Shown: positions 1-64,000 of the stretch, piece by piece
How positions within the stretch are numbered: the first letter of the stretch is position 1
Layout: the number at the start of each line of letters is the position of its first letter
DNA from: Arthrobacter agilis
Lineage (GTDB): Bacteria; Actinomycetota; Actinomycetes; Actinomycetales; Micrococcaceae
Length of the DNA: 64,000 nt
Direction of reading: 5' to 3'
Assembly (NCBI RefSeq): GCF_030816075.1
Contig: NZ_JAUSXO010000001.1
Span: forward strand, 186,001 to 250,000
The notes under the pieces: generated by a model
What the model saw: the letters and a program-made list of their open reading frames with translations, nothing else
Database searches by the model: none
What the model was told of the DNA's origin: nothing
Program-made: the position numbers and the translations under genes

Positions 1-141
1 CCCTGTCATCTCGACCCGGCCGCCCTCGAGGCACTGACAGGCTGGATCGACACCTACCGCCTCGAGGCCGAGCGGCAGTACCGCCGGCTCGACGGCGTCC
101 TCGCAACCCTGAAGGACCAGCACAGCAAGGATCAGTCATGA
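1..141 (+). CDS. ArsR-family regulator, C-terminal end (5' truncated by window)
   Basis: Open from base 1 to the TGA at 139-141. The 46 visible residues (start PCHLDPAALE, then a WIDTYRLEAERQYRRLDGVL stretch) look like the C-terminal helix that follows the winged helix of small ArsR regulators. The stop overlaps the next start as ATGA, and ArsR genes coupled to an SRPBCC/AHSA1 partner are a recurrent actinobacterial arrangement. The DNA-binding part lies outside the window, so the family call rests on this tail and on context. Confidence 0.7.
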   Translation, partial: PCHLDPAALEALTGWIDTYRLEAERQYRRLDGVLATLKDQHSKDQS

Positions 142-626
142 GCAATCCCACCACCATCACCGCGGAACCCGGCCAGCCGTACGTGGACATCGTCCGGGAG
201 TTCGACGCTCCCCGCGACCTCGTGTTCCGTGCCTTCACGGAGCCGGACCTCGTCCGCCAGTGGCTCGGTCCGCACCGCATCACCACCGAGATCGGTGAGT
301 TCTCGGCCGTCACCGGCGGAGCCTACTCGTACCTCCACCGCGACGACGACGGCGGCGCCTACGGCTTCCGCGGCATCTTCCACACCGTCGTCGCACCCGA
401 GCGGATCATCCAGACGTTCGAGTTCGACGGCGCACCGCACCAGGTGAGCCTCGAGAGCATGACCTTCGAGGATCTGGGCGACGGCCGCACACGGTGCTCC
501 GGACGGTCGGTGTTCCTCAGCGGCGAGACCCGCGACGCGATGATCAGCAGCGGCATGGAGATCGGCGTCAACGAGGGCTACGAGCGGCTCGACTCCGTCC
601 TGTCCTCGCTGTCCGTGGCGAGCTGA
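138..626 (+). CDS. SRPBCC / AHSA1-domain protein
   Basis: 162 residues, the usual length of a single START-like SRPBCC domain. The N-terminal VDIVREFDAPRDLVFRAFTEP strand-helix and the following RQWLGPH are typical of the AHSA1 (activator of Hsp90 ATPase homologue) subgroup, and the C-terminal helix with EGYERLDSVL closes the ligand cavity. The ATG overlaps the stop of the ArsR gene by four bases, so the two are translationally coupled. Such partners are thought to bind a small hydrophobic ligand; the ligand is unknown. Confidence 0.85.
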   Translation: MSNPTTITAEPGQPYVDIVREFDAPRDLVFRAFTEPDLVRQWLGPHRITTEIGEFSAVTGGAYSYLHRDDDGGAYGFRGIFHTVVAPERIIQTFEFDGAPHQVSLESMTFEDLGDGRTRCSGRSVFLSGETRDAMISSGMEIGVNEGYERLDSVLSSLSVAS

Positions 627-718
627 CATCGGGGACCCGGCAAGGGCCCGAAGTGCGGAGCCCCGACGGGGCGGTCCCGGGCCTTGTCCGGCCAGGGACC
701 GCCCCGTAGCATCCGGTC

Positions 719-1720
719 ATGGAGATCATCGAGTACCACCCGCGGCGGGACCAACTCGTGTACACCTTCGGTGGAAGCGCACCCGTGCTGACCGTCCAGC
801 CCGGCACAGCGCTGAGGCTCTGGACGGAGGACGCCTTCAACAACGCGCTCACCTCCGTCGACGACGTGTCGGGCGAGAAGGTGGACCTCAACTTCGTCAA
901 TCCGCAGACCGGCCCGTTCTACGTGGAGGGCGCCGAGCCCGGAGACACCCTGGCCCTCCACGTCGTCGACCTCACACCGGCCCGCTCGTACGGGGCATCG
1001 GCCACCATCCCCTTCTTCGGCGGGCTCACCACGACCGACCGGACCGCCACCCTGCACGAGCCCCTGCCCGACATCACCTGGATCTACCACGTCGACACGG
1101 AGCGGCGGACGGTCGGGTTCCAGTCCAGGCTCGGTGACTTCGAGGTCGCCCTGCCGCTCGAGCCGATGCTCGGCACGGTCGGCGTCGCGCCGCCCGGCGG
1201 GGAGGTCCGCTCTGCACTCGTCCCCGAACGGTTCGGCGGGAACATGGACGCGCCGGACGTGAAATCGGGTACCACGGTGTACCTCGGGGTGAACGTGGAG
1301 GGTGCGCTGTTCTCCGTCGGCGATGGACACTACCGTCAGGGCGAAGGTGAAGCGTGCGGAACCGCCGTCGAGGGTGCCATGTACTCGACGATCATCGTGG
1401 AGCTCATCAAGGGCGGCGCTCCGGCCTGGCCACGGCTCGAGACGGACTACCACTGGATGGCCGTGGGCTCGTCGCGTCCCATGGAGGATTCGTGGCGCAT
1501 CGGGCAACTGGAGATGATCCGCTGGTTCAGTGACCTGTTCGGGCTGCACCAGCTCGACGCGTACCAGCTCCTCACACAGACCGCGCTCGCGCCGATCGCG
1601 AATGCCGTCGACGCCAACTACAGCGTGGTCGTGAAGGCACCCAAGGCGCTCTTCCCGGCGACCGACGCCTATGGGGGGCTTCATGCCCACCTTCGACGAC
1701 AGGCTGCGGAACTGCGCTGA
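719..1720 (+). CDS. Acetamidase/formamidase family protein
   Basis: 333 residues of the FmdA/AmdA fold, which hydrolyses short amides to ammonia and a carboxylic acid in the cytoplasm. The family signature around VGDGHYRQGEGEACG (about residues 200-214) is present, as is the early GDTLALHVVDL strand. The length fits the family (about 300-400). An SDR gene starts 38 bases downstream, so the two probably form an operon. The real amide substrate cannot be read from the sequence. Confidence 0.85.
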   Translation: MEIIEYHPRRDQLVYTFGGSAPVLTVQPGTALRLWTEDAFNNALTSVDDVSGEKVDLNFVNPQTGPFYVEGAEPGDTLALHVVDLTPARSYGASATIPFFGGLTTTDRTATLHEPLPDITWIYHVDTERRTVGFQSRLGDFEVALPLEPMLGTVGVAPPGGEVRSALVPERFGGNMDAPDVKSGTTVYLGVNVEGALFSVGDGHYRQGEGEACGTAVEGAMYSTIIVELIKGGAPAWPRLETDYHWMAVGSSRPMEDSWRIGQLEMIRWFSDLFGLHQLDAYQLLTQTALAPIANAVDANYSVVVKAPKALFPATDAYGGLHAHLRRQAAELR

Positions 1721-1758
1721 CCGCCCGTACCAATCTCCCGCACCACCGAAGGAGTTCC

Positions 1759-2520
1759 ATGGACCTGCACCTGACCGGCACGACAGCTCTCGTCACCGGC
1801 GGCACGAAAGGCATCGGGCGGGCGATCGTCGAGTCCTTCGTGCAGGAGGGCGCGAACGTGGCCTTCTGTGCCCGTCATGCGGGCGACGTCGCAGCGACGG
1901 AAGAGGCGCACGCATCGTCGCCGGGCCGGGTCAAGGGGTATGTGCTCGACGTCGGGGACGGGCCGGCGGTGAGCGCCTGGGTCGAGGCCGTGGCTGCCGA
2001 CTTCGGTGGGATCGACGCCGTCGTGAGCAATGTCAGCGCCCTCGCGTTCGCGGACACCGCTGAGAACTGGGAGGCGAGCCTGCGGGTGGACCTCCTGGGG
2101 ACGGTGGGTCTCGTCAAGGCGTCGCTGCCGTACCTGGAACGCAGCGCGATCCCGTCGATCACCGCGATCTCGAGCGTGTCCGGTCGGGAGGTCGATTTCG
2201 CGTCCGGCCCGTACGGCACGGTGAAGACAGCGCTCATCGGCTACATGGCGGGGCTGGCATTCCACCTCGCAGGGCAGGGTATCCGTGCCAACACGGTCTC
2301 GCCCGGCAATACCTACCACGCGGGCGGGGCATGGGAGGGCATCGAGCAGGGCAACCCGGAACTCTTCGCCACGGCGATGGGCCTCAACCCGACGGGCCGT
2401 ATGGGTACACCGCAGGAGGTGGCGGACGCCGTCGTGTTCCTCGCCAGTCCCCGCTCCAGCCGGACCACCGGCGCCAACATCCTGATCGACGGGGCCCTCA
2501 CCCGCGGCATCCAGCTCTGA
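1759..2520 (+). CDS. SDR family oxidoreductase
   Basis: 253 residues, classical short-chain dehydrogenase. The Rossmann motif TGGTKGIG is near residue 14 and the active-site YGTVK follows a serine-rich strand. The usual NNAG is replaced by SNVS, a common variation. The ATG is preceded by GAAGGAG at good spacing. It lies directly behind the acetamidase and ends just before a 12-bp terminator stem, so the acetamidase-SDR pair is likely one transcript. Substrate unknown. Confidence 0.9.
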   Translation: MDLHLTGTTALVTGGTKGIGRAIVESFVQEGANVAFCARHAGDVAATEEAHASSPGRVKGYVLDVGDGPAVSAWVEAVAADFGGIDAVVSNVSALAFADTAENWEASLRVDLLGTVGLVKASLPYLERSAIPSITAISSVSGREVDFASGPYGTVKTALIGYMAGLAFHLAGQGIRANTVSPGNTYHAGGAWEGIEQGNPELFATAMGLNPTGRMGTPQEVADAVVFLASPRSSRTTGANILIDGALTRGIQL

Positions 2521-2559
2521 CGGGCCTGGTCCCGCACGGGATCCGATCACCGGAACGAC

Positions 2560-2588
2560 GAAGGGCGCCGGATGTCCCGGCGCCCTTC
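2560..2588 (+). terminator. Strong stem-loop after the acetamidase-SDR pair
   Basis: Perfect 12-bp inverted repeat: GAAGGGCGCCGG at 2560-2571 pairs with CCGGCGCCCTTC at 2577-2588 around a 5-base loop. It sits between the SDR stop (2520) and the stop of the convergent hydrolase (2694). No clear U-tract follows, so it may stop transcription from both sides as a stem alone. Confidence 0.8.
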
Positions 2589-2693
2589 GGTGGTTCCCTC
2601 TTCGATGTCCGTCACCTCGGCCCGGCCACCAGGGTGGGGTGACCCGTGGCAGGTTGCCCGAAGCCGGTCACCTGTTCCTGGTGACCCGCGCGG

Positions 2694-3605
<912 letters not shown>

Positions 3606-3622
3606 TCAAGTAGAATGGGAAT

Positions 3623-4201
3623 ATGAATATTTCCGAGGCGCGCACCCGCATCGTCGCGACCGCCGACGAGCTGTACAACGCGCGGGGGATCCAGGCCGTG
3701 GGCATGGACGAACTGCGGACCGCGGCCGGTGTCTCGCTCAAGAAGCTGTACCAGGAGTTCCCGTCGAAGAGCAGCATCGTGATGGCGGTCCTCGAGCGGC
3801 GACACAGGTCGTGGGCTGACGGGCTGGACGCCAAGGTCCGTCAGGCAGCTGCTCCGCGCGACCGGCTCCTCGCGATCTTCGACTACCTCGCCCAGTGGTT
3901 CGCCGAGGATTCGTTCCGTGGATGCGGGTTCATCAACAGCTTCGCCGAGCTCGGCGCGGTGAGCTCCGAGGTGGCCGAGTACGCGCGGGAGCACAAGGCG
4001 TCGTTCCAGGAGTACGTCGCACGACTGGCAGCGGAGGCAGGTGTGCCGGCGTACCTCGCACCGCAGCTCTCGATCCTCGCTGAGGGTGCTCAGACGACGG
4101 CGGCGATCGCAGGAACGGCAGAAGCCGCCCGGCAGGCGCGGGGCGCGGCCGAGGTGCTGATCGACGCTGCGCTCGGTGCCAGGGACAGCAGGGCTGCCTA
4201 G
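3623..4201 (+). CDS. TetR/AcrR-family transcriptional regulator
   Basis: 192 residues. The N-terminal HTH runs from ARTRIVATADELYNARGIQ to the recognition helix SLKKLYQEFPSKSSIV; the C-terminal ligand-binding part is all helical. No Shine-Dalgarno is present. Instead TAGAAT (3611-3616) lies 6 bases before the ATG, so the mRNA is probably leaderless. It is divergent from the hydrolase with two operators between, suggesting autoregulation plus control of the hydrolase. The stop overlaps the convergent GNAT stop by four bases. Confidence 0.9.
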   Translation: MNISEARTRIVATADELYNARGIQAVGMDELRTAAGVSLKKLYQEFPSKSSIVMAVLERRHRSWADGLDAKVRQAAAPRDRLLAIFDYLAQWFAEDSFRGCGFINSFAELGAVSSEVAEYAREHKASFQEYVARLAAEAGVPAYLAPQLSILAEGAQTTAAIAGTAEAARQARGAAEVLIDAALGARDSRAA

Positions 4202-4500
4202 CCCACCAGGTCCTGGTACTCGGGGTGCTCTTCGATGAACGCCGCCACGAATTCGCACTGCGGCACCACCGTGAGGTGCTGCCCCCGGGCATCGTCGAGT
4301 GCGTGGCGGATGAGTGTGCTGCCGACTCCTCGGCCCTCGACCTCCTCGTCGACCACGGTATGGGTGAAGACGATCGTGGTCCCGGACCGTTCGTACGCGG
4401 CGATGCCGGCGGATTCGCCGTCGAGGGTGGCGACGTAGCGGTTCTCGGCCTCATTGTTACTGACCTGGACGTCGTCGTTTCCGGAGTGCTCGGTGCTCAT
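4198..4500 (-). CDS. Small GNAT-like N-acetyltransferase (YjdJ type)
   Basis: 100 residues, the length of the single-domain GCN5-like group that includes YjdJ. The acetyl-CoA loop is VEGRGVGSTLIRHALDDAR, preceded by the strand TTIVFTHTVVDEE, and the C-terminus EYQDLV is typical. The internal ATG at 4498-4500 (MSTEHSG) is chosen over an upstream one at 4536 because the extra 12 residues show no family similarity. Substrate unknown. Confidence 0.85.
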   Translation of the reverse strand: MSTEHSGNDDVQVSNNEAENRYVATLDGESAGIAAYERSGTTIVFTHTVVDEEVEGRGVGSTLIRHALDDARGQHLTVVPQCEFVAAFIEEHPEYQDLVG

Positions 4501-4575
4501 GGTGTCACTGTGGCACCCGTTGCGGAGGGTGGTCAATGCGGCCGTTCTGCATGCCCGGGCACCTTTCTGAACCCG

Positions 4576-4944
4576 CTACCGTGCCGGGGTCTGCCGGTCG
4601 GCTGTGCTGCTGTCCCGTAGCCAGGTGAGGGCTTCGCTCTCCGAGGTGAAGTAGCGCGTCGTGGTGGGGGAGCGGTGGGAGAAGCCCGACATCACCTCGT
4701 CGACGGCGTCGGCCCCCACGAGGGCTACCCGTGTGAAGCCTCGATACGCGGCCATGCCCACGCGCGCCTCGGGGGTGATGCCGGTGATGCCGTGCATGTG
4801 GACCAGGAGGGGGAGGGCTGTGGGGCCGTGGAACTCCGCGAGGGCGCGGGCGGCGGCGACGGCTGCCGAATGCGTGATCTCGACGCCCCTGTTCCATCGC
4901 AGTCTGAGGATTCCCCTGTCGAGGTGCGCACTGAACGAGTCCAT
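4576..4944 (-). CDS. STAS/SpoIIAA-like small protein (DUF7793-like)
   Basis: 122 residues with the alternating strand-helix pattern of the SpoIIAA/STAS-like fold: GILRLRWNRGVEITHSAAV, then PLLVHMHGITGITPEAR, then a FTRVALVGADAVDEVMSGF strand-helix and a YFTSESEALTWLRD C-terminus. That last piece is common in actinobacterial proteins annotated STAS-like. The start at 4944 has AGAAGGACC directly upstream; the longer frame to 5124 adds low-complexity sequence and is rejected. Function unknown. Confidence 0.75.
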   Translation of the reverse strand: MDSFSAHLDRGILRLRWNRGVEITHSAAVAAARALAEFHGPTALPLLVHMHGITGITPEARVGMAAYRGFTRVALVGADAVDEVMSGFSHRSPTTTRYFTSESEALTWLRDSSTADRQTPAR

Positions 4945-5071
4945 CCGGTCCTTCTGGGAGAAGCATGGGCAATGGGTTGCAGCGTAGCAAGGACCTCCCC
5001 CGACATCGGTTCGCTGTCCACAGGTGCCCATCCCCGGCGATGGCGGACGTGCACGATGTAGCGTCTGATCC

Positions 5072-5830
5072 ATGACTCTGAGCATTCTGGTGACAGGCGC
5101 GAGCCGCGGGATCGGTGCGGCCATCGCTCATGAACTGGCTGGACGGGGACACCGTATCGCCGTCCACTCGGGACGCGACGCATCGGCAGCGGCGGCAGTC
5201 CGGCGGGATCTTCCCGGTTCGGGTCACGTGGATGTGGTCGGCGACGTGGGGGATCCGGAGGCGTGCCGGAGCATCGTGGACGGTGTGGTGCAGAACCTCG
5301 GCGGCATCGACGTGCTGGTAAACAACGCCGGCATCTTCGAGGCGCACCCCATCGCGACGACGTCCTACGAGGACTGGCAGCAGGCCTGGCGACGCACACT
5401 GGACGTGAACCTGATGGGCCCCGCGAACCTGGCATGGCTGGTGGCGCGTCACCTCCTCGATCGTCCTGCGGGCCCGGACGGTGGCCGCCTGGTCTCCGTA
5501 GGGTCTCGGGGGGCCTATCGTGGGGAGCCCGTCACTCCGGCCTATGGCGCGAGCAAGGCGGCGCTGCATGCCATGACGCAGTCGCTGGCCGTTGCGCTGG
5601 CGCCGCACGGCATCCTGGCGGCGGCAGTGGCTCCGGGTTTCGTGGAGACGGACATGGGCAGGACTGTCCTCGACGGCCCGGATGGTGACGCGGTGCGGGC
5701 GCAGAGCCCCTTCAATCGGGTGGCGACGCCGGAGGACATTGCGCAGACCGTCGCCTGGCTCGCCACGGATGCTCCGATCTGGGTCAGCGGCACTGTCGTG
5801 GATGCCAACGGTGCGTCCTACCTCCGCTAG
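5072..5830 (+). CDS. SDR family oxidoreductase (FabG-like)
   Basis: 252 residues with the full set of classical SDR motifs: TGASRGIG near residue 8, NNAG, a serine strand (VSVGSRGAY) and YGASK as catalytic Tyr and Lys, then the PGFVETDMG loop. FabG-like in layout, but no fatty-acid genes are near, so a reductase of unknown substrate is the fair call. It is monocistronic as far as can be seen; a riboswitch-led gene follows. Confidence 0.9.
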   Translation: MTLSILVTGASRGIGAAIAHELAGRGHRIAVHSGRDASAAAAVRRDLPGSGHVDVVGDVGDPEACRSIVDGVVQNLGGIDVLVNNAGIFEAHPIATTSYEDWQQAWRRTLDVNLMGPANLAWLVARHLLDRPAGPDGGRLVSVGSRGAYRGEPVTPAYGASKAALHAMTQSLAVALAPHGILAAAVAPGFVETDMGRTVLDGPDGDAVRAQSPFNRVATPEDIAQTVAWLATDAPIWVSGTVVDANGASYLR

Positions 5831-5940
5831 CAGTCCCACCTGCCGGCGCAGTCTCCCGGTAGCCCTCACCCCTTGCTGACCGTGACGCTCTGTGACAGGC
5901 GCGTCTGGACGGTGATGCGGGAGGGCGCCTACGCTCGTCA

Positions 5941-6050
5941 CCAGAATCAAGAGTTCCAACGCAAAACCCTGGTTTGTTGGACGGCAACCCTCTCGCTGTA
6001 GTGGGGTGCCCCAGGTGAGGATTCGGCCCGGGTTGAACCAGCCGGGCAAG
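5941..6050 (+). ncRNA. SAM riboswitch, SAM-IV-like
   Basis: The leader of the 6094 gene folds as expected for the SAM-I/SAM-IV clan. P1 pairs GAATC (5944-5948) with GATTC (6020-6024). P2 pairs CCAAC (5956-5960) with GTTGG (5976-5980), with an inner AAACC/GGTTT. The conserved core GGCAACC (5983-5989) and GGTGCC (6005-6010) flank P3. A downstream hairpin CCCGG/CCGGG (6027-6046) follows with a 10-base loop able to form the pseudoknot. The core resembles actinobacterial SAM-IV sequences I recall. Low SAM would release expression of the FMN monooxygenase. Confidence 0.78.
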
Positions 6051-6093
6051 TATGGCGCTTCCCCACGGCAGTGCCCCGACGTGAGGATCTCCC

Positions 6094-7482
6094 ATGCCCG
6101 CAGCACCGCGCCGTATCCGCTTCAACGCTTTCGACATGAACTGCGTCGGCCACCAGTCGCCCGGTCTCTGGCGCCATCCGGAGGACCAGTCGTGGCGCTA
6201 CAAGGACCTGCGCTACTGGGCAGATCTGGCGAAGACGCTCGAGAAGGGCCTGTTCGACGGCATCTTCATCGCGGATGTCCTCGGCACCTACGACGTCTAC
6301 GGCGGTTCCAACGAGGCGACCCTGCGGCAGGGTACGCAGACCCCGGTCAACGACCCGTTCCTGCTCGTGTCAGCCATGGCGCTCGTCACCGAGCACCTCG
6401 GCTTCGGTGTCACCGCCGGTACCGCCTACGAGCACCCGTATCCGTTCGCCCGCAGGCTCTCCACGCTGGACCACCTCACCAACGGCAGGGTCGGCTGGAA
6501 CGTGGTCACCGGCTATCTGCCCTCCGCCGCGCGCAACATGGGCAACGAGGACCAGCTCGAGCACGACGAACGCTACAACCACGCGGACGAGTACCTCGAG
6601 GTCCTCTACAAGCTGCTCGAGGGATCCTGGGAGGACGACGCCGTCGTGCGTGACCGCGAGAGCGGTGTCTTCACGGACCCGGCCAAGGTGCACGACATCA
6701 ACCACGACGGCACCTACTTCACCGTCCCGGGCATCCACCTCAGCGAGCCCTCGCCGCAGCGTACTCCCGTCATCTTCCAGGCCGGGGCGTCCTCCCGCGG
6801 GATCGCCTTCGCCGCAGGCAACGCCGAGGCGGTCTTCGTGGGTGCGCCGAGCAAGGAGATCCTGAAGGACGTGGTGCGGAAGATCCGAGACGCCGTCGAG
6901 GCCGCGGGGCGCGACCGCTACTCGGTGCGGATCTACACACTGCTCACCGTCATCACGGACGAGACGGAGGAGAAGGCCCGGGCGAAGCACGCCGAATACC
7001 AGAAGTACGTCAGCTACGAGGGAGCGCTCGTGCTGGTCTCCGGCTGGTTCGGCGTGGACCTGTCCGCCTACGGCCCCGACGAACCGCTCGGCAACGTGAA
7101 GTCGAACGCCATCCACTCCGCTGTCGCCACCTTCCAGAAGGTGAACGACGACGGCGCGCCGTGGACCGTGCGGGACATCGCCGAGTGGGCCGGGATCGGT
7201 GGGCTGGGTCCGCGGATCGTCGGGTCGGGCGAGCAGGTTGCCGACGAGCTCCAGGCATGGGTGGAGGAGACCGACGTCGACGGGTTCAACCTGGCCTACG
7301 CCATCACACCCGGCTCCTTCGAGGACGTCATCACCTACGTCGTCCCGGAGCTCCAGAAGCGTGGAGCCTATCCGACGGAGTACGCCGAGGGGACGTTGCG
7401 CCAGAAGCTGTTCGGCAAGGGTGACCGGTTGCCGGAGGAGCATCGGGGCGCGAGCTTCCGCCTCCAGCCGGTCCGTCCCTGA
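6094..7482 (+). CDS. FMN-dependent monooxygenase, NtaA/SnaA/DszA family
   Basis: 462 residues, a luciferase-like TIM barrel of the NtaA/SnaA/DszA group (family length about 440-470). Markers are NCVGHQSPGLWRHPEDQS near the N-terminus, FLVSAMA-type strands, a TNGRVGWNVVTGY loop, and PVIFQAGASSRGIAFAA for FMN binding. These enzymes use FMNH2 and O2 to split C-N or C-S bonds in compounds such as nitrilotriacetate, dibenzothiophene sulfone or dimethyl sulfide. No flavin reductase partner is in the window. GAGGA precedes the ATG. The SAM riboswitch in its leader points to a sulfur compound as substrate, by inference. Confidence 0.88.
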   Translation: MPAAPRRIRFNAFDMNCVGHQSPGLWRHPEDQSWRYKDLRYWADLAKTLEKGLFDGIFIADVLGTYDVYGGSNEATLRQGTQTPVNDPFLLVSAMALVTEHLGFGVTAGTAYEHPYPFARRLSTLDHLTNGRVGWNVVTGYLPSAARNMGNEDQLEHDERYNHADEYLEVLYKLLEGSWEDDAVVRDRESGVFTDPAKVHDINHDGTYFTVPGIHLSEPSPQRTPVIFQAGASSRGIAFAAGNAEAVFVGAPSKEILKDVVRKIRDAVEAAGRDRYSVRIYTLLTVITDETEEKARAKHAEYQKYVSYEGALVLVSGWFGVDLSAYGPDEPLGNVKSNAIHSAVATFQKVNDDGAPWTVRDIAEWAGIGGLGPRIVGSGEQVADELQAWVEETDVDGFNLAYAITPGSFEDVITYVVPELQKRGAYPTEYAEGTLRQKLFGKGDRLPEEHRGASFRLQPVRP

Positions 7483-7671
7483 CAGGGCGGGCGTCCGGTA
7501 TCCCGTCCGCTTGCGTCCGGACGGGCGCTGGGTCCACAGCTGCCGGATATGTCATGCAGCAGTCGGGAATAGGCATGCGCTGCGGGCTGAACACCTTCCC
7601 GTGGGTGGTCAGCACCCGCGACCGGGGACTAGCGTCGGAACCAAGACATCCGACGACCCGAAGGAGTTCCC

Positions 7672-8325
7672 ATGTCACGCGTAGCCATCATCGGTGGGCA
7701 CGGAAAAGTAGCGCTGCACCTCACGAAGATCCTCACGAGCCAGGGCCACCAGGTCAGTTCCATCTTCCGCAACCAGGACCATGCGTCCGACGTCGAGCAG
7801 CTGGGTGCCACCGCTGTGGTGGCGGACGTGTCCGAGCTGTCGGTCGCGCAGATGGCTGACGTCTTCCGCGGGCACGACGCCGTCGTGTGGTCTGCCGGTG
7901 CTGGAGGCAGCAGCCCCGAGGCCACGTACGCTGTGGACCGCGATGCAGCCATCCGTTCGATGGACGCCGCGCAGGAAGCCTCGGTCGGACGGTACGTCAT
8001 GGTGTCCTACCTCGGCGCGAGCAAGGATCACGGTGTGCCCGAGGACAACGGATTCTTCCACTACGCGGAGGCCAAGGCTGCTGCCGACGAGCACCTGCGG
8101 AACTCCGAACTCGCCTGGACGATCCTCGGCCCCGGTGCCCTCACCACTGATCCCGGTACGGGGAAGATCGAGGTCTCGGACAAGCCGCAGCAGGACTCAG
8201 TGGCTCGCGAGGACGTTGCGCATGTTGCCGCAGTCGTCCTCGGCAACCTCGGCACGGTGGACAAGACGATCCAGTTCAACAGCGGTGAGACGCCGATCGC
8301 CGAGGCTATCGAGGCTGCTCTCTAG
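7672..8325 (+). CDS. NAD(P)H-binding SDR, NmrA/YwnB-like
   Basis: 217 residues of the atypical SDR group. The N-terminal IIGGHGKVALHL is a GxxGxxG-type dinucleotide site, and the HYAEAKAAADEHL helix carries the Tyr-x3-Lys-like pair. GAAGGAG sits well before the ATG. It stands alone between the monooxygenase and the convergent DUF222/HNH gene. Related proteins act as NAD(P)H sensors or quinone/flavin reductases; which applies here is not visible. Confidence 0.85.
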   Translation: MSRVAIIGGHGKVALHLTKILTSQGHQVSSIFRNQDHASDVEQLGATAVVADVSELSVAQMADVFRGHDAVVWSAGAGGSSPEATYAVDRDAAIRSMDAAQEASVGRYVMVSYLGASKDHGVPEDNGFFHYAEAKAAADEHLRNSELAWTILGPGALTTDPGTGKIEVSDKPQQDSVAREDVAHVAAVVLGNLGTVDKTIQFNSGETPIAEAIEAAL

Positions 8326-8340
8326 TCCTCCGGTCTCGAT

Positions 8341-8371
8341 GCAGACGGCGCGGCATGATGGCGCCGTCTGC
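8341..8371. terminator. Stem-loop between convergent genes
   Basis: GCAGACGGCGC (8341-8351) pairs perfectly with GCGCCGTCTGC (8361-8371) around a 9-base loop. It lies in the 70-base gap between the NmrA-like gene and the DUF222/HNH gene and probably ends both transcripts. Confidence 0.8.
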
Positions 8372-8395
8372 ACAGCGTTGCCGGGCCCGGTGTTC

Positions 8396-10282
8396 CTAGT
8401 CCGGGTAGGTGTGGCCGGCGGGTTCGTCCTGTAGTTCCTGATGGACGATTCGTCCGGCCTGCCAATAGCTGTTCCGTCGGAGAGCGCCTGCCCGGCCAGG
8501 GTTCCCGGGTGCACGGAACCAGGGGATACCGTGCCGTGGTTCGACGGTCCAGGTGCCCTGGTGAATGACGTGGTGATGCCGGGTGCACAGCAGGACGCCG
8601 TTGCTGATGCTGGTTCTGCCGCCGCGGGACCAAGGGGTCATGTGGTGTGCTTCGCACCAGCTGGCGGGGATGGAGCAGTCCGGGAAGGCGCAGCCTTTGT
8701 CCCGGGCGACCAGGGCCCGGCGGAGGTGGGGTGGAAAGAGCCGTTGTGCCCGTCCGATGTCGAGGATCTGGCCGGTGCTGCCCAGAACGAGGGGGATGAG
8801 ATCGGCATCGCACGCCAGTGTCCGGATGGTCCTGGCACTGACCTGCTCGCTGAAGACTCCATGGCCGGCGTGACCCGGACGGCCGGCCTGCTGAGCGACA
8901 CCGGCGTGATCCGGACGGCCGGCCTGCTGAGCGACACCGGCGTGACCCGGATGACCCGCATGCTGAGTGAGGTCGGTCTGGCCGGCGCAGGGGGTGTCGC
9001 CGACATGACCGGCGCAACCGCAATGGTTGGTGCGTTGGATGTCGGCGACGAGGTCTTTGTAGTCGATGGTCACCATGACCTGGGGTCGGTGGCCGCCGGT
9101 CGCTGGGAGTCCTGTCGTGGTGAGAGCGATCTTGCAGGCGGTGACGAGGCCGTCGAGAAGCGACTGGGCCCTTGTCGGTGCAGGCGGATCACCCAAGGAA
9201 CCGGCTCCGGATCCGGTACCGATGCCTGATGCGGGTCCGAGTTCGGCGCCGGCCGTTGCAGCCCGCGATCGGCCGATCCCTGCAGCACCGAGGCCACCCG
9301 GGTCACCGTGCTCGTCCGCGGCGGCATCGGGGGCGGCATCGGGGCCAGTCCTGTGGGCTCGAGAAGTGCGGGGGTTGGCCGTCGAATTCATGACGGTGGC
9401 GAGGTGTTCGTACTGCTCGTCGGTGGCGCCGATCTCCAGGACGTGTAGACCGTGGCGTCGGCCCTTGAGGAAGACGCCCTGCCGCGCGTGCAGTACTTTC
9501 TCCGAGGGTTCCTGTCCGTCCTGATCGAGCGTGGCCTCCCACCGGCGAGCGACGACCCGGAGGGTGTCCTCGTCGGACTCCGCGGCCTGCTGCGTGAGGT
9601 GGTGTTCCATCGAGTCGAACTGCTGTGGTGTCGCGAAGGATTCCACCCGCTGCAACGCCTGACAGATGATGGTCGCGGCCCGGCCGCTGATCAGGCATGC
9701 ACCAGTTGCGGCGCCCAGTGCCTCCCGCCGGGGCGCCAGTACTGCTCCGGTCGGGGACATCCGGGGGAGCAGCATCTCTGCGAGCCCCAGCCGGCGTCTG
9801 GCTTCGGTCCGGCTGATGCCCAGCGTTGCGCGCAGGAAGTCCGCGCAATTGCGGAAGCCGCCGCTTGTCGGCTCGACGCACGTCGCATCGGCGAAGCCAG
9901 CTGACGCGACGCTGGACAGTGCTGCACCGGACAGGCCAGCCGATGCGGCGTCGGACGGAGCGGTACCGAACGACGCCGCACCAGCCGATGCGGTACCGGA
10001 TAGAGCGACGGTGGTGGAGCTGGTGGCCGTCGATGATGACGAGTGGGATTCATGCTCCGCGGCTGCTGCGTAGTGTTCCTCTGCCAGGCGGGCGGCAATG
10101 ATCTGCAACTGGTCCACGATCCGCGACGCGTGCTCGACGTCGATGATGAACTGCAACGCGTCCTGCCCGGACAGGACGCAGTCGTGTCGGCTCACGTCAC
10201 GAACCACGTCCGTGAGGGCGGCGCAGGCCGGACCCGCAGGACTCGGGGTCCGTGTGAACTGCTCGATCGGGGCGATGGCCAT
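8396..10282 (-). CDS. DUF222 / HNH endonuclease domain protein (copy 1)
   Basis: 628 residues. The N-terminal two-thirds is the DUF222 domain found in mycobacterial 13E12-type repeat proteins. A C-terminal HNH nuclease fold follows, with CAFPDCSIPASWCEAHHMTPW and LLCTRHHHVIH carrying the metal and catalytic His. Between them lies a low-complexity insert built of 12-residue repeats (AGRPDHAGVAQQ), absent from the second copy at 58559-60268. The start has no Shine-Dalgarno but a TAAAAT six bases upstream, suggesting a leaderless mRNA. Role unknown; related genes are often DNA-damage induced. The two copies are near-direct repeats 50 kb apart. Confidence 0.88.
   Translation of the reverse strand: MAIAPIEQFTRTPSPAGPACAALTDVVRDVSRHDCVLSGQDALQFIIDVEHASRIVDQLQIIAARLAEEHYAAAAEHESHSSSSTATSSTTVALSGTASAGAASFGTAPSDAASAGLSGAALSSVASAGFADATCVEPTSGGFRNCADFLRATLGISRTEARRRLGLAEMLLPRMSPTGAVLAPRREALGAATGACLISGRAATIICQALQRVESFATPQQFDSMEHHLTQQAAESDEDTLRVVARRWEATLDQDGQEPSEKVLHARQGVFLKGRRHGLHVLEIGATDEQYEHLATVMNSTANPRTSRAHRTGPDAAPDAAADEHGDPGGLGAAGIGRSRAATAGAELGPASGIGTGSGAGSLGDPPAPTRAQSLLDGLVTACKIALTTTGLPATGGHRPQVMVTIDYKDLVADIQRTNHCGCAGHVGDTPCAGQTDLTQHAGHPGHAGVAQQAGRPDHAGVAQQAGRPGHAGHGVFSEQVSARTIRTLACDADLIPLVLGSTGQILDIGRAQRLFPPHLRRALVARDKGCAFPDCSIPASWCEAHHMTPWSRGGRTSISNGVLLCTRHHHVIHQGTWTVEPRHGIPWFRAPGNPGRAGALRRNSYWQAGRIVHQELQDEPAGHTYPD
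8865..8972 (-). repeat. Three 36-bp tandem repeats inside DUF222/HNH copy 1
   Basis: Units at 8865-8900, 8901-8936 and 8937-8972. The first two differ by a single base, the third is more diverged. The period is a multiple of three, so each adds 12 residues of His/Gly/Ala/Gln-rich linker (about AGRPDHAGVAQQ). Likely a recent slippage expansion in the hinge between DUF222 and HNH. Confidence 0.9.
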
Positions 10283-10288
10283 GTCCCA

Positions 10289-10312
10289 ATTTTATCGAAC
10301 ACGCGTACTATT
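10289..10312 (-). promoter_or_regulatory. LexA-box-like element with -10, DUF222/HNH copy 1
   Basis: A 24-base stretch identical to 60274-60297 except for one base. It holds TCGAAC-N4-GTACTA (10295-10310), matching 10 of 12 positions of the actinobacterial SOS box TCGAAC-N4-GTTCGA. Read on the minus strand it continues into TAAAAT, six bases before the ATG, the geometry of a leaderless promoter. LexA repression is inferred from the match and from known SOS control of related 13E12-family genes. Confidence 0.7.
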
Positions 10313-10457
10313 CTCGAGGCGAGGGATCGATTGTGGAGGAACAGTCGACCCTCGTTATCCACATAGGACGCAGAGCTCCTACCCCATCGAAGTGATGCGG
10401 TGTCCCGAGCCTCCGGACGTCGGCTGACCCCGGAAGCCCGCCCGCTTCAAGCGGATC
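10313..10457. other. Non-coding spacer upstream of DUF222/HNH copy 1
   Basis: The first 60 or so bases, including TTGTGGAGGA and AGTCGA, resemble the region upstream of the second DUF222/HNH gene (60298-60345), so the duplicated unit includes the promoter region. I see nothing else here. Confidence 0.5.
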
Positions 10458-10670
10458 AGCCGACGCCGCAATCGTGCCTACCCAGCCATTCCGCCGCCGT
10501 CGTGCCTACTCAGCCGCCGACGCCGTCGCGTCCCTTCAGCCGACGCCGTCGCGTCCCTTCAGCCGACGCCGCCGTCGTGCGCCTTCAGCCGTCCAACCGG
10601 CCGGCCGTCATGCCTACTCAGCCGGCCCGCCGTCGTGCCCACTCAGCCGCCGCCGCCGTCGTGCCCACTC
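10458..10670. repeat. Imperfect tandem repeat array in the intergenic spacer
   Basis: About eight head-to-tail copies of a 23-33 base unit of the form CAGCCG-variable-CCGTCGTGCCTACT. The constant parts are CAGCCG and GTCGTGCC(T/C)ACT; the middle varies in length. The array begins about 175 bases upstream of the DUF222/HNH copy 1 start and ends at the stop codon of the DszC-like gene. It is too irregular for CRISPR and has no coding potential I would trust. Possible roles are a protein-binding array, a transcription-end structure or simple slippage. Confidence 0.8.
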
Positions 10671-11892
10671 AGCTCCCCGTCGACGTCGTCCCCGGAGCAT
10701 TTCCCGCCCGCCACACGAACTCCGGCACGGTCCCGTTGATCTCCCAGTCGCCGACGATCCGCGACTTGTAGATCACGGGGTTGTGCGACGAGACGGTACG
10801 GGCGTTTCGCCAGTGCCGGTCCAGCTGGAGACCCTTGCGGGTCGACGATGCGCCGAGCGCGTTGAAGATCGTCGAGGCAGCACGCTGGACCTGCTCCGTC
10901 ACCACGATCTGCGCCTGCGAGGACGCGAACTCCACTGCTATCGCTGCGGAATCCGCGTCCTCGCGCGGGAGGTCGAGGTGTGCCTCGTAGGCCTCCTGCA
11001 CCAGGTCGGCCACCCGGAGTGCAGCAGCCTCGGACGCGAAGGCGAGCGCCGAGACTTCCCCCACCACCTGCTGCACCTGGATGTCCTCGCTGGGTCTCGT
11101 CCCGTTCCCGTGGCTGAAGGTGCGGGTCCTTCCGCGCACCTCCGCAGCGACGTCCCGGACAGCTGCGCGGGCGATTCCCGCAAGCGTCGCGACATGGATG
11201 AGCTGGTAGACACCCGTGTCGTACGGCGGGTGGTCCGTCTCGATGATGACGTCCCCGGCCGGCACGAGGACGTTCCGGAAGACGGACGTGCCGCTTGCGG
11301 TCAGGCGCTGGCCGAACCCGTCCCAGTCGTCGACGACCTCGACACCCGGCGCATCCCGCCGCACGAGGGCGATCACGTCCTCACCGTCGTCCGTCCGCGC
11401 ACCCGTCTGGATCCAGTCGGCGTAGAGGCTCCCGGTCGTGTAGTACTTGGTGCCGTCGACGCGGTAGTCGTCGCCGTCGCGCGTGATGGTGGTGCTGACA
11501 CCGCCGACGGGGACGGGCCCGGTCTCGGTCCAGGCGTTGCCCAGCACCGCTCCCTCGGCGACGCGACGCAACCAGACGGTGTCGTTCGCGTAGAGCCGGT
11601 CCTCGACGAAGGCGATGTGGGACCGGAGGGCCTGCGCGAGGTTGGACTCCGCGGCGGCGAGTTCGATCAGCAGCCGGAAGAACTGCGGAGCACTGACGCC
11701 TCCACCGCCGAGCTCGACGGGCACGCGCAGCGCGGTGAAGCCTGCATCGGCCACCTGGCGCACCTGGCGGTGCAGCAGGATCCGCTCGTCCTCTCGCTGG
11801 GCGGCGCCGGCCGCGATGTCCTCGAACAGGGGGCGGAAGCGTTTCGCGAGCGCCCCGTAGTTGACGGGTGCGGTGATCGTGTCGGCGGTCAT
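10669..11892 (-). CDS. DszC/SfnB-like flavin monooxygenase (acyl-CoA dehydrogenase fold)
   Basis: 407 residues. The acyl-CoA dehydrogenase fold is clear: GFTALRVPVELGGGGVS at the N-terminus, the GNAWTETGP flavin strand, YRVDGTKYYTTGSLYADWI and a C-terminal DRHWRNARTVSSHNPVIYK. The last, with no catalytic Glu of the dehydrogenases, is typical of the DszC/SfnB/thermophilic-desulfurisation subgroup that uses FMNH2 and O2 on sulfur compounds. Its ATG overlaps the stop of the ABC ATPase by four bases, making it the last gene of a five-gene operon under a SAM-I riboswitch. Substrate unknown; an organosulfur compound imported by the transporter is inferred. Confidence 0.85.
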   Translation of the reverse strand: MTADTITAPVNYGALAKRFRPLFEDIAAGAAQREDERILLHRQVRQVADAGFTALRVPVELGGGGVSAPQFFRLLIELAAAESNLAQALRSHIAFVEDRLYANDTVWLRRVAEGAVLGNAWTETGPVPVGGVSTTITRDGDDYRVDGTKYYTTGSLYADWIQTGARTDDGEDVIALVRRDAPGVEVVDDWDGFGQRLTASGTSVFRNVLVPAGDVIIETDHPPYDTGVYQLIHVATLAGIARAAVRDVAAEVRGRTRTFSHGNGTRPSEDIQVQQVVGEVSALAFASEAAALRVADLVQEAYEAHLDLPREDADSAAIAVEFASSQAQIVVTEQVQRAASTIFNALGASSTRKGLQLDRHWRNARTVSSHNPVIYKSRIVGDWEINGTVPEFVWRAGNAPGTTSTGS

Positions 11893-13763
11893 CGGTCGGC
11901 TCCTTCTTCCTTCTGTGTGGTCGGGGTGGCGGTGGCGACGGCGGCGGGCCGGCGCTCGGGCATGTCCGGCACGGCGTCGAGCAGTGCCCGCGTGTAGTCC
12001 GTGGTGGGAGCGGCGAAGATCGCCTCGGCGCTGCCCGACTCGACCACACGGCCGTCCTTGAGGACCAGGACGTCGTCACTCACGTGGTGGATGACGCCGA
12101 GGTCGTGGCTGATGAACAGGTAGCTCAGTCCGAGCTGCTCCTGCAGGTCCGCGAGGAGGTCGAGGACCTGCGCCTGGATCGAGACGTCGAGGGCGGAGAC
12201 GGGTTCGTCGAGCAGCAGGACCCGTGGCTGGAGCGCGAGGGCTCGGGCGATCGCCACGCGCTGGCGTTGCCCGCCCGAGAGGGTGAGCGGCCTCCGCTCG
12301 ATGAGGTCGAGCGGCAGGCCCACCTGATCGAGGAGTTCGGCCGCGCGGTCCCGCCGCTCGCCCGGAGCACCGACGGATCCGGCGTCCAGGGCATCCGTGA
12401 CGACCCGGCCGACGCTGAAGCGGGGGTCGAAGGAACTGAGCGGGTCCTGGTTGACGAGCTGGATGTCGGGCCGGTGCGGGCGGCGGAGATCCTCGGTCAC
12501 GGCAGCCGCAGCGGTGGCGCCTCGTACTCGACGGCGGCCGGCGAGCGGGGAGACGCCGGAGGCGCCGGAAACGCCTGAGACGCCGGATGCCAGTCCCTCC
12601 CGTCGCTCCCCGCGATCGGTGAGGGCGCCGGTGGTGCCCCCGACGTGCCCTACCCACGGCAGCCCACCGAGGGTGACCGTCCCGGCGTCGGGCTCGGTGA
12701 GGCCGAGCGCGATGCGCGCCGTCGTCGACTTCCCCGATCCCGATTCCCCGACGATGCCGAGCGTCTTCCCTGCCGCGAGGATGAAGGAGACGTCGTCGAC
12801 CACGGTGCGGCGCGTGCCGTCCGGGGAGGCGTACGTCTTCACGAGATTGCGGGCCTCCAGCGCCGGTGCGTCCGCGGAGAAGGCCGAGAGCCGCGCGGCC
12901 CGGGACGCCACCCGGACCCGCGGGACGGCCGAGAGCCGGGTGCCCTTGCCTGCCGCGGAGGGAACGGCGTCGATCAGCTGGCGTGTGTACTCGTGGCGCG
13001 GGTTGCCCAGCACCTCGGCGGCCCGCCCGGATTCGACGATGCGCCCGTGCTGCAGAACGGCGATCTCGTCCGCGAGATGGCTGACGACGGCGAGGTCGTG
13101 CGAGATGAAGATGAGCCCGCGCCCCTGCTCCTTGAGCCCGGCCAGCAACTCGAGGATCTGGGCCTGCACTGTCGCGTCGAGCGCCGTGGTGGGCTCGTCG
13201 GCGATCACGAGCTGCGGATCGAGCACCGTCGCCTGGGCGATCAGCGCACGCTGGCGGAGGCCGCCGGACAGTTCCCCGGAGCGCTGCCGCGCACGGACCT
13301 CGGGATCGGGGATCCCGGCGTCGCGCAGGGCGGCGTACACCCGCTCCTGGCGCTCCGCCTTGCCACGGACACCGTGGGCACGGAGGGCCTCGTCGATCTC
13401 CTGACCCACGGTGCGCAGGGGGTCGAGGGACACGAGCGCGTCCTGCAGCACGTAGCCGATGTCCTTGCCGCGCAGGCCACGCCAATGCCGCTCCGACAGA
13501 CGGGTGGCGTCGCGGCCGAGGACCTCGAGGCGATCGGCGGACACCCGTGCATTGGAGGCATTGAGCCCCACGAGCGTGCGGGCCGTGACGGTCTTGCCGG
13601 AGCCCGATTCACCCACGAGGGCGAGCGCCTTGCCGGGAGCGAGGGCCAGTGAGACGTCGCGGACGACGTCGACGACGCCGCGCGGGGTGCTGAAGGAGAC
13701 GTTCAGGTTGTCGATGGCGAGCAGCGGCTGCTGCGTGGGCTTGGTTCCGGTGGTGTCAGTCAT
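11889..13763 (-). CDS. ABC transporter, fused double ATPase (DppD-DppF type)
   Basis: 624 residues holding two complete nucleotide-binding domains. Domain 1 has Walker A GESGSGKT near residue 45, signature LSGGLRQRALIAQA and VIADEPTTALD. Domain 2 has GESGSGKST, LSGGQRQRVAIARA and LLLDEPVSALD. The linker contains a Gly/Ser/Val-rich repeat stretch (about residues 370-400). The start (MTDTTGTK) is taken at 13763 because upstream residues are out-of-frame permease. Energises uptake through the two permeases just upstream in the same operon. Confidence 0.92.
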   Translation of the reverse strand: MTDTTGTKPTQQPLLAIDNLNVSFSTPRGVVDVVRDVSLALAPGKALALVGESGSGKTVTARTLVGLNASNARVSADRLEVLGRDATRLSERHWRGLRGKDIGYVLQDALVSLDPLRTVGQEIDEALRAHGVRGKAERQERVYAALRDAGIPDPEVRARQRSGELSGGLRQRALIAQATVLDPQLVIADEPTTALDATVQAQILELLAGLKEQGRGLIFISHDLAVVSHLADEIAVLQHGRIVESGRAAEVLGNPRHEYTRQLIDAVPSAAGKGTRLSAVPRVRVASRAARLSAFSADAPALEARNLVKTYASPDGTRRTVVDDVSFILAAGKTLGIVGESGSGKSTTARIALGLTEPDAGTVTLGGLPWVGHVGGTTGALTDRGERREGLASGVSGVSGASGVSPLAGRRRVRGATAAAAVTEDLRRPHRPDIQLVNQDPLSSFDPRFSVGRVVTDALDAGSVGAPGERRDRAAELLDQVGLPLDLIERRPLTLSGGQRQRVAIARALALQPRVLLLDEPVSALDVSIQAQVLDLLADLQEQLGLSYLFISHDLGVIHHVSDDVLVLKDGRVVESGSAEAIFAAPTTDYTRALLDAVPDMPERRPAAVATATPTTQKEEGADR

Positions 13764-13765
13764 GG

Positions 13766-14665
13766 TCAGACCTCTGCTTCGAGTCGGCGCTGCAGGTGGT
13801 GGCCCACCACGGTGGTGGTCAGCGCGGCGAGGGTGATGAAAATGCCGGGGAAGGCCGCGATCCACCAGGCGACCTGGAGGTAGTTGCGGCCGTCGGCGAG
13901 CATGGCGCCCCACTCGGCGGCGGGCGGCTGGGCGCCGAGACCGAGGAAGCTCAGCGACGAGGCCCAGACGATGGCCTGGCCGATCCCGAGCGTCACGAGG
14001 ACGAAGAGGGGTCGCGCCACGTTGGGGACGATCGTGTGCCAGAGGATGTGCGACGTCGACCGGCCGAGCGCGAGGGCTGTTTCCACATACGGAGCCGCGA
14101 CCACCTGAAGGGTCTGGGTGCGGAGCATCCTTGCATAACCAGGGGCCGAACCGACCCCGACGGCGATGGCGGCGGTGACGACGCCGGTGCCGGACACCGC
14201 GATGACGATCAGGGCGAGGAGCAGGCCCGGGAAGGCGAACAGGATCTCCACGAAGCGGCAGATCGCCGAGTCCAGCCACTTGCCGGAGACACCGGCGGTG
14301 ATGCCGAGGGCACCGCCGAGGATCAGTCCGATGGCGGTGGCGGCGAGACCGAGCAGCAGGGACTGGCCCGTGCCGGCGATCACGCGGGAGAAGACATCAC
14401 GGCCGTTCTGGTCCGTGCCGAACAGATGGAGGCCGTCGGGTGACTGGAAGGCGTTGGCGGGGTCGATCGCGAAGGGATCCTGCCGCAGGAAGACCGACGG
14501 CGCGATGGCGGCGAGCACCAGGAAGGCGAGGAGCGCAGCGGCGATCCAGACACCGATGGGTGTATTGCGGACCAGGCGTCCGGCACGGGAAGGAGCAGGT
14601 ACCGACGGCGATGCAGCCGCGGTGCCGCCCTCCGCCGTCGCGGTGGGGTCGAGGGTGAGGCTCAT
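13766..14665 (-). CDS. ABC transporter permease (DppC/OppC type)
   Basis: 299 residues: a hydrophobic anchor after the N-terminal tail (GVWIAAALLAFLVLAAIAPS), then five helices and the EAA-like loop ALALGRSTSHILWHTIVPN. The GTDQNGRDVFSRVI motif before the second helix is a hallmark of DppC. Start MSLTLDP at 14665 overlaps the DppB stop as ATGA; two bases separate its stop from the ATPase start. Works as a heterodimer with the upstream permease in the cytoplasmic membrane. Confidence 0.92.
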   Translation of the reverse strand: MSLTLDPTATAEGGTAAASPSVPAPSRAGRLVRNTPIGVWIAAALLAFLVLAAIAPSVFLRQDPFAIDPANAFQSPDGLHLFGTDQNGRDVFSRVIAGTGQSLLLGLAATAIGLILGGALGITAGVSGKWLDSAICRFVEILFAFPGLLLALIVIAVSGTGVVTAAIAVGVGSAPGYARMLRTQTLQVVAAPYVETALALGRSTSHILWHTIVPNVARPLFVLVTLGIGQAIVWASSLSFLGLGAQPPAAEWGAMLADGRNYLQVAWWIAAFPGIFITLAALTTTVVGHHLQRRLEAEV

Positions 14666-15663
14666 GCTGCGGATCCCTTCGGGTTCGTACGGGGGTCGAC
14701 CACGCGGTAGAGGACGTCCACCACGAGGTTCACGAGGATGTAGACCGCGGCGATGAGAAACACCACGGCCAGGGTGATGGGCAGGTCGCGGTTCACGATG
14801 GCGTCCACGAGGGACCGGCCGAGGCCTGGTCGGGCGAAGATGATCTCGGCGACGACCGCTGAACTCACCAGCGAGCCGACGGCCCACGCGGAGAGCGTGA
14901 GCCCGGGGAGGATCGCGTGGCGCAGGGCGTGGGTGATGCGGACGGCAGTGTCGCTCAGGCCGCGGGCACGTGCACTCAGGACGAAGGGCTGGGCGAGGGC
15001 GTCCTCGAAGGAGGACCGAGTGACCTGGGCGATGAACCCTGCGAGCGGGACCGCCAGGGAGAGTGCAGGCAGGACGAGCGACCGGACGCCGTCGTTGCCG
15101 GCGACCGGGAACCAGCCGAGGGTGACCGCGAAGACCACGGCGAGCATGATGCCCACCCAGAACTGGGGGAGGGAGGCGAAGAACACCTCGACAGCACGCC
15201 CGGCACCGTCGAGCACGCGCCCGCGGCCCACCGTCAGGAGCGTGAACGCCAGCGCGATCACCCAGGCGAACACGAGGGCGAGCCCGGCCAGCTGCAGCGT
15301 GGGCAGGATCTGCGGGCCGATGATCTCCAGGACCGGGACCTTGAAGATGTAGGACACCCCGAAGTCGCCGGTGAGCAGGTTCCCGAGGTAGGAGAGGTAC
15401 TGGACGAGGACGGGCTGGTCGAGCCCGTACTCGGCCCGCACCGCCGCGACCGTCTCGGCCGACGGCGAGGATCCCGCCCCGCCGAGGATCGCGGTGATCG
15501 GATCACCCGGTGTGAGGCGGAGGACGAAGAACGTGAGGGTCACGGCCGCCCAGAGGACGAAGAGGCTGCCGGCTGCACGTTTTGCGATGACCTTGCCGGC
15601 GGTACCCGCCGTCGCCGTCGTGCGGGGTGCTGCGCTGAGGGAATCGAGGGACTGGGTGCTCAT
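14662..15663 (-). CDS. ABC transporter permease (DppB/OppB type)
   Basis: 333 residues: first helix FVLWAAVTLTFFVLRLTPGDP (the RLTPGDP is diagnostic of the DppB family), further helices and the EAA loop ARARGLSDTAVRITHALRHAILP. Start MSTQSLD at 15663 overlaps the binding-protein stop by four bases. Pairs with the DppC-like permease. The family moves peptides, nickel, or other small solutes; the setting here suggests a sulfur-containing solute. Confidence 0.92.
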   Translation of the reverse strand: MSTQSLDSLSAAPRTTATAGTAGKVIAKRAAGSLFVLWAAVTLTFFVLRLTPGDPITAILGGAGSSPSAETVAAVRAEYGLDQPVLVQYLSYLGNLLTGDFGVSYIFKVPVLEIIGPQILPTLQLAGLALVFAWVIALAFTLLTVGRGRVLDGAGRAVEVFFASLPQFWVGIMLAVVFAVTLGWFPVAGNDGVRSLVLPALSLAVPLAGFIAQVTRSSFEDALAQPFVLSARARGLSDTAVRITHALRHAILPGLTLSAWAVGSLVSSAVVAEIIFARPGLGRSLVDAIVNRDLPITLAVVFLIAAVYILVNLVVDVLYRVVDPRTNPKGSAA

Positions 15664-17309
15664 TCTGAATCCACCGCCGTGACGTCGTAGAGGTAGGGGA
15701 GGGACAGGCTCGGTTCGAGGGTGAGGTTCCCGTAGCGGTCGCTGCGCAGCGCCACCTGGCTGGCCTGGTTGTAGAGCGGCAGCTGCAGGGCGCTGTCACT
15801 CACGATCTGCTGTGCCTGGTAGTAGAGGTCCTCGCGCTCGGAGGGGTCGTCCGTGGCCAGGGCGTCGTTGAGGATGCCGTCCAGCTCCGGGTTGCGGAAG
15901 CCCGAACCGTTCGGGACGAAGCCCGCCGATTCGGTGTATTCCGAGGAGAAGACGATCCGCAGCACGTCGGCGGTGTTCGTGTTCCAGTAGTCGGCGCGGA
16001 GGTCGTACTCGAAGTTGTTGCCGAGCTCGCTGACGGTCGCGCCGTCACCGTTCTCGATCAGCACCTCGAAACCGGCCTTCTTCGCCGTCGCCTGGATCTG
16101 CGTGACGAGCGCCTGGTGCGCGGTGGGCCACGCGCCCGGCGTGTAGGGGAAGTGCACCGTCAGGCGCCGGCCGTCCTTCACGCGGTAGCCCTCGTCGTCG
16201 CGCCCGGTCCAGCCGGCCTCGTCGAGCAGGCGCGCCGCCTCGTCGGGGTCCGGGTCGTAGACGTGCTCGAAGTCGGGGGAGTAGAAGCCCGTGGTGGAAC
16301 TCAGAGGTCCACCGGCCCGGGTCACGGTACCGAAGTACACGCTGTTGATACCCGCGTCCACGTAGGCGCTGCGCAGGAAGGCCTTGCGGACGTCCACGTC
16401 GTCGAAGGGTGCCCGTGTGGTGTTGAGGATCAGGTTGGTCGGGTTGCCCGGCCGGTCCTGCAGGATCAGTTCGACGTTCGGGTCGGCCTCGGCCTCGTCG
16501 AAGTGCACCGACGGCATGAGGTCGAGGGCGTCCACCTGGCCCGCCCTCAGGAGGCCGTAGCGGGTGGAGTCCTCGGGGACGATCCGCCACTCGATCTTCT
16601 CGATGTGTGCCGGCCCCTCGTGCTGGGCGAACGGCGGGGCGGAGTTGTAGTCCTCGTTACGTACCAGGCTGACCTTGGACTGCGGCACGTAGTCGACGAT
16701 CCTGTAGGGCCCGGTCCCCACGGGTGAGTTGCAGTTCTCGGCCTGCGGCCGCTTGAGGGCCTCGGGTGATTCGATGCCGAGGAACGGCTGGGCGAGCACC
16801 TCGAGGAACGCGGCGTACGGGCGGTTGAGCGTGACGACCGCGGTGGTCTCGTCCACCACCTCGGTGCCCACATAGGGCTTGAGGTAGCCGCCGGCCGTGC
16901 CGGACTGGGTGTCCGGGTCGATCATGTGGTCGAGGTTGGCCTTGACCGCCTCCGCGGTGAGCTTGGTCCCGTCGGTGAACCAGACGTCGTCGCGCACGGT
17001 GAAGGTGTAGGTGAGGCCGTCCTCGGACACCGACCAGTCCGTGGCGAGCCAGGGATGGATGGCGCCCTCGCTGTCCTGGGACACGAGGGAGTCGAGGTAG
17101 TTCGCCGCGATGGACGCCTGCGGCATGTCGCCGTTGACGTGGGGGTCAAGGCAGGAGATGTCCTTGCCGGTGGCGAAGACGAAGGTGTCGTCCTCGCTCG
17201 CGGCGGCTGATCCTCCGCAACCGCTCGTGGTGAGCACCAGCCCCGCCGCGACGGCGAGCAGGGCGAGGGTGCGGGGTGGGCGGGAGGTGCTGGGGCTTGC
17301 TGTTTCCAC
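15660..17309 (-). CDS. ABC transporter substrate-binding lipoprotein (SBP family 5)
   Basis: 549 residues. The N-terminus is a lipoprotein signal: Arg-containing start, hydrophobic LALLAVAAGLVL, then the lipobox LTTSGC. The SBP_bac_5 signature regions follow (DGLTYTFTVRDDVWFTDGTKL, NSPVGTGPYRIVDYVPQSK). I prefer the GTG at 17309, which has CAGGAG six bases upstream; the ATG at 17327 lacks a ribosome site. First gene of the operon, just downstream of a SAM-I riboswitch. It captures the solute outside the membrane. Confidence 0.9.
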   Translation of the reverse strand: METASPSTSRPPRTLALLAVAAGLVLTTSGCGGSAAASEDDTFVFATGKDISCLDPHVNGDMPQASIAANYLDSLVSQDSEGAIHPWLATDWSVSEDGLTYTFTVRDDVWFTDGTKLTAEAVKANLDHMIDPDTQSGTAGGYLKPYVGTEVVDETTAVVTLNRPYAAFLEVLAQPFLGIESPEALKRPQAENCNSPVGTGPYRIVDYVPQSKVSLVRNEDYNSAPPFAQHEGPAHIEKIEWRIVPEDSTRYGLLRAGQVDALDLMPSVHFDEAEADPNVELILQDRPGNPTNLILNTTRAPFDDVDVRKAFLRSAYVDAGINSVYFGTVTRAGGPLSSTTGFYSPDFEHVYDPDPDEAARLLDEAGWTGRDDEGYRVKDGRRLTVHFPYTPGAWPTAHQALVTQIQATAKKAGFEVLIENGDGATVSELGNNFEYDLRADYWNTNTADVLRIVFSSEYTESAGFVPNGSGFRNPELDGILNDALATDDPSEREDLYYQAQQIVSDSALQLPLYNQASQVALRSDRYGNLTLEPSLSLPYLYDVTAVDSE

Positions 17310-17410
17310 GCGTGGCTCCTGAATCATCGCCCGATGGAGGGTGATACAGGTCAGCCAGCAGTCGCCCGGGCGTGCCGGAGCACGGGAGGGGCAGACCAAC
17401 GAAAGCTTGT

Positions 17411-17505
17411 AGCTTCTCCATCGGTCCTGGCAGTAGCACCGTTCCCCGTTGCTACACGGGGAGGGTTGCTGCGGCGTCGTCGATCCAGGTCTCTCGGCCG
17501 CTCGG
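17411..17505 (-). ncRNA. SAM-I (S-box) riboswitch
   Basis: Read on the minus strand this leader shows the actinobacterial S-box layout. AGAGACCTGG and a TCGACGACGCCG turn are followed by the core GCAACC (17464-17469), then a P3 stem CCCCG/CGGGG (17457-17461 with 17443-17447), then GGTGCTA (17434-17440), CCAGG and CGATGGAG. The order and conserved blocks match SAM-I aptamers. It lies about 100 bases before the binding-protein start; a hairpin at 17371-17384 (CGTGC/GCACG) may form the expression platform. High SAM would switch the transporter/monooxygenase operon off. Confidence 0.87.
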
Positions 17506-17560
17506 GATGGTTATGGCACAAGCTAAGCGCACGGGAGGACGGCGGCGCCAGTGGTGCCCG

Positions 17561-17866
17561 TCATATTCGGTCACGCGGCGCTGCGGGACGGCCCTCCCCG
17601 GTTCCCGAGAGCCGCACCAGGAGTTCCACCTTCCGGCCGAGCGCGAAGCCGCTGAGGTCCGGCAGCCGCACCAGGTACTCGTCCTCGACGAGCAGGTTCA
17701 GGAGCCGGTAGGTGGTCGCCTTCGGCAGCCCGAGATTGCGGCTCACCTCCAGTCCGGTGACCCCGGGACCGCAGCGCGCCACCTCCTCCAGCACTGCGAG
17801 TGCGCTGCGGACCGCCTTGGGCTGGCGGGCCCGCAGGTCGACGTCGTCGGGCCGGTCCGCTGTCAT
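17561..17866 (-). CDS. HTH-only IclR-like protein
   Basis: 101 residues holding just the IclR-type winged helix: AVRSALAVLEEVARCGPGVTG, then EVSRNLGLPKATTYRLLNLL (recognition helix) and the wing YLVRLPDLSGFALGRKV. Normal IclR regulators carry about 150 further residues of effector domain, missing here. Start MTADRPDD overlaps the stop of the permease gene as ATGA, so it is made with the permease. It could be a truncated relic or a minimal DNA-binding protein; the coupled start argues for a working gene. Confidence 0.8.
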   Translation of the reverse strand: MTADRPDDVDLRARQPKAVRSALAVLEEVARCGPGVTGLEVSRNLGLPKATTYRLLNLLVEDEYLVRLPDLSGFALGRKVELLVRLSGTGEGRPAAPRDRI

Positions 17867-19389
17867 GGGACATCGCCCGCGGCAGTGTTCCGACCACCTC
17901 CGAGCACGGCGTCCTGGGTGGGCACGTCGTAGAGCCCGAGGACGGGTTCTGCCGGCCTGCGGCGGCGGTGCACCAGGAACCAGAGCAGCGCGGTGGCCAG
18001 CAGGACGCAGTAGATCCAGCCGCTCGCGCTCCGGCCTGCACCTGCGAGGGTGATCCGATAGGCGACCAGGGCGCCCGCGAGTGCCACCGAGGCGACCCCG
18101 GCGGCGAGCGCCGTGCGGAGGGTCAGTTCGCCGATGCGCCGCAGGAAGACCGGTGCCGTGCAGCACGCCAGCAGGTACGCGGTGACGTAGGCGGTGGCGG
18201 CGGTACCGAGGAGCTTGTTCATCGCCTCGCCCGTTCCGAAGCCGAGCAGGATCAGCGCCGCCGGTACGACCGTCACCACGGGCATGGCGGCCAGCACGGC
18301 GTGGACCGGCGTCTGGAACCGCGGGTGTGCACACCCGAGCCAGGCGGGCAGGACATCCTCCCGGCCCATGGTCAGCAGCACCCGGGCCAGTGCGGTGGCG
18401 CACGCGAGCGTGCACGCGAAGAAGGACAGGGCGGCACCGGCGTCGAGCAGGGGGACCAGCCACGGGAGGCCCGCGGCCCGCATGGCGGGGCCGAAGACCT
18501 GCGACCCGTCGTCGTCCGCCGGAAGTGCGGACTGCAGCAGGACCAGCTGGGCGAGGGCGGCGACGACGTAGAGCACACCCCCACCGGCAGCACTCCAGAG
18601 CAGCACGCGGGGAATGGTCCGCAGCGGTCTGCGCGTCTCGGCACCTAGGACGGTGGCGCTCTCGAAGCCCACGAAGGCCATCAGGGCCAGGACCGCGCCC
18701 GTCGCCAGGCCGCTCAGGCCCGGATCCGCCGCCGTGGCCCGGCTGCCGACGTCGGGCAGGGCATCCCGGGGGATCGCGAGGAACACGAGCACGATGGGCA
18801 CCACGAGGACCAGGAGGGCCGCTCCCTCGGCGACGAGCATCGCGAGGGAGGACAGGCGGAGACCCCTGAGCAGCAACCAGGTGCAGGTCCCGCCGACCGC
18901 GAGGATGACGCCCGCCATCACCGGATCGGCGAGCTGCGGCCGACCGGACGAGGCGAGCAGGTCCGAGACGTGCAGTGCGCAGCCGATCAAGGCGAACATC
19001 GCGATGCAGGCGTAGCCGATGATCAGCGAGCAGCCCGTCGCGAGGGCGACCAACGGCCGCCACCTGCCCGTGCTGCCCAGGGCCTGCGCCACGTAGCTGT
19101 ACAGCGAGCCGGCTGCGCCCATGCGCCGCGCGTACTGGCCGAGCGTGTAGCCGATCAGCAGGACCAGGACCGTCGCGCAGAGGATCGACGGGACTGCGGA
19201 GCGGCCGGCGGCGGCCGTGACCATGGCGGGCATGGTCACGGCCGCGGCGACCGGGGCCATCGCGGCGACCGACTGCGCGAGGGCATCGACGGGGCCGAGA
19301 CTGCGCCGGGCCAGGCCGTGCAGCGGAGAGATGTCCGCCAGCCCGGTGACCGGAGGCGGGCTGGCGACGGCGTCCTGCAGAGGGTTCAT
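17863..19389 (-). CDS. APC-superfamily amino acid/amine permease
   Basis: 508 residues, about 12 to 14 hydrophobic helices. The first helices carry VTMPAMVTAA and the QYARRMGAAGSLYSYVAQALG block common to APC permeases, and GFESATVLGAETRRPLRTIPR is the conserved loop after helix 6. Start at 19389 (MNPLQDAV), preceded by GAAAGGC; the extra 39 residues upstream are not membrane-like. Divergent from a second APC permease and coupled to the IclR-like gene. Likely imports an amine or amino acid. Confidence 0.87.
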   Translation of the reverse strand: MNPLQDAVASPPPVTGLADISPLHGLARRSLGPVDALAQSVAAMAPVAAAVTMPAMVTAAAGRSAVPSILCATVLVLLIGYTLGQYARRMGAAGSLYSYVAQALGSTGRWRPLVALATGCSLIIGYACIAMFALIGCALHVSDLLASSGRPQLADPVMAGVILAVGGTCTWLLLRGLRLSSLAMLVAEGAALLVLVVPIVLVFLAIPRDALPDVGSRATAADPGLSGLATGAVLALMAFVGFESATVLGAETRRPLRTIPRVLLWSAAGGGVLYVVAALAQLVLLQSALPADDDGSQVFGPAMRAAGLPWLVPLLDAGAALSFFACTLACATALARVLLTMGREDVLPAWLGCAHPRFQTPVHAVLAAMPVVTVVPAALILLGFGTGEAMNKLLGTAATAYVTAYLLACCTAPVFLRRIGELTLRTALAAGVASVALAGALVAYRITLAGAGRSASGWIYCVLLATALLWFLVHRRRRPAEPVLGLYDVPTQDAVLGGGRNTAAGDVP

Positions 19390-19572
19390 GAAGTGCCTTT
19401 CCCCCGCGAACAGTAGGTGGGCCGTGTTGCCCCGATGTTTCACGACGCGTGTATGACGGCGCAGGTGGCACCCGGACGCCTCGGACGCGCGGCGCGGGAG
19501 TCTCATTTGGAACGACGACAGCTTTTACCGGGCGATGATCGGGCCGAAACGGGGCGTTGGAAGCATCGCTGC

Positions 19573-21033
19573 ATGGCTATTTCCCCCACCGGCACGGCGT
19601 CCGCTTCCGCCGTCGGCACCCAGCGCCTCACCGGCACCCTGGGCGCCGGATCCATCGTGTTCATGGTCGTCGCGGCGGCATCGCCGCTGACCGTCATCGG
19701 CGGCGCCGCGCCGCTCGGAATCCTGCTGGGCAACGGGCCGGGGTATCCCAGCATGTACGCCGTCGCGGGGCTCATCCTCCTCCTGTTCTCCGTGGGCCTG
19801 AGCGCCATGAGCCGGGTGGTCCCCAGGCCCGGCGCATTCTTCACGTATGTGGGCTACGGGCTGGGCAGGAAGCAGGGCCTGGGAGCGGCGTTCCTCGCCC
19901 TGCTCACCTACACGACCATCCAGGTCGCGGTGTACGGCTATCTCGGCTTCAGCCTGAACCTGGCACTGACCAACCTCGGACTGCCGGAGCTGCCGTGGTG
20001 GCTCTACGCGCTCGCGATGATCGCTTTCGTCGGCATCCTCGGCTACCGGCACATCGAGCTGAGCTCGAAGGTGCTCGGTGTCCTGCTGATCGCCGAGATC
20101 GGGATCGTTCTGGTCCTCGCGGCGGTCGTCATGGCCGCCGGCGGCGCCGAAGGCCTGTCCGCGGCGCCGTTCACCCCGGTCAACATCTTCTCGGGCGCAC
20201 CGGGGGTGGGCCTCATGATGGCGATCGCCGGATTCATCGGCTTCGAGGCCACCGCGATCTTCCGCGACGAGGCCAAGGACCCCGAGAAGACCATCCCGCG
20301 GGCAACCTATGCCGCCGTCATCCTCATCGGCCTGTTCTACACCTTCGCCGGCTGGGCACTCGTCATGGCCTGGGGTCCGTCCCAGGTGGTGCAGGCCGCG
20401 GCGGAGGATCCGGGAGCGATGATCGTGATCACCGCCGCCAACTACCTCGGGAACGCGGGCGCCATCGCCATCAACGTACTGCTCCTGACGAGCCTGTTCG
20501 CCTGCGTGCTGTCCTTCCACAACGTCATCACCCGCTATCAGCACTCGATGGCCGCCGCCGGCACCATGCCCCAGCTCCTGGCCGACGTGCACCCCCGCCA
20601 CCTCTCGCCCCACAAGTCGTCGCTCACGCAGACGCTCACCGCCGGCGTCCTGATCGTGGTCTTCGCCCTGCTGCGCATGGACCCCGTGCTGCAGGTCTTC
20701 ACCTGGCTCTCGGGCATCGCCACCCTCGCGATCGTGGTGCTCATGGCCCAGACGTGCCTGGCGGTCGTGGCCTACTTCGGCCGCCACTCCGAACTCACGG
20801 GCGGCCCCTGGCGGACGCGGATCGTGCCGGTCCTGGCACTGGTCGGACTCGTCGCCGCAGGCGCCGTGATCGTCGCGTACTTCCCGATGCTCGTGGGCGG
20901 CGGCTGGGGCCTGAGCCTGGCCCTGATGGCCACCATCCCGCTCACCATGGTGGCCGGCCTGCTGCGAGGCCGCTATCTGGAACGCCAGGACGGCGCCGCC
21001 TACGCACGCATCCCGGACGCCATCGCCGGCTAG
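19573..21033 (+). CDS. APC-superfamily permease upstream of amine oxidase
   Basis: 486 residues with about 12 helices. GSIVFMVVAAASPLTVIGGA opens helix 1 and FIGFEATAIFRDEAKDPEKTIPRATY is the APC loop after helix 6. The ATG at 19573 is preferred to an upstream frame start at 19417 since the first 52 residues are not membrane-like. The copper amine oxidase gene begins 95 bases downstream in the same direction, so an amine is the likely substrate. Confidence 0.88.
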   Translation: MAISPTGTASASAVGTQRLTGTLGAGSIVFMVVAAASPLTVIGGAAPLGILLGNGPGYPSMYAVAGLILLLFSVGLSAMSRVVPRPGAFFTYVGYGLGRKQGLGAAFLALLTYTTIQVAVYGYLGFSLNLALTNLGLPELPWWLYALAMIAFVGILGYRHIELSSKVLGVLLIAEIGIVLVLAAVVMAAGGAEGLSAAPFTPVNIFSGAPGVGLMMAIAGFIGFEATAIFRDEAKDPEKTIPRATYAAVILIGLFYTFAGWALVMAWGPSQVVQAAAEDPGAMIVITAANYLGNAGAIAINVLLLTSLFACVLSFHNVITRYQHSMAAAGTMPQLLADVHPRHLSPHKSSLTQTLTAGVLIVVFALLRMDPVLQVFTWLSGIATLAIVVLMAQTCLAVVAYFGRHSELTGGPWRTRIVPVLALVGLVAAGAVIVAYFPMLVGGGWGLSLALMATIPLTMVAGLLRGRYLERQDGAAYARIPDAIAG

Positions 21034-21128
21034 GGCCGGACGACGGCGACCCACCCGCCGCGCCCGCGGCGCGGCCCGCACCCCCACTGACCCCCCCCGC
21101 TATCCCACCGTAAGGAACTGACGAAGAC

Positions 21129-23123
21129 ATGACAGTTGTAGACGACACCACCGCACCGGCCCCCGTCGCGACGGATGCCCTCGGACGGATCGACGTCCTG
21201 GCCGGACTCGACGGCGCCGAGATCACGAGGGTCCAGGGCCTCGTCCACACGGCGGGCGGCACCGATGCGGACACCCGCTTCGTGTACGTGGGACTCATCG
21301 AGCCCGCGAAGGCAGAGGTGCTCGCCTACGAGGCCGGAACCGGGCCCCTGCCCGAGCGCGTCGCCCGCGTGATGCTGCTGAACCTGGGCAGCGGCGAGGC
21401 ACGGGACCTGCGCGTGTCCCTGACGACCGGCGTCGTCCTCCAGGACGCGATCGTGGACGGATCGACGGGCCAGCTGCCGATCCTCGAAGCCGAGTTCGAG
21501 ATCATCGATCCCGTCCTGCAGGCCGACAGGGCATGGTGCGCCGCCATCGAAGCCCGCGGGCTCGACCCCCTGAAGGTCATCTCGGCTCCGCTCTCACCCG
21601 GCTACTACGAGAACGAAGGGGAGAGCGGGCACCGGATCATCCGCTGCTTCGGCTTCTACCGGGAGAACGTCGAGGACAACATCTGGGCCCGTCCCATCGA
21701 CGGCCTCTGCGCCTATGTGGACCCGATCGGCCGGACCGTGCTCGACGTCGTCGACTACAGGACGTTCGACCTGCCGCCCGAGGTCGGCAACTTCCATCTG
21801 GCGGACTACCGCGGCCCCGAGCTCAGCACCCTGAAGCCGATCGAGATCACGCAGCCCGAGGGCCCGTCCTTCAGCGTGGACGGCTCGAGGATCGAGTGGG
21901 CCAACTGGAAGCTCGGCGTGAGCTTCGACGCCCGCGAAGGGCTCATCCTCCGCCAGCTGAGCTTCCAGGACCAGGGCGTGGACCGCCCCGTGATGTACCG
22001 GGGGTCGATCGCGGAGATGGTGGTGCCCTACGCCGATCCCTCGCCCACGCGCTACTGGCAGAACTACTTCGACACCGGCGAGTACCTCTTCGGCCGCTTC
22101 GCGAACGAGCTGCAGCTGGGCTGCGACTGCCTCGGCGAGATCCACTACTTCGACGCGACGATCGCCGACGAATCAGGCGCCCCCAGGACCATCAAGAACG
22201 CGATCTGCATGCACGAGGAGGACTACGGCACCCTCTGGAAGCACAACGACCTCTTCACCGGCTCCTCCGACGTCCGCCGCCAGCGCCGGCTGGTCATCAG
22301 CTTCTTCACCACGGTGGGCAACTACGACTACGGCTTCTACTGGTACCTCTACCTCGACGGCACCATCGAGTGCGAGGCCAAGCTGACCGGCATCCTGTTC
22401 CCGTCCGCCTACCCCGGCGGCGACTACCCGTTCGCCTCCGAGGTCGCCCCCGGGGTCGGTGCGCCGTACCACCAGCACCTGTTCTCCGCGCGCCTGGACA
22501 TGACGGTCGACGGCGTCGACAACACCGTGGTGGAGGTGGACGCGCAGCGCCTCCCGATGGGGCCCGGCAACCCTTACGGCAACGCCTTCACCACCAGGAG
22601 CACGCCGATCACATCCGAGGCCGACGGCGGCCGGATCGCCGACGCGAGCGTGGGCAGGACCTGGCACATCACCAATCCCGGGACGAAGAACCGGCTGGGG
22701 AAGCCCACGGGGTACGTGCTCTACCCGGAGCAGACGCCCACGCTCCTCGCCGACCCGGCCGCAGGCATCACGTCCCGCGCCGCCTACACCACCAAGCACC
22801 TGTGGGTCTCGGCCTACGACCAGGAGGAGCGCTACCCGGCGGGAGACCTCGTCAACCAGAACCCGGGCGGGGACGGCCTTCCCCGGTACATGGCCGCTGA
22901 CCGGAACCTGGAGAACACCGACGTCGTGCTGTGGCACACGTTCGGGCTCACCCACTTCCCGCGCCCGGAGGACTGGCCCGTCATGCCCGTGGACTACGCC
23001 AAGTTCACCCTCAAGCCGCACGGCTTCTTCGGCGGCAATCCGGTGCTCGACGTACCGGCCGGCACCAGCGGCCACTGCGCCATGGGCACGGGGGACGGCG
23101 GCGCCGCCGGGTCCTGCCACTGA
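21129..23123 (+). CDS. Copper-containing primary amine oxidase
   Basis: 664 residues, in the range of Arthrobacter phenylethylamine and histamine oxidases. TVGNYDYGFYW places the TPQ precursor at Tyr399 of the NYDY motif. YHQHLFSARLDM gives two copper His and GLTHFPRPEDWPVMP the third. The enzyme oxidises a primary amine with O2 to aldehyde, ammonia and hydrogen peroxide. No signal peptide is seen, so it is probably cytoplasmic and relies on the permease gene upstream for supply. TAAGGA lies a little far from the ATG. Confidence 0.95.
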   Translation: MTVVDDTTAPAPVATDALGRIDVLAGLDGAEITRVQGLVHTAGGTDADTRFVYVGLIEPAKAEVLAYEAGTGPLPERVARVMLLNLGSGEARDLRVSLTTGVVLQDAIVDGSTGQLPILEAEFEIIDPVLQADRAWCAAIEARGLDPLKVISAPLSPGYYENEGESGHRIIRCFGFYRENVEDNIWARPIDGLCAYVDPIGRTVLDVVDYRTFDLPPEVGNFHLADYRGPELSTLKPIEITQPEGPSFSVDGSRIEWANWKLGVSFDAREGLILRQLSFQDQGVDRPVMYRGSIAEMVVPYADPSPTRYWQNYFDTGEYLFGRFANELQLGCDCLGEIHYFDATIADESGAPRTIKNAICMHEEDYGTLWKHNDLFTGSSDVRRQRRLVISFFTTVGNYDYGFYWYLYLDGTIECEAKLTGILFPSAYPGGDYPFASEVAPGVGAPYHQHLFSARLDMTVDGVDNTVVEVDAQRLPMGPGNPYGNAFTTRSTPITSEADGGRIADASVGRTWHITNPGTKNRLGKPTGYVLYPEQTPTLLADPAAGITSRAAYTTKHLWVSAYDQEERYPAGDLVNQNPGGDGLPRYMAADRNLENTDVVLWHTFGLTHFPRPEDWPVMPVDYAKFTLKPHGFFGGNPVLDVPAGTSGHCAMGTGDGGAAGSCH

Positions 23124-23177
23124 CCCGGCCATCCCCGGCCCTGTCCGCCCCACCACGCCGTCCCCGGGAGCAGTCCG

Positions 23178-23810
23178 ATGAACACCTCGCTCAGCGCGAT
23201 CATGCTGGTGTCAGCAGCAGCAGGATTCACCGTCTGCGCGGGGGGACTGGTGCCCCGGGGGCGGCGTCGGCACGCGGGGCCCGGGGCAGCGCCGGACGGC
23301 CGGGCGGCACCTGGTGCGAGTCCCGCTCCCGGAAGCGCCGTCGTCGGGATGGCCGTCATGCTCGTCGCCATGGCGGACATGGCGTTCGACGCCGTGTCCC
23401 TGCTGCCAGGAGTCGTCTGGGGTGTGCTGATGCTGCTGGCCGGGCCCCTGCTGCTGGCCGGTCCGCGCCGCGGGTCCGGGCCGGTGCCCTGCGGTTTCGG
23501 CATGCATCGTTCGCTGTCCATGATCGCGATGGCTGCCCTGACGATCGCCGGAGGGCACGGCGGCGACGCAGTTCCCGGCGCCACGGCCGGTGCCGCCGGG
23601 CACGCTCACGGCAGTACCGGCCTGCTGCCCGTCCTGCTGGTCACGGGCGTGGCAGCCCTGCTCGCCTACACCGTGGTGCTGGTCGTGGCGCATCACCGGG
23701 CGCACCGGGATCATGCGCCCAATGGCATCCGGTTCCTGTCGCGGGCGGGCGTGGAATCCTGCCTGGCGGCGGTGAGCGTGACCGCGATGGCGGGATCGCT
23801 GTTCGCGTGA
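23178..23810 (+). CDS. Multi-pass membrane protein, DUF5134-like
   Basis: 210 residues with about six hydrophobic segments (residues near 5-23, 55-75, 80-95, 112-128, 150-170, 195-208), several rich in Met (AVVGMAVMLVAMADMAF). A His/Gly loop (GGHGGDAVPG, GHAHGS) and a HHRAHRDH patch stand out and could bind a metal. I do not recognise it firmly; the pattern resembles the DUF5134 group. It starts 54 bases after the copper amine oxidase and may be co-transcribed, which makes a link with copper supply possible but unproven. Confidence 0.6.
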   Translation: MNTSLSAIMLVSAAAGFTVCAGGLVPRGRRRHAGPGAAPDGRAAPGASPAPGSAVVGMAVMLVAMADMAFDAVSLLPGVVWGVLMLLAGPLLLAGPRRGSGPVPCGFGMHRSLSMIAMAALTIAGGHGGDAVPGATAGAAGHAHGSTGLLPVLLVTGVAALLAYTVVLVVAHHRAHRDHAPNGIRFLSRAGVESCLAAVSVTAMAGSLFA

Positions 23811-23864
23811 CGGTCGATCCAGGAGCCGTCGGCGAGTCCGCTATCGCGGTCGGAGGTGCCGCGG

Positions 23865-24410
23865 CTACAGGCCGTCGGCTGCGTGGAACGTCCGGAGCGC
23901 TTCGACCACGAGCTTGTGGTCGTCGAGTTGCGGCAACCCGGACACCGTCACGGTCGCCACGGGGCCGACGCCCCTGATGTAGAACGGGAACGAGCCGCCG
24001 TGGGCAGCATGCGTCGCCGTGTCGAACATCGGGTTGTCCTCGATCCGGCCGCTGTTGCGCCGCGCCCTCAGCCCGACGAGCAGTGACGGCACGGAATAGC
24101 GCTGGGCGGTACGGCTCTTGGCGTCGAGCCAGTAGTCGTTGTCGGGGGTAGCGCCTTCGAGCGCTGCCCGGAACAGGATGTGGTTCGGTTTGCAGATGCT
24201 GATGGCGATCGGCAGGTTGCGTCCCACTCCCAGCTGGACGAGCAGCTGGCCCAGGGCGACGGCGTCGTCATTGGTGAAATGCGTGAACTGGAGCTCGGCG
24301 ACTTCGCCTTCGACCCTCGCAATGAGCGCCTCGAGCGCTTCGGCAGGTTGGTCGCTGCCGCCGTCCGGATCGAACGGACGGATGACTGTCGAAGGGGCGT
24401 CATTGCTCAT
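23865..24410 (-). CDS. UPF0303 / heme-degrading-domain family protein
   Basis: 181 residues of the GlcG/HbpS-like fold in the UPF0303 group: LGQLLVQLGVGRNLPIAISICKPNH near residues 53-75, a DYWLDAKSRTAQRYSVPSLLVG middle, and the AAHGGSFPFYIRGVGPVATVTVSGLPQLDDH block. These proteins are often called heme-degrading on the basis of structure; a direct enzymatic role is unsettled. Convergent with the membrane protein before it. Confidence 0.85.
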   Translation of the reverse strand: MSNDAPSTVIRPFDPDGGSDQPAEALEALIARVEGEVAELQFTHFTNDDAVALGQLLVQLGVGRNLPIAISICKPNHILFRAALEGATPDNDYWLDAKSRTAQRYSVPSLLVGLRARRNSGRIEDNPMFDTATHAAHGGSFPFYIRGVGPVATVTVSGLPQLDDHKLVVEALRTFHAADGL

Positions 24411-24506
24411 TGCATAAATCTACGCGGTGAGGGGCCACTGTGGAATTTGAGCAGGGAAGCACGACGGACGGCCCTTGACAACCTCCTGATCCTCCGGAAC
24501 ACGAGG

Positions 24507-25496
24507 TCAGAGCCCGGGTGCGCAGGGTCCCGTCCCGAGGAGTGCCAACCCGGCGCGGTCGCCTTCACCGAAAGCGGTCAGGCCGAGGTTCCTGGTGTTC
24601 ATCAGCTCGTCCGGGTCGTCCACGTGGTCGAGTCCGACCACGTGCGCGAGTTCGTGCATGATGGTCGCCTGCACGTAGGCACGGCCGTCCGGGAAACGCA
24701 GGGTATCGACGGCGTCGGCCGCATCGAGCTGCACCTGCCCGCCTTCGAATACGAGGGGCTGGCGCGGCGCCCGGGCGTAGTCGCTGCCACCGAGCCCGGC
24801 GATGTCTCCTGCGAGTCCGGGGATCTCCTCGGGTCCCGTCCAGGTGATGAGCACCGGCACCCAGCTCTCGCCGTACAGCTCCGGCTGGTACAGGTCCCGG
24901 TCCTCGCTGGGGGCCTCGGTCGTCGCGCCGTCGTCGATGAACTGCAGTCCTGTCGCGGCCGACACCTCGGCGACCGCCGCCTGCACCAGGCCCTCCGACC
25001 CGGAGGGCGCGTTGTCCGGCCGCACCACGTAGTGGAGGGGACGGCAGGGATCGTAGGCAACCCACTCCTGATCGTCGACCGGCGATTCGAAGAGCCGGTA
25101 CGCCGTCGACGCCGGAGCGGGCGGGGGAGTGCCGAGCGGCACAGCGCTAGCCCCGACACCGGACGGCGGCACGTCGGGTCCGGGCAGGAGCGGACCGGGG
25201 AGGGGCAGGCGCTGCAGGGCGACACGCTCCCTGAAGCGGCTGTGCAGCGACGGCGTCGCATACAGGACGGCGACGAGCACGAGGACAAGAGCGGTGGCGA
25301 CGCGCAACCCGACCCGACGACGTCGCACTGTCAATGCCAGGGACCGTTCCGGAGCCGCAGATGATCCAGCAGGCGGGGGTGTCGGTCCCGACGACGCCGC
25401 ACGCCGCCCACCTGCCGGGTCGCCCTGCTCGAGCTGCCGGTCGCGATCCTGACCCCCCATGCCCTGCGCTTCCCCTCGACGACCGTGTGCCTCCAT
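24507..25496 (-). CDS. Membrane-anchored matrixin-like zinc metalloprotease
   Basis: 329 residues. After a Gln/Pro-rich cytoplasmic tail one hydrophobic anchor (VGLRVATALVLVLVAVLYAT, about 60-80) places the rest outside the cell. The zinc site is ATIMHELAHVVGLDHVDD, an extended HExxHxxGxxH motif of metzincins, and DELMNTRN downstream supplies the Met-turn. Start MEAHGRR at 25496 follows GGGGAGCACG; further upstream sequence belongs to another frame. Substrate unknown. Confidence 0.87.
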   Translation of the reverse strand: MEAHGRRGEAQGMGGQDRDRQLEQGDPAGGRRAASSGPTPPPAGSSAAPERSLALTVRRRRVGLRVATALVLVLVAVLYATPSLHSRFRERVALQRLPLPGPLLPGPDVPPSGVGASAVPLGTPPPAPASTAYRLFESPVDDQEWVAYDPCRPLHYVVRPDNAPSGSEGLVQAAVAEVSAATGLQFIDDGATTEAPSEDRDLYQPELYGESWVPVLITWTGPEEIPGLAGDIAGLGGSDYARAPRQPLVFEGGQVQLDAADAVDTLRFPDGRAYVQATIMHELAHVVGLDHVDDPDELMNTRNLGLTAFGEGDRAGLALLGTGPCAPGL

Positions 25497-25672
25497 CGTG
25501 CTCCCCGATCCACGGCCGTCTCGACTCTTCCGGGCGTCCTTGGTCAATGCTGCGCGAAGACTGCCGGGTTGTCGGTGAACAGGATGCGCCGGGAGGTCCA
25601 TGCGCAGTGTCCCGGCACCCGACGGCGGGTCCCGCACAGGACCGAGCAGCGGAACCGGGACGCCGCCGAGGA
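25497..25672 (-). other. Short gap without a gene
   Basis: Between the CxxC protein stop and the metalloprotease start; nothing recognisable beyond the ribosome site of the metalloprotease. Confidence 0.5.
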
Positions 25673-26044
25673 TCAGATTGCCGGGGCATCGTCCCCCGGA
25701 TGGAGGAGAACAGTGACCCCCGTGCGCAGCACCCGGTCGGCGAGCGCGGACGACGCCGGCAGGGCGCCGCCCAGGTGCTCGGCCAGCCGGGCCGCGCCGT
25801 CCGGCGTCGTCACGTGGAAGGAGGTCAGCGCGGTCCAGAGCTGCTCGACGGTGTCGCAGGCCGTGGTGCTTCCCGTCGGGCCCGCCACCGTCCAGCCCGA
25901 TCCGGCGACCCGCACCACCGGTCCACCCGGCAGGCGGGACATGATCGCGTTGACCATCTGCGCCACGAGCAGCTGGTCGCGCGTCGTCCGGACCGGCCCC
26001 AGCACCGGATCCGCGACGACGGCGCGGCCGCACGCGCCGCACAT
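25673..26044 (-). CDS. Small hypothetical protein with N-terminal CxxC
   Basis: 123 residues, unrecognised. It opens with MCGACGRAVVADPVLG, a CGxCG pair like the first half of a zinc ribbon without its partner, then an RTTRDQLLVAQMVNAIMSRLPGG helix and a mixed alpha/beta rest with TVEQLWTALTSF. It starts 22 bases after the second SDR stop, so it reads as the last gene of the asparaginase operon. A metal-binding or redox role is possible; no family is claimed. Confidence 0.6.
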   Translation of the reverse strand: MCGACGRAVVADPVLGPVRTTRDQLLVAQMVNAIMSRLPGGPVVRVAGSGWTVAGPTGSTTACDTVEQLWTALTSFHVTTPDGAARLAEHLGGALPASSALADRVLRTGVTVLLHPGDDAPAI

Positions 26045-26066
26045 CAGGCGCCCGGGGGACAGCTGG

Positions 26067-26783
26067 TCACGGCATCACGTCGCCCGAGTTGGGTCCGAGG
26101 GTCTGGCCGACGAAGAGGTTGCCGCCGGGATCGCTCGCCAGCAGCAGGGCCGTCGGCGCGACCTCGGCCGGCAGGCCGAACCTCCGCAGCGGCAGCTCCT
26201 TCCGCTTCGCGGCCTTCCAGTCCTCGGAGATCCCGTCGACGAGCGGCGTCTCGATGGGTCCCGGGGCGATGCAGTTGGCGAGCACGTTGTCGGCCGAGAC
26301 CTCGAGGGCGAGCGCCTTGGTCATGCCGATCACGCCGGCCTTCGCCGCGCTGTAGTGGCCGAGGCCCGTGCCGCCCTTGATCCCGAGCTGCGACGAGATG
26401 GTGATGATACGGCCCCACCGCTGGTGCCGCATGGGGCCGATGACCTCCCGGCAGCAGAGGAACACGCCGGTGAGGTCCACGGAGATAGTCTCCGTCCACT
26501 GCGCGAGCGACATGTCCTCGAGGGGGGACTCTGTCAGCAGCCCGGCACTGTTGACCAGGACGTCGACGGTGCCGACCCGCTCGCGGGCCGCCGCGAACGC
26601 GCTCCGCACGCTGTCCTCCCGGGCGACGTCGACCTCGATGATGCCCGGACCGGGCGCACGGTCCAGCACCACCACCGTGTCCCCCTGGGCGGTGAACGCC
26701 TCGGCGATCGCCGCTCCGATCCCGCTGGCACCGCCGGTCACGACGACGGCGCGGGGGCGAGCACCACCCGGGCCGGCTGTCAT
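26067..26783 (-). CDS. SDR family oxidoreductase (second of tandem pair)
   Basis: 238 residues. Markers: [11 protein letters not shown] near the N-terminus, [12 protein letters not shown] and YSAAK for the catalytic residues, [10 protein letters not shown]. Start MTAGPGG at 26783 overlaps the stop of the SDR before it as ATGA. The two tandem SDRs could form a heteromer or act on successive intermediates in the pathway served by the operon. Confidence 0.88.
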
Positions 26784-27544
26784 GCGCGCATCTTGATGGT
26801 GAGGCCGCCGTCGACGACGAGCGACTGCCCGGTGACGTAGCGGGACGCGTCGGAGGTCAGGAAACCGATCACGTCGGCGACCTCCTCCGGCCTGCCGACA
26901 CGGCCCCACGGGATGTCCTTGCCCGCCCGCTCGAGTCCCTCGGGCCCGAGGGAGTTCACGGGGTCGAGGGACTGGGGCGTCTCGATCAGGCCCGGGATCA
27001 CCGCATTGGCGCGGATCTCCCGCGGCCCGAGCTCCGAGGCGACACTACGGATGAGCCCGAGCACCCCCGATTTCGCCGCGGCGTAGTGGGCGTGCTCCTC
27101 CCAGCCGTAGATCCCCCCGGCGATCGAGGACACCGCGACGAGCGCCCCGGGTCCCGTCATGCGTCGGGACGCCGAGCGGAGTGTCCGGAGCACGCCGGTC
27201 AGGTCGACGTCGAGCATCGCGTTCCAGAGATCGTCCGTCAGGTCGTTCAGCGGGGCGTTGCGCAGGATGCCCGCGTTGGCGACGGCGTAGTCGAGCCGTC
27301 CGTACTCGTCCAGGGCGCGCTGGGCGAAGGCGTCCACGGAGTCCGTGGAGCGGACGTCGACCTCGTGGATGACGGCGTCGCCCCCGGCGGCCCGCACGCC
27401 GGAGAGGGTCTCCTCCGGGTCGTGCGGGTCGCCGGGGAAGGTGCCGATGACGGTACGGATGTTCCTGCCCGCGTAGTGGACGGCCAGTGCGCGGCCGATA
27501 CCGCTCGCGGCACCCGTGACGATGGCTACCTCAGACTGCTGCAT
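26780..27544 (-). CDS. SDR family oxidoreductase (first of tandem pair)
   Basis: 254 residues. [11 protein letters not shown] at residues 11-21, ANAG, VSSIAGG and YAAAK are all present, and the C-terminus [16 protein letters not shown] is a standard SDR ending. The start lies 14 bases inside the end of the MFS gene. Substrate unknown; gene order suggests it works on a product imported by that transporter. Confidence 0.9.
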
Positions 27545-28919
27545 GCGGTTCCTCGAGGGCTACGGCCGCGACGGGACGCGCGGCGATCATCAGGACACCG
27601 GAGAGCAGCGTGCCGACCGCGCCCACCCAGAGGGCGGCGGCGCCGGTGCCTGCCGCAGCGGCGACGAGCGTGAACAGGGCGCCACCGATGATCGTCCCGG
27701 GCTGGCTCATGGCGCCGATGAACGCGAGGCCCGTGGCACGGCAGCTCACGGGGTAGCACTCGGCCATGAAGTACTGGATGGCGGCGTAGGGGCCCACCAG
27801 GAAGAACAGGCCGGTGCCGTAGGTGAGGATGATCAGGAACGGGCTGGACACCAGCGGGCTGAGCATCACGGCGAAGGAGAGGCCCGAGATGATCCAGCCC
27901 ACGATGATGGTCCGCTTCCGGCCCACCTTGTCGCCGATCCAGCCGTGGAACACGTAGCCGAAGTACGCGAGCAGGTTGATGACGATCAGCATCCAGAAGG
28001 CGTCCGAGAGTTCCACGCCCTTGGCGTTCGCGAGCACCGAGGTGCCGAGGACGCTGAAGATCGCGATGCCGAAGAAGTTGAGTATCCAGGCGAGCGAGAA
28101 GACGATCGTGTTGCGGCGGAACTCGCCTTCCCAGATGCGCTTGAGGGGTGAGGTGGAGGAGTGCTCGACGCCGTAGGCGCCGGCGAGTGCGTGGGCCTCG
28201 TCGCTCTTGCCGCCCTTCTCCAGTTCCGTGAGGCGCTTGTGCAGCTCGAACTGCGGCGTCTCCTTCAGCTTCTTGCTGATGAGCAGCACGATGATGATCG
28301 CGGGGATGGTCGCCATGAGGTAGAGGGCACGCCAGCCGAGGAGCGGCAGGAACACCAGGGCGAGGGCACTCGCGAGGAGGAAGCCCAGCGGCCAGCCGCC
28401 CTGGATGAAGGAGTAGTGGAAGCCGGGACGCTTGCGCTTCCGCTCGTCCTCGGTGACCTGGTACACCTCGTTCATGTAGGTCGCGTTGACGGCCTGCTCC
28501 GAGAAGCCCAGGCCGCCGAAGGACCGGACGAGTACGAGGAGCGAGTTGCTGACGGCGCCGAGGCCGGCAGGGATGAAGGCGGTGATGCCCGAGACGACGG
28601 CGGTGCCGCCGACGGTGAGCATCATCCCCTTCTTGCGGCCGAGACGGTCGATCACGGGGCCGATGCCGAAGCAGACGATCGCCGTTCCGACGGCGATCCA
28701 GGTGTTGATGGCGTACGCTTCCGGCGCGGTCCAGCCGAATTCCTCCTGCATGGCCGGCAGGAGCGTGCCGAACAGACCGTAGTCGAAGACGGCCACGGTC
28801 CATGCGCACAGGGCGAGGACGGTCGCCGTGCTGGTCTTCTTCTTCGAGAATGCGGGGAACTGCCGTTGCTCGTTCCCGTTCGGCGTCGAGAGATCGACGC
28901 CCGCCTCTTTGATGGACAT
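27531..28919 (-). CDS. MFS transporter (sugar/acid porter type)
   Basis: 462 residues and 12 predicted helices. The loop motifs [14 protein letters not shown] after helix 2 and [13 protein letters not shown] after helix 8 are the MFS signature pair, as in aromatic-acid and sugar porters. Start MSIKEAG at 28919 follows GAAAGGAAG and overlaps the deacetylase stop by one base (TGATG). Middle gene of a six-gene operon; it probably imports the operon's substrate. Confidence 0.9.
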
Positions 28920-29806
28920 CAGTGATCTTCCTTTCGGGGGTTTCGTGCCAGGAACGAATCGGCGATCTGGTCGAAGGTGTGCCAGGTGACGCCCTCGTGG
29001 GAGTTGAAGTGCTGGATGAGGCGCTCGAGCATGAGGAGGACCTGCGGCCGTCCCGAGACGTCGGGGTGGATCGTCATGGTGAAGACGGCGGAGTCCATCT
29101 CGGCGTAGACCCAGTCGAACTGGTCCCGCCACATCTGCTCGATGTCCCGCGGGTTGACGAACCCGTGCGAGTTGGGCGACGCCTTGATGAACATCATCGG
29201 AGGGAGATCGTCGAGGTACCAGTTCGCCGGGATCTCCACGAGGTCGGTCTCGGAGCCCCGGACGAGCGGCTTCATCCACGCCTCGGCGGGCTTGGAGTAG
29301 TCGATCTTCGTCCAGCTGTCCCCGACCCTCACGTAGTAGGGCTCGAAGTCGTTGTGCATGAGGGAGTGGTCGTACTTGATGCCGCGCTCGAGCAGGATCT
29401 CGTTGGTGATGGGGGAGAACTCCCACCACGGGGCCACGTACCCGGTGGGGCGGCGGCCCGAGACCTTCTCGATGAGCTCGATGGACCGGTCGAGGATCGC
29501 CGTCTCCTGCTCGCGGGTCATGGCGATCGGGTTCTCGTGGGAGTAGCCGTGGACGCCGATCTCGTGCCCGGCGTCGACGATCATCCGGGTGAGGTCGGGG
29601 AAGGTCTCGAGCGAGTGGCCCGGGACGAACCAGGTGGAGGGGAGGGAGTACTTCTCGAAGAGCCGGAGGATGCGGGGCCCGCCGACCTCCCCGCTGAAGA
29701 GCCCGCGGGAGATGTCACAGGGTGAGTCCTCACCGCCGTAGGAGCCGAGCATTCCTGCCACTGCATCTACGTCAACGCCGAAGGCGATCTGGATGTCTTT
29801 CGTCAT
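28919..29806 (-). CDS. Polysaccharide deacetylase-family hydrolase (PuuE-like)
   Basis: 295 residues of the NodB-type fold. The DVD near residue 12 and HGYSHEN give the metal-binding Asp and His pair; APWWEFSP and [10 protein letters not shown] complete the active site. The order and length are closest to the intracellular group with PuuE-type allantoinases and peptidoglycan deacetylase-like enzymes, without a signal peptide. It overlaps the asparaginase stop by four bases. It probably hydrolyses a C-N bond in a small amide, imide or N-acetyl compound. Confidence 0.85.
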
Positions 29807-30867
29807 GGGTCGGCCTTTCCTGGGAGGGGTGAAATCGGGGAGTGGTCAGTGGGGGAGTGGAGCCAGGAGGGATCGCCCCGCTGCCGGATCTCGCGGACCA
29901 CCTGCTCGCCGGACAGCCCGAGCGCGAGCAGTGCCTGCAGGAGGGTGCGGACCTGGGACGGTCGGAGCAGTCCGGACGGGACGGCCCCGGCGTCCTCGAG
30001 GGTCCTGCCGCCCCCGGCCCCGTACACGCCGCGCACCGGTCCCGCGTGGACGCGGGTGCTGGTGACGACGACGACGCCGTCCCGGACCGCCCTGCGGACG
30101 GCGTCACCGAGTTCCGCATTGGCGTTCCCCAGCCCTGTGGCCTCGAGGACGATCCCGCGGGCGCCTGCCGCCAATGCTGCGGCGAAGAGGGTCGCGTCGG
30201 CTCCCGGGTAGCAGGCGATGATGTCCACGCGGATGCCCGTCCCGGTGGGGGGAGCTGCGAGGGGGGACCGTCGCTCCGGAGCGGGTCCGAGGTCGATCTC
30301 CCCGGTGGGCGAGACCGACCCGACGGGCCCCAGGTCGGGATTGCTGAAGGCGTGGAGCGCCGTCGTCTCGGTCTTCCTCGTCGCGGGGAGGGGGAGGACC
30401 TCGCCGTCGAACACGATCAGCGCGCCCCTGCCGCGGGCCTCGGCGGAGGCCGCGAGGGTGATCGCTGCGCGGAGGTTCCCCGGCCCGTCCGGGTCGGAGC
30501 TGTCCGCCGCGCGCTGTGCACCCGTGAAGACGACCGGACGGGGATCGTCGTGGAGGAGGTCCGCGAGGTAGGCGGTCTCCTCCATGGTGTCCGTTCCATG
30601 CGTGACGACGATGCCGAGCGTCTCCGGTACTGCCAGGGCGGTGCGGATGGCTCCGCAGACGGCGAGCATGTCGTCGAAGGTGAGCAGGTACGAGCCCTTC
30701 TGCATCAGGTCCACGACCTCGACGGCCACGGTGCTCGTCCCCGCCGCAGCGAGAACGGTACCTCCTGCATCCGCGGCCACGGTCGAGCCGTCGCCGGCAT
30801 CGGTGCGGGAGGCGATCGTGCCGCCCGTCGCCAGCAGGACGACGTGCTCGGTGGCGGGTGATCCCAT
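29803..30867 (-). CDS. Asparaginase
   Basis: 354 residues. Both catalytic threonine signatures are present: ATGGTIAS near residue 13 and [12 protein letters not shown] near residue 88. No signal peptide, so probably cytoplasmic. Start at 30867 is chosen for AAGGAGG five bases upstream; an earlier ATG at 30888 falls in an operator half-site. First gene of the operon divergent from the LacI regulator. In this setting it may act on a related amide rather than free asparagine, which is inference. Confidence 0.92.
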
Positions 30868-30883
30868 CGGTGCCTCCTCCTTA

Positions 30884-30897
30884 CCCAATCGTTTGGG
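30884..30897. promoter_or_regulatory. LacI-type operator, asparaginase side
   Basis: CCCAATCGTTTGGG, a 14-base inverted repeat with one mismatch to the perfect site at 30974. It ends 17 bases before the asparaginase start, overlapping the ribosome-site region, a good place to block the operon. Confidence 0.82.
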
Positions 30898-30973
30898 CGA
30901 CTGTTACGGACAGCAGAACTCCGGGAAAGATCCGGGCCGTTCTGCGTGGTGCAACCTACGTGGAACTGGACGA

Positions 30974-30991
30974 AACCCAAACGTTTGGGTT
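30974..30991. promoter_or_regulatory. LacI-type operator, perfect 18-bp palindrome
   Basis: AACCCAAACGTTTGGGTT is perfectly symmetrical with the central CG step typical of LacI/GalR sites. It lies between the divergent asparaginase operon and the lacI-type gene. The two sites are centred about 92 bases apart, which would allow looping. Confidence 0.88.
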
Positions 30992-31090
30992 GAATGAGGA
31001 AAACCCTAGGATGTGACCTGGGTCTCGTCAATGGATCGCCCGAGATTTCACGTAGCCGAAACAAAGACACCAGTAGGAGGGGGAGAGGAC

Positions 31091-32155
31091 GTGGATTCAG
31101 CAGGCAGGGGACGCGCAGCAGTCACCCTGAAGGATCTCGCCGCGGAACTCGGCATCCATGTCTCGACGGTCTCCCGCGTGCTGCACTCGGACACCGATGT
31201 GGCCCGGGGCGCCGCGTCGAAGGAGACCGCCCGGAAGGTGCGGGACCTCGCGAAGCTCAGGGGCTATTCGCCCGATCCGCAGGCCACCAGCCTGCGGACC
31301 CGGCGTACGCGGGCGATCGGGGTCATCGTGCCGCGCCTCTCGGACATCGTGCTCGCCACCATGTACGAGGGCGTCGAGGAGGCCGCTGCCGAGAGCAACC
31401 ACTCGACCTTCGTGATGAACTCCCACGACGATCTCGACGAGCAGCGCCGCAAGGCCGAGATCATGCTGGCGCGGCGCGTGGACGGACTGATCCTCGGCGA
31501 CGTGCACGCGGGCAGCAGCCTGGTGGACGACCTCGTAAAACGGCACGTGCCCTTCGTCCTGATGAACCGCCGCTACCCGGGGTTCCCCTCGTCCACCTGC
31601 GACGACACGGCGGGAGGCCGGCTCGTCGCGGACCACCTGTGGAGCACGGGCCATCGATCCGTCGCGATCATCGCGGGCGAGACGTACGCGAGCACCGGCG
31701 TGGACCGGACGGCCGGGTTCGTCGAACGCTGGCACGAACTGGGGGGAGAGATGCCCGGGGACCGGATCCTGCCGTCGCGTTTCGACACCGAGGGTGGCCG
31801 CCAGGCGGGCGAGGAACTGCTGCGCCGGGCCGGCGAGACGCCGACGGCGGTCTTCGCCGTCAACGACTTCGCCGCCATCGGCGCCATGGGCGCGTTCCGT
31901 GCCGCGGGGCTCGTCGTGGGCCAGGACCTCGCCGTCGTCGGGTTCAACGACACCTCGCTGGCCGCGCAGCTGCCCATCCCGCTGACCTCGGTGCGCTCGC
32001 CGATGCTCGAGATCGGCCGGTCCGCCGTCGGGATGCTCCGCCGGGTCATGGCAGGCGAGGAGGTGGCGTCGATCCGCCACCCCGCGGAGCTCTTCGTGCG
32101 CGAGAGCAGCGAGGCGGGCGCGGTCGGGGCGAGACGGGGGCTGCGGGCCGGCTGA
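31091..32155 (+). CDS. LacI/GalR-family transcriptional regulator
   Basis: 354 residues. HTH: VTLKDLAAELGIHVSTVSRVLH with the standard DLA...VSTVSR motif; then a hinge and a periplasmic-binding-like domain (IGVIVPRLSDIVLA, FVLMNRRY, FAVNDFAAIGAM). The GTG at 31091 is preferred, since AGGAGGGGG lies seven bases before it, while the ATGs at 31013 and 31031 have no ribosome site. It faces the asparaginase operon and probably represses it until the substrate is present. Confidence 0.9.
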   Translation: MDSAGRGRAAVTLKDLAAELGIHVSTVSRVLHSDTDVARGAASKETARKVRDLAKLRGYSPDPQATSLRTRRTRAIGVIVPRLSDIVLATMYEGVEEAAAESNHSTFVMNSHDDLDEQRRKAEIMLARRVDGLILGDVHAGSSLVDDLVKRHVPFVLMNRRYPGFPSSTCDDTAGGRLVADHLWSTGHRSVAIIAGETYASTGVDRTAGFVERWHELGGEMPGDRILPSRFDTEGGRQAGEELLRRAGETPTAVFAVNDFAAIGAMGAFRAAGLVVGQDLAVVGFNDTSLAAQLPIPLTSVRSPMLEIGRSAVGMLRRVMAGEEVASIRHPAELFVRESSEAGAVGARRGLRAG

Positions 32156-32197
32156 CCGGCTGCCCCCATCGCCCGGTCCCGCAGCCCGACCCCGGCC

Positions 32198-33169
32198 TCA
32201 CCCCCAGACGGCGCGCCGAACTCTCGCCGCGTCGGCCCGGGCCGCGAGCGCCTGCTCCATCGTCACGGGCTCGAAGTGCGTCAGGGTGCCGGGTGCGCTG
32301 CGGGCGACGACGTCCATGTCGGCGCTGATGACCGTCGCGACCATCGCGTAGCCGCCGCCGGAGACGGCGTCGCGGTGGAGCACGATCGGCTCCTTGCCGC
32401 CCGGCACCTGGATCGACCCGATGGCGTAGCCGGCGTCCACGATGTTGGAGGGGTCGGATCCGGCACCGAAGGGCTGCGTGCGCGGCTTCCACTCGAGATC
32501 CGGGCCGGCGTAGCGCAGGCCGGTGCGGTCCGCCACGGGCGTCAGCTTCCAGGCCGTGCTCACGAGCGTCTCCATGCCCTCCGCGGTCAGGCGGTGGTCG
32601 TAGAGGCCCGGCAGAATGCGCACCGTCACCTCCCTGGCGTAGACGGGCCGAAGATCCTCGGGGACCGCCTCCCAGGCCGGGCCGGACGAGGACGAACCGG
32701 AGGTTGTGCCGACCGGGACCGTGTCACCGGCCTTGAGGGTGCGTCCCTGGAAACCGCCGAGGGCGCCGAGCGTGTAGGTGCTGCGGCTGCCGAGGACCTC
32801 GGGCACGTCGATGCCGCCCTGGACGGCGACGTAGTAGCGCGTGCCTCCCGAGAGCATCCCGAAGGACACCTCGTCCCCGGCGGCCAGGGACAGCCTGGTC
32901 CACTGGTCCGCGGTCTGCCCGTTCACCTTCACCTGCACGGGCGCGCCCGCCACGGCGATGACGGCGTCGGTGTCGGTGGTGAAGCGCGGCCCCAGGTAGG
33001 CGCACTCGAGGACGGCGTCGCCGGCGCTGTTCCCCACCAGTGCGTTCGCCATCGATGCGGAGAGCTGGTCCATCGCCCCGCCCTGCGGGATGCCCACGTT
33101 GTAGTAGCCGAACCGGCCCCGGTCCTGGACCGAGGTGGCGAGGCCGGGTTCGAGGATGTCAAATGCCAT
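32198..33169 (-). CDS. pxpC: 5-oxoprolinase subunit C / biotin-dependent carboxyltransferase-like (KipA, AHS2)
   Basis: 323 residues of the AHS2 domain: LEPGLATSVQDRGRFGYYNVG at the N-terminus (the SVQD.GR..Y...G signature), GGAMD, and KEPIVLHRDAVSGGGYAM near the C-terminus. With PxpB it forms the ATP-dependent 5-oxoprolinase; the same domain is the C-terminal half of the carboxyltransferase region in urea carboxylase. Its start lies 11 bases inside the end of pxpB. Confidence 0.9.
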   Translation of the reverse strand: MAFDILEPGLATSVQDRGRFGYYNVGIPQGGAMDQLSASMANALVGNSAGDAVLECAYLGPRFTTDTDAVIAVAGAPVQVKVNGQTADQWTRLSLAAGDEVSFGMLSGGTRYYVAVQGGIDVPEVLGSRSTYTLGALGGFQGRTLKAGDTVPVGTTSGSSSSGPAWEAVPEDLRPVYAREVTVRILPGLYDHRLTAEGMETLVSTAWKLTPVADRTGLRYAGPDLEWKPRTQPFGAGSDPSNIVDAGYAIGSIQVPGGKEPIVLHRDAVSGGGYAMVATVISADMDVVARSAPGTLTHFEPVTMEQALAARADAARVRRAVWG

Positions 33170-34061
33170 TGAGCTTCTCCAGAATGTCCCGGTTGTGCGC
33201 GGTGGGGTCGGTCAGGGCCTTCTGCAGGTCGAAGGTCACGGGTACCTGGCGGTAGGTGAACGTCCCGGCGTCGACCTCCGCCTGGATCGCCCGGTACTCG
33301 TCCTCGTCGACCGGCTTGAACTTCACGATGTCGCCGGGTCGGAAGAAGATCATGAAGTCCGAGAAGTCCTCGAGCTTCTGCGCCGGGTCGAAGATGGGCG
33401 CGGCGGCGATACCGAACATCTGGTAGCCGCCGGCGCCCCGCACCGAGTAGATGCAGGCGAAGCAGCCCCCGTGGCCCACGGTCAGCGGCGGGGTGTCGGT
33501 GCGCGGGCTGAGGTACTTCGGGACCTCGAGCTGCTCCTCCTGCGGGACGATCTGGAACATGAACGGCAGCCCGGCCACGAAGCCCACCATGGACACCAGC
33601 CACGGCGACTCGTGATGCTTCCGGATGAACTCCTGCGGCGACGAGAGCCCGTTCTCCTCGGCCGCGAAGTCGAGGTCCGTGCCGTCGGGCCGCTGGTGGC
33701 CCTTGCGGAAGCGTGCACCGGTCTCGCGGGTGTAGGGATCGTCGTACCAGACGGGGATCTCGATGATGCGGGTCTCCAGCGTCTGCTCGCTCAGCTGGGC
33801 GACCTCCTCCTCGACCTCCCGCACCAGGGCTTCCAGCCGGTCCGGCGGCACCGTGTCCGGGTCGAAGCGCAGCAGCAGCGAGGCGTTGGCAGGGCAGATG
33901 TCCACGACGCCGTCGACGGCGCGCGCGGTCAGGCGGGTGGCCATCGCGTTCGCCTTGAAGTTGGCGGCGAGGCTCATGCTCTCGGAGATCTCGACGAAGA
34001 GGAACTCGTCCCCGCCCCAGGTGTAGCGGGCGGCGTCGAGGTGCTGGGGTGCGTGGCTCAT
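33159..34061 (-). CDS. pxpB: 5-oxoprolinase subunit B / allophanate hydrolase subunit 1-like (KipI, AHS1)
   Basis: 300 residues, somewhat longer than the usual 220-260 of KipI. AHS1 signs: a GDEFLFVEIS start, FVAGLPFMFQIVP, GHGGCFACIYSVRGAGGYQMFG and FRPGDIVKF. Start MSHAPQHL at 34061 overlaps the biotin carboxylase stop as ATGA. The extra length is in the middle (PVWYDDPYTRETGARF and on), a region shared with urea-carboxylase type AHS1 domains. Confidence 0.88.
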   Translation of the reverse strand: MSHAPQHLDAARYTWGGDEFLFVEISESMSLAANFKANAMATRLTARAVDGVVDICPANASLLLRFDPDTVPPDRLEALVREVEEEVAQLSEQTLETRIIEIPVWYDDPYTRETGARFRKGHQRPDGTDLDFAAEENGLSSPQEFIRKHHESPWLVSMVGFVAGLPFMFQIVPQEEQLEVPKYLSPRTDTPPLTVGHGGCFACIYSVRGAGGYQMFGIAAAPIFDPAQKLEDFSDFMIFFRPGDIVKFKPVDEDEYRAIQAEVDAGTFTYRQVPVTFDLQKALTDPTAHNRDILEKLNGI

Positions 34062-35413
34062 GCGTCGGCTCCGAGGAGGTCGGGGGTGGTCTCGATGAAC
34101 TTCGAATGGTGGGTCACGTCTCGTACCTCGGGCCGGTGGAGGACCGTGGACAGGAGCGGGAGGGTGGTCTTGACGCCCTCGATCCGCACTTCGGCCAGTG
34201 CCCGTGCCGACCGCGTGATCGCTTCGGTGCGGTTCTCGTCCCACACCACGAGTTTGGCGAGCAGGGAGTCGTAGAACGGGGCGACGGCGGACCCCGCGAC
34301 CACGCCGGCGTCGATCCGCACTCCCGGGCCGCCCGGCCAGTCCAGGCGTGCGAGGGTTCCCGGGCTCGGCATGAACCCCTGCGTGGGGTCCTCGGCGTTG
34401 ATGCGGAACTCGAACGCGTGGCCGCGGAACACGATGTCCTCCTGGTGGAGCCGCAGGGTGCCGGTGGAGGCGACGAGCAATTGCTCCCGGACGAGGTCGA
34501 GGCCGGTCACCATCTCCGTGACCGGGTGCTCCACCTGCAGCCGCGTGTTCATCTCGATGAAGGCCGCCTGCTCCCGGTCCGGGTCGTAGAGGAACTCGAC
34601 GGTGCCCAGGCCGGAGTAGTTGCACTGGCGGCCGAGCTCGATGGACGAGGCGCGGATGGTGTCGCGGACGGCGTCGGGCAGCAGGGGAGCGGGGGCCTCC
34701 TCGATGATCTTCTGCTGGCGGCGCTGCAGCGAGCAGTCCCGGTCGCCGAGGTGGATGACGCGGTCGCCGTCGCCGAGGATCTGCACCTCGACATGGCGGG
34801 CGCGGGAGACGAACTGCTCGAGGTAGACCGCGGGATCGCCGAACGCCGCCTGAGCCTCGGCGCGGGCGACGTCGAGGGTCTGGACGAGGTCCTCCTCCTG
34901 GGTCACCAGGCGGATGCCCCGGCCTCCGCCGCCGGCCGAGGCCTTGACCACCAGCGGGTAGCCGATCTCCCGTGCGATGGGGAGGGTGTCGACGTCGGGG
35001 TCCAGGGCGCCGTCGCTGCCGGGCAGCGTCGGCACGCCCGCGTCCTCGGCGGCCTGCCGTGCACGGGACTTGTTGCCCATCAGTTCGATGGCCTCGGGTG
35101 AGGGGCCCACCCAGGTGATGCCGGCGTCGAGGACGGAGCGGGCGAAGCGTGCGTTCTCGGAGAGGAAGCCGTACCCGGGATGGAGTGCGTCGCACCCCGC
35201 GGCCTCGGCGGCCGCGAGGACCGCGGCGCCGTCGAGGTAGCTCTTCGCGGCCGGCGCCGGGCCGATGACCCGGACGTCGTCGGCGAGCGATGCCGCGTAG
35301 GAGTCGGCGTCGGGTTCGCTGGCGGCGAGGACCGTTTCGAGTCCCAGTTCCCGTGCCGCGCGGATGACGCGGACGGCGATCTCCCCGCGGTTGGCGATCA
35401 GGAGGCGTTCCAC
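34058..35413 (-). CDS. Biotin carboxylase (AccC-like)
   Basis: 451 residues, the usual length of AccC. It has the N-terminal ANRGEIAVRVIRAARELG, the glycine-rich KASAGGGGRGIRLV ATP-grasp loop, RDCSLQRRQQKIIEEAP and EMNTRLQVEHPVTEM. It carboxylates biotin carried by the small BCCP encoded just upstream. Placed between pxpB and the BCCP, it looks dedicated to this cluster rather than to fatty acid synthesis. Confidence 0.93.
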   Translation of the reverse strand: MERLLIANRGEIAVRVIRAARELGLETVLAASEPDADSYAASLADDVRVIGPAPAAKSYLDGAAVLAAAEAAGCDALHPGYGFLSENARFARSVLDAGITWVGPSPEAIELMGNKSRARQAAEDAGVPTLPGSDGALDPDVDTLPIAREIGYPLVVKASAGGGGRGIRLVTQEEDLVQTLDVARAEAQAAFGDPAVYLEQFVSRARHVEVQILGDGDRVIHLGDRDCSLQRRQQKIIEEAPAPLLPDAVRDTIRASSIELGRQCNYSGLGTVEFLYDPDREQAAFIEMNTRLQVEHPVTEMVTGLDLVREQLLVASTGTLRLHQEDIVFRGHAFEFRINAEDPTQGFMPSPGTLARLDWPGGPGVRIDAGVVAGSAVAPFYDSLLAKLVVWDENRTEAITRSARALAEVRIEGVKTTLPLLSTVLHRPEVRDVTHHSKFIETTPDLLGADA

Positions 35414-35416
35414 CCG

Positions 35417-35656
35417 CTAGCCCTCGGACACCGTGGCGATGACGTCGCCGGGGTTCACGGTCCCGGAGTCCTCCACGGCGAAGCTCTCGAGGGTGCCGGC
35501 CACGTCGCTGCGGATCTCGGAGAACTGCTTCATGATCTCCACCACCCCGATGGTCTGGCCCGCCTCGATGGCATCGCCCTCGTTCGCGTAGGGGTCCTTG
35601 TCCGGGCCGGGCTTGCGGTAGAAGATGCCGGGCAGTGGGGAGACGATGTCGGCCAC
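35417..35656 (-). CDS. Biotin carboxyl carrier protein (short)
   Basis: 79 residues: only the lipoyl/biotinyl domain, without the proline-rich linker of AccB. The biotinylated lysine is Lys43 in VEIMKQF, where the usual AMKM is replaced. Opens with VSPLPGIFYRKPGPD, typical of carriers of split carboxylases. GAAAGGAC precedes the start. Three bases separate its stop from the biotin carboxylase start. Confidence 0.92.
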   Translation of the reverse strand: MADIVSPLPGIFYRKPGPDKDPYANEGDAIEAGQTIGVVEIMKQFSEIRSDVAGTLESFAVEDSGTVNPGDVIATVSEG

Positions 35657-35690
35657 GGGAGGTCCTTTCGGGAGGGGTGTCGGGCGGATG

Positions 35691-36434
35691 TCAGAGGGTG
35701 TCGAGTGCGGAGCGGACGGCTGCCGCCACCTCGGGGGAGTTGGGGGCGTCCGAGTGGACGCAGACGCTGTCGAACGGGATGGTGAGCAGTGTGCCGTCGG
35801 AGGCCTCGACGACGCCGTCCGTGAGGGCCCGCGTCACGCGCCGCGCGGCTGCTGCGGGGTCCGTGGGCTCCGGACGGCGCTGGATCAGGAGCTCGCCGGC
35901 GGGCCCGTAGTTGAGGTCCACATAGAGTTCGGCCACGAAAGGCACGCCGAGTTCCTCGCAAACGCTCTCGTGGGCGGTGCCCGCGATCCCGTAGATCGCG
36001 ACGTCGAAGAGCCGGGCAACCCGGGCGGCGCCCCTCATCAGGTCGGCGTCCCGGGCGAGCATGCCGTAGAGGGATCCGTGGGGCTTGATGTGGTTGAGCG
36101 GTGCGCCCTCGTGCCGCAAAAAGGCACTGAGCGCACCCACCTGGTAGAGCACGAGGTGCTCCACCTCCTGCGGCGACAGCTTCATCTCGCGCCGGCCGAA
36201 GCCCACGAGGTCGGGGAGCCCGGGGTGCGCGCCGATCAGCACGCCCCTGCCGTGGGCTGCCGCGACGGTCTCCGCCATGGTGTCCGGGTCTCCCGAGTGG
36301 AAGCCGCAGGCCACGTTGATGGCATCCACGGTGTCGAGGAGGGCGGGGTCGTTGCCGAAGGAGTGCAGGCCGAGCGATTCGCCCATGTCCGAATTGATCA
36401 TCGGCGTCCCGCGCCGGTTCGTCTCGTCCGTCAT
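35691..36434 (-). CDS. pxpA: 5-oxoprolinase subunit A (LamB/YcsF family)
   Basis: 247 residues, the standard PxpA length. NSDMGESLG near the N-terminus, INVACGFHSGDP and HPGLPDLVGFGRREM are the LamB/YcsF signature stretches, and IKPHGSLYGML follows. It is the first gene of the pxpA-BCCP-biotin carboxylase-pxpB-pxpC run. There is no Shine-Dalgarno; TAGGGT lies six bases before the ATG (see promoter entry), so the mRNA may be leaderless. Confidence 0.92.
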   Translation of the reverse strand: MTDETNRRGTPMINSDMGESLGLHSFGNDPALLDTVDAINVACGFHSGDPDTMAETVAAAHGRGVLIGAHPGLPDLVGFGRREMKLSPQEVEHLVLYQVGALSAFLRHEGAPLNHIKPHGSLYGMLARDADLMRGAARVARLFDVAIYGIAGTAHESVCEELGVPFVAELYVDLNYGPAGELLIQRRPEPTDPAAAARRVTRALTDGVVEASDGTLLTIPFDSVCVHSDAPNSPEVAAAVRSALDTL

Positions 36435-36440
36435 GCGACA

Positions 36441-36446
36441 ACCCTA
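36441..36446 (-). promoter_or_regulatory. Candidate -10 box, leaderless pxpA
   Basis: TAGGGT on the minus strand fits TAnnnT and is six bases before the ATG, the spacing for transcription starting at the start codon. No -35 is obvious. Confidence 0.45.
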
Positions 36447-36471
36447 GAGAGCGTCCGCGGGCCGATATAGT

Positions 36472-36483
36472 GGGCGCGCGCCC
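36472..36483. promoter_or_regulatory. Palindrome between pxpA and the PucR gene
   Basis: GGGCGCGCGCCC, a perfect 12-base palindrome right after a possible -10 (TATAGT, 36466-36471) of the PucR gene. A candidate binding site for that regulator; GC richness makes chance a fair alternative. Confidence 0.4.
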
Positions 36484-36527
36484 TCGCTTCTCTCCCATCG
36501 GAGGGCAGATGCACACAGGAGGACCCC

Positions 36528-38054
36528 ATGATCGTTGCCGATCTGCTGGCGGCCGACGCCCTTCAGCTGCGCCTCCACACGCCGTCGTCGGTGGAACGGC
36601 TCGCCTGGGACATCAGCTGGTGCGCCCCCGCGGAGACCATCGATCCGACGCCGTTCCTCAGCGCCAACGTGGTCCTGCTGACCAACGGGATCGGGCTGAA
36701 CATCGAGGACCAGCGGACGTGGACCGCCTACGTGGAGCGCCTCGTCCACGTCCGGGTGGCCGCCATCGCCTTCGGGACGGGGACCGCGCACCGCCTCATC
36801 CCGCCCGGGCTCGTACGGGCCGCGACGGCGCTCGACGTGCCGCTGCTCGAGATCCCGCAGTCCGTCCCCTTCCTACAGGTGCATCGCCATGTCACCAACG
36901 TGCTGGAGGTGGAGCGCTTCACGGCCGTCAACCGGTCCTGGGAGCTGGCGCAGGAGTGCGCGCAACTCGCCGCGTCCGGCTCGCACCTGCAGGTGGTGCT
37001 CGACGCCGCCGCGCAGGCCGCCGAGGGCCACCTCGCGATCGTCGACGCCGCCGGCTCCGTGATCGCGCGTTCGCCATCGGCCTCGGTGTGGACCGCCGCG
37101 GACCTCACGGATGTCCCCGGTGCCGGGCACGGCAGCATCCCCCTGCCGATGGGCAGCGGCGACTCGTTCCAGCTGATCGTGCGGGACGCGACGTCGGACC
37201 ACCCGGTGGCGACGCTGCTGGCACCGGCGGCGTCGATCATCGCCGTGCAGCTGCAGACCGCGCTGCACACCACCACGCACAAGGAACGCGAACTCGAGAC
37301 CCTCCTGGACCAGGTACCCGACTGGGCCGGCGTGGCCCTCGAGGAGTTCACCTCGACGTTCCGGTCCACCGGCCTCGACGTCCACGAGCCCACCCTGGTG
37401 CTGGCCGCGACCGCGGGGCGCAGGAACCTCTCCAACGCCTGGCGGATCCGGCTCCTGCTGCAGTCGGCGTTCAACGACGTGCGCGTGCAGGTCCGGGCGG
37501 GCATCCTCTACGCCTTCGCCCAGGGACCGCTTGACGGCGCCGACGTCGAGGACGCCGCGACCGCGCTGCTCACAGCGTGCACGCGGGAGCTCCCCGGCCA
37601 GCCCCTCGTGCTCAAGGGACCCTGCCACACCATCGACGAACTCCGCCTGGGCATCCACCAGGCGGGGACGACGGTCGCTGAGGTCCGGACGCCGATGCGC
37701 GCGCCGGATCTCGGCATCCGTGCGCTGATCGCGTCCACGGCATCCTCCGGTGCCCGGGCCGGTGCGCACAGGCTCCTGGCGCCGGTCCTCGCGTACGACG
37801 CCGCCCACGCGGTGGACCTGCTCGGCACGCTGGAGGCGTTCCTCGAGCACGACGCCCAGCCGGGGCGCACCGCGGCGAAGCTGTTCATCCACCGCAACAC
37901 GCTCGCGCAGCGGCTCGGGAAGCTCGAGGGACTGCTGCGCGTGTCACTGACGTCGCTCGAGGGTCAGGCCACCTGCCTGCTGGCGCTGCAGATCCTGCGG
38001 TCGGAGGCACTGTCGTCTGGACGTCCGGCGGTGTCCCTGGCCGACCGCCGCTAG
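36528..38054 (+). CDS. PucR-family transcriptional regulator
   Basis: 508 residues. The N-terminal PucR domain has MIVADLLAADALQLRL, LLTNGIGLN and VRVAAIAFGTG; a GAF-like middle follows, and the C-terminal PucR HTH reads TAAKLFIHRNTLAQRLGKLEGLL. The ATG is preceded by AGGAGGA. Divergent from the pxp/carboxylase cluster, which it probably activates in response to a nitrogenous substrate; members of the family control purine or amino-acid breakdown. Confidence 0.92.
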   Translation: MIVADLLAADALQLRLHTPSSVERLAWDISWCAPAETIDPTPFLSANVVLLTNGIGLNIEDQRTWTAYVERLVHVRVAAIAFGTGTAHRLIPPGLVRAATALDVPLLEIPQSVPFLQVHRHVTNVLEVERFTAVNRSWELAQECAQLAASGSHLQVVLDAAAQAAEGHLAIVDAAGSVIARSPSASVWTAADLTDVPGAGHGSIPLPMGSGDSFQLIVRDATSDHPVATLLAPAASIIAVQLQTALHTTTHKERELETLLDQVPDWAGVALEEFTSTFRSTGLDVHEPTLVLAATAGRRNLSNAWRIRLLLQSAFNDVRVQVRAGILYAFAQGPLDGADVEDAATALLTACTRELPGQPLVLKGPCHTIDELRLGIHQAGTTVAEVRTPMRAPDLGIRALIASTASSGARAGAHRLLAPVLAYDAAHAVDLLGTLEAFLEHDAQPGRTAAKLFIHRNTLAQRLGKLEGLLRVSLTSLEGQATCLLALQILRSEALSSGRPAVSLADRR

Positions 38055-38200
38055 CGCCGCCTGCGCCGGGCGTGTGGCGCTCCTGGTCGGCTGCCCTCGC
38101 CGCACCCGCCGTCGTTCCTGGTTTTTGAGGCCGACGGCACAAAGAGCGGCGTATTCCCGGGGCTAAGCGCTCATGGAGCCCTGAAAGCCGGGAACGACGA

Positions 38201-38240
38201 CGGCCCCGCCCGCCGCCCGATGGGACAGCAGACGGGGCCG
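38201..38240 (-). terminator. Stem-loop downstream of the winged-helix/X25 gene
   Basis: CGGCCCCG (38201-38208) pairs with CGGGGCCG (38233-38240) around a 24-base loop, ten bases past the stop of the minus-strand gene at 38250. The wide loop and lack of U-tract make this moderate. Confidence 0.55.
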
Positions 38241-38249
38241 GACGGAAGC

Positions 38250-39116
38250 CTAGGAGGTCTCGATGTCCTTCGTCGCGTAGTCGAACCGGAAGGTCACCGA
38301 GGTGTCGGAGAGCAGGTGCAGTTCGTGGTTGGCGCCGTCACGCACGCCGAACCGGCCGTAGTTCTCGTCCCACGAGCCGTTGACGAGGATCTTGAACTGG
38401 TAGGTGCCGGCCGGCAGCTGGAGGGTCTGCTTCCAGGTGTTCTCCGTCGGCTCCCACACGAACTGCAGCTCGCGGAGGTCCGAACTCCAGTGGCCGGCCT
38501 CGCCGAACAGCGGGTCGAAGTCGCCGGAGAGGGCGACGGACTGCGGCTGGTCGTGCCAGGCCTCCTCGGCGGGCGTATCGGTCGGTGCGTGCTCCGGCTC
38601 GGAATCGGACACCTCGAGGGTCGGCGTGACGTCCGGGGGCGTGGGGTCCTCGGCGAGAGCGGTCTTGGCCTGGGCGACATCCGTCGGATCCACCGCGACG
38701 TCGGCCTGCGCGGCCTGCGCCTCCTCGCCCAACTGCTCGGGGGCTGCCGGCGCGTGTGCAGGAGCCTCGGCAGCGGTCTCGGGCACGGGAGCGCCACTGA
38801 TCATGGCGTTGACGAACTGCTCCGAGTCGGTGAAGGCATGGACCGCGCGGACGCCCTCGTCGGTGGCGGTCCAGCCGCTGCGGCCCTTGACGAGCCAGCC
38901 GGCCTTGACGAGCTTCGACGTCGCCGTCGTCAGGGCCTTGAAACCGCGGGGGACGCCGCCGGAGAGGAGCTCGGCTTCCTTGGCGTCGAACGGGACCTGG
39001 GCGACAGCCTGCGCCATCAGTTCACTGGGTGCGACGGCGGTGCCTGCGGCCTGGTGGGCTGCGAGCAGGGCGAGGGTCATGCGGAGTCGGTCATTGGTGC
39101 GGTTCCGGGGGGCCAT
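38250..39116 (-). CDS. Winged-helix domain fused to a pullulanase X25-like domain
   Basis: 288 residues. The N-terminal 110 or so form a winged-helix-like unit (LTTATSKLVKAGWLVKGRSGWTATDEG). An acidic Ala/Pro/Glu/Asp-rich linker follows (about residues 113-195), then an X25-type beta domain: SVALSGDFDPLFG, LPAGTYQFKILVNGSWDENYG and TVTFRFDYATKDI. X25 domains occur in amylopullulanases and bind or pack against alpha-glucan modules. No catalytic domain is present. The role is unknown; a regulator or scaffold that senses glycogen is one idea. Confidence 0.75.
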   Translation of the reverse strand: MAPRNRTNDRLRMTLALLAAHQAAGTAVAPSELMAQAVAQVPFDAKEAELLSGGVPRGFKALTTATSKLVKAGWLVKGRSGWTATDEGVRAVHAFTDSEQFVNAMISGAPVPETAAEAPAHAPAAPEQLGEEAQAAQADVAVDPTDVAQAKTALAEDPTPPDVTPTLEVSDSEPEHAPTDTPAEEAWHDQPQSVALSGDFDPLFGEAGHWSSDLRELQFVWEPTENTWKQTLQLPAGTYQFKILVNGSWDENYGRFGVRDGANHELHLLSDTSVTFRFDYATKDIETS

Positions 39117-39301
39117 GGCGGTCTCCTTCGTGGGGCGTGAGGCGGCAACCGCCGTCCATCAGGTCCCTGCAGTTCCACACTCCGGCGGAGAACATCCCAC
39201 GGGATGCATCCCTACCCGGGCGGGCTCGACGATGCTGGTGCTGCGGACGACAGCACCCTGACCTTATCCGAGACCTGCGCATTGCGGCTATTGTGCGCTA
39301 G
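39117..39301. promoter_or_regulatory. Divergent promoter region
   Basis: Separates the winged-helix/X25 gene from the DoxX gene. TATTGT (39289-39294) sits seven bases before the DoxX ATG and could be the -10 of a leaderless transcript. Nothing else recognised. Confidence 0.45.
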
Positions 39302-39718
39302 ATGACGCCCCCTCCCAGCACATCGGCGCTACGGACTGCCGCCCGCCTGATATTGGGGGTATTCCTCCTGTTCGCGGGCACCGGCCACCTGACCTTCGCT
39401 CGGGCAGAGTTCGCCGCGCAGGTCCCCGCCTGGCTGCCGCTCGACACGGACTTCGTGGTGGTGGCCTCCGGCGTCGTCGAACTGGTGCTCGGCTCCGCCC
39501 TGGTGCTCGCCGGCCGGCACCGCGTGCTGATCGGCTGGGTGGTCGCGGCGTTCTTCGTGGCGGTCTTCCCCGGCAATATCGCCCAGTACGTCGACGGCGT
39601 GAGTGCCTTCGGGCTCGACACCGACCGCGCCCGGCTCGTCCGCCTCGTCTTCCAGCCGGTCCTGGTGCTGTGGGCACTGTGGTCGACGGCGGCCTGGCGG
39701 GACCGGCGGTCGCGCTGA
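39302..39718 (+). CDS. DoxX-family membrane protein
   Basis: 138 residues with four helices: RLILGVFLLFAGTGHLTFA, FVVVASGVVELVLGSALVL, VLIGWVVAAFFVAVFPGN and a final LVFQPVLVLWALWST. The FAGTGHL motif after the first helix is common to DoxX-like proteins. Role unclear; relatives are linked to oxidative-stress complexes. Without a Shine-Dalgarno, the ATG may be the transcript's first codon. Confidence 0.87.
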   Translation: MTPPPSTSALRTAARLILGVFLLFAGTGHLTFARAEFAAQVPAWLPLDTDFVVVASGVVELVLGSALVLAGRHRVLIGWVVAAFFVAVFPGNIAQYVDGVSAFGLDTDRARLVRLVFQPVLVLWALWSTAAWRDRRSR

Positions 39719-39765
39719 TCAGTTCGACCTGCGACTCGGCCCGACTCGGCCCGGCTCAGCCCGGC
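39719..39765. repeat. Short 10-bp tandem repeats between convergent genes
   Basis: About four copies of a GGCCCGACTC/GGCTCAGCCC type decamer between the DoxX stop and the TfoX stop. Could fold weakly as a terminator; minor. Confidence 0.5.
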
Positions 39766-40104
39766 TCAGCCCTGCACTGTGCCGGAGTCGAGGCCTACCT
39801 GGATCCAGAACGCCAGCTCGGCGTCGTCGCTGACCTGCTGACTCGGTACGGTGAGCCAGCCCCGGCCCATCGGCCGGTCGCTGCCCATGCGTGCCGGTAC
39901 CGCACCACGTCGGAGCAGGTCGTCGTAGTCGGCTGGATCGGTGCGGACCAGCAGGCCACCGTCGCGGCCGGCAGCGACCGCCATGCGCTCGTCGACCATG
40001 AAGGAGACACCGCCGAACATGCGTACCTCACGTACGTTCGGACGCGATGCGAAGAAGTCCCGGAGTCTTTGCGACAGGGCCTCGCGAGGGTCGGCGGTGG
40101 TCAT
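39766..40104 (-). CDS. TfoX/Sxy N-terminal domain protein
   Basis: 112 residues, only the TfoX N-terminal domain. REVRMFGGVSFMVDERMAVAAGRDGGLLVRTDP carries the family's central MFGG..FM pattern. Start MTTADPRE at 40104; the upstream extension in the same frame shows no similarity. In gamma-proteobacteria TfoX governs competence; single-domain actinobacterial relatives have no known role. Confidence 0.85.
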   Translation of the reverse strand: MTTADPREALSQRLRDFFASRPNVREVRMFGGVSFMVDERMAVAAGRDGGLLVRTDPADYDDLLRRGAVPARMGSDRPMGRGWLTVPSQQVSDDAELAFWIQVGLDSGTVQG

Positions 40105-40331
40105 CGGCTGCCCCTGCTGATCGGGTCCTGCCCGGAGTTCGCTGCGTCGATAACGTCCGTACGGATAGTAGATGGGGTGGCCACAGTAGCTCCCTTGCTC
40201 GGCGTATCCGCAGGATAGGGAGACGGTGCTCTGTCCTGTCAAGGAGTCCGGTGATGCAAGGGCTGTCCCGAACGGTGGCTGCTGCGCGTCGAAGCGCCAG
40301 CTGGCCGTGCCAGGGCGCTGCCCGGACACGA

Positions 40332-40363
40332 CGATGCCCGGCACGAGAACGTGCCGGGCATCG
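40332..40363 (-). terminator. Very strong stem-loop after the methyltransferase gene
   Basis: CGATGCCCGGCACG (40332-40345) pairs base for base with CGTGCCGGGCATCG (40350-40363) around AGAA. The 14-bp GC-rich stem with tetraloop lies 33 bases past the methyltransferase stop at 40396. Confidence 0.88.
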
Positions 40364-40395
40364 CCAGTCCCGCGAAGCGCTGAACCGGGTGGACC

Positions 40396-41232
40396 TCAGT
40401 TCCGCTTCGCCGTGACCAGCAGGTACTCCCAGTCCACCGTTGTGCTGCCGGTGCCGGCACTGAACCGGGTGACGAGCGCCCTCAGATCGGCGTCGAGCGC
40501 TGCCGCCTTCTCCGCGTCCTCGCCGATGAACGTGTAGACGCTGATGGTGGGCCCGTAGTGGGACTTGAAGTAGTCCACGAACTCCTCCGGCGAGTGGAAA
40601 CGGTCCACCCGCACCACCCGCCGCTCGGCACGCAGATCCGTCACCTGGCCCTCGAGGAGCGAACGGACATGGTCCTCGTTCCCCCACAGCGGCGGAGGCT
40701 GCGCCCCGGGAGGCGGCGGCGGTGCGTAGGGCTTCATCGTGGCGAACATCTGGCCGATGAATCCCTCGGGCGTCCAGTCGATCAGGCCGATCGAACCACC
40801 CGACCGGCAGACCCGTGCCAGCTCGTTGGCCGTCAGCTGGTGGTGCGGCGCGAACATGACGCCCAGACACGACATCACGGTGTCGAAGGAGCCCGAGTCG
40901 AAGGGGAGTGCCTCGGCGTCGGCGACGCGCCAGTCGAGGGTCACACCACGCTGCTGCGCGAGGTGCTGCCCGATGTCGAGGAGTTCGGGCGTCAGGTCCG
41001 ACGCCGTGACGGTCGCCCCGCGTTCCGCTGCGGGGATGGCGGCGTTGCCGGTGCCGGCCGCGATATCGAGGACATACTGCCCGCGGGTGATGTCCAGGGC
41101 ATCGACGAGGGCCACGCCGAGGCTCGGGATGATGTCGGACGCGATGGCGGCGTAGTCGCCCTGCGCCCACATGGCGCGGTGCTTGGCCTTCAGGGCCCTG
41201 TCCGCGTCGGTGGTGGTGGTCGTGTCGGTCAT
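40396..41232 (-). CDS. Class I SAM-dependent methyltransferase
   Basis: 278 residues. Motif I is VLDIAAGTGNAAIPAAERG, followed by the acidic strand VTASDLTPELL; motif II region FDTVMSCLGVMF is clear. The N-terminal MWAQGDYAAIASDI is seen in UbiE-like and small-molecule methyltransferases. Substrate unknown. Ends before a strong terminator; no operon partner is evident. Confidence 0.88.
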   Translation of the reverse strand: MTDTTTTTDADRALKAKHRAMWAQGDYAAIASDIIPSLGVALVDALDITRGQYVLDIAAGTGNAAIPAAERGATVTASDLTPELLDIGQHLAQQRGVTLDWRVADAEALPFDSGSFDTVMSCLGVMFAPHHQLTANELARVCRSGGSIGLIDWTPEGFIGQMFATMKPYAPPPPPGAQPPPLWGNEDHVRSLLEGQVTDLRAERRVVRVDRFHSPEEFVDYFKSHYGPTISVYTFIGEDAEKAAALDADLRALVTRFSAGTGSTTVDWEYLLVTAKRN

Positions 41233-41349
41233 GATGGGTGGTATCCCGTCCTGTGCTGGGTCCGGGCAGCGTCGCCCGGTGTGTCTCTGACGTCACCAGT
41301 GTTGCCACCGGCCGTGTGCACGGGCGTGTGATGGCGCCGGGCAGCCCTC

Positions 41350-43128
41350 CTACAGGTGATGGCGTGCCGCGAGGTCCTGGCTCAGCAGGGGGTTCTCGAT
41401 GCTGCTCGCCAGGAGCGTCATCGCCGGCAGCACCGCCTCGTCGCCGAGCGCTGCCCGGGCGGAGTAGGCACGGACCGCGAGTTCGCGGTGCCCGTAGCGG
41501 CTGGACCGCTCCCCGAGCTCCCGGGCGAACTCCAGCGCCTGGTGCGGGTGCGATGTGAGTGCCGCGGTGCTGGCGAGGTCGAGGTTCCGGCCACGGAACC
41601 AGCGGTACCAGGGGTTGGGCTGCACGCCGCGGCGGATCCACGTGCTCGCCGCCCCGGTGTCTCCCCGGGCGAGGAGCACCTCCGCCTTCGCGTGGGCCGC
41701 GGCGTCGAGGTAGCAGCGGTCGCCGAACGACGCCGCCAGGGCCATCGCGTGGTCCGCCATGTCCTCGGCCCCGGTGTCGTCGCCCGTGGCCAGCTGCATC
41801 TCGCTGCGGAGGGCCTCGACGAACGGCGTGAACGCGGTCCAGTGTTCGCCGGCGACGAGCGCCAGCACGATGTCGAGTTCGACGGCGGCGCGCTCACGGT
41901 GCCCGGTCAGCAGGTGGACCCGGCCGAGCATCGCCCGGGCGAATGCCTCCTGCCGCGTCCGCCCGAGACCCGCGCTGAGGCGCACCGATTCCTCGAGGGC
42001 GACGACGGCGCCCGGGTAGTCGGCGGTGTCGGTGGCGAGCATCCCGGTCACACCGAGTGCCCGCGCGCGTTCGTCGGGAAGCCCGTCGGCGGCCGCCGTC
42101 GCCCGGGCCAGCCACCGGGCTCCGCTGTCGGGGAAGCCGCGCTGCACGGCGAGGAAGCCGAGTTCGCGGTATGCCGCCGACTGGAGGGCTGCAGGACCGT
42201 CCCGGGTCAGGGACAGGACCCGGTGCAGGAGGTCGGCGACCTCCGCGCCCCGGCCACCCGCACCGTGGATGAGCGCGCCGGCCAGGTCCAGCAGGGCCTC
42301 CGCCTGCAGGGTCCGATCGCCGAGGCGCTCCGCCAGGCCTCCGGCCACCCGCAGGTGATTGAGGGCGGTCGCGATCGCACCCGCGGAGAGGCAGGCCTGT
42401 GCCGCCTCGAGATAGGACGCGACGGCGGTGCGTGTGGCGGGGAGACCGGCCGTGCTCGTGTCCGGGGCGGCCAGGGCATGCTGCACCTCGGCGGGTAGAC
42501 CCGTGCCCAACTGGTCCTCGAAGACGTCGCCGCAGTGCGCGGCCGCGGTCCGGGCTGCAGCACGATCGCCTGCCGCCACGAGCGAGCGGACCAGCAGGGC
42601 GTGGAAGTCGGCGTTGAGCGGATCGAGCTCCACCGCGCGGGCACTGAGCCGGATCGCCGTCGCGGTGTCGCCGTCGGCCAGGGCCGCCAGTCCGCCCTCG
42701 TACACGAGCGTCTCCACCGCATGCCGCAGCCGGTGCCGCTCCATGGTCAACCAGGCGTCGAAGGGCGGGTGATCCGTGAAGTCGAGCCCGTCGAGCAGCT
42801 CGGCGCGGATCTCGCCGAGCGATGCGGCTCCCAGATCGGTGTCGAGGCGGAACCCCGGCGGCAGCCGCAGGGTGACGGGATTCCCGCCGAGCACTGCCTC
42901 CGGGCCGAGCACGCGCCGCAGGTCGGCGAGGTGCCAGCGCAGGGCGCCGAGGGGATCGTCGGCACCGGCGAAGAGCAGCGCCGCGAGCTGGCTGCGAGCG
43001 GGTGGGGTGGTGTGCAGGAGCAGGTGCGTGAGCAGTCCCCAGGACTTCCGGCCGCGCGGCTGGTGGCCCTCCCCATCGGGGTGCGTGATGGAGGGAGGCC
43101 CGAGAAGCTGGATGACGATCCCGGCCAT
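41350..43128 (-). CDS. BTAD/TPR transcriptional activator-like protein
   Basis: 592 residues. The N-terminal winged helix (MAGIVIQLLGPPSITHPDG, PLGALRWHLADLRRVLG) and the bacterial transcriptional activator domain (ATAIRLSARAVELDPLNADFHALLVRSLVAAGD) are plain. The C-terminal 350 residues are TPR-like helices, such as AVVALEESVRLSAGLGRTRQEAFARAM. Similar architecture is seen in AfsR/SARP relatives lacking the ATPase. Start at 43128, where the domain begins. No target gene is obvious. Confidence 0.85.
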   Translation of the reverse strand: MAGIVIQLLGPPSITHPDGEGHQPRGRKSWGLLTHLLLHTTPPARSQLAALLFAGADDPLGALRWHLADLRRVLGPEAVLGGNPVTLRLPPGFRLDTDLGAASLGEIRAELLDGLDFTDHPPFDAWLTMERHRLRHAVETLVYEGGLAALADGDTATAIRLSARAVELDPLNADFHALLVRSLVAAGDRAAARTAAAHCGDVFEDQLGTGLPAEVQHALAAPDTSTAGLPATRTAVASYLEAAQACLSAGAIATALNHLRVAGGLAERLGDRTLQAEALLDLAGALIHGAGGRGAEVADLLHRVLSLTRDGPAALQSAAYRELGFLAVQRGFPDSGARWLARATAAADGLPDERARALGVTGMLATDTADYPGAVVALEESVRLSAGLGRTRQEAFARAMLGRVHLLTGHRERAAVELDIVLALVAGEHWTAFTPFVEALRSEMQLATGDDTGAEDMADHAMALAASFGDRCYLDAAAHAKAEVLLARGDTGAASTWIRRGVQPNPWYRWFRGRNLDLASTAALTSHPHQALEFARELGERSSRYGHRELAVRAYSARAALGDEAVLPAMTLLASSIENPLLSQDLAARHHL

Positions 43129-43280
43129 GCCCCACTGTAGATCCGCGGGCGGTTGGACGGAACGGCCGGCGGCGCACGTGACGCGTCCGTGGCACCCGTG
43201 GGGCGCGTGCGGCGGCGAGCAATTGCGGCCGGAGCGCCTGGCTGGCACCCCCGGCGCGGGAAGTGTCAACCGGTTGGCGG

Positions 43281-43604
43281 CTACCGCGCGACGGCGACGG
43301 GGTAGAGGTCGGTCGCTTCCAGCATCACGGACTGGATGTTCGCGGCGAGCGGTCCATCCGTCTCCGATGCGGACTTCGCGTCGATCCATCGCTGGTCCGC
43401 GCCGAACGCCTTCCAGTTCGCCTTCGGGTCGCCGTCGTGTTCGAGGAGATAGATGAGCACCTCGGGGGAGTCGACGGGCGTCCAGTAACCCAGGCTCTTC
43501 ATGTTGTGCTCGATGAACAGGTTGATGGTGGAGTCACGGAACCGGGCGACCAGGGCATCCATCTTGCCCGGCGTGGCGGTGTAGGTGCGGAGTTCGTAGG
43601 TCAT
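43281..43604 (-). CDS. NIPSNAP family protein
   Basis: 107 residues of the ferredoxin-like NIPSNAP fold: YELRTYTATPGKMDALVARF at the N-terminus and SLGYWTPVDSPEVLIYLLEHDG in the middle are signature stretches. Function in bacteria unknown. It stands alone, with clear gaps on both sides. Confidence 0.9.
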   Translation of the reverse strand: MTYELRTYTATPGKMDALVARFRDSTINLFIEHNMKSLGYWTPVDSPEVLIYLLEHDGDPKANWKAFGADQRWIDAKSASETDGPLAANIQSVMLEATDLYPVAVAR

Positions 43605-43666
43605 GGCTCTCCTCGTGCTGACGGGCTGTCGGTCGGAGTCAGCCTATGCGGGGCGCCCTCCGTCCG

Positions 43667-46600
43667 TCAGGTATGCGACGGTCGGGATGCCGTGCCGGCG
43701 CCCAGCCCGATGAACGCGCCGAGCTCCTCGAGGCCCGATGGGCGGCCGGGCATGAAGTTCGTCAGTTCGCGCGAACGGATGACGACTGCACGCCACTGGC
43801 CCCGCGAGATGGCGACGTTGATGCGGTTGCGGTTCAGCAGGAACTCCACGCCGCGGGGTGCCTCTGCCACGGAGGAGCACGCCATGCTGACGAACACCAC
43901 TGCCGCCTCCTGCCCCTGGAACTTGTCGACAGTCCCCACTCGGATGCCCGGCAGGTCCGCAGCGTCGAGCGCTGCACGGACGCGCTGCACCTGCGCGTTG
44001 TATGCGGCGACCACCAGCACGTCGCCCTGCTCCAGTGGCCGGGGGAGCTCGGTCCCGCCGGGATGCCAGGTCAGGCCGAGATGCCGGCGCGCCTGCTCGA
44101 CGACCTCCGCGGCCTCCTCCGTGGAGGCGACGGTGTTGCCGGTGTGGTCGACCAGCACGACGTCGACCCCGGCCGGCAGCCCCTCCAGCCGACGTTCCAC
44201 GGTGGCCGGGGCGGCGTCGAGCCTGCCGTCGTAACTCAGCCGGGACACGGCCTCGCACAGGTGCGGATGCATGCGCCAAGAATCGGCGAGGAAGTAGCCG
44301 AGGCGCGCGGGAAGCGTCGCATGCCCTGCGGACAGCCAGCCCAGGGCCGATTCGTCGACCGGTTCCGGGTGCGAGCCCTGCGTGACCTGCGGCAGCTGCT
44401 GCGGGTCACCCAGCAGCATCAGGCGCGAGGACGCCCTGGACACGGCCAGCGTGTTGGCGAGCGAGAACTGCCCGGCCTCGTCGATCACGAGCAGGTCCAG
44501 CGACCCGGGCGGCACGACCTTGCCGGTCATGGTCCACGCCGTCCCGCCGATCAGGCACCCGTCGTCCCGGCCGAGGAGGGTGCCGATGGCACTGTCCGAG
44601 GTGTGCGCCCAGGGGACGGGATGCTCCTTCTGCAGCTTCTTGCCGATGCTCTCCGGGTCCACGCCCGCACCGACGGCGGTCGTGAGGAAGTGCTCGACGA
44701 CGGCATGGGACTGCGCCACGACGCCCACCTTCCAGCCCTCTGCGACGAGGCGGGCGATGACACGCGAGCCCACATACGTCTTGCCCGTGCCGGGTGGACC
44801 CTGCACGGCGAGATAGGAGGAATCGAGGTCCAGTACGGCGTCCGTGACGGCGGTGACGTAGTCGGCCTGCCCGAACCCGTCGTGGACGACGACGGGTAGC
44901 CCGTCGCGTGTCGCCAGGCGCGGGGCGGCACGCTGCAGGATGTCGAGACCGGGGTGCGGGGGAAGGGTGGGCAGTGCCGCACCGACCGTATTCGCGAGCT
45001 CGGCGAGGGATGCTTCCTGGCTCGCCGTGGCCAGCGGTTTGTCGGGTGTCAGGGCGACGGGCAGGTGGCGATAGGGCGCAACCTTCAGCGTCGACTTCTC
45101 CGTGACGGTGATCAGCGTCCTGCCGGGGTCGTCGGGGTCCGCCTCGACGCGCTCGACGACCGTCTCCCAGCACCCGCCCCGGCCCAGCGGGTCACCCGTC
45201 GAAGTCTCCACCCCGTCGGGTACCGGAGCGTCGAACATGCGGAACCACTTCGATCCCGGACGGAAGTCCGAACCGTCGGCCAACACGCCGCGCAGCCGGA
45301 CCGTCCGGGACTCCGTCCTGGCCCTCGACGTCGGCTTCGCCCAGTCCTCGACCACGGTCGCGGACTCCACGAGGAAGACGTCCCGCTGGTCCGACCAGCT
45401 GTCCCGATCGTTCTCGAGCCGGTCGAAGTGCTCCCACCAGAACTGCTTGCGCTCTCGGCGGTGATAGCCGGTGGCGGCAGCGACCATCGCGATGGCCTGG
45501 TCCGCCGGCGTCGGCGTCTGGTCCGCAGGGCGTTGGGCGAGGTAGTCACGTAGCCGGAGCTCGTCCGGCGTGGGCTCGTCTGCGGGCCTCAGCTCGGGAG
45601 AGGGTGCCGTCTCCTGACCGCTGTCGGGCCCGGTCGTTCCCGGCGCATCAGGGGCCAGTTGCAGCAGCCAGTCGCGCAGGCGCAGCGTGGAGAGGCAGTC
45701 GTACTCGTTGTAGTCGGTGATGGACGTGAGGATCGTCGCGGCGGCCGCCTCGTCGCCGTCGTCCCGTGTCGCACAGTACTTCGCGTAGGCGACGACGGAG
45801 GCGCCGGCGTCCGCGACGTCCCCGGTGCGCAGGTGGTCGCCCATGTAGAGGGGTTCGAGTTCCTTGATGGAGTAGGAGGCGGCGGAGACCCGCAGCGAGT
45901 GCCGCACCGTCGCGTACAGGTCCACGAGCAGGCCGCTGCGGAGCCAGTCGTCGACGATGTCCTCGCCGGCGCCGTGCCGGAGCGAGAGGGTGCGCAGCGC
46001 CGTCTTCTCGTAGGGCGCGTAGTGGTAGATGTGCAGGTCCGGGTGAGTGGTGCGGCGCTTCTCGACGTATTCGAGGAAGGCGAGGAACGCCTGCCGCTCC
46101 TCCTGGCGGGAGTGCGCCCAGAAGGGCCTGAAGATCGGGGTGTCACCGGTGTCGGCGGGCTCCATCACGCCGAAGAGGTACTCCAGCCCCCAGCTCCCGG
46201 TGTCCGGATCCTGCCAGAGCGGGTCTCCCTCGAAGTCGAAGAAGATGTCGCCCGTGCTCGGTGCGGGCAGCATCGCCAGCGTGTGCTCGGGAAGCACCCG
46301 ATAGCCGATCGTGCGCTCGACGCCGTCCTTGACGAACGTCCGGAATCCGTCCACGACGGCGGTGCCGGTCTGCAGGCGGGCCTGGTCCCGCAGCCGCACC
46401 AGGGGACCCCGGGTCTCGGCATCGGGAAGCTCGGCGAGCGCGTCGATCGTGGTGATGCCCCGGGTGAGCAGGTCCTTCCGCCGGGACGCCGTCATGCCGG
46501 CCACCATCAGCAGGTCCCGGTGCTCGGTCACCTGCTCGGAGCAGTAGTCGCAGCGACCGCAGTGGACGACGCCGTGCTGCCCCCAGTCCACCGTCGTATC

Positions 46601-47272
46601 CGCCGCGCGGTGGGCCGTGGTGAGGGCGCGGAACCGGTCGCGCCGTTCGCGGTAGACGGGCAGCAGGTCGGTGAGGGAGTGGACGCTGCGCTCGAGGTTC
46701 CCCAGCACGAGGGTGACCTGCGGGGCAGGCTCGAGACCAAGGCGGATCAGCTGGTCCCCGTAGGCGGCAAGCTGCAGCAGCGCCCCGACCTTGGCATGGC
46801 GGGCGAGCTTCGTGTCCCACACCGCGTAGCGGCCGGCATGCTCGTCGCCGGCGGGCTGCCGGACCAGGAAGTCCGCGTAGCCGAGGAACTCGCCGTCGAA
46901 GAAGGTGGCCTGGAAGACGACGTCGGCACCCGCGGTGAGGACGCCGGCGGTCTCCTGGTGCTTGGCGAGCAGCGTGGCGCGGTCGAGGGTTGTACCCCGC
47001 TCCACCCCGTACACCCCGGCCTTCCGCTCCGCGTCCCACGGCCCGTATTGCGCGGTCAGGTCGTCCAGCACCCTGCGTTCGTGGACGTCACCCAGGGCGC
47101 CGGCGAGCTGCTGCAGCTCGTCGACGGCGAACTCTGCTTTCGGCGCGCGGCCGAGCTTCTCGTCGAGGATGCGCAGGGTCCGGTACTCGCACTCGCTCGC
47201 CGCGACGAGGTCGGTCGCGGAGAAGACCAGGTCCGGCTGCAGGGCCGGCGCGGTCGGGTCGAGCAGAAACAT
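43667..47272 (-). CDS. TM0106-family RecB-like nuclease fused to SF1 helicase
   Basis: 1201 residues. The RecB-like nuclease region is N-terminal: Cys28 (ASECEYRTL) and CGRCDYCSE near residue 237 could hold an iron-sulfur cluster as in AddB/Cas4 nucleases. The RNase H-like DIFFDFEGDPLW lies near residue 340. The C-terminal half is a Dna2/UPF1-type helicase: Walker A QGPPGTGKT near 824, Walker B LLVIDEAGQFS, motif III LLGDPQQLPQV, and the C-terminal VGTVDKFQGQEAAVVFVSMAC and RNRINVAISR. It likely processes DNA or RNA ends in repair or defence; which is unknown. Confidence 0.9.
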   Translation of the reverse strand: MFLLDPTAPALQPDLVFSATDLVAASECEYRTLRILDEKLGRAPKAEFAVDELQQLAGALGDVHERRVLDDLTAQYGPWDAERKAGVYGVERGTTLDRATLLAKHQETAGVLTAGADVVFQATFFDGEFLGYADFLVRQPAGDEHAGRYAVWDTKLARHAKVGALLQLAAYGDQLIRLGLEPAPQVTLVLGNLERSVHSLTDLLPVYRERRDRFRALTTAHRAADTTVDWGQHGVVHCGRCDYCSEQVTEHRDLLMVAGMTASRRKDLLTRGITTIDALAELPDAETRGPLVRLRDQARLQTGTAVVDGFRTFVKDGVERTIGYRVLPEHTLAMLPAPSTGDIFFDFEGDPLWQDPDTGSWGLEYLFGVMEPADTGDTPIFRPFWAHSRQEERQAFLAFLEYVEKRRTTHPDLHIYHYAPYEKTALRTLSLRHGAGEDIVDDWLRSGLLVDLYATVRHSLRVSAASYSIKELEPLYMGDHLRTGDVADAGASVVAYAKYCATRDDGDEAAAATILTSITDYNEYDCLSTLRLRDWLLQLAPDAPGTTGPDSGQETAPSPELRPADEPTPDELRLRDYLAQRPADQTPTPADQAIAMVAAATGYHRRERKQFWWEHFDRLENDRDSWSDQRDVFLVESATVVEDWAKPTSRARTESRTVRLRGVLADGSDFRPGSKWFRMFDAPVPDGVETSTGDPLGRGGCWETVVERVEADPDDPGRTLITVTEKSTLKVAPYRHLPVALTPDKPLATASQEASLAELANTVGAALPTLPPHPGLDILQRAAPRLATRDGLPVVVHDGFGQADYVTAVTDAVLDLDSSYLAVQGPPGTGKTYVGSRVIARLVAEGWKVGVVAQSHAVVEHFLTTAVGAGVDPESIGKKLQKEHPVPWAHTSDSAIGTLLGRDDGCLIGGTAWTMTGKVVPPGSLDLLVIDEAGQFSLANTLAVSRASSRLMLLGDPQQLPQVTQGSHPEPVDESALGWLSAGHATLPARLGYFLADSWRMHPHLCEAVSRLSYDGRLDAAPATVERRLEGLPAGVDVVLVDHTGNTVASTEEAAEVVEQARRHLGLTWHPGGTELPRPLEQGDVLVVAAYNAQVQRVRAALDAADLPGIRVGTVDKFQGQEAAVVFVSMACSSVAEAPRGVEFLLNRNRINVAISRGQWRAVVIRSRELTNFMPGRPSGLEELGAFIGLGAGTASRPSHT

Positions 47273-47366
47273 GGTGCCCCCGGCATCAGTGGTGCACGGG
47301 AAGGGATCCCGCGCTGGTCAGAATGTAGCAAGGGCCGCGGACATCATGGTGCAGGCGCCGGGAGGC

Positions 47367-48206
47367 TCAGGTGAAGAGCTCCGGCCGCCGGCAGGTCATG
47401 TAGGTGTTCAGCTCCCGGGCGCGCACCACGTCCGTTTGGTGCACGTCGGCAAACAGGAGTTCCTCCTCGTGCCCCGCGAGCCCGAGGAACGTCCCGTAGG
47501 GGCCGGCGATGCAGCTCAGCCCCGTGAAGTCGGGCGTGGTGTGGTTGGCGTAGGCGATGTAGACGCCGTTCTCGAGGGCCCGGGCCGGCACCAGCAGGGT
47601 CGAGATGCGGTCCGCGTTATAGGTGAGCTCCGGCGGGAGGCCCCCGACGTCGCCCGTGGCGGGCACCGCCGTCGGGATGAGGAGCGCATCCGCACCCCGC
47701 TGCGCCGCACTGCGGGCGAATTCCGGGAACTCGATGTCGTAGCAGATGCCGAGTGCGACGGTCAGTCCGTGGAGGGGCACCAGTTCCGGGAGGTCGTCGC
47801 CGGGGGAGAAGACCGACTGCTCCTCCGGGCCGAACAGGTGCGACTTGCGGTAGCGGGTCAGTTCCGCGCCCTGCCGATCGAACAGGGAGGCGCTGATGTG
47901 CCGCGCGGAGGACGTGGCGTCGACGCTCGATCCGACGAGCGCGATGCCGTGCCGCCGTGCGATGCCCGCGAGTTCGCCGCGGATGCCCTCTCCGTCCGAC
48001 CCTGCCACGAGCGCGGGCGCATACCCGGTGGCGAACAGTTCGGGGCTCACCAGGATGACGGCACCCTGCCCGGCTGCGCGGGCGGCGTAGGCGTCGAGGC
48101 GGCGGAGGTTCTCATCGACCGCGTTGATAACCCCTGCAGCCTGCAGGACGGCTAGACCGGGCACTTTTACTCCCTCCGGACCGACCGTGAGTGCAGAAAT
48201 CCCCAT
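47367..48206 (-). CDS. Carbon-nitrogen hydrolase (nitrilase superfamily)
   Basis: 279 residues with the Glu-Lys-Cys triad of the family: Glu in VSPELFATGY, Lys in RYRKSHLFGPEE, Cys in ALGICYDIEFPEFAR. These enzymes hydrolyse amides, carbamoyl groups or nitriles in the cytoplasm. The start has AGGGAAAA a little upstream. It is divergent from the NCS1 permease genes, so it may work on the substrate these import, such as a pyrimidine or purine breakdown product; this is inferred from position only. Confidence 0.9.
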   Translation of the reverse strand: MGISALTVGPEGVKVPGLAVLQAAGVINAVDENLRRLDAYAARAAGQGAVILVSPELFATGYAPALVAGSDGEGIRGELAGIARRHGIALVGSSVDATSSARHISASLFDRQGAELTRYRKSHLFGPEEQSVFSPGDDLPELVPLHGLTVALGICYDIEFPEFARSAAQRGADALLIPTAVPATGDVGGLPPELTYNADRISTLLVPARALENGVYIAYANHTTPDFTGLSCIAGPYGTFLGLAGHEEELLFADVHQTDVVRARELNTYMTCRRPELFT

Positions 48207-48301
48207 ACAGATTTTCCCTGCGCCGATCCATTGACAGTCCCCATGATAGGCACAACGATGGACCCGAACCGAATGACTTTCGATTATTGGAGATGGGAAC
48301 G
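48207..48301. promoter_or_regulatory. Divergent promoter region
   Basis: The 95-base gap between the nitrilase-family gene and the small membrane gene has a TTGACA (48231-48236) that may serve as a -35 for the permease operon; no matching -10 of good quality is seen. Confidence 0.35.
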
Positions 48302-48475
48302 ATGGACGCTGCAGATGTCACAATCGCCGCCGATGTACAGCGTCGGCTCGCCGAGATCTCGGCCCACGAGCAGGGCGATCCGTCGCGTGCAGCACTCTCG
48401 AAGCGTGACCTCGCCCTGTTCGTCATCGTGACCCTCGGGATCACCCTGCTCGGGTTCCTGGTGCTGGCGCTGTGA
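48302..48475 (+). CDS. Small single-helix membrane protein upstream of an NCS1 permease
   Basis: 57 residues. A soluble amphipathic half (ADVTIAADVQRRLAEISAHEQ, RAALSKRDLALF) is followed by one hydrophobic segment (FVIVTLGITLLGFLVLAL) up to the C-terminus. Start at 48302 is chosen for GGAG nine bases upstream. Its stop overlaps the permease start as GTGA, so the two are made together. It is not a recognised family; the arrangement recalls small partner subunits or stabilisers of transporters. Real coding is supported by the overlap and the ribosome site. Confidence 0.7.
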   Translation: MDAADVTIAADVQRRLAEISAHEQGDPSRAALSKRDLALFVIVTLGITLLGFLVLAL

Positions 48476-49929
48476 GCACGGACCAGGGCCAGGGCGAAGC
48501 TACCGGCGAGAACGGGGGATCCCTCGGCTCGCTGCCGCTCCTCCGGGGAGAACGGATCTGGAACGGCGCCGATTTCACCGGCGTGAACATCAGCCTCGCG
48601 ATCGCCACCTGGGCTTTCCTCGTCGGCGGGTCGACGGCGCTGCTCGTCGGCTTCCAGCAGGGCATCGCAGCGATGGTCATCGGCAACGCCATCGGCCTCG
48701 GGTTCATGATCCTGGCCAGCGTCGTCGCGAGCCAGCGCTACGGCGTCGAGCAGTACACCATCCTCCGGCCGGTCTTCGGCCTGGTGGGCGTGGGCATCCT
48801 CGTGTTCACCGTCATCCTGATCACCGAGATGGGCTGGTCGTCGCTGCTCGCGATCATGGTGGGCCGCGCCGTCACGCAGGTCTCCAACTCCACCTTCGGC
48901 ACCGACTTCGGGCCCGAGAGCCTCATGGTCACGTTCTTCGCCCTCGTGGCGATCGCCATCTCCTGGTGGATCCTGTCCCGCGGGCCCGTCACCATCGGCC
49001 GGTTCAACAAGTTCATCGCGCCGGGCCTGATCGTCGTGACCGTGGCCCTCATGGTCTTCCTCGTCATCAACACGTCCTGGGACACGCTCTTCAGCGCAGC
49101 ACCGCTCGCCCCGTTCGAGGACGACCGCCTCAACTTCGCGCTCGCCGTCGAGTTCAATGCCGGGGTGGGCGTCTCCTGGTACCCGGTCATGGGCTCCCTC
49201 GCCCGCCTGACGAAGACCCCGAAGGCCGCCCTCTGGCCCTCGTACACGGGCCTGCTCGGGGCCACCCTGATCGCGCAGATCGTCGGCATGGCCGCCGCCC
49301 TGACGCTCGGGGACTCCGATCCGACCGTCTGGATGCTGCCCTTCGGCGGACCCATCCTCGGTGCGTTCATCCTGCTGTTCATCGCCTTCGCGAACATCAC
49401 GAGCACTTCGTCCATCGTCTACTCGACGGTGCTCGCCATCCGGCAGGCCAGCGGTAACCTGCTCGCCCGCGTCCGGTGGGCGTGGCTGTGCGCCGGGTTC
49501 TTCGTCCTCCCGGCCATCCTCGCCTTCTTCCCCGGGTTCATGTACCTGCGGTTCATGACGTTCGTGACCCTCAGCGGCGCGTTCCTGGCCCCGATGTGCG
49601 GGGCGATCATCGCCGACTACTTCGTGCTGCGCCGCCAGCGCGTCGCCCTCGAGCACCTGTACCGGCACCGGGGTGAGAGCCACTACCACTTCTCCGGCGG
49701 GATCAACTGGGCGGGGCTCGGCGCCGTCGCGGCAGGCGCCATCTTCTACCTGATGATCTACAACCCGGTCACCCTCACCACCCAGCCGGTCTTCGGCTAC
49801 ATCACGGCCTCGTTCCCGTCGGCGATCGTCGGCGCGGTGGTCTACTACGTGCTCGCCAAGGTCCTCTACGTCCGGAGCGGTGTCGGCGGCTATGCGGCCG
49901 CTGCCGAGAAGGTCGAGGGGCGCGCATGA
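48472..49929 (+). CDS. NCS1-family purine/pyrimidine permease (cytosine permease-like)
   Basis: 485 residues with about 12 helices. Family features: ERIWNGADFTGVNISLAIATWAFL (helix 1 region), SQRYGVEQYTILRPVFG, GVSWYPVMGSLAR in the middle, and GAFLAPMCGAIIADYFVLRRQR late. It starts at GTG 48472, four bases overlapping the small protein's stop. Exchanges or imports nucleobases or related compounds such as hydantoins and ureides. The downstream alcohol dehydrogenase is coupled by ATGA. Confidence 0.9.
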   Translation: MSTDQGQGEATGENGGSLGSLPLLRGERIWNGADFTGVNISLAIATWAFLVGGSTALLVGFQQGIAAMVIGNAIGLGFMILASVVASQRYGVEQYTILRPVFGLVGVGILVFTVILITEMGWSSLLAIMVGRAVTQVSNSTFGTDFGPESLMVTFFALVAIAISWWILSRGPVTIGRFNKFIAPGLIVVTVALMVFLVINTSWDTLFSAAPLAPFEDDRLNFALAVEFNAGVGVSWYPVMGSLARLTKTPKAALWPSYTGLLGATLIAQIVGMAAALTLGDSDPTVWMLPFGGPILGAFILLFIAFANITSTSSIVYSTVLAIRQASGNLLARVRWAWLCAGFFVLPAILAFFPGFMYLRFMTFVTLSGAFLAPMCGAIIADYFVLRRQRVALEHLYRHRGESHYHFSGGINWAGLGAVAAGAIFYLMIYNPVTLTTQPVFGYITASFPSAIVGAVVYYVLAKVLYVRSGVGGYAAAAEKVEGRA

Positions 49930-51023
49930 GCCGCTCATCCCGTGCCGCCGTCCACCGCAGCGGGTCGCAGGACCTCGACCTGACGACGGTCGAGGTGGCC
50001 GATCCCGGGCCGGGCACCGTCCTCGTCCGCCTGGGCGCCTCCGGTGTCTGCGGCTCCGACCGCCATGTGCTCGACGGCGACTGGACACTGCCCTCGCCCA
50101 CCGTGATGGGCCACGAGGGCGCCGGCACGGTCGAGGCGATCGGCGACGGCGTCACCGACGTCGAGGTGGGCGACCACGTGATCCTCTCCTGGTTCTACCC
50201 GTGCCGGCGGTGCACGGCCTGCCTCTCCGGGAAGTCGTATGTCTGCACGGGCAGCCGGTCCGAGGAGTGCCTGCTGCCCGACGGCAGCACCCCGCTCACG
50301 CTCGACGGCGACCGCGTGTTCCCGTATCTGACCGTCGGGTCCATGAGCGAGTACGCCGTCGTGCCCGAGGCCGGCGCCATCCGCATCCCCCGCGAGGTCC
50401 CGTTCGACGTCGCGAGCCTCATCGGCTGCTCGGTGGCCACGGGGTTCGGCGCCGTGGTGAACGACGCCGAGGTCGACGCCGGCACCTCCGCCGTCGTCGT
50501 GGGTACCGGAGGTGTGGGCCTCTCGATCATCATGGCGCTGCGGCTGGTGGGCGCGAACCCGATCATCGCCGTCGACCTCAGCGAGGAGAAGCTCGCGGCC
50601 GCGCAGGAGTTCGGTGCCACGCACATGCTCGTGCCGTCGGAGGACCTGGCGGAGGAGATCGCCGCGATCACCGGGGGAGGCGCCGACTACGCCTTCGAGG
50701 CGATCGGGCGGGTCCAGACCATCGAGTCCCTTCCTTCCCTGATCGCGGCGGGTGGCAAGGCCGTCATCGTGGGCCTGCCGCCGGAGGACAGCCCGGTCTC
50801 CATCGACGCGCTGCTGCTGGCCGAGAGCGGCAAGTCGCTCATCGGCTCCAACTACGGCTCGACAGTGCCCGGACGGGACTTCCCCCGCCTCGCGGCGCTG
50901 TACCTGGCGGGCAGGCTGCCCGTGGACCGGCTCATCTCGGACCGCATTAGCCTTGATGAGGTGAACGAGGCGTTCGACGCGATGCGCCGGGGCGAGCGCG
51001 CCCGGAGCGTGATCGTGTTCTGA
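49926..51023 (+). CDS. Zinc-dependent alcohol dehydrogenase (MDR family)
   Basis: 365 residues. Catalytic zinc ligands: Cys of GVCGSDRH, GHEGAGTVEAIG and a later pair; structural zinc from CRRCTACLSGKSYVC. NAD site GTGGVGLSIIMALRLVG. The gene overlaps the permease by ATGA. A decayed copy of its last 66 codons lies at 58362-58562. Substrate unknown; cotranscribed with the NCS1 permease and probably the TetR gene. Confidence 0.9.
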   Translation: MSRSSRAAVHRSGSQDLDLTTVEVADPGPGTVLVRLGASGVCGSDRHVLDGDWTLPSPTVMGHEGAGTVEAIGDGVTDVEVGDHVILSWFYPCRRCTACLSGKSYVCTGSRSEECLLPDGSTPLTLDGDRVFPYLTVGSMSEYAVVPEAGAIRIPREVPFDVASLIGCSVATGFGAVVNDAEVDAGTSAVVVGTGGVGLSIIMALRLVGANPIIAVDLSEEKLAAAQEFGATHMLVPSEDLAEEIAAITGGGADYAFEAIGRVQTIESLPSLIAAGGKAVIVGLPPEDSPVSIDALLLAESGKSLIGSNYGSTVPGRDFPRLAALYLAGRLPVDRLISDRISLDEVNEAFDAMRRGERARSVIVF

Positions 51024-51075
51024 GGACGACGCCGGAACTACGGGAAGCGGCCTGGCCGCGTGTGTCAGGGGGAGC

Positions 51076-51696
51076 ATGGGGCGGCCACGCCAGGCGATTC
51101 TGTCGCCGGAGAAGATCTACCGGGCGGCGCTGGAGCTGGTGGACGAGTTCGGGGACTTCACGCTGCCGGGGCTGGCGAAACGACTCTCCGTCAGCCCGTC
51201 GTCCATCTACCACCACGTGCAGGGGCGCCCGGAGATCATCAACGGGATCCGGTCCGTCATCGGCTCCGACGCCCTGGCGTCGGGGGACTTCTTCACCGCC
51301 GGCCCGGCATGGCAGGACCGGGCCGCTGCATGGGCCCGGAGCTACCGCACCGCGCTGGGTCGCCATGCCAAGGCCATCCCGCTGCTCGTGGGGGAGGCGG
51401 TGACGGACACCGCGACGCTCGAGATCTACGAGCATCTCGCCGCGGTGTTCGTGGAGCAGGGCTTCGCGGCAAACGACGTGGTGGTGGCCGTGACGGTCCT
51501 CGACAGCTTCATGCTGGGATCCGCCCTCGACCTGGCGTCGCCGGAGACCGCCTGGCTCGCCGATCCGGATGCCCAGCCCGCGCTGTACGGGGCGTTCGCG
51601 GGCGCGTCGCTGGGCGGGCCGCGCTCCGACCTCAGCTTCGAGGTGGGAGTGGCGGCGATCATCGCCCACCTCGAGGCGCTGGTCGCGCAGACCTGA
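51076..51696 (+). CDS. TetR-family regulator
   Basis: 206 residues. HTH: EKIYRAALELVDEFGDFTLPGLAKRL then SVSPSSIYHHVQGRPEI; a C-terminal TetR_C helix bundle. GGGGGAGC precedes the ATG. It lies 52 bases after the alcohol dehydrogenase, so it may be the regulator of the small protein-permease-dehydrogenase run. No operator is apparent. Confidence 0.88.
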   Translation: MGRPRQAILSPEKIYRAALELVDEFGDFTLPGLAKRLSVSPSSIYHHVQGRPEIINGIRSVIGSDALASGDFFTAGPAWQDRAAAWARSYRTALGRHAKAIPLLVGEAVTDTATLEIYEHLAAVFVEQGFAANDVVVAVTVLDSFMLGSALDLASPETAWLADPDAQPALYGAFAGASLGGPRSDLSFEVGVAAIIAHLEALVAQT

Positions 51697-51737
51697 CGAC
51701 TCATCGGCCCTTGATGCGGGCGGCGACAGCACGCAGA

Positions 51738-53012
51738 TCAGGCGCTGTCACGCGAAGCGGTGTCCCGCTCGTCCGTGGGGCTCGTCGCGTACTCCTTCCC
51801 CAGACTCTCCACCGCCTCGACCATGAGGCTGAGCCCATTCACCAGATCCCTGTCCTCCGTCAGCTCGTGGCGATTGTGGGTGTGTCCGCCCACGCTGGGA
51901 AGAAAGAAGAGCAGGCTCGGTACCGCGGAGTTCATGACGAGGGCATCGTGGCCCGCGACGGTCTTCATGCGACGGCTCGACAACTGACAGCCGGCCGCTG
52001 CCCGTTCCAGGATCTCGGGACCCTTCGGCCACATGCGCGTGGTCTCACGCAGCGACTCGGCAGTGACCACCAGGCTCGCTCCTGTCATCCGGCCGATCTC
52101 CGCCAGGGTCTTCTCGAGCTCGGCCCGCGCAGCGATGAGGATCGCGGGGTCGTCGGACCGCAGCTCGACCTTCGAGCGGACCTCGGACGGGGTGCAGTTC
52201 GGGGAATCGGGAGTGATCCGGAGCGAACCGACCGTCGTGTGGAGTCGACCTCCGGGCTGGTCGAGGCCCATTTCGCGCACCGCAGTGACCAGCAGCGCTG
52301 TCGCGTACAGCGCGTCGACGCGCTCCTCCATGGGGGGCGGACCGGTGTGTGTCTGCACGCCGGAGACCTGGACGTCCAGCTTCAGGGCGCCCCACGCACC
52401 CTCCACGACACCGATGTCCACACCCTCGCGTTCCAGGATGGACCCCTGTTCCACGTGGACCTCGAGGTAGGCCGAGGGGAGGGGAACCTCGTCGGTCCCC
52501 AACGCGTCGATTGCGGCCAGGCAGTCTCCTAGCGTGGCCCCGCGGGAATCCGTCGCGCCCAGGGCGGCCTGGATCGGTACGCGGCCGGTGAAGACGCTGC
52601 TACCGAGCACGCTCGGCTGGAACCGGGCGCCTTCCTCGTTCGTCCAGTTCACCACGCCCAGGTTGAAGGGCAGTTCGCCCGATCGGATCTTCGGCTCGAG
52701 AACGCGTGCAGCCCACAGGGCGATCACTACACCGGTCTGTCCATCGAACCGTCCGCCGTCCGGCTGGGAGTCCAGGTGTGAGCCGAGAAGGATCGTTGGC
52801 CGTTCACCCGGTGGGAGGACGAACCCGAACAAGTTCCCGATGGCGTCACGCGCCACCGTGTAGCCCCGTTCCCGGAAGCTCGAGATCAGCAGGCTCCGGG
52901 CTGCACCATCCTCCGGTGTCCCGGTCAGGCGATGGAGGCCACCGTTCTTCGCTCCGATCTCCGAGAAGGCACTGAAGGTACGCAGGAACCCGTCCCGGTC
53001 GTCAGCGCCCAT
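51738..53012 (-). CDS. M20-family amidohydrolase (allantoate amidohydrolase/N-carbamoyl-amino-acid hydrolase type)
   Basis: 424 residues. Metal ligands and signature regions: LLGSHLDSQPDGGRFDGQTGV, NWTNEEGARFQPSVLGS, VEVHVEQG-like EVHVEQGSILE, and VVNWTNEEG. The family splits carbamoyl or related amide C-N bonds. Start MGADDRDG at 53012 overlaps the kinase stop by one base. Gene order kinase pair to hydrolase on one strand suggests a common pathway. Confidence 0.9.
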   Translation of the reverse strand: MGADDRDGFLRTFSAFSEIGAKNGGLHRLTGTPEDGAARSLLISSFRERGYTVARDAIGNLFGFVLPPGERPTILLGSHLDSQPDGGRFDGQTGVVIALWAARVLEPKIRSGELPFNLGVVNWTNEEGARFQPSVLGSSVFTGRVPIQAALGATDSRGATLGDCLAAIDALGTDEVPLPSAYLEVHVEQGSILEREGVDIGVVEGAWGALKLDVQVSGVQTHTGPPPMEERVDALYATALLVTAVREMGLDQPGGRLHTTVGSLRITPDSPNCTPSEVRSKVELRSDDPAILIAARAELEKTLAEIGRMTGASLVVTAESLRETTRMWPKGPEILERAAAGCQLSSRRMKTVAGHDALVMNSAVPSLLFFLPSVGGHTHNRHELTEDRDLVNGLSLMVEAVESLGKEYATSPTDERDTASRDSA

Positions 53013-53935
53013 CAGATCAGATCCAGCCACTCTTCGAACTGGGGGTGCTTCGACACCAGGAAGCTCCGGTAGAGCTTCCACGTGCCGTACTTGTAGTAGT
53101 CGAATTCCTCATCGCGGACTGCATTGTTGATCAGGCCCCACAGCCCCCACTTGGTGTCCGCGATCATCCGGCACACCATGACGCGGGCGAAGAACGGTTC
53201 GTCGTCCTCGCCCCGGTAGCGACGCACGAGAACCCGGGTGTCGTCCACGCTGGTGAACATCTCGGTGAAGAGAAGGGCGAGCTCATACGTCACTTCGTTG
53301 TTGGCTGCGTAGTCGAAATCGACCAGCTTCACCGATCCGTCCTTTCCGAGCAGGAAATTGCCCGGCATCGGGTCATTGTGCGCGGGGACAAGGGTCAGCC
53401 CGGAGGCGCGGAAGCGCTCAGCCGCGCGCTCATAGGACCCGACGACGTCGTCTGCCCAGGAGGGCAGGGCGATCGACGAACCGCGGACCTGGTCCAGGTG
53501 CTCGTCCACCATGTCGAGCATGGTCTTGGTCTGGGGCAATGGCGGCGTCTTGTGCCACGCCTGGTAGATGTCGATGATCTTCTCCAGCAGTTCCATGCTC
53601 TGGAAGTCGAGGGTCGTCGCGGTCCGGAAACCCTCCCCGAGGAACTCGGAATACTCGATCCCCGTCGTGGCGTCGAAGAACAGGACACGAGGGCTGATAC
53701 CGGCCTCCGCCGCCTGGCGGGCGGCCGCGTTGGCCACCGATCGGTCGATGAACGCCTCCGTGCCCGGGCCGGGGATCTTGGCGAAGATCTCGTGCTCGAC
53801 CCCGGCGATCGACAGCCGGAAGTTGTGGTTCGTCAGGCCCCCCGGCACCGGGTTCACGGTCGGCGCGGACCCTGCCCAGTCCGGGTTGCGGCCGGAGCTG
53901 TCCGAGAGTGTTTCGACGTCGGTCTGGGTAGTCAT
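53012..53935 (-). CDS. Choline/ethanolamine kinase-like phosphotransferase
   Basis: 307 residues. The Brenner motif HNDPMPGNFLL and the metal-binding LVDFDYAANNE are both intact, so catalysis is likely; GGLTNHNFRL at the N-terminus is the nucleotide loop typical of choline kinases (LicA type). Start MTTQTDVE at 53935 overlaps the upstream pseudokinase stop as TGATG. Probably phosphorylates an amino alcohol or similar small molecule. Confidence 0.9.
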   Translation of the reverse strand: MTTQTDVETLSDSSGRNPDWAGSAPTVNPVPGGLTNHNFRLSIAGVEHEIFAKIPGPGTEAFIDRSVANAAARQAAEAGISPRVLFFDATTGIEYSEFLGEGFRTATTLDFQSMELLEKIIDIYQAWHKTPPLPQTKTMLDMVDEHLDQVRGSSIALPSWADDVVGSYERAAERFRASGLTLVPAHNDPMPGNFLLGKDGSVKLVDFDYAANNEVTYELALLFTEMFTSVDDTRVLVRRYRGEDDEPFFARVMVCRMIADTKWGLWGLINNAVRDEEFDYYKYGTWKLYRSFLVSKHPQFEEWLDLI

Positions 53936-54876
53936 CAGGACAGTTCCTTCTCTAGTTCGGTCATGAAGCGACGGTCGGCAAGGGCGACTTCGGCGAGGGT
54001 CATGTGCCAGAGTCCGTACTTGATGGAGTCGAGGTTCTCGTCGGGGTCGGTGGCCGCACGCAGGGAGGCGAGCAGGGACCACCGCAGGTGCTCGATGAGC
54101 GCGATGAGCTGGACCACCGCGATGTCCTTCGCCGTGGCCTCGGGAATCACCTCCCGGATCAGTGCCTCCGAGCTGAGCACCGTGGGGCATGCCTCGGAGA
54201 CCAGGAGGGCCGTGTCATGGACCTGGGACAGCTGTGCGGCCGAGCCCCAGCCGACGATCCTGACCTCGCCGTCCCGATGGACCATGAGGTTGGATGAGGT
54301 CGCCTCGCCCTGCGAGGGTCGGAATTCGACGCCTTTGCGGTACTCGAGCAGTACCTCCCTGAAACGCAGCAGGTGCTCGATCGCGGTCGTGACCCGCGGA
54401 TCGAGAGCTACGCCCCGATCGCGGCACTCCTCCTCGAGCTGGGTGAGCTCCGCGATGGGACTGCGCGGGGCGAGGTTCAGATCGAGTGCAGCGAAGGCCC
54501 GACGCTTGCTGAGGAGGTTCACGCGGAACTGAGGGTCCGCGTAGTAGTCCAGGCGGACCACGCGCCAGTCGTTCGCCAGATCCTCCACGAGGAGGATGCC
54601 GGTCTCCTGGTCGGAGGCGTAAACCTTTGGGCCGATCCCGTGCTCACCGGCCGCCACTGCTGCCTGCATCATGCCGTGGCGGTTGCGCCAGGACCACGCA
54701 TGGCGACTCATCACCTTGGCGATGACCCGGCCGTGTTCCTCGCTGTCGCCGCGGATGAGCGTGTTATCCGAGGCCCACCAGCTGGGGGAGGGCAATTGGG
54801 GGATGGGGTCGGACCACTGGATGTCCTTGAGGTCATGCATCCGGGTGAATTCCGACAGTCGTTCCTGAACAGGCAT
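53935..54876 (-). CDS. Choline-kinase-like pseudokinase
   Basis: 313 residues with the overall pattern of a choline/aminoglycoside kinase (GIGPKVYASDQETGILLVEDLANDW, LRFREVLLEYRK, the C-terminal helices). The catalytic loop reads SQGEATSSNLMV where HxDxxxxN is expected: the His and Asp are gone and only the Asn is kept. The metal-binding segment is RIVGWGSAAQL in place of a DFD/DWE. So it should be inactive as a kinase. It is coupled to an intact homologue directly downstream. A regulatory or scaffolding partner is the natural inference. Confidence 0.8.
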   Translation of the reverse strand: MPVQERLSEFTRMHDLKDIQWSDPIPQLPSPSWWASDNTLIRGDSEEHGRVIAKVMSRHAWSWRNRHGMMQAAVAAGEHGIGPKVYASDQETGILLVEDLANDWRVVRLDYYADPQFRVNLLSKRRAFAALDLNLAPRSPIAELTQLEEECRDRGVALDPRVTTAIEHLLRFREVLLEYRKGVEFRPSQGEATSSNLMVHRDGEVRIVGWGSAAQLSQVHDTALLVSEACPTVLSSEALIREVIPEATAKDIAVVQLIALIEHLRWSLLASLRAATDPDENLDSIKYGLWHMTLAEVALADRRFMTELEKELS

Positions 54877-55020
54877 AGACGTTCTCCTCTGATGGTTGGG
54901 TACGGTTCCGAAGCTGTTGTTCTGCGGTGGTGTAGTCCGCGGGGGCGACGACGTGCACGCGCGACATTCCCTGCGCTGCCAGGGAGGTTCCGATGATCAC
55001 CACGGCGAGTCCAGGGATCT

Positions 55021-55848
55021 CTAGTGGAACTGAGCGGATACATGGTGCTCCCCGTCATCGTTGAGCCCGGTGCCATCGGCGTATCGGTTCGCCGTGTGGG
55101 TGAGGGTGGTGACGGTGGCGTTGAACAGGTCATGGGACAGCTCGACGGGTACACCGGATCCGTCCCGGGAGATCCGATCGATGTCGAACAGGGGAGTCCC
55201 GATGGTGACCTTCAAGAGTTGGGCGACGCTCGCGCTCGCCCGGGAGATGTTGATGGTTTCGTCCACGGCCGCCAAGGTCACGCCGTAGTCCCGCTCGAAC
55301 AGCTCGTACAGCGAGTTCAACGAGCGATCCAGCAGGTTCGGGAACCGTCCGGCCGGCAAGGTCATCTGCTCCAGCGAGAGCGGCTCGGAATTCGCCAGGC
55401 GCAGGCGCAGGATGACGAGGACCCGTGCGCCGGGAGGAAGGCCGAGACGTGCGGTCTCCGTGCTGTTGGCACCGCGTTCCTCGGTTCTGAGCACGCGGGT
55501 GGTCGAAAGAATTCCCTGCTCGTTTAGCAGCGCCGGGATGCCCTGGATCCGGTGCAACTGGCGATGCACCTTGAAGGGAGCATGAGGGTCCAGCCCTTCC
55601 AGGAGCATCACGGGATGCTCCTGCCGGACAAGAGTCCCGCCGTTGCGGCCCACACGACGTTCCACGACGCCCTCGCTCTGCAGCCACTCGAGGGCCTTGC
55701 GGAGGGTCCCGCGGGCCACGCCGAGTTGCAACGCCAGGGCTCTCTCAGCCGGGAGCCTTGATTCCCCGCGGTCATTCAGTTCAGCCATCAGCATCAGGAG
55801 ACGATCGACGACGACATCGATCCTCATTGGTGCATCTAAATGGACCAT
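55021..55848 (-). CDS. GntR-family regulator (HutC/UTRA type)
   Basis: 275 residues. HTH: RLPAERALALQLGVARGTLRKALEWLQSEGVVERR; the C-terminal UTRA region has VLVILRLRLANSEPLSLEQM and LFDIDRISRDGSGVPVELS. Start at 55848 is chosen for GAGGGA upstream; a second ATG at 55827 has none. It divides the kinase/amidohydrolase genes from the divergent amidase-phosphatase pair and probably controls both. Confidence 0.9.
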   Translation of the reverse strand: MVHLDAPMRIDVVVDRLLMLMAELNDRGESRLPAERALALQLGVARGTLRKALEWLQSEGVVERRVGRNGGTLVRQEHPVMLLEGLDPHAPFKVHRQLHRIQGIPALLNEQGILSTTRVLRTEERGANSTETARLGLPPGARVLVILRLRLANSEPLSLEQMTLPAGRFPNLLDRSLNSLYELFERDYGVTLAAVDETINISRASASVAQLLKVTIGTPLFDIDRISRDGSGVPVELSHDLFNATVTTLTHTANRYADGTGLNDDGEHHVSAQFH

Positions 55849-55893
55849 TGAATTCCCTCGGCGGCGAGTTTCGCGGAATTGTCGCCCAGTATA

Positions 55894-55905
55894 TGATCTG
55901 GATCA
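55894..55905. promoter_or_regulatory. Candidate GntR operator
   Basis: TGATC-TG-GATCA, a short perfect inverted repeat in the 108-base gap between the GntR gene and the amidase. It is the only symmetrical site I see there. Confidence 0.5.
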
Positions 55906-55956
55906 CACCCGCTGTCTATACGCTCTTCATCTCGACCCGCAGCACGAGGAGCCGCA

Positions 55957-57382
55957 ATGGCCGTAGTGCCGCCACGTTCGCTGGCCGAAGTGCGTGAGAA
56001 TTCTGGCGCTGGATCCGGGACTCGTCTCTCCCCGGTATCCGCATCCGTGGAGATCGCACGCGATGCGATGCGGGATCTACGCGCCATGACCTGTGTGGTG
56101 GAGGGCCTGGGTGCCTCGGAGGAAGAGGCTGATGCGGAGCCCGCTCTTACGGATCAATTCCATGGACCATTGCACGGTGTCCCGGTCGTCGTGAAGGACA
56201 GTTTCCACGTCGTCGGTCTGCCGCGATGGCACGGCAGCGCTATTCATTCGGGTTCTTTGTCCCGCTTCGACTCGGCGCCGGTCGCCCGGTTGCGCGAGGC
56301 GGGAGCGGTGATCGTCGGAAAGACTGCGATGTCCGAACTCGGCCTGATCGCGTCGGGCAACAGCTCCCAGTTCGGGGACACGCTCAATCCGTGGAACACC
56401 GCGATGTCACCCGGAGGCTCCAGTTCGGGAACCGCTGCCGCCATTGCGTACGGAGTCACTCCTGTCGGCCTGGGCACGGACATCGCGGGCAGCGTGCGCC
56501 TGCCCGGCTGCACAGTGTGGCATCGTCGGCTTCAAACCGACGCAGGGCACCGTCCCCTATGCCCCTGCCAGCAACTGGCGTTCGGCCGGTCCGATGGGCA
56601 CGACCGTCGCCGACGTACGCGAGATCTTCGACGTCGTCTCCCGCCATGACGAATCCGACCAGTGGTCCTTCCCCTACGACCTGGCAGAACGGCCGTCCCG
56701 GTACGCACCGGCCGACGTGAAGGGACTCAGCGTCGGTGTCATCGACTGGCCGGGTTACGGGCCGCGGATGGATGCCGAGACCCGCGCCCTGTTCGAACGG
56801 CTCCTCGAGTCACTGTCCCACGCCGGTGCACGTCTGTCCGAGCACAAGCCGGGCATCACCGACGCCGACTTCGAGGACCTGGACCTGTGCCTCACGACAC
56901 GGTGTGAAGCCGAGGTGCGTTCGGCGCCTCCGGACCGCCGCTCGCAGTTGCTCCCGGCCGTAGCTCGGTGGGCGGCCTCCTCCCCGCCCCGTAGCGCCGC
57001 TGACCACTACGACAGCCTGGAGCGCCTTTCCGCGCGGGCCGTGCACCTCCTGGCAGCCGGCTCCCGCTTCGATCTGCTCGTATCCCCGGTGATGGGTGTC
57101 CATCAGTTTCCAGCCGATCACTTCGGCCCCGACACGACCATGCCGCTGCTGTACCACGCCAACTACACCGCCTGGTTCAATCAGACCGGTCAGCCCGCGC
57201 TGAGCCTCTGCATGGGGTTCTCGCCCGGCGGGATGCCCATCGGTGTCCAGGTGGTCGGGCGACGCCGGACAGACGGGTGGCTCTTGGACGTCGGTCAGAG
57301 CCTGGAAGACCTGCTCTCGGTCGAACGGGAGTGGCCGGGGCCAAGCCAGAATCAACGAACTCCGACGAGGGACGCGACATGA
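55957..57382 (+). pseudogene. Amidase (amidase signature family), broken by a frameshift
   Basis: The reading frame starts at 55957 (GAGGAG upstream) and shows the Ser-Ser-Lys triad region: VPVVVKDSF (Lys), SPGGSSSGTAAA (cis-Ser), GLGTDIAGSVR (nucleophile). At 56503-56505 the run CCC holds one base too many. Removing it gives RLPAAQCGIVGFKPTQG, exactly the family consensus, and the frame then runs on to the TGA at 57382. As written, translation would go on out of frame to 56649. Either a recent mutation or a sequencing error. About 475 residues if repaired. The stop overlaps the phosphatase start as ATGA. Confidence 0.88.
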
Positions 57383-58158
57383 CCATCGATGCACGGTTCC
57401 AGAATGCCCTCAGTATCCTCGAGGCGGGTGCGGACATGGCTCGTTCCTGGTTCGACGAAGCACATTTCCGGGTCGAACAGAAAGACGATGGAACGCCCGT
57501 CACGGAGGCCGACCGCAGCGTGGAGCAACACCTCCGCGACGAGCTCTCACGTCACTTTCCCGATGACGGCCTGCTGGGTGAGGAATTCCCGGAGGTCGAG
57601 GGGACGTCCGGCGGCCGCTGGATCATGGACCCGATCGACGGCACCAAGTCCTTCATCCACGGTGTGCCGCTGTACTCCACACTCCTGGCGTACGAATCGG
57701 CGCAGGGAGTCGAATTCGGCGCCATTGCCCTGCCCAGCCTGAATCGTCTGGTCTACGCGCAGTCGGGCCGCGGATGCTTCGATGGGCAGGGCCGGCAAGT
57801 GAACACCTCGAGCCGCCGAGAAGTGCGAGAAGCCTACGTGCTCTCGACGTGGCTCGAGGACTGGCCGCTGGACCTCGTAGCCCGGATCCAGACTCAGGAC
57901 GGCATCATCCGTACCTGGGGTGATGGATTCGGCTACGCGCTCGTTGCTGCCGGACAAGCGGATGCGTTGCTCGACTTCACGGTCTCGCCCTTCGACGTGG
58001 CTCCGATGCCGGTCATCATGAAAGAGGCCGGGGGGATCTTCACCGACTTCGACGGCCTCGATTCGATCTACTCCGGAGTAGGTCTGGCCTCAGCCACGCG
58101 CGAGCTGCATGATGCCCTGCTGCGGGGTATCGCGGAGTCTGTCGGTTCACCAGCGTAG
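57379..58158 (+). CDS. Histidinol-phosphatase-like inositol monophosphatase family enzyme
   Basis: 259 residues. Metal ligands: Glu in LLGEEFPE, DPIDGTKSFIHG (the KSF/GxP variant typical of HisN-like enzymes), and the late SPFDVAPMPVIMKEAGG. It needs Mg and dephosphorylates a small phosphate ester. Start at 57379 overlaps the amidase stop. Next to a kinase gene cluster, a phosphate-adding and removing sequence is possible; histidine synthesis genes are absent, so HisN as such is not claimed. Confidence 0.88.
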   Translation: MTIDARFQNALSILEAGADMARSWFDEAHFRVEQKDDGTPVTEADRSVEQHLRDELSRHFPDDGLLGEEFPEVEGTSGGRWIMDPIDGTKSFIHGVPLYSTLLAYESAQGVEFGAIALPSLNRLVYAQSGRGCFDGQGRQVNTSSRREVREAYVLSTWLEDWPLDLVARIQTQDGIIRTWGDGFGYALVAAGQADALLDFTVSPFDVAPMPVIMKEAGGIFTDFDGLDSIYSGVGLASATRELHDALLRGIAESVGSPA

Positions 58159-58194
58159 GACGTCAGGGATTAACACGCCTGCTGTGCACCGCCA

Positions 58195-58349
58195 TCACGA
58201 GCTGCTCTGCGACAGATCATCGGCGAGGCGGAGCAGGTCGGCACCCAGCTGGCGGGCACGATCGGCGACGGCTCAAGCTTCAACAGTCGAAGCAGCTCTC
58301 CATCGCCCGGCACCGCCCGGATCTGTCGCTTACCGGAGGTGATCTGCAC
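58195..58349 (-). pseudogene. Remnant of a GntR-family regulator (C-terminal pieces)
   Basis: Two pieces on the minus strand match the intact GntR protein at 60587-61477. Piece one (about 58273-58349) reads QITSGKRQIRAVPGDGELL against RITSGRRQIRAVPGDEDLL of the intact gene. Piece two (58195-58270) reads ADRARQLGADLLRLADDLS against ADRARQLGAELLRFADGLS, ending at TGA. The middle part of about 80 codons is missing and the frames no longer agree. Confidence 0.85.
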
Positions 58350-58361
58350 TCACGCCGCGCG

Positions 58362-58562
58362 GAGAGTGGCAAGTCGCTCATCGGCTCGAACTACGGCTCG
58401 ACCGTGCCCTGACCGGATGTCCTGCGTCTGGCTGCGCTGTACCTCGCGGGGCGGCTGCCCGTGGACCGGCTCATCTCGCACCGGATGGGCCTCGACGAGG
58501 TGAACGAGGCGTTCGACGCGATGCGCCGGGGCGGGCGTGCCCGGAGCGTCATCGTGTTTTAG
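58362..58562 (+). pseudogene. Remnant of a zinc alcohol dehydrogenase (last 66 codons)
   Basis: Starts abruptly with ESGKSLIGSNYGSTVP, nearly identical to the C-terminal region of the dehydrogenase at 49926-51023, then has an in-frame TGA where the intact gene has GGA, then continues with AALYLAGRLPVDRLIS and ends in SVIVF with TAG. DNA similarity runs a few bases past the stop (GAGGACGAC). It lacks an N-terminus and promoter. Its end overlaps the stop of the second DUF222/HNH gene. Confidence 0.92.
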
Positions 58563-60268
58563 AGGACGACGACGGCGGCTGGTGTGGCTGGGGCGGCCGT
58601 CGGTGAGTACAGCAGTGGGGCGCTCGCAGCAGATCGTCCACGTTCGGCGTTACGAAGCTGCTCGTGGACGGCTTCCTCCACCTGCCAGTACGTATTTCTT
58701 CGGGGACTCCGGTCCGGGTCGAGGTATCCCGGCGGGCTGAACCAGGGGATGCCGTGCTTCGATTCGACGTTCCAGTCCCCCTCGTGGATCACGTGATGAT
58801 GACGCGAGCACAGGAGGACGCCCTGGCTGATACTCGTTGTTCCACCTTTGGCCCAGGGCGTTATGTGGTGGGCCTCGCACCAGGGTGCCGGAATCGAGCA
58901 GTCGGGGAAGGCGCAGCCCTTGTCCCTCGCAACGAGTCCGCGGCGCAGATGCGCGGGGAAGAGGCGTTGTGCCCGCCCGAGGTCGAGGATCTGACCCTGT
59001 CCGCCGAGGACCATCGGAATGATGTCTGCATCACAGGCCAGCCTGCGGATGCATCGTGCGCTCATCTGCTGCCCGAACACAGCGTGCCCGGCACGTCCCA
59101 TCTCGCCCACGAGGTCGGAATAGCTGATTGTCACCATGACCTGGGGCCGATGTCCGCCTGCTGCGGGAAGCCTGTCGGTCGACAAAGCGATCCTGCAGGC
59201 GGCAACCAGTCCGTCGAGGAGGCTCTGTGGTCGTGTCGGCCGGTCTGTATCACCCGCGCTGACGTCAGCCACATCGGCGTCGTCCCTCTCGCTCTGGCGC
59301 CCGCCCGTGGAGCATCCACCGGCATCACCCGTTTCGTTCTCGCCATTCATCCCGTCGGCTCGGTCTCGATCGCCGGCCGGATCCTCGTTGTTCTGAAGGG
59401 TGGCCGCTTTTGCCCTCGGGTTCGTCGCAGTGTTCATGACGGTGACCAGATGCTCGAACTGCTCGTCGGTGGCGCCGATCTCCAGGAAATGCAGACCGTT
59501 GCGCCTGCCCCTGAGGAAGACACCCTGTCGTGCCTTGAGGACCTTCTCGGTGGGTTCCTGCCCGTCCTGGTTGAGCACGCCCTCCCACCGTCGTGCCAGG
59601 ACGCGCAGGAGATCCTCGTCCGATTCGACTGCCTGCCGCGTGAGGTGGTGCTCCATCGAATCGAGTTGCACCGGCGTTGCAAAGGACCGCACTCGTTGCA
59701 CTGCATCATGAATGATCGATACAGCGCGTCCGCTGACCACGCCTGCGCTCGCTGCAGCACCGAGGGCGCTCATCGGCGCCGGAGTGGCAGAACCGAATGC
59801 GGTGGTCTCGGGCAGAAGGCTTGCCGCGAGCCTCAGCCGGCGATTCGCTTCGCTGTGGCTGATGCCGAGTCTGCCTCGCAGAAAGTCAGCACATGTCTTG
59901 AACTCCGGGAGGAACCTGTCATTGTTCCGCTGTTCGGCACCTGCTGACCTACTCCCGCAGGCACCCCCGGAGACGTCGTCCTGCACTGTCGACAGGCTTT
60001 GCTGCGCCCGCACGAGGAGGGAGTCGGAAGCCTCCTGCTCCCCGGTGCCGGCGACGCCGTGGTCCTGAACAGCTCGAGCGGCAACGATCTGGAGATGATC
60101 GATGATCTTCGAGAGGTCCTCGATGTCCTCGAGCGCTCGCACCACGTCATGCTTGCTGAGGAGAAGGTGACGCTCGGTCAGCTCCTGCGCGAAAGCGAGC
60201 AGTTCCGACCGCATCGATTCCAGGGGGCTACCCGTTCCCTGGGGGTGCGCGAGCGGTGCGATGTCCAT
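58559..60268 (-). CDS. DUF222 / HNH endonuclease domain protein (copy 2)
   Basis: 569 residues, same layout as the copy at 8396-10282 and alike along its length. DUF222 covers about residues 20-350 (FLRGRLGISHSEANRRLRLA, QDGQEPTEKVLKARQGVF). The HNH fold has CAFPDCSIPAPWCEAHHITPW and LLCSRHHHVIHEGDW. It lacks the repeat-rich hinge of copy 1. TAAAAT lies five bases before the ATG and the same 24-base element precedes it. Its stop is set in the alcohol dehydrogenase remnant, a sign that this end joined foreign sequence. Confidence 0.88.
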   Translation of the reverse strand: MDIAPLAHPQGTGSPLESMRSELLAFAQELTERHLLLSKHDVVRALEDIEDLSKIIDHLQIVAARAVQDHGVAGTGEQEASDSLLVRAQQSLSTVQDDVSGGACGSRSAGAEQRNNDRFLPEFKTCADFLRGRLGISHSEANRRLRLAASLLPETTAFGSATPAPMSALGAAASAGVVSGRAVSIIHDAVQRVRSFATPVQLDSMEHHLTRQAVESDEDLLRVLARRWEGVLNQDGQEPTEKVLKARQGVFLRGRRNGLHFLEIGATDEQFEHLVTVMNTATNPRAKAATLQNNEDPAGDRDRADGMNGENETGDAGGCSTGGRQSERDDADVADVSAGDTDRPTRPQSLLDGLVAACRIALSTDRLPAAGGHRPQVMVTISYSDLVGEMGRAGHAVFGQQMSARCIRRLACDADIIPMVLGGQGQILDLGRAQRLFPAHLRRGLVARDKGCAFPDCSIPAPWCEAHHITPWAKGGTTSISQGVLLCSRHHHVIHEGDWNVESKHGIPWFSPPGYLDPDRSPRRNTYWQVEEAVHEQLRNAERGRSAASAPLLYSPTAAPATPAAVVVL

Positions 60269-60273
60269 GCCTC

Positions 60274-60297
60274 ATTTTATCGAACACCCGTACTATT
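60274..60297 (-). promoter_or_regulatory. LexA-box-like element with -10, DUF222/HNH copy 2
   Basis: Same 24 bases as 10289-10312 with one change. TCGAAC-N4-GTACTA lies at 60280-60295, and TAAAAT, read on the minus strand, is five bases from the start codon. Confidence 0.7.
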
Positions 60298-60586
60298 ACT
60301 GAGGGCGCGGACTCATTGTGGAGGAGAAGTCGAGCACTGTTCCTCCACAGCCGTCGGCTGTCGTCGCCGATCGCGCCATCGACTCGTTGTACCGGAGACA
60401 ATCGCCCAGCCGTGGCGCCATCAGACAGATCGGGCTCGTACAGTCCGGGATGAGCGCGCTACACAACTGCTGGTCAGCGACCGCTGGTATGCGCTGACCG
60501 ACCATTCGCGAGGGGACACACCCCCGGCACGCGGACGTGCGGGTGCATGGCCGACGGCTCTGCAGTAGGCAAAGCCGGGCCGACGA
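60298..60586. other. Non-coding spacer
   Basis: The first 45 or so bases resemble the upstream region of DUF222/HNH copy 1 (TTGTGGAGGAG, AGTCGA). The rest, up to the GntR stop, has no gene I would support and no clear terminator. Confidence 0.5.
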
Positions 60587-61477
60587 TCAGCGGTCAGCGC
60601 TCGAGAGACCGTCCGCGAAGCGCAGGAGCTCTGCGCCCAGTTGGCGGGCCCGGTCCGCAATCGTGTCAGGGTTGTCGGACGCGAGAGACGACGTCGGGCC
60701 GGCCAGCCCGCGGGGCGCCGACGGCTCCTGCTGGATGTCGATGTCGAACACCACATGGTCCGGATGGTGCCAGGTCGAGAAGACCTCCACGGGCCGCCCG
60801 TCCTGGTCGAAGCTCGTGCCCTCCAGCAGGAGCACGGGCGACGACGCCTCCAGCTGCAGCAGCCGCAACAGGTCCTCGTCGCCCGGGACGGCCCGGATCT
60901 GCCGCCTGCCGGACGTGATCCGCACCCCGAACTTCTCGCCGAGGGTCGCGTGCAGCGACGCGTCCCGGAGCTCCTCCGCCGTCAGGTCGGAGAAGGTAGG
61001 CGCCGGGAGCCAGGTATGGATGACGGCGATAGGCACGCCGTCGGCCGTGCGCAGCCGCTCGAGCGCCAGGACCTGATCGCTGCCGAGGACGGCCGTCGAC
61101 GCATCGGCATCCTGCAGCGTCAGCGAGAGCACCTCCGTACCGACGGTCGCCCCGGTGCTGCCTAGCTGCGCCGACAACCCGGACGTGCGGTGCACCAGCC
61201 GGTGGTGCTCACGGCGTGGGGCCACGGTACTGCCGCGCCCGCGGCCCCGCTCGATCAGCCCTTCATCGGTCAGCGCGCCCAGGGCCTGACGCACCACGGA
61301 CCGGGACACCCCGTACCGCACCTGCAGCTGTGCCTCGCTGGGCAGCGAGGTGCCCGGCGGTAGCGAATGGTTCAGGATCTGCGCCCGCAGATGCCCGCGT
61401 AGCTGCAGGTGCAGCGGTTCGCTGCTCCCGGCATCCAGCGGCCGCTCCGAGGCATCAGGGGTGTCTGGTCCGGTCAT
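60587..61477 (-). CDS. GntR-family regulator (UTRA)
   Basis: 296 residues. HTH: HLRAQILNHSLPPGTSLPSEAQLQVRYGVSRSVVRQALGALTDEGLIERG with the wing RGRGSTV; a UTRA domain follows (VLALERLRTADGVPIAVIHTWLP, LLLEGTSFDQDGRPV). It lies downstream of the threonate-type kinase/PdxA2 genes on the same strand and is their likely regulator. A decayed relative lies at 58195-58349. Confidence 0.9.
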   Translation of the reverse strand: MTGPDTPDASERPLDAGSSEPLHLQLRGHLRAQILNHSLPPGTSLPSEAQLQVRYGVSRSVVRQALGALTDEGLIERGRGRGSTVAPRREHHRLVHRTSGLSAQLGSTGATVGTEVLSLTLQDADASTAVLGSDQVLALERLRTADGVPIAVIHTWLPAPTFSDLTAEELRDASLHATLGEKFGVRITSGRRQIRAVPGDEDLLRLLQLEASSPVLLLEGTSFDQDGRPVEVFSTWHHPDHVVFDIDIQQEPSAPRGLAGPTSSLASDNPDTIADRARQLGAELLRFADGLSSADR

Positions 61478-61513
61478 GATGAGCTGCTCCGGTTCACGAT
61501 GCTGGTCGGGGGA

Positions 61514-61651
61514 CTACGTATAAGCGCCGTCGGAGGGCGACGAGCGGTCGTCGTCGTTCTCCTCGAGGACCTTGCCGTCATGGACCCGCTTGAGCTCGAT
61601 GCCCTCGAGGTAGCTGGGCACAGGAGGGTCGAGGTCTTCGTCGCTTGTCAT
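61514..61651 (-). CDS. Small acidic hypothetical protein
   Basis: 45 residues, rich in Asp and Glu (MTSDEDLDPPVPSYLEG, LEENDDDRSSPSDGAYT), no helix-forming or membrane segment. It lies 26 bases after the PdxA2 stop with AGGATCGG before the ATG, in line with the operon. Unrecognised. Could be a small regulatory protein or a chance frame. Confidence 0.45.
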   Translation of the reverse strand: MTSDEDLDPPVPSYLEGIELKRVHDGKVLEENDDDRSSPSDGAYT

Positions 61652-61677
61652 GATTCCGATCCTAGGTGGCCGAGCCC

Positions 61678-62703
61678 CTAGTTCTTCTGCGCAGTCCGCC
61701 AGACGACATCCCAGCCCGGTGCCAGCTGCGCGGCCCGACGCATCGACAGCACGAGGCTTGCCTCGCGGGCGATGCCCTGGCCGGCGATATCGAACGCCGT
61801 GCCGTGGTCCACGGAGACGCGAACGACGGGCAGGCCGACGGTGATGTTCACGCCGTCGTCGCCGTAGACCGCCTTGAAGGGTGCGTGGCCCTGGTCGTGA
61901 TAGCAGGCGATGACCATGTTCCACTTGCCCTTGACCGCGGCGGGGATGAGCGCGTCCGCCGGGACGGGCCCGTGCACGTTGATGCCCTTCTCGCGGGCTG
62001 CAGCGACGGCGGGGGCCAGGATGTCCGCGTCCTCGTCGCCGAACAGACGGTTCTCGCCTGCGTGTGGGTTGAGCCCGGCGAGGCCGATCGGCTCGTCCGG
62101 GTTGCCGAGGGCCTTCGTGAACGCACTGACGAGCTCGATGACGTTGCCGGTGCGCTCCGGCGTGACGTCCTCGATCGCCTGCCGCAGGGAGACGTGGGTG
62201 GTGAGGTGGAAGAAGTAGAGGTCGCCCGCGGACAGGACGAGGCTGAAGTTCTCCACCCCGAACTCGTGAGCGAGAAGCTCCGTGTGGCCGGGCCACTTGT
62301 GACCGCCGGCGTGCATCGCGGCCTTGTTCAGCGGCGCGGTGACGATGCCCTGGACCTTGCCTTCACGGGCCAGGCGGCAGGCCTCGACGACGAAGCGGTA
62401 GGAGCCGTCGCCTGCGGCGGGGCTGAGCTCGCCCAGCTTCACGTCGGCCAGCGACGGCCCGGTCTGCAGGAGCTCGATGATGCCGGGCTCGTTCGTCGCG
62501 TCCTCGATGGAGGACAGCACGCGGACCTTGTCCGGGTCGCCGCCCACGTTGGACACGCCCTGGCGCATGGCGGCCTCGTCGCCGATAACGACCGGCACGC
62601 ATTCCTGCCGGATGTCGTCGTGCCCGAGCAGTGATTTCGCGGTGATCTCCGGCCCGATGCCGGCGACGTCGCCGAGGGTGACGGCGAGGGTGGGGATGCT
62701 CAT
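61678..62703 (-). CDS. PdxA-like 4-phospho-four-carbon-acid dehydrogenase (PdxA2)
   Basis: 341 residues of the PdxA fold: TLAVTLGDVAGIGPEI at the N-terminus, the metal ligands in HKWPGHTELLA and ACYHDQGHAPFK, then GLPVVRVSVDHGTAFDIAG. With a DUF1537 kinase overlapping upstream it fits the PdxA2 group, which oxidises and decarboxylates threonate/erythronate 4-phosphate to dihydroxyacetone phosphate, rather than vitamin B6 synthesis. Start MSIPTLAV at 62703 overlaps the kinase stop as ATGA. Confidence 0.9.
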   Translation of the reverse strand: MSIPTLAVTLGDVAGIGPEITAKSLLGHDDIRQECVPVVIGDEAAMRQGVSNVGGDPDKVRVLSSIEDATNEPGIIELLQTGPSLADVKLGELSPAAGDGSYRFVVEACRLAREGKVQGIVTAPLNKAAMHAGGHKWPGHTELLAHEFGVENFSLVLSAGDLYFFHLTTHVSLRQAIEDVTPERTGNVIELVSAFTKALGNPDEPIGLAGLNPHAGENRLFGDEDADILAPAVAAAREKGINVHGPVPADALIPAAVKGKWNMVIACYHDQGHAPFKAVYGDDGVNITVGLPVVRVSVDHGTAFDIAGQGIAREASLVLSMRRAAQLAPGWDVVWRTAQKN

Positions 62704-63995
62704 GAGGATGCCTCCGTTGACTGGGCGAGGATGGTGAGGGTTCGGGTGAGTTCGGTGACGGTGTCGAGCAGGGCGGTGACCGGCCCGAAGCCGCCGGCCT
62801 TCGTGACGACAATCTTCCCAGCCGCGGTGCCGCCTTCGACGACGCCGACCGGGATACCCTCCTGGATGGCACCGGTGATACGCAGCGCCTGGGCGCGTGT
62901 GGCGTCGAGGACCGCGCGGGCTCCGTCGCCGCCGACGAGTACCAGGGCTCCGACGGACGTGCGGGCCAGGGTCTGCTGCACCACCGAGGCGAGACTGCGG
63001 GCGATGGCGGCACCGCTGAGGGTCACGGACCCGCCGACCGCCTCGGGGGAGGTGATGACGACGACCCGCGGGAGGGACTCCGGGAGGTCGAGTTCTGCTG
63101 AGGCCCACTGCGCGAGCCGGTTCGGCTGGTCGAGCAGTGACTCGTCGGGCTGCAGGATGCGGAGGTCGGACGGGTCCACGTGGTCGCGCAGGTGATCGGT
63201 CTGGGCGCGGGCGACGTCGTGCAGCGAACTGACGACGACGACGATGCGCTGCCCCTGCGCGGCGGGTGCCGGTTCGGGTGGAGTCAGCACGGTGGCATCA
63301 TCGGCCCACGCCGTTGCCAGTGCGGCGGCGAGGCCGGCCGACCCGGCGGGGATCGCCGTCGGGCCGGCGACGACGAGCGCGGCCGCGAGGGTGAGGAGGT
63401 CGCTATCGGACGCCGCGTTGACGATGACGACACCGTCACCCGCCGCTTCGCGCAGCGCCTGGGCGTCTGCCTCGGGTGAGCCACTGAGGCTGATCGTCGT
63501 CGTGCCCGGCATGAGCTGCGAGAACTCGCTTGTCGGGACCGGGGTTACCGGATCCCGGCCCGCGGGGGAGTCCTCCACGGGTCCGCCGTTGACGCGCAGC
63601 AGGCCGTTCTCGATGGTCCGGCCCATCGCCGGGTAGGCCGGGCACACGACGGCGAAGCAGCCGGGGTGTTGCTCCTGCCAGGCGTCCATGGAACCGGCGA
63701 TCTGTGCCGGGACGCTGCCGCGCATGGTGGAGTCGATCTTCAGGTACAGGCTGTTCGCCCCCGCGGCGATCAGGTTCCTGATGGCGCTCGCCGTGGCCTG
63801 ACGGGCAGCTGCAGGATCCATAGCGCGGGCGTCGGTGTTGACGGCCAGGGCGCTGCCGGGCTCCACCGAGTCCGGGAGCAGTTCGCCCAGCAGCAGCCGG
63901 GAGGGCCAGCCGGTGCGGGAGAACTGGACCACGGAGTCGGTGGCGCCGGTGACGTCGTCGGCCGCGATGCCGACGATGGGTGCGGAAGGTGTCAC
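62700..63995 (-). CDS. Four-carbon acid sugar kinase (DUF1537, D-threonate/erythronate type)
   Basis: 431 residues, the family's normal length. The N-terminal GIAADDVTGATDSVVQF holds the substrate Asp pair; LYLKIDSTMRGSV, AVVCPAYPAMGRTIENG and the C-terminal LVLVGGDGARAVLDA and VVEGGTAAGKIVVTKAGGFG (nucleotide site) follow. The start is a GTG at 63995, five bases from the window edge, so a longer start cannot be excluded. Together with PdxA2 it makes the two-step path from D-threonate, L-threonate or erythronate to dihydroxyacetone phosphate; which acid is unclear. Confidence 0.88.
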   Translation of the reverse strand: MTPSAPIVGIAADDVTGATDSVVQFSRTGWPSRLLLGELLPDSVEPGSALAVNTDARAMDPAAARQATASAIRNLIAAGANSLYLKIDSTMRGSVPAQIAGSMDAWQEQHPGCFAVVCPAYPAMGRTIENGLLRVNGGPVEDSPAGRDPVTPVPTSEFSQLMPGTTTISLSGSPEADAQALREAAGDGVVIVNAASDSDLLTLAAALVVAGPTAIPAGSAGLAAALATAWADDATVLTPPEPAPAAQGQRIVVVVSSLHDVARAQTDHLRDHVDPSDLRILQPDESLLDQPNRLAQWASAELDLPESLPRVVVITSPEAVGGSVTLSGAAIARSLASVVQQTLARTSVGALVLVGGDGARAVLDATRAQALRITGAIQEGIPVGVVEGGTAAGKIVVTKAGGFGPVTALLDTVTELTRTLTILAQSTEASS

Positions 63996-64000
63996 GGCCG

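Follow-up and report, generated by a model that had tools for sequence, protein, structure and literature searches.

Within a stretch of Arthrobacter agilis DNA of 64,000 nucleotides (hereafter the window), an ABC importer and a flavin monooxygenase are encoded together behind an aptamer for S-adenosylmethionine (SAM). Which kind of compound would such an operon take up and oxidize, and why should SAM control it?

The operon and its leader

Five contiguous minus-strand genes form one operon behind a SAM-I aptamer, in the order lipoprotein, two permeases, double ATPase, and monooxygenase (Table 1). Neighboring genes overlap by 4 bases at the SBP/permease B, permease B/permease C, and ATPase/monooxygenase junctions, and are separated by 2 bases between permease C and the ATPase. 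The domains are SBP_bac_5, two BPD_transp_1, ABC_tran with oligo_HPY, that is, those of an SBP5 importer of the Opp/Dpp/Nik type, followed by an acyl-CoA-dehydrogenase fold; the starts used in the domain scan make the SBP and permease C longer and the ATPase shorter than the coordinates given here. The aptamer match passes the gathering score of 44.4 bits (E 9.4e-9) and lies 105 nt from the first gene, which starts with GTG at 17309 behind the Shine-Dalgarno sequence AGGAG (17320-17316). A preliminary description of the window had proposed both the five-gene operon, from its 4-base overlaps and 2-base gap, and the upstream SAM-I aptamer; gene coordinates and domains bear out the former, the covariance score the latter.

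Table 1. Positions of the operon, its leader, and the convergent partner unit in the window.
Feature	Position	Strand	Evidence or remark
SAM-I (S-box) aptamer, RF00162	17415..17513	-	covariance, 50.9 bits, full-length model match
Putative expression platform, proposed translational OFF switch	17310..17424	-	complementarity, conserved leader block
P1 3' strand CCGAUGGAG	17424-17416	-	part of proposed expression platform
Distal segment CUCCAUCGG	17339-17331	-	part of proposed expression platform
Proximal anti-P1 segment ending GUUGGUC	within 17310..17424	-	part of proposed expression platform
SBP family 5 lipoprotein (peptide/nickel/glutathione-binding type)	15660..17309	-	domain and family models, fold
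Opp/Nik-type permease B	14662..15663	-	domain and family models
Opp/Nik-type permease C	13766..14665	-	domain and family models
Fused double ABC ATPase (Dpp/Opp type)	11889..13763	-	domain and family models
DszC/MsuC-fold (SfnB-like) flavin monooxygenase	10669..11892	-	family models, alignment, fold
SAM-IV aptamer, RF00634, of the convergent partner unit	5945..6058	+	covariance, 89.7 bits vs gathering score 38
NtaA/DmoA-family FMN monooxygenase (P0006)	6094..7482	+	family model, solved-structure match

Orthologous operons have the aptamer in the same position in A. agilis UMCV2 (L040), Pseudarthrobacter sp. PS3-L1 (L038, the same as G106), and G171, and a block of 28 nt with its end at the Shine-Dalgarno sequence is identical across the four leaders. 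For the expression platform, the P1 3' strand and the distal segment (CCGAUGGAG/CUCCAUCGG) make a 9-nt perfect complement, a length equaled in 3 of 200 shuffles. The computed folds count against the proposed switch model: the Shine-Dalgarno sequence is paired in the free minimum and stays so once P1 is imposed. Imposing the proposed ON pairing leaves it paired too, then with nucleotides of the aptamer and at an energy 7.3 kcal/mol higher than that of the free minimum. The SAM-I leader probably lowers operon expression upon SAM binding, and translation is the most likely level of control.

The last gene product belongs to the DszC/MsuC-type flavin monooxygenases by its fold and by its His, Ser/Thr, and His positions. 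TdsC, MAB_4123, MsuC, and DszC, the nearest folds found by Foldseek, take up the first 27 of 50 listed rows, among which are many chains of the same entries. H92, T153, and H370 are invariant in 23 aligned rows and align with H, S, and H of TdsC and DszC, positions that we take to have the catalytic roles they have in this type of enzyme. The exact names SfnB and DszC were both rejected, since the scores fall below the family cut-offs: 266.5 against 430.9 bits for the SfnB equivalog TIGR04022, and 109 against 850 bits for DszC (NF043015). A Pseudomonas relative in L042 is likewise under the TIGR04022 cut-off (264.6 bits).

SAM aptamers, importers, and monooxygenases in the family

To describe the neighborhoods of related genes, we used 30 relatives, which are the best P0001 matches among 197 genomes of the family rather than a random sample. 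The aptamer counts draw on 150 of the 155 SAM-I and 150 of the 173 SAM-IV matches in the per-genome tallies, a part of the first-look candidates being scored in each genome. A same-strand SAM aptamer occurs within 8 kb upstream of at least 57 of the 73 SfnB-like matches, whereas 0.7 would be expected; because of this excess among the aptamers listed, the linkage between aptamer and SfnB-like gene is, as far as such counts tell, not due to chance. Among SBP5 importers near an SfnB-like gene (within 12 kb), at least 15 of 27 have a SAM aptamer; those lacking an SfnB-like gene within 12 kb have none among the matches listed (0/95). An SBP5 gene lies within 8 kb upstream of 28 of the 73 SfnB-like matches (two of these rows share one SBP gene, in G055), and 24 of the 28 also have an LLM gene within 3 kb. 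These neighborhoods indicate that related operons recur across the family. The link to organosulfur monooxygenases made in the preliminary description is supported.

Eight of the 12 orthologous operons, seven in one genus and that of G035, lack a detectable SAM aptamer; hence, SAM control is not universal. We considered weaker aptamers, under the gathering score, before these eight operons and found none at E up to 1. The aptamer precedes the orthologous operon in 4 of 5 sulfate non-users versus 0 of 7 users (hypergeometric 0.010), a contrast that ignores kinship, all seven users being of one genus. The interrupted SfnB-like gene of UMCV2 was rejected as a pseudogene, as the interruption is a run of N. 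Across a class-wide sample of 394 genomes, the window's own genome and one other had the SBP at E 1e-130, and the operon type therefore looks rare.

Some 11.5 kb separate the SAM-I aptamer of the operon from the SAM-IV aptamer of the partner unit. The partner gene passes the NtaA/DmoA family model TIGR03860 (568.6 bits, cut-off 279.7), and its best match among solved structures is the dimethyl-sulfide monooxygenase DmoA (6ak1, 575 bits), with LadA also high (499 bits). We know of no SAM control of DmoA. The preliminary description had tied the operon to this unit (5941-7482). The two are directly convergent in PS3-L1 (L038), and both a paralogous operon of the window's genome and A. castelli have a single SAM-IV leading an importer, an NtaA/DmoA-type enzyme, and an SfnB-like enzyme in a row. 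Because these three are so joined under one aptamer, the gene arrangement indicates that the operon and the unit belong together. The pairing of two SAM classes had also been called unusual, which did not hold: at least 15 of the 30 relatives, chosen for good monooxygenase matches, have SAM-I and SAM-IV within 12 kb of each other.

Sulfur metabolism and the probable role of the operon

The one-contig genome lacks PF01507 (14 of 14 controls were positive) and shows no recognizable sulfite reductase, its sole NIR_SIR match being NirB. Neither a PAPS/APS reductase nor a CysH/CysD homologue was found in it, nor an SsuD homologue at E 1e-60. It belongs to a soil-type bacterium that appears unable to use sulfate. 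Twelve genomes were classed as non-users, of which nine lack PF01507 altogether; of the other three, G007 shows a single weak match (31.6 bits), and CysD alone was found in G004 and in G035 (completeness 95%). PF01507 and NIR_SIR are both absent from six (G106, G171, G080, G100, G194, G055). NirB was confirmed by the family model in G000 only, and assigned from frame length in G004, G099, and G116.

Seven SAM aptamers were found in the genome, four of them leading monooxygenase units. Five precede metY-metX, a MetQ/MetN-like importer, an amino-acid-type ABC importer, SfnG, and the DmoA-like gene; the other two lead the paralogous importer-LLM-SfnB operon and the operon of the window. Given these four aptamers and the lack of any sulfate reduction seen, the operon probably serves organosulfur scavenging by a sulfate non-user, which is the new point of this analysis. 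SfnG, a dimethylsulfone monooxygenase above its family cut-off, stands behind the other SAM-I aptamer of the genome; it speaks for a sulfite route and fits badly with the missing sulfite reductase.

We consider it fairly likely that the operon and its DmoA-like partner form a sulfur-scavenging module switched on at low SAM, in which SAM-I controls SBP5 import and the monooxygenase. As SAM falls, the SAM-I leader would relieve the operon, and the cell would make the importer for an organosulfur compound together with the DszC/MsuC-fold monooxygenase acting on it; the SAM-IV-led monooxygenase would be a partner, like the in-line NtaA/DmoA gene of related operons. The sequence itself shows the aptamers, the genes, the operon, their conserved linkage, and the lack of recognizable sulfate or sulfite reduction in the genome; the direction and level of switching, the import, the chemistry, and the joint action of the two oxygenases are what we infer here.

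Classical oxidative desulfurization, in which the SfnB-like enzyme would oxygenate sulfur and a desulfonase would free sulfite for cysteine synthesis (Sfn/Msu/Ssu or Dsz), is possible but somewhat unlikely. The enzyme is nearest to TdsC, DszC, and MsuC in fold and sequence, and SfnG would fit such a pathway, but with neither a sulfite reductase nor a PAPS/APS reductase a plain sulfite route would seem to lead nowhere, and CysH/CysD and SsuD are missing too. A reductase of an unrecognized kind could nevertheless exist. Because sulfite reductase is missing, our guess is a thiol product that feeds MetY. The fuller version, that in Arthrobacter-type bacteria that have lost sulfate and sulfite reduction the importer and two flavin monooxygenases form an undescribed route from an imported thioether to thiol and (via MetY) to methionine, under two place-swapped SAM classes, strikes us as doubtful.

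By its family, the SBP is a candidate binder of peptides, nickel chelates, or glutathione. It scores 198.9 bits against the TIGR04028 (KPN_01854) cut-off of 468.5, and the fold search returns binders of all three kinds, with NikA, GsiB (YliB), and DppA among the nearest. These folds and the mostly peptide, nickel, and glutathione names given by family models would suit an ordinary peptide or nickel-chelate importer co-transcribed with a monooxygenase of no common substrate. We find this improbable, since the arrangement with SfnB-like and NtaA/DmoA genes is found repeatedly and SBP5 genes away from SfnB-like genes had no listed aptamer. A decayed aptamer without regulatory effect, suggested by a score just 6.5 bits above the gathering score and by three pairs, two of them outer P1 pairs, flagged as non-standard in the Rfam alignment, is very improbable for a full-length match kept in four species with its 28-nt block, when similar scores are seen for many further SAM-I matches in the family.

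Known systems and possible exchange of riboswitch classes

The proteobacterial Sfn/Msu system of Pseudomonas (SfnB, SfnG, MsuC) has the same enzyme folds and is regulated by protein activators. We fetched 73 proteobacterial loci by their SfnB-like match (48-57% identical); 36 of them contain an NtaA/DmoA gene that is at least 50% identical, but, unlike the operon of the window, none has a match at E 1e-10 to the SBP or the permeases in its flanks, which extend as far as 10 kb either way and are shorter near contig ends. An actinobacterial likeness comes from Gordonia alkanivorans 135, where an SfnB-like gene and acyl-CoA dehydrogenase and NtaA-DmoA proteins are reported to go up when dibenzothiophene replaces sulfate, whereas the paper does not use the word riboswitch and the text consulted describes no SBP5 importer (PMC11852219). 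According to the accessible part of another report, Candidatus Pelagibacter ubique (SAR11) resembles our genome in lacking assimilatory sulfate reduction and in placing reduced-sulfur genes, including metY, under SAM riboswitches; its riboswitches belong to SAM-II and SAM-V, and further organosulfur transporter genes are not activated there, whereas here SAM-I and SAM-IV precede importers and flavin monooxygenases (PMC5069961).

Our literature search, mostly of open-access papers, found none that connects SfnB/DmoA-type monooxygenase operons of Arthrobacter with SAM riboswitches. The results point to a large regulon in Micrococcaceae in which SAM riboswitches govern the import and oxidation of organosulfur compounds, and which we did not find described in the literature so covered; in this genome it is tied to the loss of sulfate assimilation. 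The sulfur source of such soil bacteria becomes a directly testable question.

Orthologous genes behind SAM-I or SAM-IV also offer a natural series for the replacement of riboswitch classes. SAM-I leads the importer operon and SAM-IV the DmoA-like gene in the window, and the assignment is reversed in A. castelli. Among the matches listed, 28 of 29 LLM orthologues of the partner have an upstream aptamer (7 SAM-IV, 21 SAM-I). In a tree built from 28 LLM orthologues plus a distant outgroup row, the best topology needs two SAM-IV label changes; its well supported branches force just one, so a single change of class is possible.

Two convergent units and their proteins

The window corresponds to positions 186001-250000 of a one-contig genome of 3.86 Mb. 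In the operon under study, the genes overlap by 4 bases or are separated by 2 bases, and 105 nt separate the end of the SAM-I aptamer from the GTG start of the SBP gene (coordinates in the table below). The stop codons of this operon and of the SAM-IV-led, convergent NtaA/DmoA-family (LLM) gene are 3.2 kb apart, against around 0.12 kb in Pseudarthrobacter sp. PS3-L1 (locus L038), where the same operon with SAM-I is directly convergent with a SAM-IV-led DmoA-like gene. Degenerate tandem repeats immediately follow the monooxygenase stop codon in the window. The genes lying upstream point to a separate cluster for amine use.

Features of the window and of two further loci of the same genome (G000)
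Feature	Position	Strand	Details
SAM-IV aptamer	5945-6058	+	89.7 bits; precedes the NtaA/DmoA-family gene
NtaA/DmoA-family gene	6094-7482	+	
Gap between convergent units	7483-10668		unnamed 217-codon frame (7672-8325); DUF222-HNH gene (8396-10282)
Tandem repeats	10456-10693		23-26 bp, degenerate
Five-gene operon	17309-10669	-	SBP5 lipoprotein, two permeases, fused double ATPase, DszC/MsuC-fold monooxygenase
SAM-I aptamer	17513-17415	-	50.9 bits (gathering score 44.4)
Upstream genes	17863-23123		amino acid permease, frame without family match, primary-amine oxidase (838 bits)
Paralogous operon (L118)	G000:C1:1493573-1501815		SAM-IV, SBP5, two permeases, ATPase, NtaA/DmoA LLM, SfnB-like
SfnG behind second SAM-I	L119:11158-12430	-	TIGR04021, 619.6 bits (cut-off 383)

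Each component of the operon is of an already known kind. The nearest sequence models of the monooxygenase are SfnB and DszC, with scores under the cut-off of both, and its structural model (mean pLDDT 83.3) is nearest in fold, among the matches listed, to TdsC, MAB_4123, MsuC and DszC. Residues H92, T153 and H370 are unchanged across 23 relatives and align to a His, a Ser and a His of TdsC and DszC, which we take to be catalytic in DszC. Since the SBP model (mean pLDDT 80.9) is equally like NikA, GsiB and DppA in fold, several types of ligand would be possible. Among solved structures, the partner gene best matches dimethyl-sulfide monooxygenase (575 bits), followed by 3b9n (499 bits), an entry described as an alkane monooxygenase and presumably LadA.

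SAM aptamers and gene order in relatives

We analyzed the 30 relatives with the best monooxygenase matches among 197 genomes of the family. A same-strand SAM aptamer lies at most 8 kb upstream of 57 of the 73 SfnB-like matches and 62 of the 92 LLM matches, compared with 0.7 and 0.8 expected from the covered fraction of sequence. Among the aptamers listed, one precedes 15 of the 27 SBP5 genes that lie no more than 12 kb from an SfnB-like gene, against none of the 95 others. An SBP5 gene occurs within 8 kb upstream of 28 SfnB-like matches (of 73); 24 of these have an LLM gene within 3 kb, and in 16 the aptamer directly precedes the SBP gene.

The 29 orthologues of the partner LLM (at least 69% identity) are led by SAM-IV in 7 cases and by SAM-I in 21, with an SfnB-like gene in between in 8 of these; the one without a listed aptamer (G075) is on a contig starting just upstream. 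Among 12 orthologous operons, SAM-I leads those of the window's genome, PS3-L1 (G106) and G171, SAM-IV leads that of A. castelli (G004), and no SAM aptamer was found before the other 8. Between the window and A. castelli, the importer operon and the DmoA-like gene seem to have swapped their SAM-I and SAM-IV classes. The two classes are handled as one superfamily, some variants of which mix features of both, in one paper (PMC2864571).

An NtaA/DmoA gene lies between ATPase and monooxygenase in A. castelli, G035, G163, G062, G122 and Arthrobacter sp. VKM Ac-2550 (G175), as well as in the paralogous operon L118, whose proteins are 38-51% identical to those of the window (tblastn); one follows the monooxygenase in G085, G105 and G136. 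In the orthologous operon L127 (G122:C31) the SfnB-like match spans residues 256-398 only, and the gene may be broken. In the 73 proteobacterial loci compared, whose SfnB-like genes are 48-57% identical, an NtaA/DmoA gene is present at 50% identity or more in 36, and neither this SBP nor its permeases had any match at E 1e-10 within up to 10 kb on each side.

Folding of the operon leader

The 3' strand of SAM-I P1, CCGAUGGAG, is perfectly complementary to the distal CUCCAUCGG, a complement of a length reached in 3 of 200 shuffles. The CUCC within the distal CUCCAUCGG could pair with the Shine-Dalgarno GGAG, and the 28-nt block from CUCCAUCGG through the Shine-Dalgarno is identical across four species. 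Given this complementarity and conservation, we propose that the leader is a translational OFF switch. Folds computed for the three states, which leave out ligand, tertiary contacts and transcription order, fail to support it: the Shine-Dalgarno is paired in the free minimum fold (-90.9 kcal/mol), which has a proximal anti-P1 hairpin, when P1 is imposed (-86.5 kcal/mol), and still when the proposed ON pairing is imposed (-83.6 kcal/mol), then with aptamer letters. Control of the operon could act at a level other than translation.

Sulfur metabolism and the probable role of the operon

PF01507 proteins (CysH, CysD) are absent from the whole genome carrying the window and from two others of its genus (G099, G116), and present in 14 of 14 control genomes. 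The sole NIR_SIR match in the window's genome is NirB (893 bits, cut-off 578), leaving no recognisable sulfite reductase there. In the sulfate-using relative G085, CysH, CysD and a NirA/CysI-type reductase adjoin one another. Judged by these two domain tests, sulfate assimilation seems to be lacking in 12 of the 30 genomes: 9 have no PF01507, G007 has one weak match, and G004 and G035 have CysD only.

Seven SAM aptamers were found in the window's genome, four of them leading flavin monooxygenase units: SfnG, the DmoA-like gene, the paralogous operon and the operon under study. The others lead metY-metX, a MetQ/MetN-like importer (under the family cut-offs) and an amino-acid-type ABC importer. 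These targets, together with the missing sulfate reduction, fit organosulfur scavenging under control of methionine status. Our best explanation is that importer and monooxygenase probably form a sulfur-scavenging module made at low S-adenosylmethionine; our confidence in it fell slightly because the Shine-Dalgarno stays paired in the computed fold even when the ON pairing is imposed.

Among known systems, Ca. Pelagibacter ubique comes closest in its logic: sulfate assimilation is missing there, and methionine-forming genes are under SAM-II and SAM-V (PMC5069961). In a survey of riboswitch regulons, Actinobacteria are represented by Corynebacteriaceae and Mycobacteriaceae, and Arthrobacter is not named as far as its main text goes (PMC3766115). 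We found no published description of this SAM-riboswitch/monooxygenase regulon in the literature searched, mostly papers available without subscription.

As for the product, DmoA-type enzymes release thiols and methanethiol is a possible substrate of MetY, which makes a thiol an attractive candidate. The SAM-I-led SfnG conflicts with this reading, as it points to sulfite: its product would be methanesulfinate, which is on the route to sulfite. Such an SfnG is odd in a genome with no recognisable sulfite reductase.
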